This document shows positions 1-64,000 of a DNA stretch of 64,000 nt, in pieces. This stretch comes from an uncultured bacterium. GTDB lineage: Bacteria; Bacillota; Clostridia; Oscillospirales; Oscillospiraceae. The notes beneath the pieces are model-generated. The model saw only the letters and a list, made by a program, of their open reading frames with translations, did not search any database and was not told the origin of the DNA. The translations under genes and the position numbers were made by a program. How positions within the stretch are numbered: position 1 is the first letter of the stretch; each line of letters begins with the position of its first letter. The stretch is taken from contig CAMTMC010000007.1 of assembly GCA_947073515.1 (NCBI GenBank), positions 1 to 64,000 of the forward strand, given 5' to 3'.

Positions 1-78
1 CTTTCGGGCAAACCAGCCCTGTATAACGCTCCTAACATCGGAGAAAAAGTGCGGAAAACAGGATGAAAACAGAAAAAA
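1..78. other. Left edge, no gene recognised
   Basis: No open frame with a ribosome site or a recognisable product was found in the first 340 bases. After this stretch come a hairpin, a direct repeat, a terminator and a promoter, listed separately. Confidence 0.5.
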
Positions 79-106
79 CCCCGCCTTTTCCGAGGAAAAA
101 GCGGGG
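79..106. other. Hairpin without T-run
   Basis: A 13-bp stem with one mismatch (79-91 against 94-106) has CCCCGC/GCGGGG at its base. No T-run follows, so terminator function is doubtful. Confidence 0.45.
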
Positions 107-108
107 CT

Positions 109-204
109 GGTAGCCATTTGGTAGACATACAGAAAATGGAAGCCCCTCTGGAGGCTGATTTCTCAGCCTCCAGAGGGGCTTTTTGGTAGCCTTTTGGTAG
201 ACAT
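109..204. repeat. 20-bp direct repeat flanking a terminator
   Basis: GGTAGCCATTTGGTAGACAT at 109-128 recurs at 185-204 with one mismatch. The copies bracket the perfect hairpin at 141-180. Each copy also holds an internal GGTAG repeat. The function is unknown; it could be a remnant of element insertion. Confidence 0.6.
141..184 (+). terminator. Strong intrinsic terminator
   Basis: A perfect 18-bp stem (141-158 with 163-180) with a TTTC loop is followed by TTTT. It probably ends a gene lying left of the window. Confidence 0.8.
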
Positions 205-272
205 GGAAGTGCGCCGGAATCCATCAGGCCGGCCGGGATAAAAACAAACCAATCAAATTTTGTAAAATAAGC

Positions 273-301
273 TTGACACAAACTGTAAAGTGTACTATAC
301 T
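273..301 (+). promoter_or_regulatory. Sigma-A promoter of the HTH operon
   Basis: TTGACA (273-278), a 17-bp spacer and TATACT (296-301) make a near-consensus promoter. Transcription should start near 308, so the first usable start codon is the GTG at 341. The -10 region holds an imperfect dyad around GTGTACTATAC that could be an autoregulatory operator. Confidence 0.8.
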
Positions 302-340
302 AAAAATGTAAAGGGGCCCTTACAAAAAGGAGGTGGTCCG

Positions 341-547
341 GTGACCAACCGGATTGCGGAGCTACGAAAAAAACAAAAAATTTCCCAGGCGGAGCTGGCC
401 GATGCGGTGGATGTCACCCGCCAGACCATTATTTCCCTGGAGAGCGGGCGGTACAACGCCTCTCTCCTCCTGGCCCACCGGATCGCGCGCTATTTTGACC
501 TGACCATTGAGGAGGTATTTCTGTTTGAGGAGGAGGGAAACAAATGA
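341..547 (+). CDS. Small Cro/CI-type (XRE, YozG-like) transcriptional regulator
   Basis: This 68-residue protein is almost entirely a helix-turn-helix domain, with the SQAELADAVDVTRQTI recognition segment near residues 13-28 and the IEEVF ending seen in YozG-like regulators. It starts at GTG 341: AAGGAGG lies 7 nt upstream, and an earlier ATG at 290 would precede the transcription start. The stop codon overlaps the next gene's ATG (ATGA at 544-547), so translation is probably coupled. Regulators of this kind commonly sit upstream of membrane proteins and probably control their own operon; that role is inference. Confidence 0.88.
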   Translation: MTNRIAELRKKQKISQAELADAVDVTRQTIISLESGRYNASLLLAHRIARYFDLTIEEVFLFEEEGNK

Positions 548-981
548 GCGGTGAAAACCAGAAAAAGCGGCTGAAAGGCAGGAAACCCTCCGGCTGGGAG
601 GTAGGATTTTACCTGATCTGCATCCCCATCGGGATTTTCTTTTCCAACTCCCGGCACTATGTGGCGATTCTGTCCACAGTGGGGATTGGGCTAGGGATTG
701 GGGGCCTGATCGGCCTGTGCGCCTCCTTCGCCGCCTACAGCAGGCTGACCCCGGAGGAACAGCGGGAGGTGGACCGGGCCAAAAAGGACGAGCGCAACGT
801 GATGATCCGCCAAAAGGCCTCCGCCCTCACGCAGAACATCTTGCTTGTGACGCTGACCGTTCTAGCCCTCGTATTTGAGATCTTAAATTATGGAGACCTG
901 TCCAAATTATGCGCCTATCTGATCCTGTGGATGGGGATCACAAACCTGATTGCCTTCCACCTATTCCGTAGACGAATATAA
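544..981 (+). CDS. Four-helix membrane protein, paralogue 1 (DERN motif)
   Basis: This 145-residue protein has four hydrophobic segments, two before and two after a charged loop near residues 65-90. The loop reads TPEEQREVDRAKKDERN followed by MIRQKA. The same arrangement, with a DER...IR/TR signature in the loop, occurs in the next two genes, so the three look like tandem paralogues. Its ATG overlaps the regulator's stop and has a long GA-rich ribosome site. I do not recognise a function. The HTH-plus-small-membrane-protein layout suggests an envelope or stress-linked module. Confidence 0.8.
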   Translation: MSGENQKKRLKGRKPSGWEVGFYLICIPIGIFFSNSRHYVAILSTVGIGLGIGGLIGLCASFAAYSRLTPEEQREVDRAKKDERNVMIRQKASALTQNILLVTLTVLALVFEILNYGDLSKLCAYLILWMGITNLIAFHLFRRRI

Positions 982-993
982 GGAGCTGATTCT

Positions 994-1416
994 ATGAAAT
1001 TCAAAATTCCTGTCCCTGCGGCCATGATAGGGATGCTGGCCGGCATCGCCCTGTTTGCCGTCACCCTTGTGCTGGACACATCCATCCCCGGGGCGGCCAG
1101 CGGGCTGATCTGCGGCGGGGGCGGGGTTCTGGTGGGGCTGTGCGGCACGGCGCTGGGGCTGGCCTGGGCGGACCGCCGCCTGACTCCCGAGGAGCGCCAG
1201 GAGATCGCCCGGGGGGAACGGGACGAGCGCAACACGGCCATCCGGGAGAAAGCCGCCTACACCAGCTGGTTCTGGTCCCTATATCTGCTGTGGGCCCTGT
1301 GGGCGTTCACCCTGGTGGCCCAGGGGGGTATGTACGTGGGCGTTCTCGCCGTCGCCATTGTGCTCCACTGTGTGTTCTACCTGGTGAACATGAAGCGCTG
1401 GGGCAGAAAACTGTAA
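994..1416 (+). CDS. Four-helix membrane protein, paralogue 2 (DERN motif)
   Basis: This 140-residue protein repeats the layout of the preceding gene: two glycine-rich hydrophobic segments, then a loop with LTPEERQEIARGERDERN and AIREKA, then two aromatic-rich hydrophobic segments. AAGGAG stands 8 nt before the ATG, 12 bp after the previous stop. The shared loop motif suggests these proteins act together or compete for one partner. The function is unknown. Confidence 0.8.
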   Translation: MKFKIPVPAAMIGMLAGIALFAVTLVLDTSIPGAASGLICGGGGVLVGLCGTALGLAWADRRLTPEERQEIARGERDERNTAIREKAAYTSWFWSLYLLWALWAFTLVAQGGMYVGVLAVAIVLHCVFYLVNMKRWGRKL

Positions 1417-1429
1417 GGGGGTATTCTAA

Positions 1430-1894
1430 ATGTTAATCAAAACGATTTTGACTGGAAACGGGGACTATAGCGCCTGCCTGCGCCAGCGGCGTTGGGCGGC
1501 CCTGGCCCTGCTGGCCATGGGTCTGGTGGGCTTCCTGTGCTGGTTTTTCCTGGTGCCGGACAGCCACCTGTCCGAGCACGCCCGGGGCTTCTACCTGGGG
1601 GCGGCCAGCGGGATCACCGCCGGGTCGCTGCTCCTGCTGATCCGCACCCAGTACCTCATCACCCACCCCCAGGCCCAGCGGAAGACGAAAATCAAAGAGA
1701 CCGACGAGCGGGAGCTTCATATCACCCGCTCCGCCGCCCAGATCGCCGGCGGGCTCACCGTTTTTGGTGTGGCGCTGTCCCTGTTCATCGTCCTGCCCCT
1801 GAGCATGGAGGCCTACTACGCCCTGTTCGGCGTGATGGTACTGTACTGCCTCACCTTTCTGTTCTCCAGCCTGTGGCTGTCCAAAAAGCTGTGA
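1430..1894 (+). CDS. Four-helix membrane protein, paralogue 3 (DERE motif)
   Basis: This 154-residue protein is the most divergent of the three paralogues. It has a longer N-terminus, four hydrophobic segments, and a cytoplasmic-type loop reading KETDERELHITRSAAQ in place of the DERN...IR.KA form. An AAGGGGG ribosome site precedes its ATG. Its TGA (1892-1894) overlaps the GTG start of the pseudouridine synthase, tying it translationally to an RNA-modification gene. The function is unknown. Confidence 0.78.
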   Translation: MLIKTILTGNGDYSACLRQRRWAALALLAMGLVGFLCWFFLVPDSHLSEHARGFYLGAASGITAGSLLLLIRTQYLITHPQAQRKTKIKETDERELHITRSAAQIAGGLTVFGVALSLFIVLPLSMEAYYALFGVMVLYCLTFLFSSLWLSKKL

Positions 1895-2778
1895 GGCGGC
1901 TGGAGCTGGCCATCACCCCCGAGCTGGCGGGGATCAAGGCGGACACCCTGCTGAAGCGGCGGCTGGAGCTGTCCGGTACAGTGGTACGGCGGATCAAGTG
2001 GCTCCCTGACGGCATCCTGCTGGACGGGATCCGGGTACACACCGACGCACGGCCACGGGAGGGGCAAGTGCTGTCCGTCCGCCTGGACGACCCGGAACGC
2101 CGGAGCGGCATCGTTTCCGCCCCCGGCCCTCTGGACATTGTCTATGAGGACGAGGATTTGATTGTCCTGAACAAGGCCCCGGGCCTGTCCGTCCACCCGG
2201 GGCCGGGGCATTTTGATGATACGCTGGGTAATTTCCTGCTCTATCATTACGATCAGGAGGGGGAGACCGCCGATTTCCACCCGGTCCACCGGCTGGATCG
2301 GGGCACTTCTGGCCTGATTGTGGCGGCCAAGCACCCTCATGCCCAGGAGCGGCTGAAGGCCCGGCTCCACACCCCGGACTTCCGCCGGGTGTATCTGGCG
2401 GTATGCGAAGGCGTGCCTGCCCCCGACTCCGGAACCATCGACGCCCCCCTGGGGCCCAAGCCCGGCTCCCTCATGGAGCAAATGGTCCGGCCCGACGGCA
2501 AGGCCGCCCGGACCCGCTACCAGGTTTTGCGGGAAAACGGCGGCCGGGCCCTGCTGCGCCTGGAGCTGGACACCGGCCGCACCCACCAGATCCGGGTCCA
2601 CCTGGCCCACATCGGCCACCCGCTGACGGGGGATTTCCTCTACGGCGCCGAGGAGCCCCGCCTGATCCCCCGCCCCGCCCTCCACGCGGCGGAGCTGTCC
2701 CTCTGCCACCCCATTTCCCGGGCCCGGCTGGATTTTTCCGTCCCCCTGCCGGAGGATATCGCCCAACTGATGGACTGA
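1891..2778 (+). CDS. RluA-family pseudouridine synthase
   Basis: This protein should isomerise uridine to pseudouridine in rRNA or tRNA. At 295 residues it has the usual RluA length. The catalytic block HRLDRGTSG is present with its aspartate near residue 136, as are the YEDEDLIVLNKAPGLSVHP strand and the GRTHQIRVHL block. The GTG at 1891 is chosen because it overlaps the preceding TGA and begins the typical weak N-terminal region. The open frame extends further upstream but reads through the other gene out of frame. A terminator overlaps its stop. A second RluA-type gene lies at 52944-53852; which RNA each modifies cannot be told here. Confidence 0.85.
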   Translation: MRRLELAITPELAGIKADTLLKRRLELSGTVVRRIKWLPDGILLDGIRVHTDARPREGQVLSVRLDDPERRSGIVSAPGPLDIVYEDEDLIVLNKAPGLSVHPGPGHFDDTLGNFLLYHYDQEGETADFHPVHRLDRGTSGLIVAAKHPHAQERLKARLHTPDFRRVYLAVCEGVPAPDSGTIDAPLGPKPGSLMEQMVRPDGKAARTRYQVLRENGGRALLRLELDTGRTHQIRVHLAHIGHPLTGDFLYGAEEPRLIPRPALHAAELSLCHPISRARLDFSVPLPEDIAQLMD

Positions 2779-2806
2779 ACCGCAATTTTTCCGGTTCAGT
2801 CTTTTA
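2774..2806 (+). terminator. Terminator of the HTH-RluA operon
   Basis: ACTGAACCG (2774-2782) pairs with CGGTTCAGT (2792-2800), followed by CTTTTA. The stem includes the stop codon of the pseudouridine synthase. Confidence 0.75.
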
Positions 2807-2821
2807 TTCTGGAATTTCCCC

Positions 2822-2850
2822 TAGAAAATCCGCCGGGGATATGATATACT
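2822..2850 (+). promoter_or_regulatory. Promoter of the phosphoglucomutase gene
   Basis: An extended -10 element (TGA then TATACT, 2842-2850) has a weak -35 TAGAAA (2822-2827) at 17 bp. Confidence 0.65.
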
Positions 2851-2893
2851 GTAGGCAGAATAACCTAAAATACCAATCAGGAGGTTTTTTGAT

Positions 2894-4621
2894 ATGTCCT
2901 ATCGTGATACGTATGAGGCCTGGCTGGCCAGTTCCGCTCTGTCCGAGGCCGAGAAGGCCGAGCTGGAGGGGATCCGGGGGGATGACAAGGAGATCGAGTC
3001 CCGGTTTTTCTCCCAGCTGGAGTTCGGCACCGCCGGCCTCCGGGGCACCATGGGCGCGGGGCTGTACCGGATGAACATCCACGTCATCCGCCACGCCACC
3101 CAGGCCTTCGCCGAGGTCATCCTGGCGGAGGGCCCAGAGGCCTCGGCCCGGGGGGTGGCGGTGTGCTTCGACTGCCGGAACAACTCGGACCTCTTCGCCC
3201 GGGAGGCCGCCCGGGTGATGGCGGGCAACGGCATCCCCGTCCGGCTGTTTGAGTCCCTGCGTCCCACGCCGGAGCTGTCCTTCGCCGTCCGGGAGTACGG
3301 CTGTATCGCCGGCATCAACGTCACCGCCAGCCACAACCCCAAGGAGTACAACGGCTACAAGGTCTACTGGCAGGACGGCGCCCAGCTCCCCCCCAAGCAC
3401 GCCGACGAGGTGGCGAAGAAGATGCGGGAGCTGGATGTGTTCGCCTGCGTCAAGACCATGGACTACGACCAGGCCGTGGCCGAGGGGAAGATTGTCCTCA
3501 TGGGACGGGAGACCGATGAGAAGTTCCTGGCCCACTCCATGGCCCAGGTCAACGACAGGGCCGTGGTGGAGAAGGTGGCGGACACCTTTAAAATGGTGTA
3601 CACCCCCTTCCACGGCACCGGCTACCAGCTGATCCCCGAGGCCCTGGGCCGACTGGGCATGAAGCACGTGATCTGCGTGCCGGAGCAGATGGTCATTGAC
3701 GGCAACTTCCCCACAGTGGTCTCCCCCAACCCGGAGAACCCCGAGGGCTTCGCCCTGGCGGTGGAGCTGGCCAAGGAGCACGGCGCCGATTTCATCCTGG
3801 GCTCCGACCCGGACGCCGACCGGGTGGGCATCATGGTAAACACCGGCGGCGGGGAGTACAAGGTGATCTCCGGCAACCAGACCGGCGTCCTCCTGCTGGA
3901 CTACCTGATCGGCGCCATGAAGCGGGCGGGCAAGCTGCCCCCCAATCCGGTGGCCCTGAAGACCATCGTCACCACCGAGATGGCCCGGAAGGTGGCCGAG
4001 GTCAACGGCCTGACCTGCTACGACACCTTCACCGGCTTTAAGTTCCTGGCGGAGAAGAAGGACGCCCTGGAGGGCTCCGGCCAGGGGAACGTGATCATGG
4101 CCTACGAGGAGAGCTACGGCTATATGCTGGGCTCCTTTGTCCGGGACAAGGACGCCGTCACCGCCGCTGTGGCCCTCACCGAGATGGCCGCCTGGTACTT
4201 TGACCAGGGCATGACCCTGTATGACGCCCTGCTGGCCCTCTATGAGAAGTACGGCTACTACGCCGAGCGCACCATGAACCTGGTGATGCCCGGCCTGGAC
4301 GGCCTGAAGAAAATGGCCGCCCTTATGTCCGGCCTGCGGGAGCAGCCCCCGGCGGAGATCGCCGGCGTGGCCGTCCTCCAGCAGAAGGACTACAAGGACG
4401 GCGGCGTGGTCAATGTGGCCGATGGCGGCAGGTCCGCCATGGAGCTGTCCGGCTCCAATGTCCTGCGGTACGAGATGGCCGACGGCACCAGCCTGATCGT
4501 CCGGCCCTCGGGCACCGAGCCCAAGGTGAAGGTGTACATCCTGGCCAACGGCAAGACCAAGGACGAGGCCGACGGCAAGGTGGCCAAGTACGCCGTCTGG
4601 GCGGAGAGCTTAAAGGGATAA
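2894..4621 (+). CDS. pgcA: Phosphoglucomutase / phosphomannomutase (alpha-D-phosphohexomutase family)
   Basis: The enzyme interconverts glucose 1-phosphate and glucose 6-phosphate, linking glycogen and cell-wall sugar nucleotides to glycolysis. All four signatures are visible in 575 residues: the phosphoserine loop TASHNP (about 144-149), the metal loop GSDPDADR (about 303-310), the sugar-binding EESYG, and the phosphate-binding RPSGTEPK near the C-terminus. The length matches the Bacillus PgcA branch. AGGAGG precedes the ATG and the gene has its own promoter and terminator. GlgP, encoded at 26.1-28.4 kb, would supply its glucose 1-phosphate. Preference for glucose or mannose is not decided by sequence. 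Confidence 0.93.
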   Translation: MSYRDTYEAWLASSALSEAEKAELEGIRGDDKEIESRFFSQLEFGTAGLRGTMGAGLYRMNIHVIRHATQAFAEVILAEGPEASARGVAVCFDCRNNSDLFAREAARVMAGNGIPVRLFESLRPTPELSFAVREYGCIAGINVTASHNPKEYNGYKVYWQDGAQLPPKHADEVAKKMRELDVFACVKTMDYDQAVAEGKIVLMGRETDEKFLAHSMAQVNDRAVVEKVADTFKMVYTPFHGTGYQLIPEALGRLGMKHVICVPEQMVIDGNFPTVVSPNPENPEGFALAVELAKEHGADFILGSDPDADRVGIMVNTGGGEYKVISGNQTGVLLLDYLIGAMKRAGKLPPNPVALKTIVTTEMARKVAEVNGLTCYDTFTGFKFLAEKKDALEGSGQGNVIMAYEESYGYMLGSFVRDKDAVTAAVALTEMAAWYFDQGMTLYDALLALYEKYGYYAERTMNLVMPGLDGLKKMAALMSGLREQPPAEIAGVAVLQQKDYKDGGVVNVADGGRSAMELSGSNVLRYEMADGTSLIVRPSGTEPKVKVYILANGKTKDEADGKVAKYAVWAESLKG

Positions 4622-4685
4622 TCCCCCAAAGCGTAATCCTCTCCATGCGTATCTTCCCGGCACAAATTACTTTTTCTGAGAAGAG

Positions 4686-4713
4686 GAGCGCCCCGCCGGG
4701 GCGCTCTTTTTTT
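4686..4713 (+). terminator. Terminator after the phosphoglucomutase gene
   Basis: GAGCGCCCC (4686-4694) pairs with GGGGCGCTC (4698-4706), followed by seven T. Confidence 0.85.
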
Positions 4714-4727
4714 GCCCTTCCCCACCC

Positions 4728-4761
4728 TTCGACGCTTAATTTCCAATATATGGAATATAAT
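4728..4761 (+). promoter_or_regulatory. Spo0A-type promoter of spoIIE
   Basis: TATAAT (4756-4761) lacks a -35 at normal spacing. TTCGACG (4728-4734) matches the 0A box TTCGNCA at 6 of 7 positions. Taken as the -35 region, it leaves a 22-bp spacer, the unusual spacing known for Spo0A-activated sigma-A promoters such as spoIIG and spoIIE. The spacer holds TTCCA(N5)TGGAA (4741-4755). Confidence 0.65.
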
Positions 4762-4839
4762 GGGGCCGCGAATTGGCACGTCTTTCAAGGAATCATGGCG
4801 GTTCTTTTGGCGTGTGTTCACGATGAGGAGGAGACGGGC

Positions 4840-7179
4840 ATGACAGCCAGACAGACCATCCGATCCAAGTTAAACCAGGTCCGCCAGCAGTCCAAGGGGA
4901 CGGGGCAGATGAGGATCTCCGCCTCCGCCCTGACCCTGGGGGTGGAGGCGGCCATCCATCTGCTGCTGGCCGCCGTGCTGGCCGGGGCGGTCATCTTTGA
5001 CCGCAGCGCCCCCTTCGGGGTGGCCCTGGTGGGGGCGTCAGGCTCCGGGCTGTGCGGCGGGGCCGCCCTGGTGGGGGCCTGCTTCGGCTCCCTGGCCACC
5101 TTGGATCTGTCCGGCGGCTTGCGGTACGCCTCCGCCGCTATCCTCACCTTTGCGGTCTCCTTCGCCTTTTACGACTGGAAGGTCATCCGCCGGCCCTGGG
5201 TGATGCCCGCCCTGGCCGGGGCCATCAACAGCTTCACCGGCTTCATCGTCCTGTCCCAGCAGGGGTGGCGGACGGTGGATGTCATCTATTTCGCGCTGGA
5301 GGCCGCCCTCACCGTGGCCGCCGCCCGGGTATTCCGGGGGGCGCTGGGGCCCATGGGCCGAAGAAAGGGGGACCATCTCCTCTCCCCGCTCCGGCGGACA
5401 GGGCTGCTGGCCCTGCTGTGCGCCTGCCTGATCTCCCTGGCCCCTGTGGGCCTGTACCGGGATATCTCCCTGGGCCGGGTCCTGGCGGCGCTGGCGGTGC
5501 TGGCCTGCGCGTGGCAGGGCGGGCCGGCGGTGGGAGCGATTGTGGGGGTGTCGGCGGGGCTGTCCATGGATCTGTCCGCCCAGGGGATCCCCCTGTATAC
5601 CATGGCCTACAGCCTGTCCGGCCTGGCCGCCGGCCTGCGCCGGGGGAAAGGGAGGCTGGGGGCCGCCCTGGTCTATGCCCTGGCCAACGGGGCGGCGGTG
5701 CTGTGGACCTGGGACCGGGGCCTCCCCCTGTCCGTCCTGTATGAGGGGCTGCTGGCCGCCCTGATCTTCCTGCTGATCCCGGAGCGGCCCCTGCGGCGGC
5801 TGGGCCCCTGGCTGGCCCCGGAGCTCACCGGCCCGGTGGATCTGCGGGCCCAGCGGCTGGTCCAGCAGAAGCTGGAGAACACCGCCCAGGCCTTCCGCAC
5901 CCTGTATGACTCCCTGCGCTCCGCCTTCCGGGCCCCGGACAACGACAACGATGTGGCCACCGTCTTTGACCGGACGGCCAGCCGCCTGTGCCGGACCTGC
6001 TCCCTCCGGGGCCGGTGCTGGAAACAGGACTATACCACCACCTTCAACGCCCTCAACGACGCCACCCCCGCCATGGTGGAGCGGGGCCGGGCGGAGGGGG
6101 GCGATTTCCCCCGGCACTTCGCCGACCGGTGCATCCACTTCCCCGCCTTTGTGGCCACGGTGAACGAGGAGCTCACCGCCCTGTTCTACCGCCGGCAGTA
6201 CACCGCCCGGGTGCGGGAGAGCCGGGCGGCGGTGTGCCGCCAATACGCCCAGCTGTCCGACCTGCTGGGCTCCGCCGCCGCCGAGCTCAGCCGGGAGCTG
6301 AGCCCGGACACCATCGGCGACCGCCGCCTCCGCCAGCGGCTGGCGGAGCTGGGGCTGGAGGCGCGTACCGCCGTCTACCGGGACGGCCGGGGCCTGCTCC
6401 GGGTGGAGGCCGAGGGCCCCGCCTGCGGCGAGCTGGCCCGGCCCAGCCGCCTGGCCGACCTGTCCGCCCTGCTGGGCGTCCCCCTCCGGGTGGAGGAGGC
6501 GGGGGAGGGCTCCCTGGCCCTGCTCCAGCAGGAGCCCCTGATGGCGGTGGCCGGGGTGGCCGCCCGGAAAAAGGGGGGCGAGACGGTGAGCGGGGACGCG
6601 GGCACCTACTTCAAGCGGTCTGACGGCAAGCTGTACCTCCTGCTGTGCGACGGCATGGGCAGCGGGCCGGAGGCCAACCGGGAGAGCTCCCTGGCCGTCC
6701 GCCTGCTGGAGCAGCTGCTCCAGGCGGGGGTGGACACCCGGCAGGCCCTGTCTACCCTGTCCTCCGCCCTGGCCCTCCGGGGGGAGGAGACCGGCGGCTT
6801 CACCACGGTGGACCTGCTGCAAATCGACCTGTTCTCCGGGGAGGGTGAGCTGTACAAGCTGGGGGCCGCCCCCACCTATGTGAGGAAGGGGGACGGCGTC
6901 CAGCGGCTCACCGGCAAATCCCTGCCCGCCGGGCTGGCGGAGGGGGACCCCTCCGCCCTGGATCAGTTCACCCTCCGCCTTAGTCCGGGGGACTGCGTGG
7001 TGATGGTCAGCGACGGCATCTGCGGAACCGGGGACGACAGCTGGCTGAAGGGGCAGCTGGAGCGCTTTGACGGGACAAGCCCCAAGGACCTGGCCCGGGA
7101 GCTGGTGACCCACAGCCCCCAGGAGGCCACCGACGACCGCACCGCCCTGGTGGTACGGGTGGAGCGGCGGAAACCGTAA
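4840..7179 (+). CDS. spoIIE: Stage II sporulation protein E, serine phosphatase
   Basis: SpoIIE dephosphorylates SpoIIAA at the polar septum and so activates sigma-F in the forespore. The 779-residue protein has about ten hydrophobic segments in its first 320 residues, a central regulatory region with a Cys-rich patch (CRTCSLRGRC), and a C-terminal PP2C domain. The metal-binding aspartates sit in LLCDGMGSG (about residue 603), in VSDGICG (about 723) and in the final DDRTALVV. Bacillus SpoIIE is slightly longer (about 827). The ATG at 4840 is chosen for GAGGAGGAG 7 nt upstream; the longer open frame would run through the previous terminator. Its promoter looks Spo0A-dependent. Confidence 0.95.
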   Translation: MTARQTIRSKLNQVRQQSKGTGQMRISASALTLGVEAAIHLLLAAVLAGAVIFDRSAPFGVALVGASGSGLCGGAALVGACFGSLATLDLSGGLRYASAAILTFAVSFAFYDWKVIRRPWVMPALAGAINSFTGFIVLSQQGWRTVDVIYFALEAALTVAAARVFRGALGPMGRRKGDHLLSPLRRTGLLALLCACLISLAPVGLYRDISLGRVLAALAVLACAWQGGPAVGAIVGVSAGLSMDLSAQGIPLYTMAYSLSGLAAGLRRGKGRLGAALVYALANGAAVLWTWDRGLPLSVLYEGLLAALIFLLIPERPLRRLGPWLAPELTGPVDLRAQRLVQQKLENTAQAFRTLYDSLRSAFRAPDNDNDVATVFDRTASRLCRTCSLRGRCWKQDYTTTFNALNDATPAMVERGRAEGGDFPRHFADRCIHFPAFVATVNEELTALFYRRQYTARVRESRAAVCRQYAQLSDLLGSAAAELSRELSPDTIGDRRLRQRLAELGLEARTAVYRDGRGLLRVEAEGPACGELARPSRLADLSALLGVPLRVEEAGEGSLALLQQEPLMAVAGVAARKKGGETVSGDAGTYFKRSDGKLYLLLCDGMGSGPEANRESSLAVRLLEQLLQAGVDTRQALSTLSSALALRGEETGGFTTVDLLQIDLFSGEGELYKLGAAPTYVRKGDGVQRLTGKSLPAGLAEGDPSALDQFTLRLSPGDCVVMVSDGICGTGDDSWLKGQLERFDGTSPKDLARELVTHSPQEATDDRTALVVRVERRKP

Positions 7180-7181
7180 AA

Positions 7182-7211
7182 AACCCGGCCCCGTGTCTAC
7201 GGGGCCGGGTT
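7182..7211. terminator. Bidirectional terminator between spoIIE and proS
   Basis: AACCCGGCCCCG (7182-7193) pairs with CGGGGCCGGGTT (7200-7211). The minus strand continues with TTTTTT, the plus strand with a weaker CTCTTTT, so it serves the convergent genes. Confidence 0.82.
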
Positions 7212-7237
7212 CTCTTTTGGGGTCAGGATGATGCTTG

Positions 7238-8680
7238 TTAGTAGGCCACGCCCCAGAGGATGGAGTGCTTGGCCGGCTTGCCGCAGCACACGCACACGTC
7301 GGACACATGCTCCTGGGCCAGGGGCATACACCGGGAGGTGACCCCGGCCTTTTCCTTCATCTGGAGCTCACAGTCCAGCTCGCCGCACCACATGGTCTTG
7401 GCAAAGCCGCCCTCGGCCTCCATGAACTGCTTCACCTCGTCCAGGGTCAAGCACACCTTGGTGTGATCCTCCAGGTTTTTCTTGGCCCGGTTGTACAGCC
7501 CCTTGTGAACCTCATCCAGCAGCCATTTCACATCGGACTCCAGGTCCTCCAGGGGGACGAAGCGCTTGTCCCCAGTGTCCCGGCGGCAGATACAGCACTG
7601 GTTCTTCTCCATGTCCTTGGGGCCGATCTCAATGCGCAGGGGCACGCCCTTCATCTCGTACTCGGCGGCCTTCCAGCCCATGGACTGGTCGGAGTCGTCC
7701 ATACGGGCCCGGATACCGGCGGCCTGGAGGCGCTTAAGCAGGCCGGCGGCGGCCTCCAGCACCCCCTCCTTGTGCTGGGCCACAGGGATGACCATGGCCT
7801 GGATGGGGGCGACGCGGGGGGGCAGCACCAGGCCGCTGTTGTCCCCGTGGGTCATGATGATGCCGCCAATCAGCCGGGTGGACAGGCCCCAGGAGGTCTG
7901 GTGGGGGTGGTGGAGCTGGTTGTCCTTACCGGTGAAGGTGATGTCAAAGGCCCGGGCGAAGCCGTCGCCGAAGTAGTGGCTGGTGCCGGACTGGAGGGCC
8001 TTCTTGTCGTGCATCATACACTCCACGGTGTAGGTCTCCTCGGCGCCGTTGAACTTCTCCTTGTCGGTCTTCCGGCCCCTGACCACCGGCATGGCCAGCA
8101 CGTTCTCCAGGAAATCGGCGTAGATGTTGAGCATACGCTCGGTCTCCTGCCGGGCCTCCTCCTCGGTGGCGTGCATGGTGTGGCCCTCCTGCCACAGGAA
8201 CTCCCGGTGGCGCAGGAAGGGGCGGGAGGTCTTCTCCCACCGCAGGACGGAGCACCACTGGTTATACAGCTTGGGCAGGTCCCGGTGGGAGTGGATGACG
8301 TTCTTGTAGTGCTCGCAGAAGAGGGTCTCGGAGGTGGGGCGGATACAGTACCGCTCCTCCAGCTTGTCGCTGCCGCCGTAGGTGACCCAGGCGCACTCGG
8401 GGGCGAAGCCCTCCACATGGTCCTTCTCCTTCTGGAGCAGAGACTCGGGGATGAGCATGGGCAGATACACGTTCTCGTGGCCCGTCTCCTTGAACTTCTT
8501 GTCCAGCTCATGCTGGATATTCTCCCAGATGGCGTAGCCGTAAGGGCGGTAGATGAACATGCCCTTGATGGAGGAGTAGTCGATGAGCTCCGCCTTTTTG
8601 CACACGTCGGTGTACCACTGGGCGAAGTCCACCTCCATGTCGGTGATCTGCTCCACCTGCTTCTTGTTTTCGTTGGCCAT
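7238..8680 (-). CDS. proS: Prolyl-tRNA synthetase, type 3 (archaeal/eukaryal-like)
   Basis: This class II synthetase charges tRNA-Pro. Its 480 residues include motif 2 ([16 protein letters not shown]) and motif 3 (GLSTRLIGG). It lacks the editing insertion of the bacterial type and carries the C-terminal zinc-type cysteines ([15 protein letters not shown] and CVCCGKPA) of the type-3 enzyme. The ATG at 8680 follows a promoter with TTGACT and TAGAAT. The leader of about 40 nt is too short for a T-box riboswitch. The length is normal for type-3 ProS. Confidence 0.96.
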
Positions 8681-8726
8681 ATCGTTTCAGTCCTTTATCT
8701 CAAAATGGGCCTTTCTCAGCTTCTCC

Positions 8727-8755
8727 ATTCTATAAATTTATGGGGAAAAAGTCAA
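8727..8755 (-). promoter_or_regulatory. proS promoter
   Basis: On the minus strand, TTGACT (8755-8750), a 17-bp spacer and TAGAAT (8732-8727). Confidence 0.78.
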
Positions 8756-8796
8756 GAGAAAAGGGGGCTGTCGCCCTGGGCGCCCAAAAGTCAAGC

Positions 8797-8825
8797 TTGC
8801 CCCAGGGGGTACAGTGTGTTAAACT
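8797..8825 (+). promoter_or_regulatory. Possible niaR promoter
   Basis: TTGCCC (8797-8802), 17 bp, TAAACT (8820-8825): a moderate match, 30 bp before the ribosome site. Confidence 0.45.
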
Positions 8826-8857
8826 AAGCTACAGAATATGCGGCGGGGAGGGATTGG

Positions 8858-9367
8858 ATGGACAGCGGGGGACGCCGGAAGGCGCTGGCGGAGCGTCTGC
8901 GGGGGGCGCAGGGCCCCTTGAGCGCTGCTGCCCTGGCCCGGGAGCTGCGGGTCAGCCGCCAGGTCATTGTGGGGGATGTGGCCCTCCTGCGGGCCGGGGG
9001 GCTTGACGTCATCGCCACCCCCCGGGGCTATGTGCTGCCCCGTCCGCCCGCCGGGGTGGCCTGCACCCTGGTCTGCCGCCACCGTCCCGACCAGATGGAG
9101 GAGGAGTTGAACACCATTGTGGACCAGGGCTGTACTGTGCTGGATGTAATCGTGGAGCACCCCATCTACGGCCAGATCACCGGCCCCCTCCAGCTGTCTA
9201 ACCGGTACGAGGTGTCCCAATTCCTCGCCCGCTGCCAGGCCCAAGAGGCGGCCCCCCTGTCCCAGCTCACCGAGGGCATCCACCTGCACACTGTCCTCTG
9301 CCCCGATGAGGACGCCGCCCGGCGGGCGCGGGACGCCCTGGCCCGGGCCGGAATCCTGTATCAGTAA
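8858..9367 (+). CDS. niaR: NiaR-type nicotinate-responsive transcriptional repressor
   Basis: NiaR proteins repress NAD synthesis or niacin uptake genes when nicotinate is plentiful. The 169-residue protein has an N-terminal winged HTH (residues about 5-55, LARELRVSRQVIVGDVALLR) and a C-terminal 3H domain. The histidines that name the 3H domain lie in CRHRP, VEHPIYGQ and IHLHTV. GGGGAGGG lies 5 nt before the ATG. No nadABC or niacin transporter lies next to it, so its targets are elsewhere. The large adenylyltransferase fusion at 60-64 kb is also nucleotide-related, but no link is visible. Confidence 0.88.
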   Translation: MDSGGRRKALAERLRGAQGPLSAAALARELRVSRQVIVGDVALLRAGGLDVIATPRGYVLPRPPAGVACTLVCRHRPDQMEEELNTIVDQGCTVLDVIVEHPIYGQITGPLQLSNRYEVSQFLARCQAQEAAPLSQLTEGIHLHTVLCPDEDAARRARDALARAGILYQ

Positions 9368-9431
9368 GAACCTGTATTTACAAGCTCAAACGGCCGTCTA
9401 AGCGGGAAATTTCACTTATGAATACAGGTTC
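9368..9431. repeat. Short copy (64 bp) of inverted-repeat element family 1
   Basis: It begins GAACCTGTATT and ends AATACAGGTTC, with 15 of 17 terminal bases inverted. Its first 42 bp nearly match the start of the 162-bp element at 50164-50325 (GCTCAAACGGCCGTCTAAGC is identical), and its last 20 bp match that element's end. It therefore looks like an internal deletion. It sits directly after the niaR stop. Confidence 0.85.
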
Positions 9432-9432
9432 T

Positions 9433-9461
9433 AACAGCCGGCCCACAGGGCCGGCTGTTTT
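9433..9461. terminator. Bidirectional terminator niaR / SLH protein
   Basis: AACAGCCGGCCC (9433-9444) pairs with GGGCCGGCTGTT (9448-9459), followed by TTT on the plus strand. The convergent genes share it. Confidence 0.78.
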
Positions 9462-9464
9462 GCT

Positions 9465-10637
9465 TTAGGGGAGGGAGGGCTGTCCCGCCGTGAGGTAGAG
9501 ATAGGTCATAATCTGGCCCCGGGTGCAGTTGGCATCGGGGGAGAAAATCCCATCCCCGGTACCGGCGGTGACGCCCTCCCGGACGGCCCAGGCCACCGCC
9601 GGGGCGTAGTCCGCGCCGCTGTCTACGTCGGCGAACAGGAGGGACAAGTCCCCCGGCTGCTCCGGGGCGCCGGCCAGCTTCCACAGATAGGTCATGGCGC
9701 TGGCCCGGGTGCAGGGGGTATCTCCCAAAAACTCCGGGCCGGAGACGAGGCCCTCCCGGGCGGCCCAGCGGGCGGCGTCATAGTAGTAGTCGCCCTCCGC
9801 CACATCGGAGAAAGGGTTCTCCCCCTCCGCCTGGGGCCTGCCCTGGGCGGCGTGCAGGAAGGTGAGGATCTGTCCCCGGGTGCAGGTCAAATCGGCCCCG
9901 AAGGAGCCGTCCCCCATGCCGCTGGAGACGCCGTTGGCCGCCGCCCACTGGACGGGGGCGTAGAAATAGTCGCCCTCCTCCACGTCGGAGAACTGGACGG
10001 GGTTCCCGGCCTCTTCCCGCTCCCTCTCAGCCCGGAGCCGGGCCACCAGCTCCTCGTCCACCCGGTACAGGTAGTGGGTCCAAAAGGCGTGCTCATACAC
10101 CGGGTAGTGGACGGTGATTTGGAGATCGAAGATGGTATCCCCTTCAAATTCCTCCACCGGCAGGGTGAAGGAGACGCTCTCCCCGGCGGAGAGGGTCATT
10201 ACGCCGCCGGGGGGTTCCGAACCCAGGGCGCTGTCCACCCAGTTCCCCTCAGCATCCAGAAGGCAGGCCTGGGCGCCCTCAAAGGCCAGGTACTTGTCCG
10301 TTCCGTCAAAGAGATAGGGGGTCATGGACACGGTGAAAAAGTAGTCGCTGTCCGCCCCGGCGCCGGTGAGGGTGATCATCGTATCCCGTTCCACGGCGTA
10401 ATAGAACGAGGCGTATTCCACCGGGGTGTCGATCCGGGCGGGGTCCTCCGGGTTCCGTCCCAGCACGGTCAGCTCCCTCTCCACATAGCGGTCTTTGTTG
10501 GGAACGCCCTCCACATAGGATTCACATCGGATGTTGCGCAGCGCCGCCTCCAGCTCGGGCAGGGGGGCGGCCAGAACAGGGACGGCCAGCATGGCGCACA
10601 GGGCGCAGGCCGTCAGGGCGGCGAGCGGTTTTTTCAT
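9465..10637 (-). CDS. Secreted SLH-domain protein
   Basis: The 390-residue product starts with a signal peptide (KKPLAALTACALCAMLAVPVLA, cleaved near AAP). A region of about 190 residues with no family I recognise follows, then three S-layer homology repeats (about residues 215-390, beginning FSDVEEGDYF, FSDVAEGDYY and FADVDSGADY). SLH repeats anchor proteins to pyruvylated wall polymer, so this is probably a surface protein. AAAGGGAGAG precedes the ATG. Its promoter is TTGCGT-17-TAAAAT. A second SLH protein is at 24211-26076. Confidence 0.85.
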   Translation of the reverse strand: MKKPLAALTACALCAMLAVPVLAAPLPELEAALRNIRCESYVEGVPNKDRYVERELTVLGRNPEDPARIDTPVEYASFYYAVERDTMITLTGAGADSDYFFTVSMTPYLFDGTDKYLAFEGAQACLLDAEGNWVDSALGSEPPGGVMTLSAGESVSFTLPVEEFEGDTIFDLQITVHYPVYEHAFWTHYLYRVDEELVARLRAEREREEAGNPVQFSDVEEGDYFYAPVQWAAANGVSSGMGDGSFGADLTCTRGQILTFLHAAQGRPQAEGENPFSDVAEGDYYYDAARWAAREGLVSGPEFLGDTPCTRASAMTYLWKLAGAPEQPGDLSLLFADVDSGADYAPAVAWAVREGVTAGTGDGIFSPDANCTRGQIMTYLYLTAGQPSLP

Positions 10638-10694
10638 GCGATTCTCTCCCTTTCAAAATGTGTCACGCCTGAAAATCCGGGGCTTCTGGGCTAT

Positions 10695-10723
10695 ATTTTA
10701 CCTGAGGAGCGGTTCAAACGCAA
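10695..10723 (-). promoter_or_regulatory. Promoter of the SLH-protein gene
   Basis: Minus strand: TTGCGT (10723-10718), 17 bp, TAAAAT (10700-10695). Confidence 0.6.
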
Positions 10724-10740
10724 GCCCCGGGAATCAATTA

Positions 10741-10830
10741 GGGGTGTCCACTGAGAAGATTTATGCCGGGGTTTCCTCCGCCGGAGCCGGAGGAAACCCC
10801 GATCAAAACTCCGTGATTGGAGCGCGCCCA
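10741..10830. repeat. Inverted-repeat element family 2, copy 1
   Basis: GGTGTCCACTGAGAAGATT is followed by a perfect 12-bp stem (GGGGTTTCCTCC, 10768-10779, with GGAGGAAACCCC, 10789-10800) and GATCAAA. The same order of blocks occurs at 39243-39359. It lies between divergent promoters in a 316-bp gene-free stretch that otherwise holds only those promoters. Confidence 0.8.
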
Positions 10831-10871
10831 AATAAATTTTCCCATATGCCCACAGTTTCTCCCCTTGGGAC

Positions 10872-10900
10872 TTGTATTTTCCCGTGAAATCGAATACAAT
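10872..10900 (+). promoter_or_regulatory. Promoter of the Asp23-FakA operon
   Basis: TTGTAT (10872-10877), 17 bp, TACAAT (10895-10900). Confidence 0.7.
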
Positions 10901-10953
10901 AAAGACTGTATGATGAGAATTCCCATCCTGAAGGAAAGGAAGGTACATCCCCT

Positions 10954-11301
10954 ATGAAACTGGAAAATGAGCTGGGCGAGATCCGCATCAGCAGCGATGT
11001 ATTCACCAATGTCACCGGCTCCGCCGCCACCAACTGCTACGGCGTTAAGGGCATGGCGGTGCGCTCTACCACCGACGGCCTGGTCCATCTGCTCAAGCGG
11101 GAGTCCATGTCCAAGGGTGTCAAGGTGTATTATAACGAGGACGGCACCGTCTCCATTGAGCTGCACATCATTGTGGAAAACGGGGTCAATCTCATGGCTG
11201 TCTGCCGCTCGATCATGAGCGAGGTGCGCTATGTGGTCAGCAAGACCACCGGCGTTGAGGTGGCCGCTGTGGACGTGTGTGTGGACTCCATGCGATTTTA
11301 A
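10954..11301 (+). CDS. Asp23/Gls24-family protein (YloU-like)
   Basis: This 115-residue protein shows the family pattern: a GEIRISSDVF start, a central GVKGMA, and a hydrophobic strand-helix-strand ending in VDVCVDS. It lies 19 bp upstream of a Dak2-domain gene, the same order as yloU-yloV in Bacillus. Related proteins associate with the membrane and respond to envelope stress or alkaline shock. The role with the downstream fatty-acid kinase homologue is not established. The ribosome site AAGGAAGG is about 10 nt before the ATG. Confidence 0.9.
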   Translation: MKLENELGEIRISSDVFTNVTGSAATNCYGVKGMAVRSTTDGLVHLLKRESMSKGVKVYYNEDGTVSIELHIIVENGVNLMAVCRSIMSEVRYVVSKTTGVEVAAVDVCVDSMRF

Positions 11302-11320
11302 CCATTCGTAGAAAGGAAAT

Positions 11321-13012
11321 ATGCCGATTATGGTACAAAATATCGACGCGGCGGCCTTTCAGCGGATGCTGATCCACGCCCACGCCGCCATTAACGCCCA
11401 AAAACAGCCCATCAACGACCTGAACGTCTTCCCCGTCCCCGACGGGGACACCGGCACCAACATGTCCCTCACCATCGGGGCCGCCGCCGCCGAGATGAAA
11501 AAGGGCCGGTACGCCGGCGTGGGCCAGGCGGCCCAGGGGGCGGCCTCCGCCTTGCTCCGGGGGGCCCGGGGCAACTCCGGCGTCATCCTGTCCCTGCTGT
11601 TCCGGGGCTTCGCCAAGGCCATCAAGGACCGGGAGACCATGGACGGCCGGGACCTGGCCATCGCCCTGGACTTCGGCGTGGCCGCCGCCTACAAGGCCGT
11701 CATGAAGCCCGCCGAGGGCACCATCCTCACTGTGTCCCGCCTGGCCGCCGCCCGGGCCGCCGGCTTCGCCCGGGAGGAAGGGGGCTTCGAGTCCGTGCTG
11801 GAGGCCGCCATCCAGGAGGGCCAGGAGGCCCTGGCCCGCACCATCGACCAGAACCCGGTGCTGAAAAAGGCCGGTGTGGTGGACGCCGGCGGCAAGGGCT
11901 TTCTGGTGATCCTCCAGGGCATGCTGGACGAGCTGCGGGGCCTGCCCATGCCCGAGACCGGGGCGGAGGACGCGGCCCCCAACGACAAGGCCGATTTTGA
12001 GGCCATGTCCGTGGAGGACATCACCTTCGCCTTTGACACAGTCTACATCATCCGCAAGAAGACGGAGGACGTGGATCTGGAACCCCTGCGCCGGTACCTC
12101 AACTCCATCGGCGACAGCCTGGTGATCGGCGAGGATGACCAGGCCTTCAAGGTCCATGTCCACACCAACATCCCCGGGGACGCCCTCACCGAGTCCCAGA
12201 AGTACGGCACCCTGGAGCTGGCCAAGATCGAGAATATGCGCACCCAGGCGGAGGATTTGGCGGCGGGCAAGCATGTCCAGTCCACCGACGACCTGGACGC
12301 CATTGAGGCGGAGCTGGAGTCTGGCGCCGCCCCCGCCCACGCCGCCCCGGAGAAGAAGTTCGGCTATGTGGCGGTATGCGCCGGCGCCGGGCTGGAGGCG
12401 GTCTTCCAGGATCTGGGGGTGGACGGCCTGGTGGGGGGCGGCCAGACCATGAACCCCTCCACCGAGGACATTTTAAGGGAGATTGACCGCACCCCGGCGG
12501 AAATTGTCTATGTCCTGCCCAACAACGGCAACATCATCATGGCCGCCCAGCAGGCCGTGCCCCTGTGCCAGGACAAGAAGGTGGTGGTCCTGCCCACCAA
12601 GACGGTGCCCCAGGGGATCTCCGCCATGCTGGCCGCTGACCCGGAGGCCAGTGAGGAGGACAACACCGCCGCCATGATCGAGGCCTTCTCCCGGGTCCAC
12701 ACCAGCGAGGTCACCTACGCCGCCCGGGATTCCGACTTCGACGGCTTTGCCATCAAGCAGGGGGACTATCTGGCCCTGACGGAGCACCAGCTCTTCGGCA
12801 CAGACCAGGACCTGGCCGCCATTTTGGACCGCCTGGCCCACGCCGACAGCCACCAGGGGGCGGAGTTCATCTCCATCTTCTATGGCGAGGACGTCACCGA
12901 GGACCAGGCCCGGCAGGCGGAGGAAATTTTCGCCGCCGCCTGTCCCAACGCCGAGGTCACCCTCCTGGCTGGGGGCCAGCCGGTGTACTACTATATGATC
13001 TCCGCAGAATAA
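11321..13012 (+). CDS. fakA: Dak2-domain protein, fatty acid kinase subunit A-like (YloV)
   Basis: FakA-type proteins phosphorylate fatty acids presented by DegV-family FakB proteins, feeding exogenous fatty acids into phospholipid. The 563-residue protein has an N-terminal DhaL/Dak2 domain with the nucleotide loop VPDGDTGTNM (about residues 39-48) and ARGNSGVILS, a middle region, and a C-terminal DegV-like part. GAAAGGA is only 3 nt before the ATG at 11321 and 12 nt before an ATG at 11330, so the exact start is uncertain. No FakB lies in the window. The gene ends at a clear terminator. Confidence 0.85.
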   Translation: MPIMVQNIDAAAFQRMLIHAHAAINAQKQPINDLNVFPVPDGDTGTNMSLTIGAAAAEMKKGRYAGVGQAAQGAASALLRGARGNSGVILSLLFRGFAKAIKDRETMDGRDLAIALDFGVAAAYKAVMKPAEGTILTVSRLAAARAAGFAREEGGFESVLEAAIQEGQEALARTIDQNPVLKKAGVVDAGGKGFLVILQGMLDELRGLPMPETGAEDAAPNDKADFEAMSVEDITFAFDTVYIIRKKTEDVDLEPLRRYLNSIGDSLVIGEDDQAFKVHVHTNIPGDALTESQKYGTLELAKIENMRTQAEDLAAGKHVQSTDDLDAIEAELESGAAPAHAAPEKKFGYVAVCAGAGLEAVFQDLGVDGLVGGGQTMNPSTEDILREIDRTPAEIVYVLPNNGNIIMAAQQAVPLCQDKKVVVLPTKTVPQGISAMLAADPEASEEDNTAAMIEAFSRVHTSEVTYAARDSDFDGFAIKQGDYLALTEHQLFGTDQDLAAILDRLAHADSHQGAEFISIFYGEDVTEDQARQAEEIFAAACPNAEVTLLAGGQPVYYYMISAE

Positions 13013-13020
13013 GCGGGTTT

Positions 13021-13052
13021 GGAAAAGCTCCCAGCCGGGGGCTTTTCCTTTT
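13021..13052 (+). terminator. Terminator after the FakA-like gene
   Basis: GGAAAAGCTCCC (13021-13032) pairs with GGGGGCTTTTCC (13037-13048), with one bulge, followed by TTTT. Confidence 0.78.
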
Positions 13053-13168
13053 CCCGCCCTCCATTTCCCGGCAACGATTGTCTCTGTTGTAGGGACTATT
13101 TCTGGCATTTTGTATCTTTCAACAAAGACAGCTCCGGCAATTTGTGAAAAAAGCCGCCGGGATTTTTC

Positions 13169-13197
13169 TTGCTTTTGTAAATACAATCATGTAAAAT
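13169..13197 (+). promoter_or_regulatory. tdh-kbl promoter with palindrome in the spacer
   Basis: TTGCTT (13169-13174), 17 bp, TAAAAT (13192-13197). The spacer holds TTGTA-AA-TACAA (13175-13186), placed where a bound repressor would block polymerase. Its regulator is unknown. Confidence 0.65.
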
Positions 13198-13263
13198 TAG
13201 TCTATGACCGGCGGACAGCGGGAGCTGTCCGGCATGTGAAAGCTTAAAGGAGGAATATCATCT

Positions 13264-14310
<1,047 letters not shown>

Positions 14311-14321
14311 GGAGGAGTACC

Positions 14322-15509
14322 ATGAAAACAGCGCTGGAGCAGTACCGCAAAACCCTGGAGGAGATCCGCCAGGCGGGCACCTACAAGGACGAGCGGATCA
14401 TCACCACCCCCCAGCACGCCCGCATCGACACCACCAAGGCCCAGGGCGTGCTCAACATGTGCGCGAATAACTACCTGGGCCTGGCCGACAGCCCCGAGCT
14501 GATTGAGGCCGCCAAGGCCAGCTTTGACCGCTGGGGCTACGGCATGAGCTCCGTCCGCTTCATCTGCGGCACCCAGGGCCAGCACAAGGAGCTGGAGCAG
14601 AAGATCTCCGCCTTCCTGGGCACCGAGGACTGTATCCTGTACTCCTCCTGCTTCGACGCCAACGGCGGCCTGTTCGAGACCCTGCTGGGGGAGGAGGACG
14701 CCGTCATCTCCGACGAGCTGAACCACGCCTCCATCATCGACGGCGTCCGCCTGTGCAAGGCCAAGCGCTACCGCTACAAGAACAACGACATGGCCGATCT
14801 CCGGGCCCAGCTGGAGGCCGCCCAGGCCGCCGGGGCCAAGATCAAGCTCATCGCCACCGACGGCGTGTTCTCCATGGACGGCTATATCGCCGACCTGAAA
14901 GGGGTCTGCGACCTGGCCGACGAGTTTGACGCCCTGGTGATGGTGGACGACAGCCACGCCGTGGGCTTCGTGGGCGAGCACGGCAAGGGCACCCCCGAGT
15001 ACTGCGGCGTGATGGGCCGGGTGGACATCATCACCGGCACCCTGGGCAAGGCCCTGGGCGGGGCCAGCGGCGGCTACACCGCCGCCCGGCAGGAGATCGT
15101 GGACCTGCTGCGCCAGCGCAGCCGCCCCTATCTGTTCTCCAACACCCTGGCTCCCGCCATCTGCGCCGCCGCTATCCGCACCTTCGATATGCTGGCCTCC
15201 TCCACCGCCCTCCGGGACAAGCTGGAGGAGAACACCGCCTACTTCCGGGCCGAGTTGGGCAAGCTGGGCTTCGACGTCCTCCCCGGCACCCACCCCATTG
15301 TGCCGGTGATGCTGTACGACGCCAAGACCGCCCAGGAGTTCGCCGCCCGGATGCTGGACAAGGGGGTCTACGTGGTGGGCTTCTGCTACCCCGTGGTCCC
15401 CATGGGCAAGGCCCGCATCCGTACCCAGGTGTCCGCCGCCCACTCCAAGGAGGATTTGGACTTCGCCGTCCGGTGCTTCAAGGAGGTCAAAGAGGAGATG
15501 GGCCTCTAA
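14322..15509 (+). CDS. kbl: Glycine C-acetyltransferase (2-amino-3-ketobutyrate CoA ligase)
   Basis: This pyridoxal-phosphate enzyme cleaves 2-amino-3-ketobutyrate with CoA to glycine and acetyl-CoA, completing threonine breakdown begun by Tdh. In 395 residues the PLP-lysine lies in [14 protein letters not shown] (Lys243). The cofactor-binding [11 protein letters not shown] and [11 protein letters not shown] blocks are present, as is the NNYLGL start of the alpha-oxoamine synthase family. TAAGGAGGAG precedes the ATG. A terminator closes the operon. Confidence 0.96.
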
Positions 15510-15523
15510 CCCCTCAATAAAGG

Positions 15524-15549
15524 AAGCCCGCCGTCCGGCGGGCTTTTTT
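15524..15549 (+). terminator. tdh-kbl terminator
   Basis: AAGCCCGCCG (15524-15533) with CGGCGGGCTT (15536-15545), then TTTTTTC. Confidence 0.85.
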
Positions 15550-15565
15550 CATGGGTTCTTCCCCC

Positions 15566-15590
15566 TGTAGGGGCGGATATCATCCGCCCG
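15566..15590. repeat. Family 3 palindrome (TGTAGGGGCGG unit), single
   Basis: TGTAGGGGCGGAT, a 3-nt loop, then ATCCGCCCG. The same unit occurs at 24050-24183 and 37211-37260. Confidence 0.8.
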
Positions 15591-15629
15591 CGTAAAAGGA
15601 CGGTCTGCCGCTAAGGCTGCTCGTCCGGC

Positions 15630-15664
15630 AAAACGCCCTGGAGCCGTGGGCTCCAGGGCGTTTT
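15630..15664. terminator. Terminator of the XRE gene pair
   Basis: A perfect 16-bp stem: 15630-15645 with 15649-15664, loop GTG. The stem ends in AAAA and TTTT, so it can act on both strands. It lies just past the stop of the leftward genes. Confidence 0.85.
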
Positions 15665-15669
15665 CTGCC

Positions 15670-15897
15670 TTATTTCTTGGCCCGGGGATATGGGGCCGGG
15701 TCATCGGTGAGGCCGGCCAGGTAGTCCATGCTGGTGTTCAGAGCCAGGGCGATACGCCGGCATTGCTCAAAGGAGAGGTTACGGGCCCCAGTTTCAATTT
15801 TGGAATAGTCGCTCTGGTCAATTCCCGTGAGCATTTGTATCTGGATCTGGGTAAGACCCCGAGCTTTGCGCAATTCCTTTAAGCGGGACATCTTCAT
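15670..15897 (-). CDS. XRE-family transcriptional regulator
   Basis: This 75-residue HTH protein (LKELRKARGLTQIQIQMLTG, then SDYSKIETGARNLSFEQC) ends with a short charged tail. It overlaps the upstream regulator by ATGA, so the two are probably made together. Both face away from the small gene at 16235, and the shared intergenic region carries direct repeats that could be their operator. Confidence 0.85.
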   Translation of the reverse strand: MKMSRLKELRKARGLTQIQIQMLTGIDQSDYSKIETGARNLSFEQCRRIALALNTSMDYLAGLTDDPAPYPRAKK

Positions 15898-16121
15898 GGC
15901 TCTGCCCGCCCTGGGACAAATTCCAACAGATCATCAATGCCGCAGCCCAGGACAGTACACATGCGGGCCAGCACGTCTAGGTCCACACGGGTCACGTCAT
16001 TTTTGCAGTACCGATTGAGCTGGGTGCGCTCCAGCCCGGCACGGTGCATGAATTGGTTTTTGCTCATGCCGGAATTTTGGATCAATTCGGCCAGATGAAT
16101 TTTGATTGTCCCGTTTCCCAT
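15894..16121 (-). CDS. XRE-family regulator (HTH_26-like)
   Basis: This 75-residue protein begins MGNGTIKIHLAELI and has the MSKNQFMHRAGLERTQLNRY helix-turn-helix seen in small Cro-like regulators. The ATG at 16121 is chosen because GGGAG lies 6 nt upstream; a TTG at 16136 has no ribosome site. Its stop overlaps the start of the second regulator. Two co-translated HTH proteins with little else suggest a small autoregulated switch. Confidence 0.82.
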   Translation of the reverse strand: MGNGTIKIHLAELIQNSGMSKNQFMHRAGLERTQLNRYCKNDVTRVDLDVLARMCTVLGCGIDDLLEFVPGRAEP

Positions 16122-16146
16122 GTCCTGCTCCCACAAAGAATTTTAC

Positions 16147-16176
16147 TTGACAGACTCAGGATATCTCAGGTATCAT
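16147..16176 (+). promoter_or_regulatory. Promoter and repeats between the XRE pair and gene 16235
   Basis: TTGACA (16147-16152), 18 bp, TATCAT (16171-16176). The spacer holds the direct repeat CTCAGGATAT / CTCAGGTAT. CAGGTAT and ATACCTG form an inverted pair spanning to about 16204. These repeats are candidate operators. Confidence 0.65.
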
Positions 16177-16234
16177 TTACTAGATAGATGTAATTATATA
16201 CCTGTAAAATCTTATATCTTAGGAGGAGATACAA

Positions 16235-16501
16235 ATGACAAACTGGAACGACCTGCCGGTTGCGGAGCACCTGTTCGCGCAGGCGGTGGGGGCGGAGGTT
16301 TTGAAGTATGTGCGGGAGTATGACATCCACGACCTGGCCCGGAGGGTAGACAGCCAGGCCATGACCATTGTGAAGGGGATCAAGAAGGTTTTGGAGGACA
16401 AAACCCTGGATGACCCCACCTGTTTCGACCAAATTGAGGCCATCATCCAGGTATACTATACCAATGGGCTGAGGGTGAACCGGCACGGGGAGCTGGACTG
16501 A
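16235..16501 (+). CDS. Hypothetical protein, 88 residues
   Basis: I do not recognise this protein. It is mostly helical and soluble, with acidic stretches (VREYDIHDLARRVDSQ, DKTLDDPTCFDQ) and no membrane segment. AGGAGG lies 8 nt before the ATG. It is transcribed divergently from two XRE regulators from a good promoter and stands 113 bp before the feo gene, which has its own promoter. The context suggests a regulator-controlled accessory gene. Confidence 0.7.
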   Translation: MTNWNDLPVAEHLFAQAVGAEVLKYVREYDIHDLARRVDSQAMTIVKGIKKVLEDKTLDDPTCFDQIEAIIQVYYTNGLRVNRHGELD

Positions 16502-16538
16502 GGCCGCCCCCCGTCCGGAAAAAATTTCCCCGGCCCTC

Positions 16539-16597
16539 TTGACAAACTGTCCCGGGGCCAGTACAATGTCCCCGTCAGTTAGTTACGAATGACTAAC
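16539..16597 (+). promoter_or_regulatory. feo promoter with palindromic operator
   Basis: TTGACA (16539-16544), 17 bp, TACAAT (16562-16567). Just downstream, GTTAGT (16578-16583) and ACTAAC (16592-16597) form a 20-bp dyad. It resembles the TTAG...CTAA operators of the DtxR/IdeR iron-repressor family more than a Fur box. Iron control is inference. Confidence 0.7.
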
Positions 16598-16614
16598 CAA
16601 AGGAGGAGGTCACA

Positions 16615-19065
16615 TTGAGTACTAGTGCGAAGAGCAAACAGCGGACTCTCAACGACCTGACCCCCGGCCAGAGCGGCGAGATCCTCTCTGTAGGCAACCA
16701 GTCCGGGGCGGTGAAGCGCCGCCTGGTGGATATGGGCCTCACCCCGGGCACGGTGGTGAAGGTCAACAAAATCGCCCCCTTGGGGGACCCCATTGAGGTG
16801 GGGCTCCGGGGCTATGAGCTGTCCCTGCGCAAGGGGGACGCCGCCCAGATCCAGATGGCGGAGCCGGGCCGCTCCCGGCAGGCGCTGGGCTGCGTGGGCT
16901 GTACCGGGGGCGGCTGCGCGGCCTGCGCCGCCATGACCCGCCGCTCCCCCGACCCGGAGCGGGTCCGCCGCCAGATCCGGGACCACGTCCACGAGCTGGA
17001 GGAGCACCGCCGGAGCTACGACCCCAGCGCCCACGACAGCCGGACCATCCGGGTGGCCCTGGCGGGCAACCCCAACTGCGGCAAGACCACGGTGTTCAAC
17101 GCCCTCACCGGCTCCAACCAGTATGTGGGCAACTGGCCCGGGGTCACGGTGGAGAAAAAAGAGGGGTCCGCCCGCCTGGAGGACAAGGAGATCACCGTGG
17201 TGGACCTGCCTGGGATCTACTCCCTGTCCCCCTACTCCATGGAGGAGATCGTGGCCCGGAATTTTATCATCAACGAGGCCCCGGACTGTGTGATTGACAT
17301 TGTGGACGCCACCAACATCGAGCGCAACCTGTACCTCACCGCCCAGCTGCTGGAGCTGGAGCGGCCCACGGTGGTGGCCCTCAACTTCATGGACGAGGTG
17401 GAGAAGCGGGGGGACCGGATCGACATCCCCCGGCTGTCCAAGGAGCTGGGGGTGCCGGTGGTGCCCATCACCGCCCGGACGGGGGAGGGGCTGGAGGAGC
17501 TGCTCTACACCGCCCACCGCCAGATGCACCTGGGCTATACCATTGAGCCGGACGACCTGTATGACGACTTCACCCACGATATCCACCACCGGATGGGGGA
17601 GCTGATCCACGACCGGGCCTATGCCGCCAAGCTCCCCGCCCACTGGGCGTCCATCAAGCTGCTGGAGGGGGACCAGGTGGTGGAGGAGGCCCTGGCCCTC
17701 CCCCCGGAGGTGAAGGCCCAGGTAGACCGCATCGCCCAGGAGTACGAGAGCTCCAGTCCCCTGGGGGACCGGGAGACGCTGGTTGCCGACAGCCGCTACC
17801 GGTACATTGGCCGGGTGGTGGGGGCCTCCCTCGCCCGGGGCGGCCGGCCCGGGGAGCTGACCCCCAGCGAGAAGATCGACAAAGTGGTCACCCACCGGAT
17901 TTTCGCCATCCCCCTGTTTTTATGTACCATGCTGGTGATGTTTGTCATCACCTTCGGCCCCTTCGGCTCCTGGCTGTCCGACGGCGTGGGGGCGGGGATG
18001 GACGCCCTGGCCGGCTGGCTGGCCCCCGCCCTGGAGGGGCTGGGCGCGGCCCCGGTGCTGGTCAGCCTGGTGTGTGACGGCGTCATCGCCGGGGTGGGCG
18101 GCGTGCTCACCTTCCTGCCCCAGATCGCCCTGCTGTTTTTGTTCCTCTCCCTGCTGGAGGACTCGGGCTATATGTCCCGGGCGGCCTTCATCATGGACCG
18201 GGCCCTGCGCCGGTTCGGCCTGAGCGGCAAGGCGTTCATCCCCATGCTCATGGGCTTTGGCTGCACTGTCCCCGCCATCATGGGGGCCCGCACCATGGAG
18301 AACGAGAAGGACCGCCGCATGACCATCCTGCTGGTGCCCTTCATGTCCTGCTCGGCCAAGCTGCCGGTGTACGGCCTGCTGTCCGCCGCCTTTTTCGGCC
18401 CCTGGGCGGGGCTGGTGGTCTTCGGGCTGTATGTCCTGGGGATGCTTGTGGGCATCCTGTCCGGGCTGTTTTTCAAAAAAACCCTTTTCGCCGGAGACCC
18501 CGCCCCTTTCGTGCTGGAGCTGCCCCCCTACCGGCTGCCCTCCCTAGGGAATGTGCTCCTCCACGTGTGGCAGAAGGTCCGGGGCTTCCTGGTGAAGGCG
18601 GGCACCCTGATCCTGGCGATGTCTATGGTGCTGTGGCTCCTCCAGACCTTCAATTTCTCCCTGCGGATGGTGGAAGACCCCGCCCACAGCATGCTGGGGA
18701 TTCTGGGCGGTTGGATCGCCCCCATCTTCGCCCCCTGCGGCTTCGGGTTCTGGCAGGCCGCCGTGGCCCTGCTCACCGGCGTCGTGGCCAAGGAGATGGT
18801 GGTCAGCTCCCTGTCCATGTTCTACGGCTTCTCCCTCACCGCCGCCGGCGGGGAGGTAGCCGCCGCCATGGCGGGCTTCACCCCCCTGTCCGCGTTCTCC
18901 ATGCTGGTGTTCGTCCTGCTGTACGTTCCCTGTGTGGCGGCGGTGTCCACTCTGTTTAAGGAGATGAACAGCCCCAAGTGGGCCTGGTTCTCCATCGCCT
19001 GGCAGATGGGCTGCGCCTATGTGGTGTCCCTGCTGGTGTATCAGCTGGGGAGCTTGATCTTCTAA
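16615..19065 (+). CDS. feoB: FeoA-FeoB fusion, ferrous iron transporter
   Basis: The protein imports Fe(II) through the membrane. At 816 residues it fuses a FeoA-type SH3-like domain (about residues 10-82) to FeoB. The G domain shows G1 GNPNCGKTT (about 151-159), the G3 VDLPGIYSL and the NFMDEVE region. The membrane part has two Gate motifs and conserved GFGCTVPAI. Between FeoA and the G domain is a cysteine cluster, C93-x2-C96-x4-C101-x2-C104. Translation starts at TTG 16615 behind a strong AGGAGGAGG; no better start is in frame. A dyad at the promoter suggests iron-dependent repression. Confidence 0.95.
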   Translation: MSTSAKSKQRTLNDLTPGQSGEILSVGNQSGAVKRRLVDMGLTPGTVVKVNKIAPLGDPIEVGLRGYELSLRKGDAAQIQMAEPGRSRQALGCVGCTGGGCAACAAMTRRSPDPERVRRQIRDHVHELEEHRRSYDPSAHDSRTIRVALAGNPNCGKTTVFNALTGSNQYVGNWPGVTVEKKEGSARLEDKEITVVDLPGIYSLSPYSMEEIVARNFIINEAPDCVIDIVDATNIERNLYLTAQLLELERPTVVALNFMDEVEKRGDRIDIPRLSKELGVPVVPITARTGEGLEELLYTAHRQMHLGYTIEPDDLYDDFTHDIHHRMGELIHDRAYAAKLPAHWASIKLLEGDQVVEEALALPPEVKAQVDRIAQEYESSSPLGDRETLVADSRYRYIGRVVGASLARGGRPGELTPSEKIDKVVTHRIFAIPLFLCTMLVMFVITFGPFGSWLSDGVGAGMDALAGWLAPALEGLGAAPVLVSLVCDGVIAGVGGVLTFLPQIALLFLFLSLLEDSGYMSRAAFIMDRALRRFGLSGKAFIPMLMGFGCTVPAIMGARTMENEKDRRMTILLVPFMSCSAKLPVYGLLSAAFFGPWAGLVVFGLYVLGMLVGILSGLFFKKTLFAGDPAPFVLELPPYRLPSLGNVLLHVWQKVRGFLVKAGTLILAMSMVLWLLQTFNFSLRMVEDPAHSMLGILGGWIAPIFAPCGFGFWQAAVALLTGVVAKEMVVSSLSMFYGFSLTAAGGEVAAAMAGFTPLSAFSMLVFVLLYVPCVAAVSTLFKEMNSPKWAWFSIAWQMGCAYVVSLLVYQLGSLIF

Positions 19066-19070
19066 GGATA

Positions 19071-19105
19071 AAAAAGCTGTAAGCCGGTGGCTTACAGCTT
19101 TTTTT
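19071..19105. terminator. Terminator after feo
   Basis: AAAAAGCTGTAAGCC (19071-19085) with GGCTTACAGCTTTTT (19089-19103), then further T. It is nearly symmetric, so it can also stop leftward transcription of the next unit. Confidence 0.88.
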
Positions 19106-19358
19106 ATTCCTCCACTGGGGGCGAAGCGGTCACATCCTTAGGCTGGTCTTTCTCTTTCAGGTCTTTGATCTGGCGGGACAGACGCAGAAAGCCGGTAACC
19201 TGGGTACACAGTAGCAACACAAGCCCCAGCCTGACCACAACATCTTCATAATGCAGGCGGGACAGCTCATACAGGAAATCATAGAGGAAAAACCCCGGGG
19301 ACAGGAGGTACCAGAACGCGGCGAAGAGCAGAACCCAGATGAGCGCGTATCTTTTCAT
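19104..19358 (-). CDS. Small two-helix membrane protein
   Basis: This 84-residue protein has two hydrophobic segments (residues about 5-25 and 45-60) and a lysine/glutamate-rich tail. No family is recognised. The ATG at 19358 has AGGTGA 7 nt upstream; a GTG 9 nt earlier is possible. It follows the broken gene at 19364-19920 by only 5 bp, so both form one unit that is visibly AT-richer than its surroundings. Confidence 0.65.
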   Translation of the reverse strand: MKRYALIWVLLFAAFWYLLSPGFFLYDFLYELSRLHYEDVVVRLGLVLLLCTQVTGFLRLSRQIKDLKEKDQPKDVTASPPVEE

Positions 19359-19363
19359 TATGG

Positions 19364-19920
19364 TCACCTATAGTCGATAAGAAATTCTATATCCGAATAT
19401 GAGACAAGATTGGTATATCCCTTAGGAACGTAGGAAACCTGAGTGCCAAATCCATCATAGCCATATATATCATAGACCTTCAGCACACCGTCACCTCTTA
19501 CCCATGGGCGGCTTTCGTAATTTATATCAGCCTCTATCGAATAGCCGCTCGGGCCAGTAGAAGCATCAACCTGGAGTTTAATAGAAAATTTTTCAAACCC
19601 TATCGTAACAGACCCGGAAAACCGGACCTTCTCACCCGTGGAAAACCAATAGTCGCTTACATGTCGCCAATCATTGAATCAGGATGCCAGCCTAAGCGTT
19701 TGTCGTTAAAGGTAATTGTATCAACAAGCTTATAATCCACATAATCGGTACTTCTGGCAACGGATCGAATGCGAATCCAAGGGCTATCATCTCCGGAATG
19801 CTGCCATTCCTCGATAGATTCATATACTGGGGGCTCTAAAACCGGAGATACAGCGAAAGCATTGACACAAAGCGGGGAAAGTGTGGCCAGAATTAAAAGC
19901 AAAGAAATTGTTTTTTTCAT
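19364..19920 (-). pseudogene. Secreted protein gene with a frameshift
   Basis: The first reading frame (from ATG 19920) gives a signal peptide (about residues 1-22) and about 60 further residues, then stops at TAA 19657-19659. A second frame, shifted by one base, is open from about 19677 and continues with plausible coding sequence (WRHVSDYWFSTGEKVRFSG to LVSYSDIEFLIDYR) to TGA 19364-19366. Joining them needs a -1 shift within roughly 19657-19680 and gives about 185 residues. It is a real mutation, a sequencing error or, less likely, programmed frameshifting. The strand is AT-rich and of unknown function. Confidence 0.75.
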
Positions 19921-20020
19921 AACGGTCTCTTTTCCAACTAATCATTTGTCGATACTTCAAAAGGTCATGTTTAATCGCCGCTAATCTGGGTTTGCAGATA
20001 GAAAAAATAATCCCCGAAAA

Positions 20021-20049
20021 ATTATAACATAGAACTTGAAATCTGTAAA
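20021..20049 (-). promoter_or_regulatory. Promoter of the AT-rich unit
   Basis: Minus strand TTTACA (20049-20044), 17 bp, TATAAT (20026-20021): a strong sigma-A match, about 100 bp before the start. Confidence 0.75.
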
Positions 20050-20112
20050 GGCTAAAATCGGGAAATTTTACATAAATAAAAGCGGTTCACCTTTTGGAGG
20101 GAGAGGTGACTT

Positions 20113-20184
20113 CCCTCCAGCCGCTGGAGGGCGAAATTTTTCCCGCTTCCCCCTTGACATTCCCCCTGCTGGAGGGTGTAGACT
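20113..20184 (+). promoter_or_regulatory. MerR-type promoter with tandem dyads
   Basis: TTGACA (20154-20159) and TAGACT (20179-20184) are separated by 19 bp. The spacer holds an imperfect dyad, CCCCCTGCTGGAGGG (20162-20176). A 19-bp spacer covering a dyad is the hallmark of promoters twisted open by MerR-family activators. Upstream, CCCTCCAGC-C-GCTGGAGGG (20113-20131) is a perfect palindrome of the same half-site. It probably drives the efflux operon at 20413. The rest of the 491-bp gene-free stretch holds a leftward promoter and a degenerate family 2 repeat. Confidence 0.65.
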
Positions 20185-20296
20185 CCTGCCAGTACAGGAA
20201 AAATTTAATGAAATCTTCATCTAATCTTTGGATCAATATAAGATTTTCCTCGTACAATGGCAACACCGAAAGGGACGTGTCCCAAGCGAGGCGTTT

Positions 20297-20347
20297 TGTG
20301 GTCCCTCCGCCGGAGGCGGGGCCCCATCCTCACAGCGGACGCTCCCG
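20297..20347. repeat. Degenerate family 2 element (reverse orientation)
   Basis: CGCCGGAGGCGGGG followed by ATCCTCACAGCGGAC and CTCCCG aligns with the reverse complement of the element at 39243-39359. It lies in the leader of the efflux operon. Confidence 0.55.
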
Positions 20348-20412
20348 CCGAACGGGACAGCCCCCCAGGGGCATAGCGTCAGGCCCACCGGGCCGGAAAA
20401 CAAGGAGTAACT

Positions 20413-22053
20413 ATGGAAGCGACACAGATCAGCACCCAGGAGCGGGTAAAAGAGAAGGGACGGGGCCTGCCCCTCCCGCCGTTTAAAAAGTTCAAGGGGA
20501 AGAAGTGGCTCAAGCGGGCCGTCATCGTGTTGGCGGCGCTGGCCGCCCTGTGGTTTTTCTTCCTCCGGCCCAAGGGGACAGATCCCGCCGCCAGGATGGG
20601 GCAGTACACCGCCCAGCCGGTGTCCCTCCAGGATCTGACGGAGGCGGTGTCCGGCACGGGCACCGTCACCCCCATCGACTCCTACTATTTAAAGCCCCTG
20701 GCCACCGGCGAGGTGCTGGAGGCCCCCTTTGAGGTGGGCGACCGGGTGGAGAAGGGCCAGCTGCTCTACCGCCTGGACGCCAAGGACGCCGAGATGAACA
20801 TCCAGCAGGCGGAGCTGTCCCTCCGCCAGGCCCAGATGGCCTATGACGACCTGGCCGGGGGGATGTCCCCCTCCGCCTCCGCCGCCGGGGTGGTGCAGCA
20901 GGTCCACGTGCGTAAAGGGGACCTGGTGTCCCCGGGGACGCCCATCGCCGACATCAGCGACACCTCCACCCTGTGGGTGACCCTGCCCTTCCACAGCGCC
21001 GACGCCGCCGGGATCACCCCGGGACAGAGCGCCCAGGTAACCATCTCCGGCACCATGGAGGTACTGCCTGGGACGGTGGAGTCGGTGTCCTCCGCCGACC
21101 TGGTGGGCAGCGGCGGCGCCCTGACCCGCCAGGTGCGGGTCCGGGTGTCCAACCCCGGGGCACTGACCGCCGGACACTCCGCCACCGCCGTGGTGGGGGA
21201 GGCGGCCTGCGCCGCCCCCGGCCAGTTTGAGGAGAACAGCCGCCAGACCGTGGTGGCCCAGGTCTCCGGGGAGATCACCGCCCTCCACGTCACCGCCGGC
21301 AGCCAGGTGTCCGCCGGCACCGCCCTGGCCTCCATCGGCGGGGACGCCGCCGGCACCGCCCTGTCCAACGCCGCCATGGGGGTGGAGAGCGCCCGGCTGG
21401 CCCTCCAGCGGGCCCAGGACGCCCTGGACAACTACACCATCACCGCCCCCATCTCCGGCACCGTCATTGAGAAGAACATCAAGGCCGGGGACAATGTGAA
21501 CAACATCGAGTCGGGGGCCCTGGCCGTCATCTACGACCTGAGCTACTTAAAGCTGGAGATGAACATCAGCGAGCTGGACCTGGGCAAGATCCAGGAGGGC
21601 CAGCTGGTGGATATCACCGCCGACGCCATCCCCGGCCAGGTCTTTACCGGCAGGGTGGACCGGCTGAGCATCAACGGCACCACCACCAACGGTTTCACCA
21701 CCTACCCGGCCACCATCCTGCTGGAGGACTACGGCGGCCTGAACCCGGGCATGAACGTCTCGGCCGATATCATCGTCAAGCAGGTGAAAAATGCCCTGTC
21801 CGTCCCGGCGGCGGCGGTCCAGCGGGGAGACACGGTGCTGGTGCCCCTGGAGGGCTGCCTGTCTGAGGATGGCTCCACGGTGATCGACCCCGCCAAGACC
21901 GAGGAGCGGACCGTCACCCTGGGCAGCGGCGACGGGGAGTTTGTGGAGATCACCTCCGGCCTTGAGGAGGGGGAGACCGTCCTGGTGCCCGCCCAGTCCA
22001 TGGACGGCATGGCCGGCGGTATGGGCGCCGCCATGGCCCCGGCGGGAGGTTGA
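20413..22053 (+). CDS. Efflux adaptor (HlyD/MacA-type periplasmic adaptor family) with duplicated modules
   Basis: This adaptor probably works with the ABC ATPase and permease that follow. Of 546 residues, 36-51 form one membrane anchor (AVIVLAALAALWFFF) after a basic tail. Outside lie two successive lipoyl-like hairpins: one around GEVLEAPFEVGDRVEKGQLL, then a beta-barrel-like stretch, then a second around GEITALHVTAGSQVSAGTAL followed by a helical coiled segment and APISGTVIEKNIKAGDNV. Such doubling makes it longer than the usual 350-400 residues. The C-terminus is rich in Gly, Met and Ala. Confidence 0.85.
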   Translation: MEATQISTQERVKEKGRGLPLPPFKKFKGKKWLKRAVIVLAALAALWFFFLRPKGTDPAARMGQYTAQPVSLQDLTEAVSGTGTVTPIDSYYLKPLATGEVLEAPFEVGDRVEKGQLLYRLDAKDAEMNIQQAELSLRQAQMAYDDLAGGMSPSASAAGVVQQVHVRKGDLVSPGTPIADISDTSTLWVTLPFHSADAAGITPGQSAQVTISGTMEVLPGTVESVSSADLVGSGGALTRQVRVRVSNPGALTAGHSATAVVGEAACAAPGQFEENSRQTVVAQVSGEITALHVTAGSQVSAGTALASIGGDAAGTALSNAAMGVESARLALQRAQDALDNYTITAPISGTVIEKNIKAGDNVNNIESGALAVIYDLSYLKLEMNISELDLGKIQEGQLVDITADAIPGQVFTGRVDRLSINGTTTNGFTTYPATILLEDYGGLNPGMNVSADIIVKQVKNALSVPAAAVQRGDTVLVPLEGCLSEDGSTVIDPAKTEERTVTLGSGDGEFVEITSGLEEGETVLVPAQSMDGMAGGMGAAMAPAGG

Positions 22054-22059
22054 TGAGCC

Positions 22060-22800
22060 GTGGAACACCTCATTGAACTGAAAAACGTCTATAAAATCTA
22101 TCAAATGGGGGAGGAGACCGTCCACGCCCTGGACGGGGTGGACCTGGCCATCGACCAGGGGGAGTTTGTGGCTATTGTGGGCTCCTCCGGCTCGGGCAAG
22201 TCCACCGCCATGAACATCATCGGCTGCCTGGACGTGCCTACCTCCGGTACCTACCACCTGGGGGGCGTGGACGTGTCCACCATGGGCGACGACCAGCAGG
22301 CGGAGATCCGGAATAAAATGCTGGGCTTCATCTTCCAGCAGTACAACCTGATCCCAAAGCTGTCCGTGCTGGAGAACGTGGAGCTCCCCCTCCTCTACGC
22401 CGGGGTGCCCGGCGAGGAGCGGCGGGAGCGGGCCATCCGCTCCCTGGAGCGGGTGGGCCTGGCGGACAAGGGGAAAAACCTGCCCTCCCAGCTGTCCGGC
22501 GGCCAGCAGCAGCGGGTGTCCATCGCCCGGGCCCTGGCGGGCACCCCCTCGGTGATCCTGGCCGACGAGCCCACCGGCGCCCTGGACTCCCGCACCGGCC
22601 GGGAGGTGCTGAAATTCCTCAAGCAGCTCAACCGGGAGGGGGACACCGTGGTCCTCATCACCCACGACAACTCCATCGCCGTGAAGGCCGACCGGATCGT
22701 CCGCCTCCAGGACGGCAAGATCATCTACGACGGGGACTCCCAGGACCCCCGGGCGGTGGTCCAGCCCCACGGGGCGGAAGAGGAGGAGGTGGAGGTATGA
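22060..22800 (+). CDS. ABC transporter ATP-binding protein (MacB/LolD type)
   Basis: This 246-residue ATPase has Walker A GSSGSGKST (41-49), the FQQYNLIPKLSVLENV Q-loop, signature LSGGQQQR (145-152), and Walker B ILADEPTGALDS (166-177), all typical of the MacB/LolD/FtsE group. It begins at GTG 22060, six bases after the adaptor stop, with GGGAGG upstream. Its stop overlaps the permease start (ATGA). It powers export together with the adaptor and the FtsX-type permease; the substrate is unknown. Confidence 0.94.
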   Translation: MEHLIELKNVYKIYQMGEETVHALDGVDLAIDQGEFVAIVGSSGSGKSTAMNIIGCLDVPTSGTYHLGGVDVSTMGDDQQAEIRNKMLGFIFQQYNLIPKLSVLENVELPLLYAGVPGEERRERAIRSLERVGLADKGKNLPSQLSGGQQQRVSIARALAGTPSVILADEPTGALDSRTGREVLKFLKQLNREGDTVVLITHDNSIAVKADRIVRLQDGKIIYDGDSQDPRAVVQPHGAEEEEVEV

Positions 22801-24041
22801 ATTTTACCCAGTCCTTCCGCCTGGCCATCAAATCCCTCACCACCAGCAAGATGCGGGCCCTGCTCACCATGCTGGGCATCATCATCGGCGTGGGGGCGGT
22901 CATCGTCATCCTCTCCCTGGGCAACGGCCTGACGGGCATGGTCCAGCAGCAGATCGACAAGCTGGGCATCAACATGATCCAGGCCCAGCTCTTCGGGGGC
23001 TCGGAGAATGAAATGCCCGACCCGGAGGATATGTATGACCTGGTGGAGGCAAATTCGGACATTCTCACCGGCGTCTCCCCCTATCTGGGGGTCAATGCCG
23101 TGGTCCGCCACGGCAGCGACAAATTTGACCGCACCCACCTCTACGGCGTTAGCGAGATCATGTACAACTCTGTTACCGGCTACACCATCGACGGCGAGCA
23201 GCTGGCCAAGGGCCGCTTCCTCAGCTACATGGACGTGGACCGGCGGGAGAACGTCTGCGTCATCGGGGCCTATCTGGAGCAGGAGGCCTTTGACGGCAAC
23301 GCTCTGGGCAAACAGCTGTCCATCAACGGCCGGCCCCTCACGGTGGTGGGGGTGCTCAAGCGCAACGCCGAGCTGGAGATGCTCCCGGGCAGCCAGGACG
23401 ACCAGATCTACATCCCCTACACAACCGCCCTGGAGATTATGGGCAGCCGGTGGGTCAACTTCTACATCTTCACCAGCTCCTCCGGCGAGACCGCCCAGGC
23501 CGCTAAGGAAATCCTTGTCAATTGGCTCAACAGCTTCTTCCGCACGGACGACGGGGAGTATATGTACTTCTATGTGATGACCATGGCGGAGCAGGCCAAC
23601 CAGATCAACGCCATGATGGGTGTGGCCATGGGGGTCCTGGTGGCCATCGCCGCCATCAGCCTTTTGGTGGGCGGCATCGGCATCATGAACATCATGCTGG
23701 TCTCCGTCACCGAGCGCACCCGGGAGATCGGGGTACGAAAGTCCCTGGGGGCCAAGCGCCGGGACATCCGCGGCCAGTTTGTCATTGAGGCGGGCACCAC
23801 CTCCGCCATCGGCGGGATTTTAGGCATCGGCTTCGGCTGGCTGCTGGCCAAGGGCATCGGCGCGGTGCTGGGGGGGATGCTCTCAGAAAATATGGGCGGC
23901 GGCGTGTTCGACGCCACCCCCACCATGGGGGCCATCCTCCTGAGCTTCGGCGTTTCGGTGGGCATCGGGGTGCTGTTCGGCTACCTGCCCGCCAACAAGG
24001 CGGCGAAATTGAACCCCATTGACGCTTTGCGGTATGATTGA
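22797..24041 (+). CDS. MacB-type ABC transporter permease
   Basis: The 414-residue permease has one N-terminal membrane segment (about 20-42), a large extracellular MacB-PCD domain, and three C-terminal segments of the FtsX family. SLLVGGIGIMNIMLVSVTERTREIG is the diagnostic block before the second segment. The start overlaps the ATPase stop. With the adaptor it forms a complete Gram-positive MacAB-like exporter for peptides, antibiotics or lipids. The MerR-type promoter suggests drug or metal induction. No terminator follows, only family 3 palindromes. Confidence 0.93.
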   Translation: MNFTQSFRLAIKSLTTSKMRALLTMLGIIIGVGAVIVILSLGNGLTGMVQQQIDKLGINMIQAQLFGGSENEMPDPEDMYDLVEANSDILTGVSPYLGVNAVVRHGSDKFDRTHLYGVSEIMYNSVTGYTIDGEQLAKGRFLSYMDVDRRENVCVIGAYLEQEAFDGNALGKQLSINGRPLTVVGVLKRNAELEMLPGSQDDQIYIPYTTALEIMGSRWVNFYIFTSSSGETAQAAKEILVNWLNSFFRTDDGEYMYFYVMTMAEQANQINAMMGVAMGVLVAIAAISLLVGGIGIMNIMLVSVTERTREIGVRKSLGAKRRDIRGQFVIEAGTTSAIGGILGIGFGWLLAKGIGAVLGGMLSENMGGGVFDATPTMGAILLSFGVSVGIGVLFGYLPANKAAKLNPIDALRYD

Positions 24042-24049
24042 CCGTTACT

Positions 24050-24183
24050 TGTAGGGGCGGCCTGTGGCCGCCCGCGGGCGGATATTATCCGCCCCTACAG
24101 ACAACCGATTATGTAGGGGCGCGTATCATGCGCCCGCCCGGTTTTTGCCCGATATTTACGGGCGGCCATAGGCCGCCCCTACA
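24050..24183. repeat. Family 3 palindrome cluster
   Basis: Two compound units, each bounded by TGTAGGGGCG and CGCCCCTACA: 24050-24099 and 24112-24183. Inside each are shorter palindromes (GGCGGATATTATCCGCC, GCGTATCATGCGC, GGCGGCCATAGGCCGCC). They form strong hairpins and separate the exporter from the SLH gene. Confidence 0.88.
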
Positions 24184-24210
24184 TTCCTTACACAGAAAGG
24201 AAGCTGGAAT

Positions 24211-26076
24211 ATGAAAACAAAACGCTTTTTCTCCGCCCTGCTGGCGGCCTGTCTGAGTCTCTCCCTGCTCCTGCCCGTCTCAGCGGCGGGGAGCGGGGTG
24301 TCCCTGGCGGGCGCCTCCCAGGCGGTGACCGCCCTGGGGATTATGGCCGGGGACGGCAGCGGCAATCTGAACCTGTCCGCCAAGGTGAGCCGGGCCGAGT
24401 TCGTGGCCATGGCGGTGAAGGCCTCCCCGGCCGGTGACGGGGTAGGGCAGGCGGCCACCTCCCCCTACCCGGACGTGCCGAGAAGCCACTGGGCCTCCGG
24501 CTATGTGGAGGCGGCGGTGTCCATGGGCCTGGCCGGCGCCTTTAGTGACGGCACCTTCCGCCCGGACCGGGAGATCACCCTGGCGGAGGGGGCCTCCATG
24601 GCCCTGGCCCTGCTGGGCTACGGGGCCGGGGACTTCTCCGGGGCCTACCCCACCGGCCAGATGGCCATGTTCCGCAATTTGAAGCTGGACAAGGGCGTGT
24701 CCGCCCTGGCCCCGGACGCCGCCCTCACCCGCCAGGACGCCGTATACCTCTTCTATAACCTGCTGTCCGCCCGGACCAAAGAGGGCCAGCCCTACATCAA
24801 CTCCCTGGGCTACTCCCTCAACGCCGCCGGGCAGGTGGACCTGCTTTCCCTGGTCAACGGCGAGATGGAGGGCCCGGTGGTGGCCCAGGGGGACTGGAAG
24901 GCCCAGCTCCCCTTCGCCCCCGCCCAGGGGAAGGTGTACCGGGACGGGGCGCTGTCCGCCCCCGGGGCCATCCAGGACTACGACGTGGTCTACTGGAACC
25001 GGGACATGAACACCCTGTGGGTGTCCTCTAAAAAGGCCACGGGGGTCATCCAGGCCCTGGAGCCCGCCGGCTCCGCCCCCGCCTCTGTGACTATGGGCGG
25101 AAAGACATACCCCATTGAGACCTCCCAGGCGGCCTACGCCCTGTCCGACCTGGGCCAGTACGGCCTGGGCTCCAGCGTCACCCTCCTGCTGGGCCGCACC
25201 GGCGGGGTGGCCGCCGTGGCCGATGTGTCCGCCAGCGTGGACGGCCAGATCGGCGTCATTACCGCCGTGTCCAACGGCACCTTCCCCGACGGCCAGGGCG
25301 GGACCTACACCGCCCAGAACGTCACCCTGTTGGGGGTGGACGGGCAGACCCGCCAGTACCAGCACCGGGCCGGCGGAATGAGTGTGGGCGCCGTGGTGCG
25401 GGTCACCGCCCGGGAGGGGGAGATGGCCCTGCGCTCCCTGTCCAGCGCCCGGCTCACCGGCAAGGTGAGCGCCGACGGGACGAAAGCGGGCAAATACCCC
25501 TTCGCCCCCGGGGCCACCATCCTGGACGTGGCCGAGGGCAAGGGAGCGGTGTTCTTCCCGGAGCGTCTGGCCGGTGTGGAGCTGAAGGGGGAGATGGTGC
25601 GGTACTACTCCCTGAACAGCCAGGGGGAGATCGACCGGATGATCCTCAACAACGTCACCGGTGACGTGTATGAATACGGCATCCTCACCGACCGGAAGGA
25701 GGAGGGCCAGGGGATGAACAAGTTCGTCACCTACCAGTACGACATCGACGGGAACAGCTACACCATCCCCAGCTCCACCACCCGCTGGCCGGTGGGCGCC
25801 GGGCCCATCCAGCTGCTGGGCGACCCGGCCAACCCGGAGAAGCTGTACTCTCTGAACTGCGCCGGCACCGGGGAGATTTTGGGCAATCAGTTCGCGGCGG
25901 GGGGCCGGAAGTACACCCTGTCGGAGCAGGTGGCGGTGTATGAGCACCGCAATGGCCGGTACTACCTGTCCAGCGCCGCCCGGGTGGCGGAGGGGGACTA
26001 CACCCTCACCGCCTGGTACGACCGGCTGGACCCCGAGGGGGGCCGGGTCCGGGTCATCGTGGCCAAAGAGTCCTAA
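24211..26076 (+). CDS. Secreted SLH-domain protein
   Basis: The 621-residue product begins with a signal peptide (KTKRFFSALLAACLSLSLLLPVSA). SLH repeats fill about residues 30-185 (the SRAEFVAMAV, YPDVPRSHWASGYVEAAVS and TRQDAVYLFYNLL blocks). A long C-terminal region of beta-rich sequence follows with no family I recognise. The SLH anchor is at the N-terminus, opposite to the 9465-10637 protein, so the C-terminal part would point outward. AAAGGAAGC precedes the ATG. It is probably a cell-surface protein. Confidence 0.85.
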   Translation: MKTKRFFSALLAACLSLSLLLPVSAAGSGVSLAGASQAVTALGIMAGDGSGNLNLSAKVSRAEFVAMAVKASPAGDGVGQAATSPYPDVPRSHWASGYVEAAVSMGLAGAFSDGTFRPDREITLAEGASMALALLGYGAGDFSGAYPTGQMAMFRNLKLDKGVSALAPDAALTRQDAVYLFYNLLSARTKEGQPYINSLGYSLNAAGQVDLLSLVNGEMEGPVVAQGDWKAQLPFAPAQGKVYRDGALSAPGAIQDYDVVYWNRDMNTLWVSSKKATGVIQALEPAGSAPASVTMGGKTYPIETSQAAYALSDLGQYGLGSSVTLLLGRTGGVAAVADVSASVDGQIGVITAVSNGTFPDGQGGTYTAQNVTLLGVDGQTRQYQHRAGGMSVGAVVRVTAREGEMALRSLSSARLTGKVSADGTKAGKYPFAPGATILDVAEGKGAVFFPERLAGVELKGEMVRYYSLNSQGEIDRMILNNVTGDVYEYGILTDRKEEGQGMNKFVTYQYDIDGNSYTIPSSTTRWPVGAGPIQLLGDPANPEKLYSLNCAGTGEILGNQFAAGGRKYTLSEQVAVYEHRNGRYYLSSAARVAEGDYTLTAWYDRLDPEGGRVRVIVAKES

Positions 26077-26089
26077 ACAGATGAAAACA

Positions 26090-26116
26090 GGCCCGCCCGG
26101 CGATGCCGGGCGGGCC
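26090..26116 (-). terminator. glgP terminator
   Basis: GGCCCGCCCGGC (26090-26101) pairs with GCCGGGCGGGCC (26105-26116). The minus strand continues TGTTTTC, so it serves glgP mainly. Confidence 0.75.
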
Positions 26117-26122
26117 GTTCGG

Positions 26123-28402
26123 TCAATTCAAGTGCCAGATGTCCTGGTTGTACTGGCGGATCACCCGGTCGGAGGAGAAGTACCCCGACTTGGCGATGTT
26201 CACCAGCATCTTCCGGGCCCAGGCCCGCCGGTCCCCGTAGTCCCGGAGGCAGCGGTCCTTGGCGGCGATATAGTCCTCCACGTCCAGCAGGGCCATGAAC
26301 CAGTCCTTCCCCTTCATGTCCTTCCACAGGGCGGACAGCTCGGCGGGGTCGCCGATGGCCAGCAGCTCCGGGGACACCAGGAAGTCCACCAGGGGCTCCA
26401 CCCCGGGCTGGTGGTAGTGCTCCAGGGGCCGGTAGCTCCGGCCGTCGGGCTCCTCCCCCTGGTAGAGCTGGATGACCTGGTCGCTGTGGGCGCCGAAGGT
26501 GTAGATGTTCTCCGGGCCCACCAGCTGGGCGATCTCCACGTTGGCCCCGTCCAGGGTGCCCAGGGTGACCGCCCCGTTGGCCATAAACTTCATGTTGCCG
26601 GTGCCGCTGGCCTCCTTGGAGGCCAAAGAGATCTGCTCGGAGATGTCGCAGGCGGGGATCAGCCGCTCCGCCCAGGTGACGTTGTAGTTCTCCACCATGG
26701 CCACCCGCAGCCAGGGCCGGACCTGGGGGTCCCCGTCAATGAGCTGCTGGAGGCAGAGGATCAGGTGGATGATCCGCTTGGCCATCACATAGGCCGGGGC
26801 GGCCTTGGCCCCGAACAGCACCGTCACCGGCCGCTCCGGCAGGTTCCCGGCTTTGATCTCCAGATACTTCCGGATGACGTACAGGGCGTTCATCTGCTGG
26901 CGCTTGTACTCGTGCAGGCGCTTGACCTGGATGTCAAAGACGGACTGGGGGTCCAGCTCCACGCCCTGGGCGGCCCACAGCAGGCGGCACAGCTGGTTCT
27001 TGCTCTCCTGCTTCACCGCCAGCAGCCGGTCCAGCACAGCCTGGTCCTCCTGGAAGGCCAGCAGGCCCTCCAGCTTCTGGGCGTCCCGCCGCCAGCCGGG
27101 GTCGATACAGCTGTCAATGAGGGCGGACAGCCCGGGGTTGCAGGCCTCCAGCCACCGCCGGAGGGTGACGCCGTTGGTCTTGTTGTTGAACTTCTCCGGG
27201 TACAGGTCGTAGAAGTGCCGCAGCTCGGTGTTTTTCAAAATCTCCGTGTGGAGGGCGGCCACCCCGTTGACAGAGAAGCCATAGTGGATGTCCATGTGGG
27301 CCATGTGGACCCGGTTTTCCGTGTCTAGGATGGCGGTACGGGGGTCGGCGCTGGCCGCCTTGGCCCGCTGGTCCAGCTCCCGGATGATGGGGGCCAGCTG
27401 GGGGGCCACCTTCTCGATGAAGGCCAGGGGCCACTTCTCCAGGGCCTCCGCCAGGATGGTGTGGTTGGTGTAGGCGCAGGCCCGGCTCACCTGGCCGATG
27501 GCCTCGTCCATAGACAGCCCCCGCTGGGTCAGCAGGCGGATCAGCTCCGGGATGACCATGGAGGGGTGGGTGTCGTTGATCTGCACCACCACGTGGTCGG
27601 CCAGGGTCTCGGGGGAGAAGCCCCGCTCCTCCAGCTCCGCCAGGATGAGCTGGGCCCCGGCGGACACCAGGAAATACTGCTGGTACACCCGCAGCAGCCG
27701 GCCGGCCTGGTCGCTGTCGTCGGGGTAGAGGAAGGAGGTCAGGTGGTGGGGGATGTCCCCCTTGTCAAACTTGATGCCCACCCAGGGCTGGGGGGCGGGC
27801 TCCTCCACGTCGAACAGGTGCAGGCGGTTAGCGTACCCGTTCCCCGCGCCGGGGATGGCGATATCGTACAGCACCGCCTTCAGCTCAAAGCCGCCGAAGG
27901 GGACGGTGAACGCCCGCCCGGTGGGGATCAGCCAGCTGTCCGGCTCCAGCCAGGGGTCGGGGCTCTCGGTCTGGCGGTTCTGGTGGAACTCCTGCTTGAA
28001 TAGGCCATAGTGGTAGTTGAGGCCCACCCCGTCCCCGGGCAGGCCCAGGGCGGCGATGGAGTCCAGGAAGCAGGCGGCCAGCCGGCCCAGCCCGCCGTTG
28101 CCCAGGGAGGGCTCCGGCTCCATGGACTCGACGGTGCCCAGGTCCCGGCCCAGGCTGGCCAGCAGCTCCCGGGCCTGGTCGTGGAGGCCCAGGGCCAGCA
28201 GGTTGTTGGACAGCAGCTTGCCCATCAAAAACTCGGCGGAGAAGTAGTACAGCTTTTTCTCCCCCGCCGGGGCGGGCCGGTCCTGGGCCATCTGGCCGGT
28301 GAGGAGAAGCAGGGCCTGATAGAGCTGCTTGTCGTCGCACTGGTCGGGGGAGCGGCCGAAATGCCGCTGGGTGAGCTGGTAGAGCTGTTCATTGAGCTGC
28401 AT
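26123..28402 (-). CDS. glgP: Glycogen/starch/alpha-glucan phosphorylase
   Basis: The enzyme releases glucose 1-phosphate from alpha-1,4-glucan ends. In 759 residues the active-site blocks [31 protein letters not shown] and the PLP-lysine region [11 protein letters not shown] (about residue 600) are clear. It is slightly shorter than the 800-830 usual for the family. The ATG at 28402 has AAGGAG 8 nt upstream; an in-frame TTG at 28441 lies inside the operator. Its own promoter and a cre-like operator suggest carbon-catabolite control. malQ lies directly upstream and pgcA elsewhere handles the product. Confidence 0.96.
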
Positions 28403-28425
28403 AGAGCGTTCTCCTTTCAGCAAAA

Positions 28426-28441
28426 CTGGAAACGATTCCAA
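28426..28441 (-). promoter_or_regulatory. cre-like (CcpA/LacI-type) operator at glgP
   Basis: On the minus strand, TTGGAATCGTTTCCAG matches the cre consensus WTGNAANCGNWWNCAW at 15 of 16 positions and is nearly palindromic. It lies about 6-21 bases after the predicted transcription start, where binding would block elongation. Confidence 0.75.
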
Positions 28442-28453
28442 TCCGGTACAGCA

Positions 28454-28482
28454 AGTATACCAGGGGATGTCCGTCCCGTCAA
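28454..28482 (-). promoter_or_regulatory. glgP promoter
   Basis: Minus strand TTGACG (28482-28477), 17 bp, TATACT (28459-28454). Confidence 0.8.
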
Positions 28483-28502
28483 AGGTTTTTTCCGGGGAAA
28501 TT

Positions 28503-30077
28503 TTATGATTTTTCTCCCGCTTTTTGGGGAATGGCTGGCGATGCGGGCAAAATCCCCTGTTTTTCCATCTTGCTCCGGGATTTCTTTCCGCCCTTTTTGG
28601 CGGGCAGCCGCTGGTAGACCTTCATCTCCCGGTGGAGCCGCTTGGCCAGGGCGGGGGTGAACACGCCGGGCAGGGCCCGCCACTGCCAGTTGTTCCCCAG
28701 GGTGGAGGGGGTGTTCATCCTGGCCTCCGACCCCAGGCCCAGAATGTCCTGCATCTGCATCACCGCCAAATCGGCGGCGGAGGCCCAGGCCGAGCGCATC
28801 ATCCCCCAGTGGTAGCCCTCCCGGCTGTTGAGCCGCAGGTACTCCTTGGCGAAGGCCACGTCCTTCTTGGGGGCGGAGGACATCCAGCCCAGGATGGTGT
28901 CGTTGTCGTGGGTGCCGGCGTACACCACGCAGTGAGGGGTGTACCGGTGGGGCAGGTAGTCGCTGCCGGTGTCCCGGCTGTCAAAGGCGAACTGGAGAAC
29001 CTTCATCCCCGGGTAGCCGGTGCCCTTCAGCAGCTTGCGCACCCCGTCGGTGAGGAAGCCCAGGTCCTCGGCCACAATGTCCCTCCGGCCCAGGGCCTTG
29101 TTCACCACCTTGAAGAACTCCAGCCCCGGCCCTGGCCGCCAGCGGCCGTTCCGGGCGGTCTTGTCCCCGTAGGGGATGGCGTAGTAGGCCTCAAAGCCCC
29201 GGAAGTGGTCAATGCGCAGGGTGTCAAACAGGCGGAACTGGGCGGCGATCCGCCGCAGCCACCAGGAGTAGCCGTCCTCCCGCATCCGCTCCCAGTGGAA
29301 CAGGGGGTTGCCCCACAGCTGTCCGTCGGCGGAGAAGCCATCGGGGGGACAGCCCGCCACCTCGGTGGGGAAGCCCTGCCCGTCCAGCTGGAACTGCTCG
29401 GGGTTGGCCCACACGTCGGCGCTGTCCCCGGCCACATAGATGGGCAGATCCCCCATCAGCCGGATGCCCAGCTGGTTGGCCCGCCCCTTCAGGGCGTTCC
29501 ACTGGCGGAAGAACAGGTACTGCGCCCCCCGCCAGAAGCCGGTCTCATCGGACAGCTCCTCCCGGGCGGTTTCCAGGGCCTTGGGCTCCCGCAGGCGCAG
29601 CTCCTCCGGCCACTGGGTCCAGGGCTGGCCGCCGAACCGGTCCTTCAGGGCCATAAACAGGGCGTAGTCCTCCAGCCAGTCCCTTTGCTCCTCACAGAAG
29701 CGCAGGAACTCCCCGCTCTCCCGGTCCAGCCGGGCGCAGGCCTTCCGCAGCACCCCGAACCGGGTGCGGTACAGCAGCCCGTAGTCGATGGTGGCCGGGT
29801 CGTCCCCCCAGTCCAGGGGCTGGAACTCTGACCGCTCCAGCAGGCCCTCCTCCGCCAGGTCGTCCAGGTCGATAAAGTAAGGGTTGCCGGCGAAGGTGGA
29901 GAAGGACTGGTAGGGGGAGTCCCCGTAGCTGGTGGGGCCGATGGGCAGCAGCTGCCAGCAGGACTGGCCCGCCGCCGCCAGAAAATCCACAAACTCCCGG
30001 GCCGCCCCGCCCAGGGTGCCGATCCCGTAGGGGGAGGGCAGGGCGGAGATTGGGAGGAGAATACCCGCGTCTCTCAT
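28503..30077 (-). CDS. malQ: 4-alpha-glucanotransferase (amylomaltase, GH77)
   Basis: MalQ transfers alpha-1,4-glucan segments between chains and recycles short maltodextrins left by phosphorylase. The 524-residue protein opens with the family start [19 protein letters not shown]. It has the nucleophile in RIDHFRGF, the acid/base glutamate in VAEDLG, and the transition-state block THDNDT. The last 40 residues are a lysine-rich tail not typical of the family. It precedes glgP by 100 bp. Each has its own promoter, and read-through is possible because no terminator separates them. Confidence 0.95.
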
Positions 30078-30110
30078 GAAAACATCTGCCTTTCAGTATA
30101 ATGCTTTTAT

Positions 30111-30139
30111 ATAGTAGGCGTTCGCCGGGAAAAAAGCAA
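30111..30139 (-). promoter_or_regulatory. malQ promoter
   Basis: Minus strand TTGCTT (30139-30134), 17 bp, TACTAT (30116-30111). Confidence 0.6.
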
Positions 30140-30194
30140 GAAAAAATTTCCTGCCGGCGGAGGAGAAGTTTCTTTTTTCGCCCCCATCTGCCCG

Positions 30195-30223
30195 TTGTCA
30201 TTTTGCCCAGGACGCGCTATAAT
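30195..30223 (+). promoter_or_regulatory. Promoter of the C26 peptidase gene
   Basis: TTGTCA (30195-30200), 17 bp, TATAAT (30218-30223). Confidence 0.8.
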
Positions 30224-30261
30224 AATAAAAGCGCGCCATTATAAAACAGGAGGGGAGCCCT

Positions 30262-30927
30262 TTGCTGAAAATTCAGATCTCCGGCGACCCGGAGAAAACA
30301 GGAAATTACGAGGACGCCGTCCGGGAGGCGGGGGGCCAGCCCGTGGCGGGCTACTGCCCGGAGCCGGACCTGTCCTGCGACGGCCTGATCCTGGCCGGCG
30401 GAGGCGACATTGAGCCGGGGGTGTACGGCCAGCGAGTCCAGGGCTCCCAGCCCCCGGACACCGCCCGGGACCGGGCGGAGCTGACCCTGTTCCGGATGTT
30501 CTACCGGGCCAATAAGCCCATCCTGGGCATCTGCCGGGGCCACCAGCTGATCAACGCCGCCATGGGCGGCACCTTGATCCAGGATCTGCCCCCGGTGTGG
30601 GCCCCCTTCCACGGCGGTGTGGACCACGACCTGGTCCATCCCGTCCGGGCGGAGGAGGACACCCTGCTCCACCGGCTGTACGGCCCGGTCTTCCCGGTGA
30701 ACAGCTTCCACCACCAGGCGGTGGACCGGCTGGGCAAGGGCCTGCGGCCCATCGCCTGGTCGGAGGGCGGCTTTCCCGAGGCCTTTGACTGTCCCGGCTA
30801 CCCCCTGCTGGGGGTGCAGTTCCACCCGGAGCGGATGTCCTTTCACAAGCGCCGGCCGGATACGGTGGACGGCGGGGCGATTTTCGCCTGGTTCCTGGCC
30901 CTGTGCCGGGGGGAGGAGAACGTCTAA
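30262..30927 (+). CDS. Gamma-glutamyl-gamma-aminobutyrate hydrolase-like class I amidotransferase (peptidase C26)
   Basis: This 221-residue hydrolase probably cleaves gamma-glutamyl bonds. The catalytic triad is visible: Cys91 in GICRGHQ, His188 and Glu190 in VQFHPE, plus the LAGGGDIEP loop that marks the PuuD group. It is short for the family (about 240-255). Translation starts at TTG 30262 with AGGAGGGG 7 nt upstream. The carboxypeptidase gene VanY follows 46 bp later in the same direction, so a wall-peptide substrate is conceivable but unproven. Confidence 0.85.
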   Translation: MLKIQISGDPEKTGNYEDAVREAGGQPVAGYCPEPDLSCDGLILAGGGDIEPGVYGQRVQGSQPPDTARDRAELTLFRMFYRANKPILGICRGHQLINAAMGGTLIQDLPPVWAPFHGGVDHDLVHPVRAEEDTLLHRLYGPVFPVNSFHHQAVDRLGKGLRPIAWSEGGFPEAFDCPGYPLLGVQFHPERMSFHKRRPDTVDGGAIFAWFLALCRGEENV

Positions 30928-30973
30928 TTTTTCACTGATTTTACTTATGACACCTGATGGAGGTACCTGAATC

Positions 30974-31999
30974 ATGCCTACGTTTCAGTCCATCCGCCGG
31001 GGAGGCAAAACCCTGGCGGCCGCCGGCCTGGCCCTGGCCTGCCTGCTCCCCGTGGGGGCGGCGTCCCAGCCCCAGGTCCAGCCCCCTCTGGTTCAGACTG
31101 TGGGCCGGCCCGTCCAGGCCCCGGAGCGCCGGCCGGAGGACCTGCCCGCCCTGCTGGCCCCCTACGGCCTGGCGGAGGGGGAGCGGGAAGTCCTGTCCGC
31201 CCGCATGGAGGGGGACGGCCTCCTCCTGGCCTGCCTGCGGCGGGGGGAGCTGTCCCGGTTTGACCTGAGCTGCCTGGCCCTGCCCAACGGCCGCCCTGAC
31301 CGGCTGGAGCGGTACCGGGCCTGCCGGGAGGCCAGCCCGGAGCTGGAGACCGCCCAGGTGGTGATGCGGGTGAATATGGACCTGGACCGGGAGTTCTACG
31401 TGGACCCGGTGGTGCTGGAGGACCCGGCCGCCCTGGATGTCCTGGTGAACAAATATTACGCCCTGCCCCAGGACTACGTCCCCCAGTTGGAGCGGCTGGG
31501 GAATACATATGGCTCCGGCTCCCTCCGGGCGGAGGCGGCCCGGGCCTTCCGGGAGATGGCGGATCAGGCCAGGGAGGACGGCGTCACCCTGCGCAGCGTG
31601 TCCGCCTACCGGTCCTACGCCTCCCAGAAGTCCACCTATAACCGCTATCTGAGGCAGAACAGCCAGAAGACCACCGACACCTTCTCCGCCCGGCCCGGCC
31701 ACTCGGAGCACCAGACCGGCCTGGCCCTGGATATCAACGTGGCCAGCACCCGGGCCCGCTTCGAGGACACCCCGGCCTACGCCTGGCTCCAGGAGCACTG
31801 CGCCCAGTACGGCTTCATCCTCCGCTACCCCCAGGGCAAGTCGGAGATCACCGGCTACCGCTTCGAGCCCTGGCACTACCGCTATGTGGGGGTGGAGGCC
31901 GCCCGGGTCTGCATGTCCCAGGGGCTGACCTACGAGGAGTACCTGGCCCTCCAGCCAGTTACCCCCGTCCAGAGCGCCCTGGATGAGACCCTGATCTGA
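30974..31999 (+). CDS. VanY-type D-alanyl-D-alanine carboxypeptidase
   Basis: This exported enzyme should trim terminal D-Ala from peptidoglycan stem peptides. Of 341 residues the first 30 form a signal peptide or anchor. A linker and a region of about 130 residues without a recognised family follow. The VanY zinc domain (about 170-310) shows SAYRSYASQ, the ligand block GHSEHQTGLALDI and the last ligand in EPWHYRYVG. GGAGGT precedes the ATG. It stands alone, without vanA-type resistance genes, so wall remodelling is more likely than vancomycin resistance. Confidence 0.9.
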   Translation: MPTFQSIRRGGKTLAAAGLALACLLPVGAASQPQVQPPLVQTVGRPVQAPERRPEDLPALLAPYGLAEGEREVLSARMEGDGLLLACLRRGELSRFDLSCLALPNGRPDRLERYRACREASPELETAQVVMRVNMDLDREFYVDPVVLEDPAALDVLVNKYYALPQDYVPQLERLGNTYGSGSLRAEAARAFREMADQAREDGVTLRSVSAYRSYASQKSTYNRYLRQNSQKTTDTFSARPGHSEHQTGLALDINVASTRARFEDTPAYAWLQEHCAQYGFILRYPQGKSEITGYRFEPWHYRYVGVEAARVCMSQGLTYEEYLALQPVTPVQSALDETLI

Positions 32000-32002
32000 A
32001 CC

Positions 32003-32036
32003 AACAGGCCGGACGCCCGAGGGCGTCCGGCCTGTT
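32003..32036. terminator. Terminator between VanY and the deaminase gene
   Basis: A 16-bp stem: AACAGGCCGGACGCCC (32003-32018) with 32021-32036. It is shared by the convergent genes, although the T-runs are short. Confidence 0.72.
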
Positions 32037-32525
32037 CTACTCCACGATCTGCTGGGGCAGGGAGTCGTCTTCCCGGATCCAGTCCTCCACATGGACCACC
32101 GAGTAATCCAGCTCCGTGTTGCGGATGACCACCCGCTCGATCCCGGCGTTGATGATCAGCCGGCGGCACATGGAGCAGGAGGTGGCGTCATGGAGGAGCT
32201 CCCCGTTTTTGGCCTCCCGCCCGGCCAGGTACAGGGTGGAGCCGATGGCGTCCCGGCGGGCGGCGGAGATGATGGCGTTCATCTCCGCATGGACGGAGCG
32301 GCAAAGCTCATACCGCTGGCCGGAGGGGACGTTCATGGCCTCCCGGGCGCAGTAGCCCAGGTCCATGCAGTTTTTCCGTCCCCGGGGGGCGCCGTTGTAG
32401 CCGGTGGAGACAATCTCGTCGTGCTGCACGATGATGGCGCCGTAGCGCCGGCGCAGGCAGGTGGAGCGCTCCAGCACGGTCTCGGCGATGTCCAGATAGT
32501 AATTCTCTTTGTCGATGCGGTTCAT
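32037..32525 (-). CDS. dCMP deaminase family protein (ComEB-like)
   Basis: This zinc-dependent deaminase probably converts dCMP to dUMP for thymidylate synthesis. The 162 residues show the zinc ligand and proton shuttle HAEMNAI (His79, Glu81) and the second zinc block SCSMCRR (Cys117, Cys120), with TGYNGAPRG at the substrate site. The length fits the ComEB group. Its own promoter (TTGCGG, TATACT) precedes it, and GGAGGG is the ribosome site. A dUTPase gene at 44.6 kb supplies dUMP by a second route. Confidence 0.92.
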   Translation of the reverse strand: MNRIDKENYYLDIAETVLERSTCLRRRYGAIIVQHDEIVSTGYNGAPRGRKNCMDLGYCAREAMNVPSGQRYELCRSVHAEMNAIISAARRDAIGSTLYLAGREAKNGELLHDATSCSMCRRLIINAGIERVVIRNTELDYSVVHVEDWIREDDSLPQQIVE

Positions 32526-32559
32526 GGCAGGCCCTCCTCACGGCGGTTTTGGTATCGAC

Positions 32560-32588
32560 AGTATATCTTATTTTTCCCCCGTCCGCAA
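32560..32588 (-). promoter_or_regulatory. Deaminase promoter
   Basis: Minus strand TTGCGG (32588-32583), 17 bp, TATACT (32565-32560). Confidence 0.6.
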
Positions 32589-32723
32589 GCCCTTTCCCAG
32601 AGGCCGCCCCCGCTCCACCCCCGTCGGACGGGAATTTCCGGAAAATCCCCCGCTACAGGGCTCTTGACCGGCCTGGAACGGGGGCTGGCAGGCGGAATTT
32701 ACATTTTGTTTACGAATCCCTTC

Positions 32724-32752
32724 TTGACGATAGGCCGGGGAAAAGCTATCAT
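32724..32752 (+). promoter_or_regulatory. Promoter and leader hairpin of the zinc-ribbon gene
   Basis: TTGACG (32724-32729), 17 bp, TATCAT (32747-32752). The leader has an 8-bp hairpin (GGCAGGCG 32770-32777 with CGCCTGCC 32782-32789) ahead of AAGGAGG. Confidence 0.75.
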
Positions 32753-32819
32753 AAGGAGTAACAAATTCCGGCAGGCGGTAGCGCCTGCCGTGCTCTTCTC
32801 AGGCAAGGAGGCGCCTACT

Positions 32820-33215
32820 ATGATCCGCAACGCCATCGCGCGCTTTATGTACGGCCGCTACGGAAACGACCAGCTGAATATTTTCCTGGCCGTCCTGTAT
32901 CTGGCGCTCTATATTCTCTATCTGCTCACCGGATGGGAGGGATTGGCCCTGCTCAGCTATGTGCTGATCGGCTACACCATCTTCCGGACGCTGTCCCGGA
33001 ACTACGACCGCCGCCGGGGTGAGAACGCCAAATTCATGAAGCTGGCCGGCCCCTTCCTGGGCTGGTGCCGGCTGCGGCGCGCCATGCGCCGGGACAAGGA
33101 GCACCGGTATTTCAAATGTCCCAGCTGCGGCCAGCATCTGCGGGTCCCCCGGGGGAAGGGGACCATCACGGTCACCTGCCGCTCCTGCGGCGCCAGCTTC
33201 CAGGAGAAGAGCTGA
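32820..33215 (+). CDS. Membrane protein with a C-terminal zinc ribbon
   Basis: This 131-residue protein has two hydrophobic segments (about 20-58), a basic stretch, and a C-terminal pair of CxxC knuckles, CPSCGQHLRVPRG and CRSCGASF, forming a zinc ribbon. The ATG at 32820 follows AAGGAGG; the longer open frame upstream has no support. Small proteins of this pattern are widespread in clostridia without known function. It is transcribed alone, between its own promoter and a double terminator. Confidence 0.78.
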   Translation: MIRNAIARFMYGRYGNDQLNIFLAVLYLALYILYLLTGWEGLALLSYVLIGYTIFRTLSRNYDRRRGENAKFMKLAGPFLGWCRLRRAMRRDKEHRYFKCPSCGQHLRVPRGKGTITVTCRSCGASFQEKS

Positions 33216-33240
33216 GTTTAGGAAACTCCTGTTTAAAATG

Positions 33241-33308
33241 TGCCCCGCTGTCCACGGGCGGCGGGGCAGACACGGTTTTGTTGTGAGGCGGATGATCCGC
33301 CTCTTTTT
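33241..33308 (+). terminator. Tandem terminators
   Basis: TGCCCCGC (33241-33248) with GCGGGGCA (33261-33268), then GAGGCGGAT (33285-33293) with ATCCGCCTC (33295-33303) followed by TTTTT. Confidence 0.78.
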
Positions 33309-33323
33309 CTTTTGCCGCCGGTA

Positions 33324-33332
33324 TGGTATACT
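33324..33332 (+). promoter_or_regulatory. Extended -10 promoter of the FAD-protein gene
   Basis: TGG then TATACT (33324-33332); no clear -35. Predicted start near 33339, just before the family 1 element. Confidence 0.55.
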
Positions 33333-33350
33333 GATATCACCCAATATATT

Positions 33351-33513
33351 AGGCCTCGTTTGAAAAATGTCAAAACGTCCAAACAGCGGATCTTTTTCCA
33401 CCCACTCTGCGTTAAATTTTCTTGCCGGGCGACAGCCCGCCTGCGAAAATTTGCCTTGATTGGCAAAAAAATCTCTCGCTGTTGGGCATTCCGCCAATTT
33501 TCAAACAAGGCCT
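33351..33513. repeat. Inverted-repeat element family 1, type B (163 bp)
   Basis: The left end AGGCCTCGTTTGAAAAAT and the right end ATTTTCAAACAAGGCCT are inverted with one mismatch over 17 bases. It lies between a promoter and the ribosome site of the FAD-protein gene, so it would be transcribed as leader. It carries no reading frame of note. Its length and core resemble the elements at 50164 and 54332. Confidence 0.82.
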
Positions 33514-33534
33514 AGACATACAGGAGGGAACGAC

Positions 33535-34929
33535 ATGAGTACCAACTACGACGTCATCATCCTGGGCTGCGGCGAGGCCGGCATCTTCGCGGCTTACGAG
33601 CTCTCCCGCCTCCACCCGGAGCTGAAGCTGCTGGCCCTGGACCAGGGCAGCGACATCTACCACCGCAGCTGCCCCATTGTGGCGGGCAAGACGAGGGAGT
33701 GCGTCCACTGCCCCGTCTGCCACACCATGTGCGGTTTCGGCGGGGCCGGGGCCTTCTCCGACGGCAAGTTCAACTTCACCACCGAGTTTGGGGGCTGGCT
33801 CACCGACTTTATGGAGCCCAAGCAGGTGATGGACCTCATCGACTACGTGGACTCCATCAATGTGGCCCACGGGGCCACCGACCAGGTGTTCTCCACCGAA
33901 ACCCCGGCGGCCCGTGCCCTGGCTAGCCGTGCCCTGGCCCACGACCTCCACCTGCTCCAGGCCCGGTGCAAGCACCTGGGCACGGAGAACAACCTGCGCA
34001 TCCTCACCAACATCTACGAGGGGCTGAAGGATAAGCTGGAGTTCTCCTTCAACACCGAGGTGGCCCAGATCCAGCGGGACGGCGGGGGCTACCGCCTGGC
34101 GCTGGCCAAGGGCGGGGAGGTGGCCTGCCGGTACCTCATCGCCGCCCCCGGCCGCTCCGGGGCGGAGTGGTTCTCCAACCAGTGCAAGGCCCTGGGGCTG
34201 GAGCTGCTGAACAACCAGGTGGACATCGGCGTCCGGGTGGAGCTGCCCGCGGCCGTGTTTGAGGCGATCACCGACGTGGTCTATGAGTCCAAGCTGGTCT
34301 ACCGTACCAAGCAGTACGGCGACCAGGTGCGCACCTTCTGCATGAACCCCTACGGCCACGTGGTGGCGGAGAATGTAGAGGGCATCAATACCGTGAATGG
34401 CCACTCCTACGCCGACCCGGCCCTGCGCTCGGAGAACACCAACTTCGCCCTGCTGGTGAGCAACCGCTTTACCAAACCCTTCAACGAGCCCTACCGCTAC
34501 GGCAAGCATGTGGCCTCTCTGTCCAATATGCTGGCCGGCGGGGTGCTGGTCCAGCGCTTCGGCGACCTGGTGGGGGGGCGGCGCACCAACGAGCACCGGA
34601 TGAGCAAGTCCTTCGTCCGGCCCACCCTCACCGCCGCCGTCCCCGGCGACCTGTCCCTGGCCCTGCCCAAGCGGCAGCTGGACAACATCATTGAGATGAT
34701 CTATCAGCTGGACAAGATCGCCCCGGGCACCGCCAACTACGACACCCTGCTCTACGGGGCGGAGGTGAAGTTCTACTCCGCCCGCCTCCAGCTCACCGGC
34801 GAGCTGGAGACCGCCCTGCCAGGCTTCTTCGCCGCCGGCGACGGGGCCGGGGTCACGAGAGGACTGGCCCAGGCCGGGGCCTCCGGCGTCCAGGCGGCGA
34901 GGGCCATCTGTAAGAGATTGGCGGAATGA
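33535..34929 (+). CDS. FAD-dependent oxidoreductase family protein
   Basis: The 464-residue protein starts with a Rossmann dinucleotide loop (YDVIILGCGEAGIFAAYEL) and ends with the second FAD-binding block FFAAGDGAGVTRGLAQAGASG, typical of two-domain flavoproteins in the COG2509 group. A cysteine-rich patch, CVHCPVCHTMCGFGGAGAFS (about residues 54-75), is characteristic of that group. The substrate is unknown. The ATG at 33535 has AGGAGG 8 nt upstream; a longer frame would start inside the repeat element. Its stop overlaps the next gene (ATGA). Confidence 0.85.
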   Translation: MSTNYDVIILGCGEAGIFAAYELSRLHPELKLLALDQGSDIYHRSCPIVAGKTRECVHCPVCHTMCGFGGAGAFSDGKFNFTTEFGGWLTDFMEPKQVMDLIDYVDSINVAHGATDQVFSTETPAARALASRALAHDLHLLQARCKHLGTENNLRILTNIYEGLKDKLEFSFNTEVAQIQRDGGGYRLALAKGGEVACRYLIAAPGRSGAEWFSNQCKALGLELLNNQVDIGVRVELPAAVFEAITDVVYESKLVYRTKQYGDQVRTFCMNPYGHVVAENVEGINTVNGHSYADPALRSENTNFALLVSNRFTKPFNEPYRYGKHVASLSNMLAGGVLVQRFGDLVGGRRTNEHRMSKSFVRPTLTAAVPGDLSLALPKRQLDNIIEMIYQLDKIAPGTANYDTLLYGAEVKFYSARLQLTGELETALPGFFAAGDGAGVTRGLAQAGASGVQAARAICKRLAE

Positions 34930-35441
34930 GGCGTTTTTTAACGGCGGCTTGCCGTGGGATCGCCCCCTTCCTGGCCGCCGCCATGCTTCTGTTCGCCATC
35001 ACCGCCGTGAAGTCATTTCTGGAGATCCGTCCGGCGGAGGACTATCAGGACGAGGGCACGCACACCTTCACCGCCTCCAGCGGCTACCCCACCACCCGGC
35101 GGGGGCACTGGCAGAAACAATACCACCGGTATTCCACCAAATATGTCTATGTGGTGGAGTACAGGGCCCCGGGCGGCTGGCGCTGGAGGCGGGATTTCCC
35201 CTATGGGTCAGCGGGAAAAGCGGCCATCCAGAACCGGGAGCGGGTGGAGCGGCAGGTGTTTTCTCTTACGGGGGAGAACGCCTATATCACCACTGACCCT
35301 GGCCTTACCCCACAGAGCTATGTGGAGCGGCAACAGCGGCGGTATCTGATGGTAACCGCCGTCTGCCTGGCCGTTGCGGCGTCGGAGGGGGCAATTTATC
35401 TGCTGGTACGGAGCAGGCGGAACCCCCCAGGGGAGGGCTGA
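34926..35441 (+). CDS. Membrane protein of unknown function
   Basis: This 171-residue protein has one hydrophobic segment near each end (about 12-30 and 140-160) enclosing a region of about 100 residues rich in Tyr, Arg and Thr, presumably outside the cell. No family is recognised. It overlaps the FAD-protein gene by ATGA, suggesting coupled expression, although the products have no obvious functional link. Confidence 0.65.
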   Translation: MRRFLTAACRGIAPFLAAAMLLFAITAVKSFLEIRPAEDYQDEGTHTFTASSGYPTTRRGHWQKQYHRYSTKYVYVVEYRAPGGWRWRRDFPYGSAGKAAIQNRERVERQVFSLTGENAYITTDPGLTPQSYVERQQRRYLMVTAVCLAVAASEGAIYLLVRSRRNPPGEG

Positions 35442-35460
35442 CCGCCGCTGGCTATGAAGG

Positions 35461-35680
35461 CCCTCCTGCAAAGCGGGAGGGGAACCGCCGCCGCCGGGGC
35501 CTCCGCCCCGGGGAGCGGGGAAATTATTTTGGAACCCTCTATGCAATATTCCAGCGCCGCCCGGAGGCGGGGGTGCAGGGGCTGTTTCCCCTCTGTTTCC
35601 ACGGGTTGTCCACATTGTCCACAGGGTTTTCCACATGCGTTTATGTCAACTGCGGCCCTGAAAATATGCAGTATTTGGTT
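35461..35680. promoter_or_regulatory. DnaA-box-like cluster upstream of mnmE
   Basis: Three sites resemble the DnaA box TTATCCACA: TTGTCCACA (35606-35614), TTGTCCACA (35615-35623, directly abutting) and TTTTCCACA (35627-35635). An AT-richer stretch follows (about 35640-35715). Upstream are hairpins, including CCGGGGC/GCCCCGG (35494-35511). No gene is seen between 35442 and 35783. Confidence 0.6.
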
Positions 35681-35783
35681 TCCATAATATTTGTCAAGAG
35701 ATGATTTTTCACAAACTTCCCAGCCGTGTTTTTTTGCAGGAAGGGCCGCCCTTCCTGTCGGAATTGAGAAAGGAGGGCGGGCT

Positions 35784-37157
35784 ATGCCTCCCCTGAATGA
35801 CACCATCGCCGCCATCTCCACCCCACGGGGGGCGGGGGCCATCGGCATCCTCCGCCTGTCCGGCCCCCAGGCGGCGGAGATTGCGGAAAAACGCTTCAAG
35901 CCCTTGGGCCGCAAGGGCTTGCTGGAGCACAGCCCCCGGGAGCTGGTCTACGGCGACCTGCTGGACAGCGGCGGCCAGCCCATCGACCGGGTGCTGTGTA
36001 CCTACAGCCGGGGCCCGGCCAGCTACACCGGGGAGGACACGGCGGAGTTCCAGTGCCACGGCTCCCCCATGGTGCTGGCCCTGGGGCTGGAGGCCCTCTT
36101 TACCGCCGGGGCCCGGCAGGCCCGGGCCGGGGAGTTCACCCGCCGGGCCTTTCTCAACGGCCGGCTGGACCTGGCCCAGGCGGAGGCGGTGGGGGACCTG
36201 CTGGAGGCCCAGAGCCGGGAGGGGGCCCGCCATGCGGCGGGCCAGCTGGCCGGGGCGCTGTCCCAGAAAATCGGGGACATCTACTCCGCCCTGGTGGATG
36301 TGATGGCCCACTTCCACGCCGTGCTGGACTACCCCGACGAGGACATCGACCCCTTCCGCCTGGAGGAGCTGGAGAACACCCTGGCCGCCCAGGAGGGGGC
36401 CTTGGATACCCTCCTGGCCGCCTGTGGCCGGGGGAAGCTGCTGCGGGAGGGGGTGCCCTGCGCCATTGTGGGCCGGCCCAACGCGGGCAAGTCATCCCTG
36501 CTCAACGCCATGCTGGGCTGGGAGCGGGCCATTGTCACCGACATCCCCGGCACCACCCGGGACACGGTGGAGGAGCGGTGCGAGCTGGGGGGCGTGCCCC
36601 TGCGGCTCATTGACACCGCCGGCCTGCGGGACACCGCCGACCCGGTGGAAAAGCTGGGGGTGGAGCGGTCCCGAAAAGCCATGGAGGAGGCGGGGCTGAT
36701 TCTGGTGCTCATTGATTCCTCCCGGCCCGCCGGGGAGGAGGACTTCGCCCTGCTCCAAAAGGCCGTCTCCCTGGCCCCTGCCATCCTGGTGTGGACGAAA
36801 GGCGACCTGCCCCCCGCCCCGGTTCCCTTTGTGGATATGGAGCTGCCCCCGGCGGTGACGGTGAGCGCAAAGGCCCAGAGCCTGGGCGAGCTGGAGGAGG
36901 CGGTGGCGGAGCTGTTCCCCAGGGAGGAGGCCGTCCCCTACGGCCAGCTCCTTGCCAATACCCGGCAGGAGGAGGCCGCCCGCCGGGCCCGGGAGGGCGT
37001 CCGCCGTGCCCGGGAGGCCCTGGCGGCGGGGCTGACCCCCGACGCCCTCCTCACCGACGTGGAGGAGGCCCTGGCCGCCCTGGGGGAGCTCACCGGCCAG
37101 TCCATCCAAGAGGACGTCACCGACCGGATTTTTTCTAAGTTCTGCGTGGGAAAATAG
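35784..37157 (+). CDS. mnmE: tRNA modification GTPase MnmE (TrmE)
   Basis: MnmE works with MnmG to add the aminomethyl group to wobble U34 of certain tRNAs, using GTP and tetrahydrofolate. The 457-residue protein has the N-terminal folate domain (NDTIAAISTPRGAGAIGILR), a helical domain, an inserted G domain (GRPNAGKSS, DIPGTTRDT, DTAGLRD), and the canonical C-terminal FCVGK with its catalytic cysteine. The ATG at 35784 follows AGGAGG. In many Firmicutes mnmE lies next to mnmG near oriC; mnmG is absent here. DnaA-box-like repeats lie 150 bp upstream. Confidence 0.96.
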   Translation: MPPLNDTIAAISTPRGAGAIGILRLSGPQAAEIAEKRFKPLGRKGLLEHSPRELVYGDLLDSGGQPIDRVLCTYSRGPASYTGEDTAEFQCHGSPMVLALGLEALFTAGARQARAGEFTRRAFLNGRLDLAQAEAVGDLLEAQSREGARHAAGQLAGALSQKIGDIYSALVDVMAHFHAVLDYPDEDIDPFRLEELENTLAAQEGALDTLLAACGRGKLLREGVPCAIVGRPNAGKSSLLNAMLGWERAIVTDIPGTTRDTVEERCELGGVPLRLIDTAGLRDTADPVEKLGVERSRKAMEEAGLILVLIDSSRPAGEEDFALLQKAVSLAPAILVWTKGDLPPAPVPFVDMELPPAVTVSAKAQSLGELEEAVAELFPREEAVPYGQLLANTRQEEAARRAREGVRRAREALAAGLTPDALLTDVEEALAALGELTGQSIQEDVTDRIFSKFCVGK

Positions 37158-37171
37158 GCCTGGAAAGAAAC

Positions 37172-37302
37172 GAACCCGCCGGAAAGGGGTTGTTGATATA
37201 AGAAAACCTTTGTAGGGGCGCATATGATGCGCCCGCAGGCGGCTGATAGCCGCCCCTACCGGGCTTCTTAAAACAACGCCTGAAACCGGCGGGTTCAGTT
37301 TT
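37172..37302 (+). terminator. mnmE terminator whose loop holds a family 3 palindrome
   Basis: GAACCCGCCGG (37172-37182) pairs with CCGGCGGGTTC (37286-37296), followed by AGTTTTTT. Inside, GTTGTT/AACAAC and TAAGAA/TTCTTA also pair. At the tip sits TGTAGGGGCG...CGCCCCTACC (37211-37260), so the whole 125 bp folds as one long hairpin. Confidence 0.75.
37211..37260. repeat. Family 3 palindrome inside the mnmE terminator
   Basis: TGTAGGGGCGCATATGATGCGCCCG followed by GGCGGCTGATAGCCGCCCCTACC: two nested palindromes of the same family as those at 15566 and 24050. Confidence 0.85.
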
Positions 37303-38235
37303 TTATTGGCAGTACATCCGCAGCAGGAGGTAGGCGGTCTGGCCGTTCTCCGGCGGGCGGGCGAGGAGGCCGTCCTCGGCGTGGGCGAAATCCTCTTTGC
37401 GGAAGCGGCCTTCCGAGTTTACAGTGAGGGCCAGCAGGACGACCCCCTCCTCCCGGTTCACCTCCACCCGCTTCTCCAGGGCTGAGAAGGCGTATCCCCG
37501 CGCCTCCTTGTAGTAGGAGGGGATCTCTAACGAGCCGCTCAGGCCGAGCTTGGCGGTGCCTAAGGGGGATTCCAGGGCGATGCCGTACTCAAACCCGATG
37601 AGGTCTTCCTCCCAACTGCTGGAGAGGGCGACGGCCACCAGCTTGTGCCGTACATCGTCCTGCCGGAGTTCCTCCCCCGCCTCCCAGACCTGTTCCAGGC
37701 CCCGGTAAGTCCACAGCTCCCATTGGAAGGTACATTTCTCCACATCGCCGGCAAAGTCCACCTGATAGAGGTAGCCGTCCAACTTGCCGGCGGCGTGGGC
37801 CATGGTGAACTCCCTCGCTGTCCAGGTCAGCCCCCGGACGGTGGTCTCCGGCTGGGGCAGGAGCTGGGTGTTGTCCCGAACCCACACATAGCCAAGCCCC
37901 AGGGCCAGGGCCAGCAGCAGGGCGGCGGTCACAAGGAACAGCCACTTCCACCACCGGATTTTCGGCTTCAGCTGGGCCAGGCCGAAGCGCAGGGAGTCCC
38001 GGACGGCCTCCTCCCCCGGCTCCTCCCCCCGCTGGCCGGACAGCAGCTCGGTGACGGTGAGGCCCAAGATCTCCGCCAAAGGCTCCAGCAGGGCGATGTC
38101 TGGACAGCTCAGTGCCCGCTCCCACTTGCTCACCGCCTGGACGGACACATGGAGCCGCTCCGCCAGATCCCTCTGGGTCAGCTCCAGCTCTTTCCGGCGC
38201 TGGGCGATCAGCCCGCCTGTTTTTGCCGTATCCAT
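37303..38235 (-). CDS. Membrane-anchored XRE regulator
   Basis: The 310-residue protein has an N-terminal HTH of the Cro/CI type (LIAQRRKELELTQRDLAERLHVSVQAVSKWER, about residues 8-40), one membrane segment (about 108-128, LFLVTAALLLALALGLGYVWV), and an extracellular region of about 180 residues with no recognised family. Two adjacent ATGs share one GGAGG; the second (38235, 7 nt spacing) is preferred over 38238. The design suggests one-component signalling from envelope to DNA. It stands alone. Confidence 0.78.
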   Translation of the reverse strand: MDTAKTGGLIAQRRKELELTQRDLAERLHVSVQAVSKWERALSCPDIALLEPLAEILGLTVTELLSGQRGEEPGEEAVRDSLRFGLAQLKPKIRWWKWLFLVTAALLLALALGLGYVWVRDNTQLLPQPETTVRGLTWTAREFTMAHAAGKLDGYLYQVDFAGDVEKCTFQWELWTYRGLEQVWEAGEELRQDDVRHKLVAVALSSSWEEDLIGFEYGIALESPLGTAKLGLSGSLEIPSYYKEARGYAFSALEKRVEVNREEGVVLLALTVNSEGRFRKEDFAHAEDGLLARPPENGQTAYLLLRMYCQ

Positions 38236-38343
38236 CATGCCGCCTCCTTTTTCCCTCTTTTCAGGTGTTTCGACTATCATCAGTATACCCGCCCCGCCCG
38301 ATTTTGGCAATCAACCGGCGGTTTATCCGGTAAAAAAGTGATG

Positions 38344-38384
38344 AAAAGCGCCCGGAACGGCCGGAAAAGGCTGTTTCGGGCGCT
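38344..38384 (-). terminator. mrp terminator
   Basis: AGCGCCCG (38347-38354) with CGGGCGCT (38377-38384) and further internal pairing. The minus strand continues TTTTC. Confidence 0.75.
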
Positions 38385-38400
38385 GCGATTTCTACCGGCC

Positions 38401-39213
38401 TCAGCCGTCCAGGCGGCTGGCCAGCTCCTCCATATAGTTGGTGGGGCAGTCCTCGATCTTCCCGGCGTCGAAGGCGGCGGCCAGGGCGGGGTCCATGGGC
38501 AGCTTGGCCAGGACGGGGACCTCCAGCTGGGCGGCCACCTTGTCAATGTGGCTCTCACCGAAGATGGCGTGGCGCTTGCCGCAGTCGGGGCACTGGAAGT
38601 AGCTGTAGTTCTCCACCAGGCCCAGCACGGGGATGTCCATCATTTTGGCCATGTTCACCGCCTTGGCCACGATCATGGACACCAGGTCCTGGGGGGAGGT
38701 GACCACAACCACCCCGTCCACTGGCAGGGACTGGAACACGGTGAGGGGCACGTCGCCGGTGCCCGGGGGCATATCCACAAACATATAGTCAATATCTCCC
38801 CACACCACCTCCTGCCAGAACTGGGTGACCACGTTGGCGATGATGGGCCCCCGCCAGACGACCGGGTCGGTCTCATTGGCGGCCAGCAGGTTCAGGGACA
38901 TGAGCTTGATCCCCCCGGCGGTGACAGCGGGGTCGATGCCCGCGTCGGTGCCGGTGGCCTTCTGGTGGACGCCGAAGGCGGTGGGGATGGACGGCCCGGT
39001 GATGTCGGCGTCCAGCACGGCCACCTTCCGGCCCTTTTTGGCCATAGCGGCGGCCAGGGAGGCGGTCACCGTGCTCTTGCCGACGCCCCCCTTGCCGCTG
39101 ACCACGGCGATGACCTGCCTGACGCTGGACATGGCGTTGGCCGGGACCCGCATATCCCGGGAGGAGCAGTCGGCCTTACAGCTGGAGCAGTCGTGGGTGC
39201 AATTTTCTGCCAT
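38401..39213 (-). CDS. mrp: Mrp/NBP35-family ATP-binding Fe-S carrier
   Basis: These P-loop ATPases carry and insert iron-sulfur clusters. The 270 residues have an N-terminal cysteine motif (CTHDCSSCKADC), the deviant Walker A SGKGGVGKST (about 34-43), MPPGTGDVPLT, and a CPDCGKRH CxxC near the C-terminus, the pair that holds the bridging cluster. AAGGAGATG precedes the ATG at 39213; a longer frame would translate the family 2 repeat. It is the last gene of the leftward block. Confidence 0.94.
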   Translation of the reverse strand: MAENCTHDCSSCKADCSSRDMRVPANAMSSVRQVIAVVSGKGGVGKSTVTASLAAAMAKKGRKVAVLDADITGPSIPTAFGVHQKATGTDAGIDPAVTAGGIKLMSLNLLAANETDPVVWRGPIIANVVTQFWQEVVWGDIDYMFVDMPPGTGDVPLTVFQSLPVDGVVVVTSPQDLVSMIVAKAVNMAKMMDIPVLGLVENYSYFQCPDCGKRHAIFGESHIDKVAAQLEVPVLAKLPMDPALAAAFDAGKIEDCPTNYMEELASRLDG

Positions 39214-39242
39214 AGTTGATACATCTCCTTGTTTTGGTTCAG

Positions 39243-39359
39243 GGGTGGGGAGTACCGGGAGTGTCCGCTGAGAAGATTGATTCCTGGGTTTCCCCCGCCT
39301 CCGGCGGGGGAAACCCAGATCAAAGCGCTTCAGTTTGTACACTCCCGGAGTACCCGCCC
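39243..39359. repeat. Inverted-repeat element family 2, copy 2 (about 117 bp)
   Basis: GGGTGGGGAGTACCGGGAGTG at the left matches the reverse complement of CACTCCCGGAGTACCCGCCC at the right. The centre is CTGGGTTTCCCCCGCC / GGCGGGGGAAACCCAG. It occupies nearly the whole gap between the PBP2 gene and mrp. Confidence 0.85.
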
Positions 39360-39373
39360 TTTGAATATATCGT

Positions 39374-41638
39374 TTACCGGATCAGGGTATTCTCGGCGGG
39401 GATCTCCTCCCGGCTCTCCTGGGAGGAGAAGTAGTAGGACAGCACATCCGCCGCCATGGCGGCCAGCTCCGAGCCGCTGCCGCCGTGCTCCACCACCAGG
39501 GCCACGGCGATCTCCGGGTCCTCGTAGGGGGCGAAGCAGACGAACACGGCGTTGGACTGGGTCTGGGCGCTGATCTGGGCGGAGCCGGTCTTGGCCCCCA
39601 CCTGGAAGGGCAGGTGCTGGAAGTACCGGTACAGCGAGCCCTTGGGGGAGGTCAGCGCCAGCATGCCCGCCTTCACCGCCTCCAGGTTTTCCGGCTGGAT
39701 GTCGATGGTGCTGAGCACCTCCGGCTCCTGGGTATACAGCACCTGGGAGAAGTCGTTGGACTTGACCTCCTTCAGCAGGTGGGCGGCGTTCCGGGTGCCG
39801 CCGTTGACCAGGGTGGCGATGTAGTTGGCCAGCTGGATGGGGGTGACCTGGGTACTCTCCTGGCCGATGGCCACCGAGGTGATGGCCCCCTCATACCAGG
39901 TGTCGCCCATGGACTCGGTGTATTCCGGCCCGGCCATGATGCCCCGTTTCTCGTCCAGCTCCAGCCCGGTTTTCTCCCCGACGCCGAAGCGCCCGGCGTA
40001 GTCAGCCAGACGGCTGATGCCCAGCTGGCGGCCCACGTCAAAGAAGAAGTAGTTGCAGGATACCTCAATGGCCCGGGTCACATCCACCAGCCCGTGGGTG
40101 CCCCGGAACTGGCGGTAAATCCAGCACTGGGGCGCGGGGCCCTCCCAGTAGGTGTACCGGCCCTCGTCCTTGATTCTGGTCTTGGGGGTGACGATGCCCT
40201 CCTCCAGCCCGGCGATGGCGGTAATCATCTTAAAGGTGGAGCCCGGGGGATACAGGCCGGTGAGGGCCCGGTTGTTAAAGGGCCGCAGGGGGTTTTCCAT
40301 GTTCTCCGTGAAGTCCCGGGAGTAGTTGGCCAGGTCGAAGGTGGGGTAGGAGGCGGCGGCCAGCACCTGGGCGGTCTCCACATCCAGCACCACGCAGGCG
40401 CCGCCCTCGGTCTCCTCGCTCTCCAGCTCCGGGAGGGAGGCCGCCAGCAGGTTTTCCACGTAGCCCTGCAAGTTGATGTCCAGGGTGAGCACCACATTGT
40501 CGCCGGGCTCCGGCGGGGTGCTCCACTCCTCAGAGACGATCTTGCCTCTGGCGTTGCGCTCCACCGTCCGGGTGCCGGAGGTGCCCCGGAGGTAGGACTC
40601 AAAGGCCTTCTCCGCCCCCTCCTTGCCCACGGTGTCGTTCATCTGGTAGTCGGGCTTGCCGTCCCCGTCTTCGTCCAGGCTGGTGTAGTACTCCACCTCG
40701 CTCTGGTCCATCAGGGCCACCCGGCCCAGCAGATGGGCGGCGTAGGGGGTGTGGTACTGGCGGACAGTGGTGGGCTCGATGACCACCCCGGTGAGGGACA
40801 GCTCCTTCACCCGGGAGATAAAGTCGATGTCCACATCGGTGGCAAAGACGTACTCGTTGGCCTGGTAGATCCCGGTGGACCGCAGGGCCAGCTCATACAG
40901 CACCCCGGCCACCGCCCGGGCGTCCCCGGGGTCCATGTCCCCGATGTTCAGCTCCGGGACGGCCTCCCCCGCCCGCTCCGCCGCCTTGGGGTCCACTCTG
41001 CCCTCCCCGGCGATCTCATAATAAGCGCACATCTTGTCCAGCAGGCCGGTGGCGGTGGGCAGCCGCTCCGGCTCCTTGGGGGCGGGGGGCGCCTGGGGCT
41101 GTTCAGTTTTTCCGGTGAGGAATCCGGTAATTTTGTCCCACAGGCCGGGCTCCTCCACCGGGGCGGGGGCCTCCGCCTGGGGCTCCGGCTCCTGGGTGGG
41201 GTCCTTGATCCACTTCCGGGCCACCGCCAGCCGGCCCAGGCGGGTGAGGCGCTTGGCGGGGTTCCCCTCCTCGTCCTGGCTGGTGGTGAAGTAGGGGTCC
41301 AGGGTGGTGAAGACAAAGGGGGCCTCCTGGCTGATGGGCAGGTTGTCCGACCACTCCACCCCCTCCGCCCGGGCGGCCCGGATCAGGGCCAGGAGGATGG
41401 CGTTGCGGTCCTTGGCCTTGCCCATGAGGGAGGTGTCCAGGGTGACCTGGTAGATCACCCGGTTGGAAACCAGCACCTGTCCGTTGCGGTCCAGGAGCTG
41501 GCCCCGGGCGGACTCCACGGTCTGCCGCTCCGGGATGCGGGCCTGGGACTGCTGGAGGTACGCCTGGCCGTTGTTGATCTGTAGATCATACAGGGCGGCC
41601 CCCATACAGGTAAGCATGACAACCAGCAGGGCCGCCAT
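39374..41638 (-). CDS. Penicillin-binding protein 2 (class B transpeptidase)
   Basis: This elongasome transpeptidase cross-links peptidoglycan with RodA and MreCD. After one membrane segment it has the dimerisation domain and the transpeptidase domain with the Ser motif PGSTFKM, SCN and AKTGSA. It carries a Pro/Glu-rich insertion of about 80 residues (QEPEPQAEAPAPVEEP...) absent from model PBP2s. The ATG at 41638 lies at the edge of the membrane segment with no ribosome site. An AAGGAG at 41688-41683 stands 8 nt before an in-frame ATC (41674), which would add IDPKQFHRRVWA. The true start may be non-canonical. Confidence 0.92.
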   Translation of the reverse strand: MAALLVVMLTCMGAALYDLQINNGQAYLQQSQARIPERQTVESARGQLLDRNGQVLVSNRVIYQVTLDTSLMGKAKDRNAILLALIRAARAEGVEWSDNLPISQEAPFVFTTLDPYFTTSQDEEGNPAKRLTRLGRLAVARKWIKDPTQEPEPQAEAPAPVEEPGLWDKITGFLTGKTEQPQAPPAPKEPERLPTATGLLDKMCAYYEIAGEGRVDPKAAERAGEAVPELNIGDMDPGDARAVAGVLYELALRSTGIYQANEYVFATDVDIDFISRVKELSLTGVVIEPTTVRQYHTPYAAHLLGRVALMDQSEVEYYTSLDEDGDGKPDYQMNDTVGKEGAEKAFESYLRGTSGTRTVERNARGKIVSEEWSTPPEPGDNVVLTLDINLQGYVENLLAASLPELESEETEGGACVVLDVETAQVLAAASYPTFDLANYSRDFTENMENPLRPFNNRALTGLYPPGSTFKMITAIAGLEEGIVTPKTRIKDEGRYTYWEGPAPQCWIYRQFRGTHGLVDVTRAIEVSCNYFFFDVGRQLGISRLADYAGRFGVGEKTGLELDEKRGIMAGPEYTESMGDTWYEGAITSVAIGQESTQVTPIQLANYIATLVNGGTRNAAHLLKEVKSNDFSQVLYTQEPEVLSTIDIQPENLEAVKAGMLALTSPKGSLYRYFQHLPFQVGAKTGSAQISAQTQSNAVFVCFAPYEDPEIAVALVVEHGGSGSELAAMAADVLSYYFSSQESREEIPAENTLIR

Positions 41639-41722
41639 CGCCCATACCCGGCGGTGAAATTGTTTGGGGTCGATACGATCATCTCCTTGCTGGGACAGGC
41701 TTGTGGAAAAGGCCGGCCGCCG

Positions 41723-42235
41723 TCACGCCAGCCGGGTGCCCCCCACCCGGCGGTGGATGCCCCGGAACAGCAGCCAGACCAGGGGGGTCCAGGCGATGGA
41801 CCACAGGAACTCCGCCGCCGCCACTTGGAGCAGGGCGGGCAGGGGGGCGGAGCGGGTGAACAGCATCCGGATGATCCGCAGCAGGTCCACAAAGGCCAGC
41901 GCCCCCGCCGAGCAGATCAGGCAGCCGGGGAAGGACTGGCGCAGGGCGTACTGAGACACCGCCCCCATGGCCATCCCGGCTAGGGCCATGCCGAAGACCA
42001 GACCCCCGAAGCCGCCGGGGTAGGCCAGCTCCCACAGCAGGCCCACGGCCATGCCGAAGCCGGTGCCGGCGTACACCCCCTCCAGCACCGCCACCGCCGC
42101 CGCCGCCAGGGGCAGCAGCATGGGCACGGTGCCCATCAGGGGGTACCGGGGGAGGATATAGGCGTCCAGCAGCCACACGGGCAGCAGCCCCAGGCCGTAG
42201 ACGAACCACTTATGAAATAGATCCCGGCGTGTCAC
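41723..42235 (-). CDS. mreD: Rod shape-determining protein MreD
   Basis: This 170-residue integral membrane protein has five to six hydrophobic segments and the usual MreD size, and lies between mreC and a PBP2 gene as in most rod-shaped bacteria. It starts at GTG 42235 with AGGAGA upstream, 12 bp after mreC. Sequence conservation in this family is low, so position carries much of the call. It links MreC and the cytoplasmic MreB/RodA machinery. Confidence 0.9.
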   Translation of the reverse strand: MTRRDLFHKWFVYGLGLLPVWLLDAYILPRYPLMGTVPMLLPLAAAAVAVLEGVYAGTGFGMAVGLLWELAYPGGFGGLVFGMALAGMAMGAVSQYALRQSFPGCLICSAGALAFVDLLRIIRMLFTRSAPLPALLQVAAAEFLWSIAWTPLVWLLFRGIHRRVGGTRLA

Positions 42236-42247
42236 GGCGGCCTCTCC

Positions 42248-43090
42248 TTACTCCAGAATTTCAAATTCCTTGATGACAAAAACTTCAATCAGGGCCCCCA
42301 GGTCCACGTCGGGCTGGATCACCGCGTACCGGATCTGGCCGGAGGGGTCGGTAAAGACCCCCTCCACTGTCCCCACCACCAGGCCGGCGGGGTACACGTC
42401 CCCCCGGCCGGAGGTGAGCACCTCGTCCCCGGACACCAGCTGGGCCCCCTCGGGCAGGTAGTTGAGCTTCAGCTTGCCCTGGCCCATCAGGGCGAAGTCC
42501 CCCTCCAGCACCCCGGCGGAGTAGGTTCGGCTGACAACGCCGCCCATCTCCAGATCGGTGTTGATGACAGTGGACACGCTGGCCCAGTTGTGGCCCACCT
42601 CGGACACCACGCCCACCAGGACGCCCGCCTCAGTGACCACGCAGTTGCCCACCGCCACCCCGTGGGAGCTGCCCTTGCTGATGGTCAGGATGGACTCCCA
42701 GTTGGAGGTGGAGCGGGCGGTGACTTTGGCGGCCTCAAAGGTGAAGTCCCGCCGCCGCTGCTGTAAATCCAACAGCTCCCGCAGGTGCTCGTTTTCCCGG
42801 CTGGCCTCCTGGCCCTGGCGGACCTGCTCCTCCAGCTCCGCCACCTGGGAGCGCAGGCTGTCCAGCTCCTCCTGAAGCCGGCCGTACTCAAAGACATAGG
42901 CGTAGACCCCTTCCACCCAGTCGGCGGCGGCGGCGATGCCGCCCCGTAACGGGGTGGCCGCAATATTCATCAGGTTGGACAGGGGGTCCACCCGCCCGCC
43001 CAGCAGCGCCGAGCCCAGCCCGATGAGGATGGACAGCAGCAGGGCGATGACCAGCAGCAGTATTCCGTTGTTCCGGAGGAAATCCTTCAC
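42248..43090 (-). CDS. mreC: Rod shape-determining protein MreC
   Basis: This 280-residue bitopic protein has one N-terminal membrane segment (about 10-30), a coiled coil (about 68-112), and two beta domains with ARSTSNWESILTISKGSSHGV and SGRGDVYPAGLVVGTV, the MreC signatures. GTG 43090 overlaps the maf stop (GTGA). It scaffolds peptidoglycan elongation. mreB is not in the window. Confidence 0.95.
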   Translation of the reverse strand: MKDFLRNNGILLLVIALLLSILIGLGSALLGGRVDPLSNLMNIAATPLRGGIAAAADWVEGVYAYVFEYGRLQEELDSLRSQVAELEEQVRQGQEASRENEHLRELLDLQQRRRDFTFEAAKVTARSTSNWESILTISKGSSHGVAVGNCVVTEAGVLVGVVSEVGHNWASVSTVINTDLEMGGVVSRTYSAGVLEGDFALMGQGKLKLNYLPEGAQLVSGDEVLTSGRGDVYPAGLVVGTVEGVFTDPSGQIRYAVIQPDVDLGALIEVFVIKEFEILE

Positions 43091-43686
43091 GCTTTTTGCT
43101 CCTTTTCAGCGGCCAGGGCCAGGGGGTCCACCCCGAAGCGGGCCAGCAGTCCGGACAGCCGGAAGACCGGCAGGCCCATCACATTATAATAATCTCCCGA
43201 AATACTCTCGACTAGTACACAGCCGTAGCCCTGGATGCCGTAGGCCCCGGCCTTGTCCATCGGCTCGCCGGTGGCCACGTACCGGGCGATATCCTCGGGG
43301 GATAAAGTCCGGAATCGGACTTCTGTCCGCTCCCAATCAGACAGCATTTTACCCCCAAATTGCACCGAAATGCCCGTAAAAACCTCATGTTTGCGACTGG
43401 AAAGAAGTCCCAGCATCCCGGCGGCTTCCTCGGGGGTGGAAGGTTTTCCCAAAATATGTCCGTCAATGGACACCACCGTGTCCGCCCCGATGACCAGGGC
43501 GTAGGGGTTGGCGGCGGCCACCTCCCCGCACTTGCGCCGGGACAGCTCCTCCACCAGCCGCTCCGGGGGGAGGGCGGGGTCTATCCGCTCCTCCCCCCGG
43601 GCGGGGATAATCTCAAAGCGGGAAATGCCCATCCGCTCCAGCAGCTCCCGCCGCCGGGGGGACTGGGAGGCTAAAATGATCCGCAT
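43087..43686 (-). CDS. maf: Maf family nucleoside triphosphate pyrophosphatase
   Basis: Maf hydrolyses non-canonical or pyrimidine nucleoside triphosphates and is linked to septum control. The 199 residues have the start LASQSPRRRELL, the metal-binding ADTVV and the GKPSTPEEA block, then DKAGAYGIQG. It sits between the DUF2262 gene (one base away) and mreC (overlap), the classical maf-mreCD neighbourhood. Confidence 0.95.
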   Translation of the reverse strand: MRIILASQSPRRRELLERMGISRFEIIPARGEERIDPALPPERLVEELSRRKCGEVAAANPYALVIGADTVVSIDGHILGKPSTPEEAAGMLGLLSSRKHEVFTGISVQFGGKMLSDWERTEVRFRTLSPEDIARYVATGEPMDKAGAYGIQGYGCVLVESISGDYYNVMGLPVFRLSGLLARFGVDPLALAAEKEQKA

Positions 43687-43687
43687 C

Positions 43688-44548
43688 TCAGCCCTCCATC
43701 TGGGCGCCGGCGGGGCCGCCGGACAGGGCGCCCCACACGTGGATGGAGTGGCCGGCGAACATCATACCGTCGTCAAACCAGAAGTCAAACCCGCCGTCCG
43801 GGGCGATTTGAATGGCGGCCAGCTCCATCCGGGACAGAAAATCCTCCCGGGTGACCTCCGCCGTGTCGCCGTCCTCGTCGATCTCCTGGCTCCAGTCGTT
43901 GGCCAGGGACAGCAGCTCGTCAGCGGCCAGGGCCCGAACCCGCTCATCCCAGCTGGCCGCAGCGGACAACAGGGCCTTGGCGTGCCCCTGGGCGGCCTTC
44001 ATCTCCTCTGGCTCCCCCTTGTCGTAGCTGAGGCTGGCCTTGCCCTCCAGCCAGTCCACCTCCGCCTCGTACCAGTTCACCAGGCGGTTGAGGGTAAAGG
44101 TACCCAGGCCGTCCACATAGACGCTGTCCGGCTTGACCTGTTCGTTCAAGAGGGCCTTTAAATCGGGGTCAAAGCCCGGCTCGGGCAGATTCAACAGCAG
44201 CAGGGACTTGCCGTCCTCCGATACCCGGGCCCTGAATTTCAGGATAAAATCCCCCCGGATCCGCTGGCGCAAATAGCCGGACAGGGTGTCGTCCGCCAGG
44301 CTGGTGAGCTGGAACTGGCCCTGGTGGATGTGGGGGCTGTCCTCCTCCAGCCAGGCAGTGAGGGGGACGCCCACCCGCCACAGGCCGTCGTCCCCCTTCA
44401 TCCGGACGGCGCTGTACCCGCCCGGCCCGGTGACAGCCAGGACGGACAGCTCCTCCGGCTTGAACTGGGCGGCCAGGGCTTTGACGGCCTCGCTCTGGGG
44501 GGCGGGGGCCCGCTTGGGGGCCTCTTTTTTCTTAAAAAATCCAAACAT
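43688..44548 (-). CDS. DUF2262-domain protein
   Basis: This 286-residue soluble protein has a C-terminal block matching the DUF2262 pattern: LGTFTLNRLVNWYEAEVDW, ELLSLANDWSQE, then PDGGFDFWFDDGMMFAGHSI. The N-terminal part (about 15-140) is a separate region with a PKRAPAP linker after a short aromatic-basic start (FGFFKKKE). The function of the family is unknown. It lies between dut and maf with tight spacing, so it is expressed with cell-wall and nucleotide genes. Confidence 0.8.
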   Translation of the reverse strand: MFGFFKKKEAPKRAPAPQSEAVKALAAQFKPEELSVLAVTGPGGYSAVRMKGDDGLWRVGVPLTAWLEEDSPHIHQGQFQLTSLADDTLSGYLRQRIRGDFILKFRARVSEDGKSLLLLNLPEPGFDPDLKALLNEQVKPDSVYVDGLGTFTLNRLVNWYEAEVDWLEGKASLSYDKGEPEEMKAAQGHAKALLSAAASWDERVRALAADELLSLANDWSQEIDEDGDTAEVTREDFLSRMELAAIQIAPDGGFDFWFDDGMMFAGHSIHVWGALSGGPAGAQMEG

Positions 44549-44582
44549 GGCGGTTCCTCCTCATTGGTCGGGATCGCTGTCC

Positions 44583-45032
44583 CTACTTGCCGGTGGAGCC
44601 GAAGCCGCCGCTCCCCCGCTGGGTGCCGTCCAGCTCGTCCACCATCTGAATGGAGGCCTGGACCACCGGGGTGATCATCAGCTGGGCGATGCGGTCGCCG
44701 GGCTGGATGGTAAAATCCGATTCCCCGGAGTTTTGAAGGCACACGAATATTTCACCCCTGTAATCACTGTCAATGACCCCCACACAGTTGGCGGGGGTCA
44801 CGCCGTGCTTGACGCCCAGGCCGCTCCGGGCCAGGACCAGGGCCACATAGTCCGGGGAGGGCAGGGCGATGGCCAGGCCGGTGGGGATCATCCGCCGGCC
44901 GCCCACAGGGATGGTAATGGCCTCGTCCACGCAGGCGTGGAGGTCCATGGCCGCCGAGCCGGGGGTGGCGTAGTAGGGCAGAGGGATCTCTCCCCCAATT
45001 TTAGGGGAAACGGCTTTGATTTTCAACTCCAT
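44583..45032 (-). CDS. dut: dUTP diphosphatase (dUTPase)
   Basis: It converts dUTP to dUMP, keeping uracil out of DNA and feeding dTMP synthesis. The 149 residues contain the five trimeric dUTPase motifs: GSAAMDLHA, the ARSGLGVKHG block, GVIDSDYRGEI, GDRIAQL and the C-terminal GSGGFGSTGK arm. The ATG at 45032 with AGGAG 9 nt upstream is chosen over a longer open frame that reads back toward the LuxC gene. Confidence 0.96.
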   Translation of the reverse strand: MELKIKAVSPKIGGEIPLPYYATPGSAAMDLHACVDEAITIPVGGRRMIPTGLAIALPSPDYVALVLARSGLGVKHGVTPANCVGVIDSDYRGEIFVCLQNSGESDFTIQPGDRIAQLMITPVVQASIQMVDELDGTQRGSGGFGSTGK

Positions 45033-45150
45033 AATTGTAAACTCCTGATAAATTTTTTCCAGTTTCCTGTGGTGCTCCTCGAGAGCCAGATACTTCCGCA
45101 ATTCCCGTTCCCCCCGGGGGCGGGAACAGGGAAATTGAGTTTTCCGGCTT

Positions 45151-46416
45151 TTATTGGCGCTCAATGTCCACCACCCGCACATACCGGCGCAGGGGGTACT
45201 CCCCGTCGTGGGCCTCCAGGGGGAGGGCGTCCGACATGTGGCCGGGGGCGGTGATCCGGTTGACCCCCGCCCGGGCCAGAAGGGCGGCGAGCCCCTCCCG
45301 CTCCCGGGGCGGGCAGATCAGCCCCGCCGTCTGGAGGCGGCCCCGCTGGGGGCGGAGGACGGGGATGATCTCCCGCCGGGGCAGGGGCTTCACCAGCACG
45401 TTGCCGTGGAGATGGGACAGTTCCAGCCCGGGGTCCTCCCGCAGGGTGATGGAGCAGCCCCGGCCGGGGAAAAACCGGTCCCGGGACCGGGCCCGGTCCA
45501 CCATCTGCTCCAGCGCCGCCTCCCGGGCGTAGAGGGCGGCCTGGGCCGCCTGGCCGAGGGTCTGGTGGCGTTGGGCGGCGGCCCCCTCCAAAATGGGCAG
45601 GAAATGTTCGCAGAATTCCGCCGCCCGCTCCATGCTCTCCCCGTCCAGATAGATCACCTGGCAGGAGGAGCACAGCAGCCCGCCGGTACGGACGATGTGC
45701 TCCGCCAAGGCGGCCAGCTCCTCCTCGGGCGGCTGGCCGGAGAGATAGGCGAAGCTGAGGCGGTGGCCCCACTCGATGAGCTTGCAGCCGGGCGGGGCCA
45801 GCCCCCGGATGGCGGAGACAGCCCCGTCCCCGCCCCAGGTGACAATCCCGTCGGCCAGGCTGGCCAGGGCCGTGAGCGTCCCATTATGCTGGGAGGACAG
45901 GTCGAAGGCGTATAGATAGGGGGACAGCCGGGGCTCCAGCCGGGCCAGCGCTTGGAACACCGCCAGAGTCAGGCCCCTGTCCCCCCGGGGGAGCTTCACC
46001 AGATTGATGTTGCCGGTGAGCAGGCCCTCCACGGCGGTGAAGGCGGGCAGGCCCGCCATATTCCCCGGGGCCACGTGGAGAAGGACGCCCAAGGGCCGGA
46101 GCTCCGACCGGCCAAAGGTCCGGGGGCCGGCCAGGCCGCCCAGCTCCAGGGCCAGGCGCTCCTCCAGAGCGGCCCGGCTGATCTGGGGCCGCACCCGCTC
46201 CAGCTCCTCCCGGGCCCCGGGCGGGGCGTATTGGGCAATGAGAGGGTCCAGCGCCCCGCTGTCCAGCTCCCGGCCCAGGGCCTCCAGGGCGTCCAGCACA
46301 ACGGCCGCCTCCAGAGGGGGGGCGCTGAGGGGATCGGACAGCCCCCGTGCCTCCAGCCCGGCGATTACGGCGTTGAGTTCCCGGTCAGGGAGAAGTTTTC
46401 CGCCCGAAAAAATCAT
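45151..46416 (-). CDS. LuxC-like acyl-CoA / acyl-protein reductase
   Basis: LuxC-family enzymes reduce an activated acyl group to an aldehyde with NADPH. The 421 residues show the aldehyde-dehydrogenase-like fold with LGVLLHVAPGNMAGLPAFTAVEGLLTGN split as in LuxC, a nucleotide region, and the candidate catalytic cysteine in LLCSSCQVIYLD. Its ATG overlaps the LuxE gene stop (ATGA), so the two are coupled, as in a fatty acid reductase complex. No luciferase (luxAB) gene is present. The acyl substrate and use of the aldehyde are unknown. Confidence 0.85.
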   Translation of the reverse strand: MIFSGGKLLPDRELNAVIAGLEARGLSDPLSAPPLEAAVVLDALEALGRELDSGALDPLIAQYAPPGAREELERVRPQISRAALEERLALELGGLAGPRTFGRSELRPLGVLLHVAPGNMAGLPAFTAVEGLLTGNINLVKLPRGDRGLTLAVFQALARLEPRLSPYLYAFDLSSQHNGTLTALASLADGIVTWGGDGAVSAIRGLAPPGCKLIEWGHRLSFAYLSGQPPEEELAALAEHIVRTGGLLCSSCQVIYLDGESMERAAEFCEHFLPILEGAAAQRHQTLGQAAQAALYAREAALEQMVDRARSRDRFFPGRGCSITLREDPGLELSHLHGNVLVKPLPRREIIPVLRPQRGRLQTAGLICPPREREGLAALLARAGVNRITAPGHMSDALPLEAHDGEYPLRRYVRVVDIERQ

Positions 46417-47537
46417 GGCGCTTCCCCCTTCCCCAGCAGCTCTGCCGCCCCGGCGGCGCAGGTGGTGATGTCGTTCAGCCCCGCCCGGCCCAGGATGGTC
46501 AGGCAGGGGGTCTGGATGCCGCAGCCGCAGGTCTCGCCGGGGGTGAGATAGGCCAGGTCGTCGGTGATGACGCTGGTGGCGGGGGTGGCCCGGATGAGAG
46601 GGGAGATGAGGTTCAGCAGGCCCGTCTGTCCCATGGGCAGGGGCTCCAGGGTGTTCACGTCCCGGATGAGAACCCGGGAGTAGACCGGCACGTGGAAACG
46701 GTGGTTTTTACAGGCGTTGATGAATACAGGGTGCTCCACCGCCCCGAAAAACTCGTGGATCTGGTGCTGAGGGACGCCCAGGACCCGGTCCGCCAGGGCG
46801 TAAAGGAGGGACTTGTCCACCTCCTGGGCGTAGTGTTGCTTCCAGCCGCCGGCCAGGAGGATCTTGGAGCCCTTGGGCAGGCGGGCCGACAGGCCCAGCT
46901 CCTCCATCCGCCTCAGCCCGAACCAGAGGTACGAGGGGAAGCCGATGATCCGGGTGGGGAAGGGGGAGCGGGACAGGGAATTGAGCTTCTGGACGATTCC
47001 GTCTATATCTGCCTCGTAGGCCCCGTCCCGGTACTGGAGGGCGTAGGTCCGGCTGAGGGGCGGGGCGAAGTGGGTCAGGCTGAACATGGTGCGGGTGACG
47101 CCGGTTTTGTTGCTGGGGTTGGGCTTGTAGCCCAGCACCACGCAGTGGGCGGGTTTGAGAGAGATGAGGCTGTGCTTCCAGCCCAGGCGGAGGACCATGG
47201 GAATCTCGGCCAGGATACAGCCCCAGTCGAAGCCGATCTGGCTGAAGCTGCCGCTGGTGCCCGAGGAGGTCACCCGCATGGCCATCCGCCAGGGCGGCAT
47301 AGAGAAAAGGGCGTGGCGCTTATAGAACAGGGTGGGCAGGGCGGGGATCCTGGCCAGGTCGGAGATGGCCCGCAGCTGGCCGGGGGAGAAATCCAGCTGC
47401 TGGGCGATGGCTCGGTACTCCGGACAGCGCCGGATGTGGTAGGCGCAGTCCTCCCGGACGGCCTGGAGGAAGGCCGGGTCGGATTCCTCGCCGGCGTAAG
47501 GGCCGTAGAGCCAAAAGAGCTTTTGGCGGCTGAGCAT
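46413..47537 (-). CDS. LuxE-like acyl-protein synthetase
   Basis: LuxE-family proteins activate a carboxylic acid with ATP and load it on themselves for LuxC. The 374 residues include VTSSGTSGSFSQIGFD (the adenylate-forming SSGTSG loop), IGFPSYLWFGLRRM, LLAGGWKQH and a CGCGIQTPCLTILGR block near the end. AAAGGAGG precedes the ATG. A 13-bp hairpin without T-run separates it from the U32 gene. With the LuxC gene it forms a two-gene acid-to-aldehyde cassette embedded in a cell-division/cell-shape block. Confidence 0.86.
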   Translation of the reverse strand: MLSRQKLFWLYGPYAGEESDPAFLQAVREDCAYHIRRCPEYRAIAQQLDFSPGQLRAISDLARIPALPTLFYKRHALFSMPPWRMAMRVTSSGTSGSFSQIGFDWGCILAEIPMVLRLGWKHSLISLKPAHCVVLGYKPNPSNKTGVTRTMFSLTHFAPPLSRTYALQYRDGAYEADIDGIVQKLNSLSRSPFPTRIIGFPSYLWFGLRRMEELGLSARLPKGSKILLAGGWKQHYAQEVDKSLLYALADRVLGVPQHQIHEFFGAVEHPVFINACKNHRFHVPVYSRVLIRDVNTLEPLPMGQTGLLNLISPLIRATPATSVITDDLAYLTPGETCGCGIQTPCLTILGRAGLNDITTCAAGAAELLGKGEAP

Positions 47538-47584
47538 GGGCTCGCCTCCTTTTTCCCGTTATAAAATGGGGCCGCCCACATCCC

Positions 47585-47613
47585 GCGGGGCAAGGGCAAA
47601 GCCCTTGCCCCGC
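47585..47613. other. Intercistronic hairpin
   Basis: GCGGGGCAAGGGC (47585-47597) pairs perfectly with 47601-47613, loop AAA, with no T-run on the gene strand. It may attenuate or process the transcript between the U32 and LuxE genes. Confidence 0.6.
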
Positions 47614-47638
47614 ATAACGGATCGGTTTCAGCGGTATT

Positions 47639-49723
47639 TTACTCCACATCCCGGTAGTACAGCCCCCGGGTGTACTCGGCGGGCTGGTAGCGTCCCCGGT
47701 TCAGGTAGCGCTCCAGCACCTGGGCGCACTCCTGGGCGTTCTCGGTGGTGAACATCAGCCGCGCGGCCCACAGGCCCAGCTTCCGCCAGTCGGCGGCCTT
47801 GTCCGCCAGGAATACCTTTTTAGAATTGTAAATCTCGTTCCGGCATCCCCAGGCCTTCACCACCGGGAAGCGCTCCCCCTTCCGGTCGGTGAGCAGGTTC
47901 ACGTTGCCGCAGGTGTGGCGGCCGGAGTGGTTGTGGATGATACAGGTCTCCGTAATCATCAGGGGCAGGCGGCCGTAGGCGATGAACTCGGTGGGCAGGG
48001 TCTTGGACAGGTCCCGGATCTGGGGGAATTTCAGCTCGAAGGAGGCGGTGGCGGAGATCAGCCCCAGCCGGCGCAGCTCCTTCATGGTCTGGCTGTTGTA
48101 GGCCCCCAGGCCGTAGTCCCCCCGGACCTGGAAGCCCAGCTGAGGGGCCCGGCGGACGGCTCCCCAGGTGCCGCACAGGGCCTCGGTCACCCCCAGCTCC
48201 CGCAGGGCGATCAGATCCCGCTCCAGCTGGGGGAGTTCCCGGTCCGTGCAGATCCGGGGGAGGACGGCGGCCACCGGGACACCCGCCTCCTGGCAGTGGC
48301 GGACGGCGTCGGGATTGGCGGCCCCCTCGCCGGCGGGGAGGTAGAGCAGGGCCGGTTTCAGCCGCAGCAGGTCGGCGCTGAGCTGGTCCGCCGTCCGGAG
48401 GGAGAGGGTAAACACCGGGGGCTCCTTGGGGTTCTCGTAGCGCACGCCGGGCTGGAAGGGCAGCTTCCGCCGCTGGGGCAGGGCCTGCCGCTGGCGGGAG
48501 AGCTCCTCCAGGGCCCGGCGGCGCAGGTCGTTGAGGGTGGACAGGGGGAGGGACAGGCCGTCCTCCACCCGGGCGGTGGCCTTCTCACAGCTGAAGGGGG
48601 TGCCGCCGGTGCGCTGGAGCTGGCCCTCCACCTTCTCCCGGGTGAGGGGGACGTTCCGGGCCGGCTCGGGGACCGGGCCCTCTACCCGGGCCATATGGCC
48701 CAGGTCGTCCTCCGCCGCCACCTGGGCGGGCTGGTTGGCCTGGATCAGGCCGTACAGGCGGACGGGCTCCTTCCGGTTCTCGCCGTTCTCATAGCTGGCC
48801 CGGGCCTGGGCGTACAGCTCCCGGGGCTCCTTATCCTCCTGGCGGGTGCCGAACATCTCCGGGCCCAGGCGGCCGGTGTAGTAGCCGTCGGTAAAGCCCT
48901 GGCGGGAGAAGGTCTGCTTTAAAATCTCCAGCTCCTGGGGGGTGGGCTCCCGCCCCTCCCGGATGGCCCGGGCGTAGATGCCGGTGACGGTGGCCACGTA
49001 CTCCGGGCGCTTCATCCGGCCCTCCAGCTTCAGGCAGGCCACCCCCATCTCCTCCAGCTCCCGCAAATGCCGGACCATGGACAGGTCCTTCAGGGAGAGG
49101 GGGTACTCGTCCGCCTGGCCGTTCCAGCCGTAGTTCAGGCGGCAGGGCTGGGCGCACAGCCCCCGGTTGCCGCTGCGGCCCCCGATGACCGAGGAGAAAA
49201 AGCACTGGCCGGACCAGCACATACACAGGGCCCCGTGGCCGAAGACCTCGATCTCAATGGGGGAGTGCTGGCAGATGTAGGAAATCTGGTCCCGGGACAG
49301 CTCCCGGCCCAGCACCACCCGGGAGATGCCCAGGTCGGCGCACAGCTTCACCCCGTCCAGGGAGTGGACGGTCATCTGGGTGGAGGCGTGGACGGGCAGG
49401 TCGGGGACGGTCTGGCGGAGCATCCGCAGCACGCCCAGGTCCTGGACAATGACGGCGTCGATGCCGATGTCGCTGGCGTGGGCGGCCACCTGGGCGGCCC
49501 CGGGGAGCTCCCGGTCGGTGAGCAGGGTGTTGAGGGTCAGGTGGACCTTGCACCCCCGGAGATGGCAGTAAGAGACCGCCTGGGCCACCTCCGCCTCGGT
49601 GAAGTTTTTGGCGTTGCGGCGGGCGTTAAAATCCCCGTATCCCAGATAGACAGCGCCGGCCCCGTTTTGGACGGCGGCGGTGACCGCCTCCATGGAGCCG
49701 GCGGGGGAGAGCAGTTCGAGCAT
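47639..49723 (-). CDS. U32 family peptidase / RNA hydroxylation protein with DUF3656
   Basis: The 694-residue protein has the U32 core (ELLSPAGSMEAVTAAVQNGAG, VYLGYGDFNARRNAKNF) and the cysteine set CMCWSGQCFFSSVIGGRSGNRGLCAQPCR that holds an Fe-S cluster. The C-terminal region (to SGRHTCGNVN) is of the type found in long family members. Long U32 proteins of this build include RlhA, which hydroxylates 23S rRNA, so an RNA-modification role is more likely than collagenase activity. The ATG at 49723 has AAGGAGG 8 nt upstream. Confidence 0.88.
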   Translation of the reverse strand: MLELLSPAGSMEAVTAAVQNGAGAVYLGYGDFNARRNAKNFTEAEVAQAVSYCHLRGCKVHLTLNTLLTDRELPGAAQVAAHASDIGIDAVIVQDLGVLRMLRQTVPDLPVHASTQMTVHSLDGVKLCADLGISRVVLGRELSRDQISYICQHSPIEIEVFGHGALCMCWSGQCFFSSVIGGRSGNRGLCAQPCRLNYGWNGQADEYPLSLKDLSMVRHLRELEEMGVACLKLEGRMKRPEYVATVTGIYARAIREGREPTPQELEILKQTFSRQGFTDGYYTGRLGPEMFGTRQEDKEPRELYAQARASYENGENRKEPVRLYGLIQANQPAQVAAEDDLGHMARVEGPVPEPARNVPLTREKVEGQLQRTGGTPFSCEKATARVEDGLSLPLSTLNDLRRRALEELSRQRQALPQRRKLPFQPGVRYENPKEPPVFTLSLRTADQLSADLLRLKPALLYLPAGEGAANPDAVRHCQEAGVPVAAVLPRICTDRELPQLERDLIALRELGVTEALCGTWGAVRRAPQLGFQVRGDYGLGAYNSQTMKELRRLGLISATASFELKFPQIRDLSKTLPTEFIAYGRLPLMITETCIIHNHSGRHTCGNVNLLTDRKGERFPVVKAWGCRNEIYNSKKVFLADKAADWRKLGLWAARLMFTTENAQECAQVLERYLNRGRYQPAEYTRGLYYRDVE

Positions 49724-49804
49724 GGATCGCGCCTCCTTTGGCAAGTGCTGAAACAGGCGCCCGGCCCGCCGGGCGGCCTGGGCTTATCCGCGTATTTCAG
49801 GGCC

Positions 49805-50116
49805 TTATTTTTTGTTTCCCAGCTTAAAGATCTCCCGCTTGGCCTCAGACAGTTCGGCCTTGAGCTGGGCGCTCTCGTCCAGCGTCTCTTTGATCTGGAG
49901 GCGGAGGGATTCGGCGGTCTCCTGCTCCTTGAAATACTGGTCGGCGATGTTCATGGCCGCCAGCACCGCCCCGTCCGCAATGGACAGCCGGCCGGACAGC
50001 AGGGGCTTGAGCTGCTGGTCCACATGGGCGGCGCACCTGCGGACATAGGCCTCGTCCTCTACGGCCAGCATGGTGTAATCCCTGTCACCGATGGTGACCA
50101 CGATTTTGTTTTTCAT
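49805..50116 (-). CDS. zapA: Cell division protein ZapA
   Basis: ZapA bundles FtsZ at the division ring. The 103-residue protein has the globular head start NKIVVTIGDRDYTMLAVEDEAYVR and a C-terminal coiled coil (about 55-100, KEQETAESLRLQIKETLDESAQLKAEL). It leads the leftward block and stands 82 bp before the U32 gene, a pairing common in Firmicutes. The promoter lies about 230 bp upstream, beyond a family 1 repeat element. Confidence 0.92.
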   Translation of the reverse strand: MKNKIVVTIGDRDYTMLAVEDEAYVRRCAAHVDQQLKPLLSGRLSIADGAVLAAMNIADQYFKEQETAESLRLQIKETLDESAQLKAELSEAKREIFKLGNKK

Positions 50117-50163
50117 AAAACGTTCCTCCCCCGGCGTATTGGGGACATACCGCCCCCACCTTC

Positions 50164-50325
50164 GAACCTGTATTCACAAGCTCAAACGGCCGTCTAAGCG
50201 GGAATTTTGCCGTCCCGCCTCGTTGTGAAATCTTGAAATCCACCCAGGATTCCCGGGATTTCCCGCCTTGCGGGCCAGGCAAACTTCCTCGCTGATCCAG
50301 CATTTTCACTTATGAATACCGGTTC
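50164..50325. repeat. Inverted-repeat element family 1, type A (162 bp)
   Basis: Left end GAACCTGTATTCACAAG; right end CTTATGAATACCGGTTC, inverted at 14 of 17 positions. It is the full form of the 64-bp copy at 9368-9431 and lies wholly between the zapA promoter and zapA. The core (GCCTCGTTGTGAAATCTTG and onward) aligns with the reverse complement of the element at 54332-54491. Confidence 0.88.
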
Positions 50326-50343
50326 TTAATCTGTGTAAGGGCC

Positions 50344-50373
50344 ATTATAGCACAGAACACCCCGGCTGAACAA
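50344..50373 (-). promoter_or_regulatory. zapA operon promoter
   Basis: Minus strand TTGTTC (50373-50368), 18 bp, TATAAT (50349-50344) preceded by TGC, an extended -10. Transcription would start near 50337, directly before the repeat element. Confidence 0.78.
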
Positions 50374-50443
50374 TAAATTTTTGCCTCATTCCACTTTTTT
50401 CGACCCGTTTGGGTGAGGCAGGGGGGACGGCAGAATTTTATGG

Positions 50444-50472
50444 TTTACGCCGGGCGGTTTTTGCGGTAAAAT
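50444..50472 (+). promoter_or_regulatory. dnaD operon promoter
   Basis: TTTACG (50444-50449), 17 bp, TAAAAT (50467-50472). Confidence 0.65.
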
Positions 50473-50502
50473 GGAGGGACAAATCTGCGAAGGAGGCGCC
50501 CC

Positions 50503-51447
50503 ATGTCCCAGATCTTTCTCCCTGGGGAGATTTTAGCCATGTCCGGCCAGGCGGCCGACCGGCTGCTGAAGCTGGACAGCGGGGACGCCGCCCTGCTGTA
50601 CCTCCAGCTCCTCCGCCGGGGGAACCTAGAGGGCCTGCGCTGGCCGGAGGACCGGGCCCGGAGCGCCCTGGAGCTGCTCCGGGGCCAGGGGCTGGCCTCG
50701 GGCGCCCTCCCCGAGCCGCCCGCCCCCGTCCAGGAGGAGCCCCCCCCGGACTACGCCACCGAGGACATCAGCCGGGCGCTGGCGGACCGGAGCTCCACCT
50801 TCCCCGCCCTGGCCGACGAGGTGGAGCGGCGGCTGGGCAAGCGGCTGTCCGCCGCCGACCTGAAGGGGCTGTTTACCCTCTACGACCACCTGGCCCTGCC
50901 GGCGGAGGTGATCCTGATGCTGGTGGGCTGGTGCGTGGAGGAGATGGAGCGGAAATACGGCCCGGGCAGAAAACCCTTCCTGTCCCAGATCAAGCGGGAG
51001 GGGTTTATTTGGGCCCGGAAGAACATCGACACCATGGAGCGGGCGGAGGAGCACATCTCCAAGCTCACCCGGCTGAGAGGCCGGGAGAGCGAGGTGCTCC
51101 GCCTGATGGACATCCCCCCCAGGCCCTTGGTGGACCGGGAGCGGACCTATATCGCCGCCTGGGACGACATGGGCTTTGACGACGGGGCCATCCGCCTGGC
51201 CTATGAGCGCACGGTGCTGAAAAAGCAGTCCATGGACTGGGGCTATATGAACGGTATCCTGCGCCGGTGGCATGAGAAGGGCCTGCACACCGCCGCCGCC
51301 GTCCAGGCCGGGGACCGGGGGCCCGGGACAGGACGGGCCGGAGTGGAGACGAAACCGTCTGCTATGGAAAACCAGGAACAGCGCACCCGGGAGAACATGG
51401 AGCGCACCCGCCGGCTCCTGGAACAGATGAAGGGGGAGGGGAGCTAA
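50503..51447 (+). CDS. DnaD-domain replication protein
   Basis: DnaD proteins help load the replicative helicase. The 314 residues have a divergent N-terminal winged region, then two DnaD C-terminal modules: about 105-170 (LFTLYDHLALPAEVILMLVGWCVEEM) and about 205-260 (VDRERTYIAAWDDMGFDDGAIRLAYERTV...YMNGILRRWH, the YxxxIL signature). The ATG follows AAGGAGG. The helicase-loader gene begins at the base after its stop. Confidence 0.9.
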   Translation: MSQIFLPGEILAMSGQAADRLLKLDSGDAALLYLQLLRRGNLEGLRWPEDRARSALELLRGQGLASGALPEPPAPVQEEPPPDYATEDISRALADRSSTFPALADEVERRLGKRLSAADLKGLFTLYDHLALPAEVILMLVGWCVEEMERKYGPGRKPFLSQIKREGFIWARKNIDTMERAEEHISKLTRLRGRESEVLRLMDIPPRPLVDRERTYIAAWDDMGFDDGAIRLAYERTVLKKQSMDWGYMNGILRRWHEKGLHTAAAVQAGDRGPGTGRAGVETKPSAMENQEQRTRENMERTRRLLEQMKGEGS

Positions 51448-52452
51448 ATGGCTTACGACGCCAATGTCCTGCGCCGGGCCACCGACCAGCTGGAGCAGCG
51501 GCGCAGGCAGCGGAAGGAAGAAAACGAACGGAAACGTCTGGAAGCCTACCGCCGCCAGCCCAGGCTGGCCCAGCTGGACCGGCAGATTCAGGCCACCATG
51601 GCCCGGCTGGTAGCCGCCGCCCTGCGCCAGGGAGGCGACCCCGGCCAGGCGGTGCGGGAGGTCCGGGACGGCAATCTGGAGCTCCAGCAGGAGCGGGCCG
51701 TCCTCCTGGGGGCCATGGGCCTGCCCGCCGACGCCCTGGACGACCGGCCGGCCTGCGGGCTGTGCGGGGACACCGGCTGGCAGGGGGCCAAAATGTGCCC
51801 CTGCCTGAAAGAGCTGTGCGCCCGGGAGCAGATCCGGGAGCTGTCCAAGCTGCTGGACCTGGGGAGCCAGTCCTTTGACACCTTCTCTATGGACTACTAC
51901 CGGGAGAGCCTCTACCCCGGGCGGGGCATCTCCCCCAGGGCCAACATGGAGCTCACCTACGAGCTGTGCCTGAACTACGCCCAGAAATTCAGCCGGTACG
52001 CCATCAAAAACCTGTTCCTCTCCGGCCCGCCGGGACTGGGCAAGACCTTCCTGTCCGCCTGTATCGCCCGGGCGGTGTCGGAGGCGGGGTTTTCCGTGGT
52101 ATATGACACGGCGGTCAACGTGTTCGCCCAGTTTGAGGCCCGGAAGTTCCAGCGGGACAGCGCCGACGGGGCGGAGGCCCGGGATGAGACCCGGCGGTAC
52201 CTCCACTGTGACCTGCTGATCCTGGACGACCTGGGCAGCGAGCTCACCACCCAGTTTACCCAGTCCGCCCTGTACGAGCTGGTGAACAGCCGCCTGGCGG
52301 GGGAGCGGCACACCGTCATCTCCTCCAACCTGTCCCTGGAGGACGCGGCCCGGCGGTACGCCCCGGCCATCGTTTCCCGGCTGGAGGGGGAGTACCACCT
52401 GCTGGAGTTCTTCGGCGATGACATCCGGCTGCAAAAAAAGAACCGGCGATAA
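51448..52452 (+). CDS. DnaC/IstB-like helicase loader ATPase
   Basis: The 334-residue AAA+ protein has a coiled N-terminal region, a zinc-type cysteine set (CGLCGDTGWQGAKMCPCLK), Walker A SGPPGLGKT (about 191-199), Walker B LLILDDLG, and a sensor block SSNLSLED. With the DnaD gene immediately upstream it forms a primosome pair common in clostridia. An IS21 IstB origin is unlikely because no istA or insertion-sequence ends are nearby. Confidence 0.9.
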   Translation: MAYDANVLRRATDQLEQRRRQRKEENERKRLEAYRRQPRLAQLDRQIQATMARLVAAALRQGGDPGQAVREVRDGNLELQQERAVLLGAMGLPADALDDRPACGLCGDTGWQGAKMCPCLKELCAREQIRELSKLLDLGSQSFDTFSMDYYRESLYPGRGISPRANMELTYELCLNYAQKFSRYAIKNLFLSGPPGLGKTFLSACIARAVSEAGFSVVYDTAVNVFAQFEARKFQRDSADGAEARDETRRYLHCDLLILDDLGSELTTQFTQSALYELVNSRLAGERHTVISSNLSLEDAARRYAPAIVSRLEGEYHLLEFFGDDIRLQKKNRR

Positions 52453-52474
52453 CAATGTTTGGAGGAGCGAGCCC

Positions 52475-52969
52475 ATGATCTACGCCATTTTGACGGCGGC
52501 CCTGGTAGCCCTGGACCAGCTGGTAAAATTTTTGGTGCTGACCAATATCAGCCCGGGGGAGCACGTCCCCTTCATCCCCCACGTGCTGGAGCTGACCTAT
52601 GTGGAGAACACCGGGGCGGCCTTCTCCATGTTCTCGGACCACACCTGGGTGCTGGCCCTGGTCTCCCTGGTGATGTCCGTGGTGCTAGCCGCCGCCATCT
52701 GGAAGGGGTTTTTTAAGCACCCGCTGGGGAAGGTCATCCTCACCCTGCTGCTGGCCGGGGCGGTGGGCAACCTCATCGACCGGGTGGCCCGGGGCTTTGT
52801 GGTGGATATGTTCAATGTGCTGTTTATGAACTTCGCCGTCTTTAATGTGGCGGACATCTGCGTGGTGGTGGGCGGCATCGCCGCCGCTGTGTACTACCTG
52901 TTTTTAGGGGAGAAGCTGGAGGGCAGGGATGAGGAGGAGCCCCATGGGGACGCTGAGGCTGACCGCTGA
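52475..52969 (+). CDS. lspA: Lipoprotein signal peptidase (signal peptidase II)
   Basis: LspA cleaves signal peptides of lipid-modified prolipoproteins in the membrane. The 164 residues have four hydrophobic segments and conserved blocks ALDQLVK, ENTGAAFSMF, GNLIDRV and FNVADICV, the last two holding the catalytic aspartates. The ATG at 52475 has GGAGGAG upstream. It overlaps the following pseudouridine synthase gene, the same order as lspA-ylyB in Bacillus. Confidence 0.97.
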   Translation: MIYAILTAALVALDQLVKFLVLTNISPGEHVPFIPHVLELTYVENTGAAFSMFSDHTWVLALVSLVMSVVLAAAIWKGFFKHPLGKVILTLLLAGAVGNLIDRVARGFVVDMFNVLFMNFAVFNVADICVVVGGIAAAVYYLFLGEKLEGRDEEEPHGDAEADR

Positions 52970-53852
52970 CCGGGAGGGGGAGCGGGCGGATTCCTTCCTG
53001 GCCCGGGCCGTCCCGGAGCTGACCCGCTCCGCCGCCCAGAAGCTGCTGGAGCGGGGGGCGGCGGGCTCCAAGGGAAAAAAGCTCCGGAAAAATGACCGGC
53101 TGGCCGCCGGCCAGGAGGTGGAGGTGGAGCTCCCCAGTCCGGAGCCGGTGGAGATCCTCCCCCAGAACATCCCCCTGGACGTGGTCTATGAGGACGGGGA
53201 CGTGATCGTGGTCAACAAGCCGGTGGGGCTGGTGGTTCACCCGGCGCCGGGGCATCCGGACGGCACGCTGGTGAACGCCCTGCTGTATCACTGCGGGGAC
53301 TCCCTGTCCGGCATCAACGGGGAGCTGCGGCCAGGGATCGTCCACCGCATTGACCGGGATACCTCCGGCCTGATCATCGCCGCCAAAAACGATAAGGCCC
53401 ACCTGGCCCTGGCCGCCCAGCTCCAGGACCACTCCCTGGCCCGGACCTATGAGGCGGTGGCGGCGGGGGGGTTCCGGGAGGACAGCGGGACGGTGGACGC
53501 CCCCATCGGCCGCCACCCGGTGGACCGGAAAAAGATGGCCGTCGACCGGAGGAACGGCCGGGAGGCGGTGACCCACTGGTCGGTGCTGGCCCGGTACAGC
53601 GGGTATACCCATGTGGAGTGCAGGCTGGAGACCGGGCGGACCCATCAGATCCGGGTCCATCTGGCCTCGATCGGCCACCCCCTGCTGGGGGACACGGTGT
53701 ATGGGGCGAGGAAGCCCTGCCCCGGTCTGGCGGGCCAGTGCCTCCACGCCCGGAGGCTGAGGTTTGTCCATCCCTCCAGCGGGGAGGCGGTGGAGCTGGA
53801 GTGCCCCCTGCCCCCCTGGTTCCAGCAGGTGCTGAAAACGCTCTCTTTATAA
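52944..53852 (+). CDS. RluD/YlyB-type pseudouridine synthase
   Basis: The 302-residue enzyme has an N-terminal S4 RNA-binding domain (about 15-65), YEDGDVIVVNKPVGLVVHP, the catalytic HRIDRDTSG with its aspartate, and GRTHQIRVHLASIGHPLLGD. It overlaps lspA by 26 bp. Two ATGs are possible: 52944 (GGAGG at 7 nt, and the family's usual start) or 52929. RluD-type enzymes modify helix 69 of 23S rRNA; the position here is not known. A strong terminator follows. Confidence 0.93.
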   Translation: MGTLRLTADREGERADSFLARAVPELTRSAAQKLLERGAAGSKGKKLRKNDRLAAGQEVEVELPSPEPVEILPQNIPLDVVYEDGDVIVVNKPVGLVVHPAPGHPDGTLVNALLYHCGDSLSGINGELRPGIVHRIDRDTSGLIIAAKNDKAHLALAAQLQDHSLARTYEAVAAGGFREDSGTVDAPIGRHPVDRKKMAVDRRNGREAVTHWSVLARYSGYTHVECRLETGRTHQIRVHLASIGHPLLGDTVYGARKPCPGLAGQCLHARRLRFVHPSSGEAVELECPLPPWFQQVLKTLSL

Positions 53853-53884
53853 ACCCCGCCGCCGGAGCCCGGCGGCGGGGTTTT
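53852..53884. terminator. Terminator of the lspA operon
   Basis: AACCCCGCCGCCGG (53852-53865) with CCGGCGGCGGGGTT (53869-53882), then TT. It is shared with the convergent CBS gene. Confidence 0.85.
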
Positions 53885-54312
53885 CAGCCGACGATGATGT
53901 TTTCCGAGATTTCGCACAGGGCCTGGGCGGCCTCCAGGTCGAAGCGGCCGCTCCGGGCCACGTCCGCCAGGGAGATCATCCCCACCAGCTTTCCGCCCTC
54001 CACCACCGGCAGGCGGCGGACCTGGTGGACCGCCATGAGGCGGGTGGCCTCCCGGCAGTCGTCCCCAGGGGCGACAGTGGCGCAGCTCCGGGTCATGATG
54101 TCCCGCACCGGGGTCTGGGCCGGGTCCTCCTCGGCGGCGACGCAGCGCAGGACAATGTCCCGGTCGGTGACTACCCCCCGGAGACGGCGGTCGCCGCCGC
54201 ACACCGGAAGGGAACCCACGTTGTGCCGGCTGATGAGCCGGGCGGCCAGGGCGGCGGAGGAGGTGGGCTCCACCGTGATGACGCTGGGGTTCATGAGATC
54301 CTGTACCCGCAT
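53884..54312 (-). CDS. Tandem CBS-domain protein
   Basis: The 142-residue protein is two CBS domains (about 8-60 and 73-128): DLMNPSVITVEPTSSAALAARLISRHNVGSLPV then RDIMTRSCATVAPGDDCREATRLMAVHQVRRLPVVEGG. Such stand-alone pairs bind adenosine nucleotides and regulate other proteins; the partner is unknown. The ATG at 54312 has AAAGGG 8 nt upstream. An upstream in-frame start would lie inside the repeat element and is rejected. Confidence 0.88.
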   Translation of the reverse strand: MRVQDLMNPSVITVEPTSSAALAARLISRHNVGSLPVCGGDRRLRGVVTDRDIVLRCVAAEEDPAQTPVRDIMTRSCATVAPGDDCREATRLMAVHQVRRLPVVEGGKLVGMISLADVARSGRFDLEAAQALCEISENIIVG

Positions 54313-54331
54313 AAACAACACCCTTTCGTAA

Positions 54332-54491
54332 GAAGCTGTACCAATCGTCAAAGTATTCAGATTTGCGAGCCCAAATTACCGGTGGCAAGACGAAAAACCG
54401 CAGGAATACTTTGTGTATTTCAAGGTTTCTCAACGTGGCCAGCGGCAATTTGGGCCGCAAAGATGAGCGCTGAGGCGATTGGTACAGCTTC
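54332..54491. repeat. Inverted-repeat element family 1, type C (160 bp)
   Basis: The ends GAAGCTGTACCAATCG and CGATTGGTACAGCTTC are perfect 16-base inverted repeats. It sits directly upstream of the CBS gene's ribosome site. Downstream of it lie a TATAAA (minus strand, about 54522-54527) that may be a -10, and nothing else recognisable up to the M16 gene. Confidence 0.85.
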
Positions 54492-54597
54492 AAAATATGC
54501 CTTGTGGCCAGTTTAACCGGAAGGGCGGCATTTTATACAGGTATTGGGGAAATTGTGGGAAAAATTGAGAGACGGAACCGTCTGATATTCTAGGACG

Positions 54598-55848
54598 TTA
54601 CCGGCCCAGCCACTGGGCGTAGTCCCCGGCGCTCCCTACCCGGCCCACGGCGGATAGGGAGGCGCGCTCCATCTGGAACAGCTCCCCGGCCAGATCCCGG
54701 AGCTGCTCCCGGGTGACGGCGTCATAGAGGGCGATGACCTCATCGGTCTCCCGTACCCGGCCGTACAGCAGGGCGGAGGAACCAAGGTGGCTCATCCGGG
54801 CCTGGACGGACTCGGTGCCCATGAGGAGGTTGGCCTTGGCCTGCTCCCGGACCCGGTCCACCTCTTCCGGAGCGGGGCCCCGCTCGGCCAGCTCCAGCGC
54901 CACCCGCCGGGCGGCCTCCAGGGCCTGCCGCTCCTGGTCCGGGCTCACGGCGGCGTAGATCCCCAGCAGGCCGGTGTCCTCGTGGTCGGCCACGTAGGAG
55001 TAGACGGTGTAGCACAGGCCCCGCCGCTCCCGCAGCTCCTGGAACAGGCGGGAGGAACAGCCGCCCCCCAGCAGGGAGTTGAGCAGGAGCATCTGCTGGC
55101 GGCGCTCGTCCAGATAGGAGGGGGCGGGAAAGGCCAGGATCAGGTGGTTTTGCTCGATGGCCTTCTTTTTGGCGGTGACAGCCGGCCGGTAGGCCAGGGG
55201 GCGGATGGGGTCGGGCTGGCCGGGCTCCAGGGAGGCGAGGAGGGATTTTAACGTCTCCACCTGGGAGCCGGTGAAGCTGCCCGCCAGGGCGGCCACCATT
55301 TTTTGCCCCCGGTAGCGCTCCCGCCGCCACTGGTCCAGCCAGGGGCCGTCCATCTGAGAGAGGGTGGACTGCCGGCCCAGGATGGGCCGGGCCAGGGGGG
55401 TGCCCTTGTAGACGGCGGCGGACAGCCGCTCGGACACCAGATCCTCGGGGGTGTCCTCGTACATATCAATTTCCTCTAAAATCACACTCCGCTCCAGTTC
55501 CACGTCCCCCTGGTCAAACCGGGAGTGGAACAGCATATCCCCCAAAATGTCCAGGGCGTAGTCCAGGTGGCTGTCCAGGGCGCGGCCGTAAAAGCAGGTG
55601 TGCTCCTTGGTGGTGTAGGCGTTGAACTGGCCGCCGATGGCGTCCATGTCCCGGGCCAGCTGGGCGGCGGAGCGGCGGGCCGTGCCCTTGAAGAGCATAT
55701 GCTCGATGAAGTGGGCGGCGCCGTTCTCCTGGGCGCTCTCGTGGCGGGAGCCCACGCCGATGAAGAAGCCCAGGGCGGCGGAGCGGGCGCCGGGGACCCG
55801 CTGGGTCAGCAGACGGGCCCCGTTGGGCAGGGTGATCTGGTCGTACAT
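54598..55848 (-). CDS. M16 family zinc peptidase
   Basis: The 416-residue protein is a processing-peptidase-like metalloprotease with the inverted zinc motif HFIEH (His46, Glu49, His50) and the distal glutamate in ELERSVILEEI. LPNGARLL and GVGSRHES are family marks, and the C-terminal half holds the GGGCSSRLFQELRE block. A single chain of this size normally pairs with a second copy. It has its own promoter. The ATG at 55848 has GGAGG 5 nt upstream; the longer frame lacks support. Confidence 0.93.
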   Translation of the reverse strand: MYDQITLPNGARLLTQRVPGARSAALGFFIGVGSRHESAQENGAAHFIEHMLFKGTARRSAAQLARDMDAIGGQFNAYTTKEHTCFYGRALDSHLDYALDILGDMLFHSRFDQGDVELERSVILEEIDMYEDTPEDLVSERLSAAVYKGTPLARPILGRQSTLSQMDGPWLDQWRRERYRGQKMVAALAGSFTGSQVETLKSLLASLEPGQPDPIRPLAYRPAVTAKKKAIEQNHLILAFPAPSYLDERRQQMLLLNSLLGGGCSSRLFQELRERRGLCYTVYSYVADHEDTGLLGIYAAVSPDQERQALEAARRVALELAERGPAPEEVDRVREQAKANLLMGTESVQARMSHLGSSALLYGRVRETDEVIALYDAVTREQLRDLAGELFQMERASLSAVGRVGSAGDYAQWLGR

Positions 55849-55905
55849 AGAAACCTCCAAGCTGTATCGTGGAAGAAGGCCGGTTGAACTCCTTCCGTTG
55901 GGTTG

Positions 55906-55934
55906 ACTATACCATAAAACAGGGCGCCCGTCCA
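55906..55934 (-). promoter_or_regulatory. M16 peptidase promoter
   Basis: Minus strand TGGACG (55934-55929), 17 bp, TATAGT (55911-55906) preceded by TGG (extended -10). Confidence 0.6.
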
Positions 55935-55950
55935 CCGGGAGAAATGTTTG

Positions 55951-56006
55951 GAGTGTCTGCCGGGAAGATATGTTTTTATGGTCCCCGCCCCGGCGGGCCA
56001 GATAGA
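55951..56006. repeat. Degenerate family 2 element
   Basis: GAGTGTCTGCCGGGAAGATAT, then GTCCCCGCCCCGGCGGG and CCAGAT, follows the block order of the element at 39243. Similarity is partial. Confidence 0.45.
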
Positions 56007-56047
56007 AAAAAACCGCTTGGGGAACCGCCAAAATTTTTCCCGCCTAT

Positions 56048-56077
56048 GTATAACCATCCAGGGGCCTGTCCAAACTA
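56048..56077 (+). promoter_or_regulatory. Sigma-F-like promoter of the SpoIIQ-like gene
   Basis: GTATA (56048-56052), a 15-bp spacer and GTCCAAACTA (56068-56077) fit the forespore sigma-F/sigma-G pattern (GywTA, GgnrAnAnTw) except at two positions. No sigma-A match is seen nearby. Confidence 0.5.
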
Positions 56078-56095
56078 GGCTTCGGAGGTGGTTTT

Positions 56096-56854
56096 GTGAG
56101 AAACCAAGGCTTTATGAAGAAGCTGGGCGACTTCATGCTGGGAAAGGGCTTTTACATAGTCCTGTTCCTGTGTGTCGCCACCATAGGAATTTCGGGCTAT
56201 TATCTGCTTCAGACCGTTGTAGGGGGCGTGGGCGGCGTGGAGCCGGCCGGGGCCTCCGCCTCAGTGACCATCCCGGACCAGGGGCCCTCCCGCCCTGCGG
56301 CGCCGGCCACTCCGTCCAACCCGCCGGTGGAGGAGGTCCCCGCCGAGCCTCCCATCCCGCCGGCGGAGCCGGCTGACCAGCCGGACGACCCGGAGCCCCT
56401 GGCCGAGAAGGGCCGGGAGCCGGAGGAGGATCAGGGGCTGAAATCCACCGTCTTTACCTGGCCGGTGAAGGGGGCTGTCCTGCGGGACTACAGCGTGGAG
56501 ACCCTGTCCCTGGACCCCACCTTGGGGGACTGGCGCACCCACGGGGGGCTGGACATCGCCGCCGCCCAGGGGGTTCAGGTCATCTCTATGAGCGCCGGCA
56601 CCGTCTCCAAGGTGTATGAGGACGGCCTGATGGGCACCACAGTGGTGGTGGATCACGGCGGCGGCCTTCAGTCCTGGTACTGCAATCTGGCGCCGGAGCC
56701 CTCCGTCCAGGAGGGGGACACGGTGGAGATCGGCGGGGTGCTGGGCCGGGTCGGCGGAAGCGCCATCGCCGAGGTGGGGGTGGGCTCCCACCTGCACCTG
56801 GAGACCACCTTGGACGGCCAGATGGTTGACCCCAGGGAGTATTTGCCCCAATAA
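56096..56854 (+). CDS. spoIIQ: M23 peptidase-domain protein, SpoIIQ-like
   Basis: The 252-residue protein has a short cytoplasmic start, one membrane segment (about 20-40), a Pro/Glu-rich linker (about 55-115) and an M23 (LytM) domain. The domain keeps HGGLDIA (His and Asp ligands) and HLHLE, so, unlike Bacillus SpoIIQ which lacks a complete zinc site, it looks catalytically intact, as in clostridia. SpoIIQ connects forespore and mother cell with SpoIIIAH. The GTG start at 56096 has GGAGGTG 6 nt upstream. The sigma-F-like promoter supports the name; a general endopeptidase is the alternative. Confidence 0.75.
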   Translation: MRNQGFMKKLGDFMLGKGFYIVLFLCVATIGISGYYLLQTVVGGVGGVEPAGASASVTIPDQGPSRPAAPATPSNPPVEEVPAEPPIPPAEPADQPDDPEPLAEKGREPEEDQGLKSTVFTWPVKGAVLRDYSVETLSLDPTLGDWRTHGGLDIAAAQGVQVISMSAGTVSKVYEDGLMGTTVVVDHGGGLQSWYCNLAPEPSVQEGDTVEIGGVLGRVGGSAIAEVGVGSHLHLETTLDGQMVDPREYLPQ

Positions 56855-56861
56855 AAAAGTG

Positions 56862-56895
56862 GACGCCACCGGATAGACGGTGGCGTCTGTTTTTA
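56862..56895. terminator. Terminator of the SpoIIQ-like gene
   Basis: GACGCCACCG (56862-56871) with CGGTGGCGTC (56878-56887), then TGTTTTT; the minus strand has TTTTTTAT on the other side. Confidence 0.82.
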
Positions 56896-57957
56896 TGCTT
56901 GGGACAGGAGAGTATCCCGGATGTTCTGGGCGAAGGCCTCCAGACGGGTTTGGATGCCTGGCAGGGCCAGGGCCTGGCCGGGGGAGTTGGCCGTCTCCAT
57001 GAGGGCGAAGTTCTGGGGGAGATAGAAGGATTTGTTCATGTTCATGGCGGCCACCACCTGCCGGGCCAGGATGTCCCCGCCGGAGTAGCCGGAGACGATG
57101 ATGGCGAACACCGCCTTGTTATAGAAGCGGGTCTGGCGGAACAGGGCGGTGAGCCGGTTGATGAAGGCGGTGAGGTTGGCGGACAGGGCGTCGTTGTAGT
57201 TGGGGCAGAGGAGGACCAGGGCGTCCGCCTCCCGGACGGCGGGGTAGACCTCCTCCGACATAAGGCCGCCGTAAAAACAGCCCCCCCGCTCCCCGAAGTG
57301 GAGGCACATGGTGTAGGGACAGCCGGAGCAGTCGGACAGGGTGCCGTTGCGCAGGCCGATCTCCTGGATGGAGCAGCGGTCCTCCAGCCGCTCCCGCACC
57401 CGACCCCACAGGGCCATGGTGTTGGAGGTGTGGTGGCTGGAGGCGTGGAGGGCTAAAATATTTGGACGGTTTCGTCTGGGGAAGGATTCCGACTCCAGGC
57501 GCTGGGCCAGCCCGGCGGCGGCGGCCCGGTAGGCCTCCATCAGGCCGCAGCCCAGGTTGCCCGCCTGGACGGTGAAATTGGCCAGAGAGCCGGTGGCCTC
57601 CACCAGAGGGCGGCCCAGCAGGGCGCACCCCGCCTGGTTCAGGGCCAGGGCCCCCTCGGCGGCGGTGGACTTGGTGTACAGCTCGCTGGCGCCGTCCACA
57701 ATGAGGCCGCCCACACAGCCGGACAGCAGGCCGGGCTCCTTCCGCAGACGGGCCAGGATACGCTGGTACTCCAGGTTGACCCCGGTGTCCCCCAGGGGGA
57801 GGGCCAGGAGGATTTTCTGGCCGTGGAGGCTGTCCAGTTCTCCGGCGGAGCGGAGAATACGGACTTCCCGGCCCGCCAGGGCCTGGTTCAGAATCCCGTC
57901 CAGCCGCTGGCCAGCCCAGCCGCAGTCGGGGGTGGGATGGATGAGGGTGATGGGCAT
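56893..57957 (-). CDS. Flavodoxin/NADPH-dependent FMN reductase-like protein
   Basis: The C-terminal half (about 185-350) is a flavodoxin-like fold: LALHASSHHTSNTMALWGRV at the FMN phosphate loop, LLCPNYNDALSANLTAFINRL, and VSGYSGGDI. A cysteine group CSGCPYTMCLHFGERGGCFY resembles iron-sulfur flavoproteins. The N-terminal half (about 1-180) holds GDTGVNLEYQRI and repeated small-residue helices with no clear family. The ATG at 57957 has AAGGAGG upstream. The electron partner and substrate are unknown. Confidence 0.78.
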   Translation of the reverse strand: MPITLIHPTPDCGWAGQRLDGILNQALAGREVRILRSAGELDSLHGQKILLALPLGDTGVNLEYQRILARLRKEPGLLSGCVGGLIVDGASELYTKSTAAEGALALNQAGCALLGRPLVEATGSLANFTVQAGNLGCGLMEAYRAAAAGLAQRLESESFPRRNRPNILALHASSHHTSNTMALWGRVRERLEDRCSIQEIGLRNGTLSDCSGCPYTMCLHFGERGGCFYGGLMSEEVYPAVREADALVLLCPNYNDALSANLTAFINRLTALFRQTRFYNKAVFAIIVSGYSGGDILARQVVAAMNMNKSFYLPQNFALMETANSPGQALALPGIQTRLEAFAQNIRDTLLSQA

Positions 57958-58037
57958 GGCATCGCCTCCTTTCAGCAGGATTAGTGGGTTGAAAGCCAAA
58001 ATAAGACGGATTCATCTATATCTTGATTTGCAGCGGT

Positions 58038-58610
58038 TCAGCGGGATACCGCCCGTCCGGCCAGCCCCTTGACCGCGTGAAACAGGGTGGCGGACAGCAG
58101 GATGGCCAGGCTGTTCCAGATGATATCATTGACATCAAAGCTGCGGCCAAACACCGGCTGAAGCAGCTCGATGGACAGGCAGAGGGCCAGGCCGGTTCCC
58201 ACCGTCTGGCCCCAGGAGCTCCGGGGGCGGAACAGGGGGTGGAGCAGGCCGAAGGGGAAGAACATCAGCAGGTTGCCCAGCTGCTCCCGGTCCGCCAGGG
58301 AGAGGGTGGGGATCAGGTCGAATTCCCAGGAGAACCAGCGAATGGAACGGCCGCTGGGCATGTGGTAAAAGAGGAAATAGTACAGAACCCCCATCAGATC
58401 CAGAAACAGGGTGAGGCACAGCAGGCCGGTGAGGTAGCACACAAACAGGGCGGGGACAAGGTCCCGCACAAGGGGGCCGCCGCTGTGTTTTCTCCGGCGG
58501 AGGACAAAAATCAGGCCGGCGGTCAGAGCGATGGGGAGGGCCTGGAGGAAAAAGCCGGGGTAGGTGCTAAAGAAAAAATACTGGAAGTTCATGTCGTCGG
58601 GGAAGTACAT
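58038..58610 (-). CDS. VanZ-like membrane protein
   Basis: This 190-residue protein has five hydrophobic segments and the VanZ pattern: NLLMFFPFGLLHPLF, then SIELLQPVFGRSFDVNDIIWNSLAILL. VanZ-family proteins are linked to teicoplanin resistance in Tn1546, but most homologues are of unknown function. The ATG at 58610 with GGAGG lies 11 bp after the dehydrogenase-like gene, so it is in the same transcript as the large fusion. Confidence 0.88.
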   Translation of the reverse strand: MYFPDDMNFQYFFFSTYPGFFLQALPIALTAGLIFVLRRRKHSGGPLVRDLVPALFVCYLTGLLCLTLFLDLMGVLYYFLFYHMPSGRSIRWFSWEFDLIPTLSLADREQLGNLLMFFPFGLLHPLFRPRSSWGQTVGTGLALCLSIELLQPVFGRSFDVNDIIWNSLAILLSATLFHAVKGLAGRAVSR

Positions 58611-58621
58611 AGGGGGCCTCC

Positions 58622-59908
58622 TTACAAAACCTCTTTCAAATGCTCCGCCGCCTCCCGGATGTGGCCGAAGAGCTGGTCGGGGATGTGGGGAAGCAACTCG
58701 GTCTCCACCCCGGCGGGGGTGAAGCGGTTTTTCACCCCCATGTAGATGCCGTCCAGGAAGACGGAGCCACAGTGCCACTCCCCCCGGAGGGTGAGGAGGA
58801 GGGACAGCGCCCCGGAGGACAGGGCGGGGGCCACGTAGGGCTTGAAGCCGATCTCCCGCATTTTCAGATTGGCGGTGACGGTGAGGCGGGTCAGCTCCTG
58901 GGAGATCTCCTCGTCGTAATGCTCAATGGAGTTGGCGATGAACAGGCCGGTGCCGTGGGGGCCAAAGGAGCGGCCCTCGGTGAGGAAGGAGGCCAGCCGC
59001 CCGTCCCGCTTGGCGAAGTAGGCCGCCCGGGCGTTCATTACCCCCAGGCCGAAGCCCTGGACCTGCTCGGGCCGGAGGCCCCTGCCGTCCCAGCCGCCGT
59101 TTTCGTCCCGGTTGCTCTCCAGATAGGCGGTTTTGGCCAGGGGGTCCACCGGGTCGGACACGGCGCACCACAGGCCCTTGAACTGCCGCTCCCGGGCCAG
59201 TTTGGCGTATTGTTTCACGATCTTGGCGTTGTTCTCAAACTGGTACATCCGCACGTCCTTCACCTGGGAGCCCACCGGCGGGATGCCCTTGGAGGCCACA
59301 AAGACGAACATGTCGCAGTCGAAAAGCTCTTCCGGCTTGACCACGTGGACCTCCGGGAAGGCGTCGTAGTCCCAGGGCAGGCTGATCTGGCCCATCTCAA
59401 ACTCCCAGCGGTCGGTGATCTGGCCGCTGAGGTCGCAGATACCGATGGAGGAGATCACGTCCCCGCCCAGCAGCTTCAGGCCGGTGAGGAGGGTGGAGCC
59501 CACGTCCCCGATGGCCAGGATGTTCACCCGCTTCTTCCCAGGGCTGGGGGACCAGTGAAGCAGCTCCTCCCAGCCGGGGCGGGCGGTGTTGACAGCGGTG
59601 AGCCGGCCGTCCCGGATGGCGGCGGAGACGGTTTCGTCCAGGCTGGCGGCGAGGGTTGTCCCGTGATGCAAAATAGAGACGGAGCCGTCTAAAAAAGAGG
59701 GGAGGCGGGAGGCGTCCAGCGCCTCCAGGCCATGGCCGGCCAGCAGCTGGCCGGGGTGGGTGACCTTGAAGGAGGCCCGGCCCAGCGCCGGGTCCCCGGG
59801 GACAGCGGCGTGCAGCCGCCAGCTGTTGGAGGGCTCGATCTCAGGGCCGAGGCCCTCCAGCGGGGCCAAGGAGGCCAGGGCGGCGCCGTTTACATTATAA
59901 TAATACAT
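58622..59908 (-). CDS. Divergent lactate/malate dehydrogenase-fold protein with N-terminal extension
   Basis: Residues about 125-425 follow the LDH/MDH plan: Rossmann strand VNILAIGDVGSTLLTGL, acidic end of strand two (ICDLSGQ), DVRMYQFENNAKIVKQYAK, the substrate-loop-like VSDPVDPL, FGLGVMNARAAYF, and RSFGPHGTG where the catalytic histidine sits. The usual GxGxxG and TAGxP loops are altered (GDVGST, ASKGIPP), so activity is uncertain. The first 125 residues are extra; typical family members are about 310-330 long. It lies 60 bp downstream of the giant adenylyltransferase fusion and probably works with it. Confidence 0.75.
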   Translation of the reverse strand: MYYYNVNGAALASLAPLEGLGPEIEPSNSWRLHAAVPGDPALGRASFKVTHPGQLLAGHGLEALDASRLPSFLDGSVSILHHGTTLAASLDETVSAAIRDGRLTAVNTARPGWEELLHWSPSPGKKRVNILAIGDVGSTLLTGLKLLGGDVISSIGICDLSGQITDRWEFEMGQISLPWDYDAFPEVHVVKPEELFDCDMFVFVASKGIPPVGSQVKDVRMYQFENNAKIVKQYAKLARERQFKGLWCAVSDPVDPLAKTAYLESNRDENGGWDGRGLRPEQVQGFGLGVMNARAAYFAKRDGRLASFLTEGRSFGPHGTGLFIANSIEHYDEEISQELTRLTVTANLKMREIGFKPYVAPALSSGALSLLLTLRGEWHCGSVFLDGIYMGVKNRFTPAGVETELLPHIPDQLFGHIREAAEHLKEVL

Positions 59909-59968
59909 GTGGTATCACTTCCTGAACTCAGAATCGGGGGATAAGCCCGCCAGGGTCATGCCGCTCCG

Positions 59969-62900
59969 TCACATGTTCTGCCGCAGCAGCTGCTCCAGAT
60001 CGTTTTCCAGGTAGACGGAGGCGGACAGGTTGGGGTCGTAGTGCAGGCAGGTGCCCTTGTCGGGGCACAGGGGGAGGATGACCGCCTCCGCCAGCCGGGA
60101 GAGGGTGAGGTTGCGGCCATAGAGGGTGCGGTACTCCTGCTCCAGGGCCCGGATGACATCCAGGGAGCTCTCCAGGCAGGCCCGGGAGAGCTGGAGGACC
60201 TTCTCCCGGCCGCACTCCTCCTGGTAGGCGGGGGAGGCGTAGGGGAGGATGTGGTTGATGCCGGGGAGCAGGCCGGGCACCGGGGAGGTGGCCCGCCGGA
60301 CCGTGTTGCCGCCGATGAAGGGGCATAGGGTGGCCTCCACAAACCACTGGCGGAGGGTGGGCAGGAAGTACACCGAGTCCACCGGGCGCTCCCGGTGGTT
60401 CATCAGGTCCTTGCCGTAGCCCGACAGGACGCCCACCAGCACCATGCGGATGGGCACCCCCTCCTGCCGGAGGATGGGGTCCAGGGTTTTGAAGCGGAAG
60501 CCGGGGTGCATCAGGTCGTCCACCAGGATCACCGGCCGGTTGAAGGACTTGATGGTGCGGATCTGGCTGGGGATGGGGGCGTAGTAGGGGAAGGCCTCCA
60601 TCACGCTCTCCGACAGGTCCGGGGAGAACACCTTGTCGGTGTGGACCGTCTTGGTGACGGTGTTGGGCACCATCTTCCCCCGGAGGAGCTTTCCGTAGGG
60701 GACGCACATATTCTCCCCCAGCACCCGGGGGGTGGTGGGCACGGCGGGGACGTTGTTATAGGCGGTGATCTTCTCCAGCAGCCGCTGGTGGATCACGTCG
60801 GCGGACAGGGTGAGCAGGAGGGAGCCGGGGTAGAGCTGGGCCAGGGCCAGCTGGAGCCGCTCGTGGCCCCGGCGGATGGCGGACAGCACGTGCCGGTTGT
60901 GGCACAGCGGCTCCTGGATGGCGGTCTCCAGGTTCTGGATCAGCACCGACGGGGCGTGCATATCCACCTCCCAGATAGGGCGGCCCCGCTCCAGGGAGAG
61001 GAAGCCGGTACGGGTGAGCAGCTCCTCCACGGGGGGGGATATCTGGCCGTTGTGGGGGCGGAAGACGCCGTAGACACAGGACTCCTCCAGCGCCCGGGCC
61101 AGCAGCTCGCACAGGAGGAGCTGGTGGCAGTCCCGGTGGGGGTCGGAGGTGTCGGCGGCCAGGCCGGTGATGAGGAGGACCGGCCCGGAGGAGCGCAGGC
61201 GGACCCGGTTGGCCAGCTCGGTGTCCCCCAGGGCGGAGAAGAGCTGGGAGGAGGACAGGTGGCGGAAGCTGATATAGCCCAGCAGACGGCTGTCCCTGCT
61301 GTTTTCCAGCAGAAGGACATGGTCGCCCTGCTCGGACATGGAGGAGCGCAGAAACTCATGGTCGGGCTGGCCGGCGGTGAGGGCCTCCAGCTGGAGGGGG
61401 TTGGGCTGGCCCAGCCAGTGGAAGGCCAGCTCGGTGGCCCCCAGCATGGATTTGTCCTGGCTGTCCCGGAGGTACAGGCCGTTTTGGTAGATGAAATCCT
61501 GGATCACCGGGTCGATGAAGCTGGAGATGTCCCGGTTCAGGTCCACGTTCTCCCGGATGCGGGAGGAGCTGATGTCCTTCAGGTGGGAGGGGAGCTGGAG
61601 CTGGATGACCCGGCCGGAGATGGGCAGGTCCCGGGGCAGCTCGGCCTCCCCGGCACGGCGGAAGATGACGTGGTTCATCCGGTGGATGGAGTAGGGCTTG
61701 GAGGGGGCCTTGTAGGAGGAGGCGTTGGCCACCACGTCGCTGCCCGCCACGATGTACACCTCCTGGCCGGGAAAGAGCTCCACCAGCCGGCGCAGGTTGC
61801 CCGGGTTGGCGATGTTCACCGGGATGTCATCGGGGAACAGGTGGACGTGGAAGTCGCCGGCCACGGACATGTTGACGATCTGGCGGCGGATCAGGTGGGG
61901 CTGGGCCTTCTTGGACCAGGAGAACTCGTCCACAGCCAGGTAGACCTCAAAGCCCAGGTCCCGGATGGCGTGGACAATGCCCTTGTGGGAGAGGGTGAAG
62001 GGGTCGAAGGTGCCGGGGAAGAAGGCGATCTTCTTGGGCCGCTCAAAGGTGAAGGGGCCGCGGTCCAGCCGGCGGATGGCGATGAAGCGGTTGATGTGGG
62101 CCAGGGCCGCCGCCCGGTAGAAGAAGGTGAGGCCATCCTGGCGGGGGGACTCCTGCACCAGGAAGAGGAGCTTGCGGTAGCACAGGGCGAACAGGCGGGC
62201 CTTCTCCTCCATGGGGAGGATCGGGCTGTCGAAGAGGAGTTTGCCGGCCACCAGCAGGGCCTCCTGCCGGACGGCCTCCCGGTAGTGGGCCAGGCCCTGG
62301 AGCAGCAGGCCCAGCAGCTCCCGGCGGCGGGCCTCGAAGGCCTGGTCCGACTGGGAGAAGCGGTCCCGGTAGGCGGGGTAGTGCTGGAGGAGGACGCCGA
62401 TGGTGTTCAGGGCGCCGGCCACCGCGGAGTCGTTGGGGGAGCCCAGGAGGGATTTCAGCCACAGCACCTGCTCATCCAGCTCGGAGGGGTGGAGGAAGAG
62501 GGCGGCCTCCCCCAGATACTCGGGGATGTACTTGGAGATGGCGTACTGGCCCATCTCCAGGCCCTTGCCCAGCTCCACCACCACCTCGTTGCGCTGGTCC
62601 CGGCGCAGGGAGGCCAGGGTGAGCACCAGGGCGGAGCCGGCGGTGTGCCGGACCACCACCCGCTCGGACACCTTGACCAGGTTGGAGAAGTGGGTGGCGA
62701 TGTGGAGGATGTGGGTCTGAAGGCCGTGGTCCACCTGGTCCCGGAGGAGCTCCACGCCGGCCACCTTCACGATCCAGGGGGTGGCGGTCTTCAGGTTGTC
62801 CAGGAAGACCTCGCTGGTGATATCGGTGTGGTAGAGGGTCTGCTCCAGGGCGGAGACATCGGCCCCCGCCCGGCGCAGGATCTTGCACTGGAGGAAAATG

Positions 62901-64000
62901 GTGGTCAGGTGGGTGTCCCGCACGCCCCGGACGATGTCCGCGATGCGGGCCATCTGGGGGTGGGTGCGGGGGAGGTTGCGCACGGTCTCCCGCAGGAACT
63001 GGAGGGAGGCGGTGACCAGCCGCAGCTCCGGGGAGTTGGCGAAGCAGGCGGCATAGCTCACCAGCTTATCCCGGGTGGCCTCGTCGTAATACTTGGGGGG
63101 CAGGTAGCGGATGGAGTCCAGCAGGGCGAAGGCGGTGTCCCCCTCGGTATCGTTGGGGTACTCAAAGTAATACAGCAGGGCGTCCAGGAAACGGGGGATA
63201 TCCTGGGGGCGGGCGTGCTCCAGCATGCCGCCGATCACCAGCTTCAGGGTATAGCCGATGTGGGAGCGCTGCTGCTGGGTGGTCTTGTGGTCGGGGTAGA
63301 GGATCATATCCAGGTACTGCTCCCACAGGGTGAAGGGGACCTCCTCCGCCGGGTCGGAGCCGGCGTCGGCGGGGAGCTCCTTCTGGTAGACCAGGTGGAA
63401 GCGGGCGATGATCTGGCCGATGAGGGCGCCGGCCTGGCGGCGGATGTCGCCCTCCCGGTGGACCAGCAGCTCGTAGAGGAAGGAGAGGGCCTGGGTCTTC
63501 TGCCGGACGGACAGGTAAGTAAAGTACTCCTCAAACACGTTTAGGTAGGCCCGCAGCTGCTGCCAGCTCTTGGCGGAGCGGGCCGCCTCGATGATATTGC
63601 CGAACTTCTGCTCGTTAGACAGCATGTGCATCAGCCGCAGGTTGTGCTCCACCGACAGGAGGATGAGGCTGTTCAGCGTCTCCTCCGGGTCCATGAGGGC
63701 GGGGTCCTTCCGGGGGGCGGGGGGCTCCGGCTGGCCGGTGAGATCCACGTCCACCCCCAGAGAGCGCATATAGTCCTCAAAATCGTGGAGCTTGCCGTAG
63801 ACAAACTCGTACCGGCGGCGCTTCTTCCAGTCCACGTTGTCCAGCTTAGTGAGGATCACCTGGAAGGACTCATCCAGGGGGTAGAGGACGACGATCTCAT
63901 TGCCGTCCCTGTCCCGCTCGGACTTGGAGCGGAAGTCGGCGTAGATCAGCAGCAGGGACTCCACGGACAGGGACTCCAGCTCCAGGTCCCAGGTGGAGTG
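59969..64000 (-). CDS. Giant multidomain protein: helical repeats, NadD/CoaD-type adenylyltransferase, acetyltransferase-like and phosphoribosyltransferase-like domains (5' end outside window)
   Basis: The frame is open to the right edge, so at least 1343 residues are visible and the start is missing. Codons from about 63700 to 62050 form alpha-helical HEAT-like repeats. Next is a nucleotidyltransferase domain: KKIAFFPGTFDPFTLSHKG (near 62015, TLSH replacing the usual T/HxGH), IVAGSD, and DISSSRIREN (near 61570), the ISSTxxR-type ATP site. About 61480-60970 looks weakly GNAT-like (LLGYISFRHL). Near 60530, RPVILVDDLMHPG resembles a phosphoribosyltransferase PRPP loop. No family with this whole order is known to me. 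Confidence 0.72.
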   Translation of the reverse strand, partial: HSTWDLELESLSVESLLLIYADFRSKSERDRDGNEIVVLYPLDESFQVILTKLDNVDWKKRRRYEFVYGKLHDFEDYMRSLGVDVDLTGQPEPPAPRKDPALMDPEETLNSLILLSVEHNLRLMHMLSNEQKFGNIIEAARSAKSWQQLRAYLNVFEEYFTYLSVRQKTQALSFLYELLVHREGDIRRQAGALIGQIIARFHLVYQKELPADAGSDPAEEVPFTLWEQYLDMILYPDHKTTQQQRSHIGYTLKLVIGGMLEHARPQDIPRFLDALLYYFEYPNDTEGDTAFALLDSIRYLPPKYYDEATRDKLVSYAACFANSPELRLVTASLQFLRETVRNLPRTHPQMARIADIVRGVRDTHLTTIFLQCKILRRAGADVSALEQTLYHTDITSEVFLDNLKTATPWIVKVAGVELLRDQVDHGLQTHILHIATHFSNLVKVSERVVVRHTAGSALVLTLASLRRDQRNEVVVELGKGLEMGQYAISKYIPEYLGEAALFLHPSELDEQVLWLKSLLGSPNDSAVAGALNTIGVLLQHYPAYRDRFSQSDQAFEARRRELLGLLLQGLAHYREAVRQEALLVAGKLLFDSPILPMEEKARLFALCYRKLLFLVQESPRQDGLTFFYRAAALAHINRFIAIRRLDRGPFTFERPKKIAFFPGTFDPFTLSHKGIVHAIRDLGFEVYLAVDEFSWSKKAQPHLIRRQIVNMSVAGDFHVHLFPDDIPVNIANPGNLRRLVELFPGQEVYIVAGSDVVANASSYKAPSKPYSIHRMNHVIFRRAGEAELPRDLPISGRVIQLQLPSHLKDISSSRIRENVDLNRDISSFIDPVIQDFIYQNGLYLRDSQDKSMLGATELAFHWLGQPNPLQLEALTAGQPDHEFLRSSMSEQGDHVLLLENSRDSRLLGYISFRHLSSSQLFSALGDTELANRVRLRSSGPVLLITGLAADTSDPHRDCHQLLLCELLARALEESCVYGVFRPHNGQISPPVEELLTRTGFLSLERGRPIWEVDMHAPSVLIQNLETAIQEPLCHNRHVLSAIRRGHERLQLALAQLYPGSLLLTLSADVIHQRLLEKITAYNNVPAVPTTPRVLGENMCVPYGKLLRGKMVPNTVTKTVHTDKVFSPDLSESVMEAFPYYAPIPSQIRTIKSFNRPVILVDDLMHPGFRFKTLDPILRQEGVPIRMVLVGVLSGYGKDLMNHRERPVDSVYFLPTLRQWFVEATLCPFIGGNTVRRATSPVPGLLPGINHILPYASPAYQEECGREKVLQLSRACLESSLDVIRALEQEYRTLYGRNLTLSRLAEAVILPLCPDKGTCLHYDPNLSASVYLENDLEQLLRQNM

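Follow-up and report, generated by a model that had tools for sequence, protein, structure and literature searches.

The closest described system is the NadD-YqeK fusion of a mycoplasma (JCVISYN3A_0380), which joins a NaMN adenylyltransferase to an HD diphosphatase. According to PMC9426524, its HD domain cleaves NaAD and analogues and is proposed to proofread for NadD, a precedent for such a role. Parts of the locus described here can also be compared with NadD itself (PRK00071 / TIGR00482), type I phosphoribosyltransferases (PRTases; PF00156, HPRT-like), L-lactate/malate dehydrogenases, and NADPH-dependent FMN reductases or iron-sulfur flavoproteins. The locus comprises three genes, A, B and C, in the window, by which we mean the whole 64,000 nucleotide stretch analysed, from an uncultured bacterium of the Oscillospiraceae. 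It suggests that gut and other anaerobes possess a nucleotide-cofactor system not yet described. No family model in the libraries searched, including PADLOC and PHROG, matches A as a whole. Searches of the open-access literature yielded no description of A-B-C, and neither they nor four family libraries revealed an earlier characterisation under another name; the sequence-only reading likewise knew of no characterised system with this domain order.

Domain architecture of gene A

The gene A ORF codes for 1,596 residues on the minus strand, and the window holds only the C-terminal 84% (Table 1). The product is even longer than the polypeptide of more than 1,340 residues first read from the window, and its domains follow the order HD phosphohydrolase, HEAT solenoid, NadD-fold adenylyltransferase, GNAT fold, divergent PRTase-like domain and conserved tail. 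The names originally taken from motifs are borne out: predicted structures support the HEAT, NadD and GNAT domains, and the PRTase-like domain is moderately supported. Retrieval of the full gene adds what that reading missed, an N-terminal HD phosphohydrolase backed by profile matches and lying largely beyond the window. The architecture is preserved at 33–40% identity (27 of 29 distant proteins, two fragments being omitted, plus 10 near ones), and no split versions occur among the A matches of the class-genome and wider searches. Residue conservation is given for 40 sequences (8 near, 27 distant and 5 phylum-level; A of L171 is truncated by a contig end). The homologue alignments behind the tail kept 62 of 83 full-length proteins after removal of near-duplicates in one case, and took 34 of the 83 plus the window's own protein in another.

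Table 1. Positions of genes, domains and motifs in the window
Feature	Position	Strand	Basis or remark
Gene A, residues 254-1596	59969..64000	-	stop codon 59969-59971; start ATG at contig position 64759, beyond the window
HD phosphohydrolase domain, C-terminal part (res. 254-345)	63725..64000	-	H254 and D275 inside the window
HEAT-type alpha-solenoid, res. about 358-900	62060..63688	-	predicted structure of the L060 homologue
NadD-fold nucleotidyltransferase, res. about 908-1098	61466..62038	-	profile and predicted fold
ATP-site motif GTFDPFTLSH, res. 916-925	61985..62014	-	D919, H925 identical in 40/40
ATP-site motif ISSSRIRE, res. 1063-1070	61550..61573	-	S1064, S1065, I1068, R1069 identical in 40/40
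GNAT-fold domain, res. about 1110-1268	60956..61432	-	predicted structure; sequence poorly conserved
PRTase-like domain, res. about 1270-1510	60230..60952	-	profile relation; nearly gapless across the family
PRPP-loop-like motif VILVDDLMHPG, res. 1410-1420	60500..60532	-	D1414 39/40, D1415 35/40, G1420 39/40
Conserved C-terminal tail, res. 1511-1596, no family match	59972..60229	-	comparison across homologues
Gene B, 428 aa, lactate/malate-dehydrogenase-like	58622..59908	-	profile; N-terminal extension of about 110-125 residues
VanZ-like gene between B and C	58038..58610	-	outside the conserved core; start inferred
Gene C, FMN_red protein	56893..57999	-	ATG at 57957 is the likelier start

Six candidate metal ligands of the HD domain, H180, H214, D215, H231, H254 and D275, are identical in 40/40 sequences; the first four, like the bulk of the domain, are encoded beyond the window edge. 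PF01966 matches this domain in 24 of 25 homologues at E <=1 (best 1.1e-5), with the window genome's own copy under the gathering score (16.7 vs 22), and the best hit of a PDB profile search is an HD protein (E 0.006). Sequence comparison does not identify the domain as YqeK, an Ap4A hydrolase: the sole match of TIGR00488 in the genome is the NadD-YqeK locus, and hhalign against the genome's single YqeK gives 0.2%. HD proteins are absent from the structure-comparison list for the N-terminal half; other domains filled these lists, so missing HD or PRTase entries exclude nothing.

The model of the N-terminal half, built from the L060 homologue of Clostridium sporosphaeroides DSM 1294 rather than from the window's own copy, shows a helix-pair superhelix in the HEAT region. 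HEAT solenoids often bind proteins or nucleic acids, and RNA-complex and protein-complex scaffolds are among the top structural analogues. A might on these grounds act on a macromolecule, with the solenoid binding RNA, tRNA or protein and the other domains (nucleotidyltransferase, PRTase-like and HD) adding, exchanging or removing a nucleotide. We consider this very unlikely, as solenoid similarity carries no functional meaning, the matched NadD-fold enzymes use small mononucleotides, and dehydrogenase-like and flavoprotein-like partners better suit small-molecule chemistry.

The nucleotidyltransferase domain is NadD-like by both profile and fold. A nucleotidyltransferase fold is present at the GTFDPF block in the predicted structure of the C-terminal half, a model of middling confidence (pLDDT 73.7), and the best fold matches are specifically NaMN adenylyltransferases. 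The domain shares with NadD the fold and the ATP-site motifs, and its adenylyltransferase-type residues H925, K950, R958, D1008, S1064, S1065 and R1069 are identical in 40/40 sequences. Nevertheless, it scores far under the NadD family cut-offs (PRK00071 / TIGR00482), at 33.5 of 150 bits and 30.7 of 112.45 bits. Alignment to one NadD, the genome's own, shows the changes HLGH to TLSH, PPHK to WSKK, SYTADTL to NIANPxDL and Trp to Tyr; the stretch GRSYTADTL is shortened and replaced, and the Tyr, Tyr1016, is among the invariant residues (n=40). The SYTxDTL-type stretch and the Trp are presumably the nicotinate-contacting places of the NadD pocket.

The genome carries a canonical NadD-YqeK fusion elsewhere, and we therefore reject A as the housekeeping NadD. 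A could instead be an intricate enzyme of NAD salvage or repair, a second NadD that acts on ordinary NMN, NaMN or NAD and adds a nicotinate- or nicotinamide-PRTase-like step, while B and C return damaged or mis-reduced NAD(P)H to use. The NaMN adenylyltransferase folds, the NAD- and flavin-type families of B and C, and the HD cleavage of NaAD and analogues described in PMC9426524 all fit such an enzyme; it nonetheless appears unlikely in a genome that already has a complete NadD-YqeK, given the altered pocket residues and the sub-threshold NadD scores.

The GNAT fold was found by structure comparison of the C-terminal half model. The acetyl-CoA-binding loop of GNAT proteins has the consensus R/Q-x-x-G-x-G/A, and no conserved loop of this form is seen in the alignment of the GNAT segment (A9). 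The PRTase-like domain is matched by PF00156 in 17 of 28 homologues (best 8.2e-4), although not in the window's own copy, and a PDB profile search with the region returns only HPRT (E 0.35). An hhalign comparison scores 30.5, against up to 20.6 for shuffles, with a probability of 20%, the comparison set (29 of 30 loci, all 29 in one HPRT-like cluster) having been picked by a PRPP-motif pattern that favours motif-bearing sequences. Four hhalign controls lie at 0.1-2.6%, and the 45.7% over 11 columns between segments A6 and A9 results from their overlap. Structure-comparison rows for the C-terminal half are all of NadD/NMNAT or GNAT type, with no PRTase, and sample other domains barely. As in type I PRTases, the profile match is collinear, the PRPP motif is in register and the acidic pair is mostly retained. 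The T-G that usually follows this pair in the type I phosphate loop is, however, replaced by H/N-x-G-x-R in A, and the domain has residues of its own that are identical in 40/40 sequences (N1366, T1367, T1369, G1484, N1502). Lacking the T-G, and with D1415 replaced in 5/40, the domain could bind its ligand without catalysing.

These altered or weakly conserved PRTase and GNAT ligand loops, the very large HEAT region and the presence of several ligand-type domains in a single chain would also suit a nucleotide-sensing regulator or scaffold, whose domains mainly bind ATP, PRPP, CoA or a dinucleotide and whose solenoid signals to B, C or others. A pure sensor would not need the HD and nucleotidyltransferase catalytic-type residue sets that are complete in 40/40 sequences, and we judge this role decidedly unlikely.

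Partner genes and distribution

Collection of homologues with their neighbours reveals what the sequence-only reading had missed, a conserved module in which A is accompanied by one protein resembling a dehydrogenase and another resembling a flavoprotein. By sequence, B is a diverged lactate/malate-dehydrogenase-like protein. Its NAD-binding half matches these enzymes by profile (E 6e-7), and it has an invariant Arg220 and a GPHG motif with His318, which we take to be the positions catalytic in lactate/malate dehydrogenases. In contrast to these enzymes, B has an invariant Asp in place of the Asn of SNPVD, and most members carry the N-terminal extension; B reaches 16 of 303.55 bits on the NCBI lactate dehydrogenase model. 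C shares an FMN_red domain (2.2e-18) with FMN reductases and iron-sulfur flavoproteins and differs from them in the CX2CX4CX8C spacing of its cysteines and in its N-terminal region, some 170 residues long. Its four invariant cysteines (C224, C227, C232, C241; L066 omitted, as the stretch as cut held a stop) probably hold an Fe-S centre. C has no NCBIfam match and forms a specific family associated with A and B.

In 64 of 73 titled loci, B follows A downstream in the same orientation. Eight of the remaining nine end <1 kb beyond A, and the ninth (L063) is rearranged. Two loci (L050, L087) show no C within 6 kb of downstream sequence. Across the class, A is present in 32 of 391 genomes. A strong B match accompanies A in 31 of these 32 and is absent from all 359 A-negative genomes, and C occurs in 30 of the 32 but in none of the 21 A-less genomes checked for it; where B or C is missing (G337, G396), the assembly is fragmented, at 82-84% completeness. 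The A-B-C association is thus near-obligate, and the three genes occur together at all evolutionary distances sampled. Distances among A sequences correlate with those among B and among C sequences (r 0.89 and 0.95, 0/999 permutations, n=26 loci with A, B and C; 0.70 and 0.91 among 17 distant loci alone), a correlation that shared vertical descent would also yield.

Overall, the distribution of A is patchy, and defence systems include large multidomain proteins that carry out nucleotide chemistry, so that an anti-phage or other conflict system may be considered. This seems extremely improbable for a gene found in 19/19 genomes of the window organism's genus, with all three genes constant at every distance; moreover, A, B and C have no PADLOC match at E 0.1, and there is no PHROG match at E 0.01. 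A phage or plasmid gene is likewise rejected, two peptide patterns having found no relatives of A in viral contigs and the single match in the plasmid collection being a 2.6-Mb Acetoanaerobium noterae record. Nor is A a sporulation gene, as SpoIVA (PF09547) occurs in 23/32 A-positive and 257/359 A-negative class genomes (72% in both). Rfam searches over 30 loci (18 + 12) found no element common to the A family. One locus (L106) has an FMN riboswitch upstream of the gene preceding A.

A proposed nucleotide-cofactor system

The architecture of A, its conserved HD and adenylyltransferase residues and the constancy of its partners are direct observations, from which we infer catalytic activities, step order, substrate and docking as follows. 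The PRTase-like domain would form, or exchange, the bond between a nitrogenous base and ribose-5-phosphate, the latter supplied by PRPP. The NadD-type domain would then adenylylate the mononucleotide with ATP to give a dinucleotide, and the HD domain may hydrolyse wrong or surplus dinucleotides, as proposed for YqeK on NadD in a mycoplasma. The HEAT solenoid would keep these sites close to one another and may offer a docking surface for B and C. The GNAT fold has probably been reduced to a module that binds CoA or a substrate. B, with its NAD-type dehydrogenase fold, and the flavoprotein C, with its probable Fe-S centre, could carry out redox chemistry on or with the product. It is plausible, at somewhat short of an even chance, that the A-B-C enzymes in this way produce and refine a NAD-like nucleotide, A building and proofreading it as a dinucleotide and B and C modifying or using the product. 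The initial proposal that an adenylyltransferase joined to a PRTase denotes nucleotide-cofactor synthesis or salvage remains the best frame, although plain NAD synthesis is disfavoured by the separate NadD-YqeK and the replaced GRSYTADTL stretch.

A narrower proposal, which we regard as quite unlikely, is that the three genes suffice as a pathway to a dedicated dinucleotide redox cofactor whose base is neither nicotinate nor nicotinamide, A making and proofreading the dinucleotide and the oxidoreductases B and C making the base part or using the cofactor exclusively. If so, such a cofactor system, not yet described, would be common to Oscillospiraceae, other anaerobic Bacillota and perhaps some gut Chloroflexota. 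More generally, a protein of 1,600 residues and five recognisable domains is expensive to make, but its architecture has been preserved, and the same two partners almost always accompany it. If A makes a nucleotide cofactor, the metabolism of common gut anaerobes would include an extra pathway, and the orphan dehydrogenase-like and flavoprotein-like families of B and C would gain a function.

Comparison with NadD-YqeK

Like the NadD-YqeK fusion (JCVISYN3A_0380) described in PMC9426524, A joins a NadD-fold adenylyltransferase and an HD phosphohydrolase in one chain with key residues retained. Unlike that fusion, A puts the HD domain, not recognisably YqeK, first and a solenoid of about 540 residues between the two. 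A further has the GNAT and PRTase-like domains, the partners B and C and a different base-pocket stretch, and it coexists with a true NadD-YqeK. A thus extends the pairing of a NadD-type enzyme with an HD clean-up hydrolase to a new architecture.

Extent of gene A and organization of the locus

Within the window (G000:C7:1-64000, part of an 86,156-base contig), the frame of the multidomain gene A contains 1,343 codons and is open to the window end. The complete frame begins past the window edge and codes for 1,596 residues, which bears out the sequence-only reading of a single polypeptide exceeding 1340 residues; residues 254–1596 lie inside the window, hence that reading was based on this portion. 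The NAD-binding half of B resembles lactate/malate dehydrogenases (best E 6e-7, PDB profile search), and Pfam Ldh_1_N matches a distant homologue at 1.3e-6 and the window copy at 0.0052, short of the cut-off. In the printed alignment, an invariant Asp of the B family occupies the position of Asn in the dehydrogenase SNPVD motif. Four Cys of C are invariant among 28 sequences.

Features of the A-B-C locus and of two further loci
Feature	Coordinates	Strand	Description
A	59969-64000 (in window)	-	ATG at 64759; stop 59969-59971
B	58622-59908	same as A	Directly downstream of A; 428 aa
VanZ-like gene	58038-58610	-	Separates B from C in window genome
C	56893-57999		Further downstream than B; FMN_red protein, 2.2e-18
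M23 peptidase-like gene	56096-56854	+	Convergent with C; product presumably resembles the SpoIIQ kind
FMN riboswitch	L106:546-665	+	Ahead of gene immediately upstream of A (distant genome G186)
Canonical NadD fused to YqeK	G000:C36:6816-7982		Window genome (L155, L158); one 507-aa open frame

B is present at 65 of the 73 titled A loci, downstream of A on the same strand at 64 and rearranged at one (L063); at all eight loci without B, the sequence continues for <1 kb past A. C is present at 60 of the 73, downstream on the same strand at 58 and on the opposite strand at two (L044, L063), and was not found at 13, where L050 and L087 have 6 kb of downstream sequence and the other 11 have <1.5 kb. 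B also lies downstream of A at 20/20 further class loci, within 326 bases at 18 and at 5.4–5.7 kb at two. The L106 and L136 genomes have B 5.4–5.7 kb from A with C adjoining B, and a relative of the A-upstream gene of L106 is also upstream of A at L136. Three genomes (G315, G357 and G462) carry two copies of A, so paralogues exist; as far as seen, each has one B, that of G357 being split over contig ends.

Co-inheritance and distribution among lineages

A occurs in 32 of 391 genomes of the class, probably Clostridia judging by titled relatives (37 matches minus five weak ones covering only part of the NadD-like domain). B at E <1e-100 occurs in 31 of the 391, every one within those 32, and a single A-less genome has a weak B match (1.2e-12). 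C is present in 30 of the 32 and in 8/8 genomes reached via titled loci, and was not found in the 21 A-less genomes tested. The missing partners belong to two fragmented genomes, G337 (84% complete; neither B nor C) and G396 (82% complete; no C). In the phylum sample, B occurs in 8 of 398 genomes, two already known; C adjoins B in all six others; in five of these A is full-length and keeps its domain set, and in the sixth (L171) A is interrupted by a contig end. Pairwise distances correlate across 26 loci (A versus B 0.89, A versus C 0.95) and within 17 distant loci (0.70 and 0.91), consistent with joint inheritance and also with plain descent.

The module is patchily distributed, because A is present in 19/19 searched genomes of the window genome's genus yet in only 1/9 other family genomes (order sample). 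Carriers by title include Pseudoflavonifractor, Flintibacter, Flavonifractor, Lawsonibacter MAGs, Clostridium sporosphaeroides and Faecalispora jeddahensis; Acetoanaerobium noterae is also a carrier. A, B and C are all present in five MAGs (L072, L074, L075, L076, L088) that bear Chloroflexi, Anaerolineaceae or Flexilinea in their titles; two of them are from goat by title. Their A proteins share 61–62% identity with the window A (about 60% with the Oscillospiraceae version), and among 81 genomes sampled across the order of one of the five, B occurs in 1/81, that MAG itself, which suggests either horizontal transfer between gut lineages or mis-binning.

Substrate pocket and proposed function

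Alignment to one NadD, that of the window genome, reveals changes in the adenylyltransferase domain of A. The ATP-site HLGH is TLSH in A, the second His being retained, and PPHK is WSKK, with Lys retained. GRSYTADTL is replaced by a shorter, substituted stretch, NIANPxDL, and the Trp of LHLW by Tyr1016, which is invariant across 40 A sequences. In NadD structures, the GRSYTADTL and Trp positions are nicotinate-ring contacts; since both are altered, the base handled by A may be one other than nicotinate, judging from this single comparison.

The predicted PRTase and NadD-type adenylyltransferase activities of A would make a dinucleotide from a base, PRPP and ATP, and its predicted HD hydrolase would destroy wrong products. 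That A is a sensing protein is unlikely, and action on a macromolecule is improbable. No model in Pfam, NCBIfam, PADLOC or PHROGs matches A beyond single domains, and defence is a very improbable role for A-B-C. The open-access literature (full-text search; titles and abstract openings) yielded no paper on an A-like protein or module. Each domain of A is known; no description of the architecture, module or product was found, and the system seems new.

Comparison with NadD-YqeK

According to PMC9426524, JCVI-Syn3A joins NadD and a YqeK HD domain in one fusion; this HD domain cleaves NaAD and its analogues and is proposed to repair NadD mistakes, a precedent for the pairing of HD and NadD seen in A. 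A departs from NadD-YqeK in its domain order, its size, the type of its HD domain and its pocket, and a NadD-YqeK of its own is retained by the window genome; for these reasons we tentatively favor a dedicated nucleotide product that A would make and B and C would handle. Plain NAD salvage or repair by A is rather unlikely; if the product were ordinary NAD, A-B-C would be a novel way to make or repair NAD. The retained NadD-YqeK itself has the arrangement that PMC9426524 describes for mycoplasmas.
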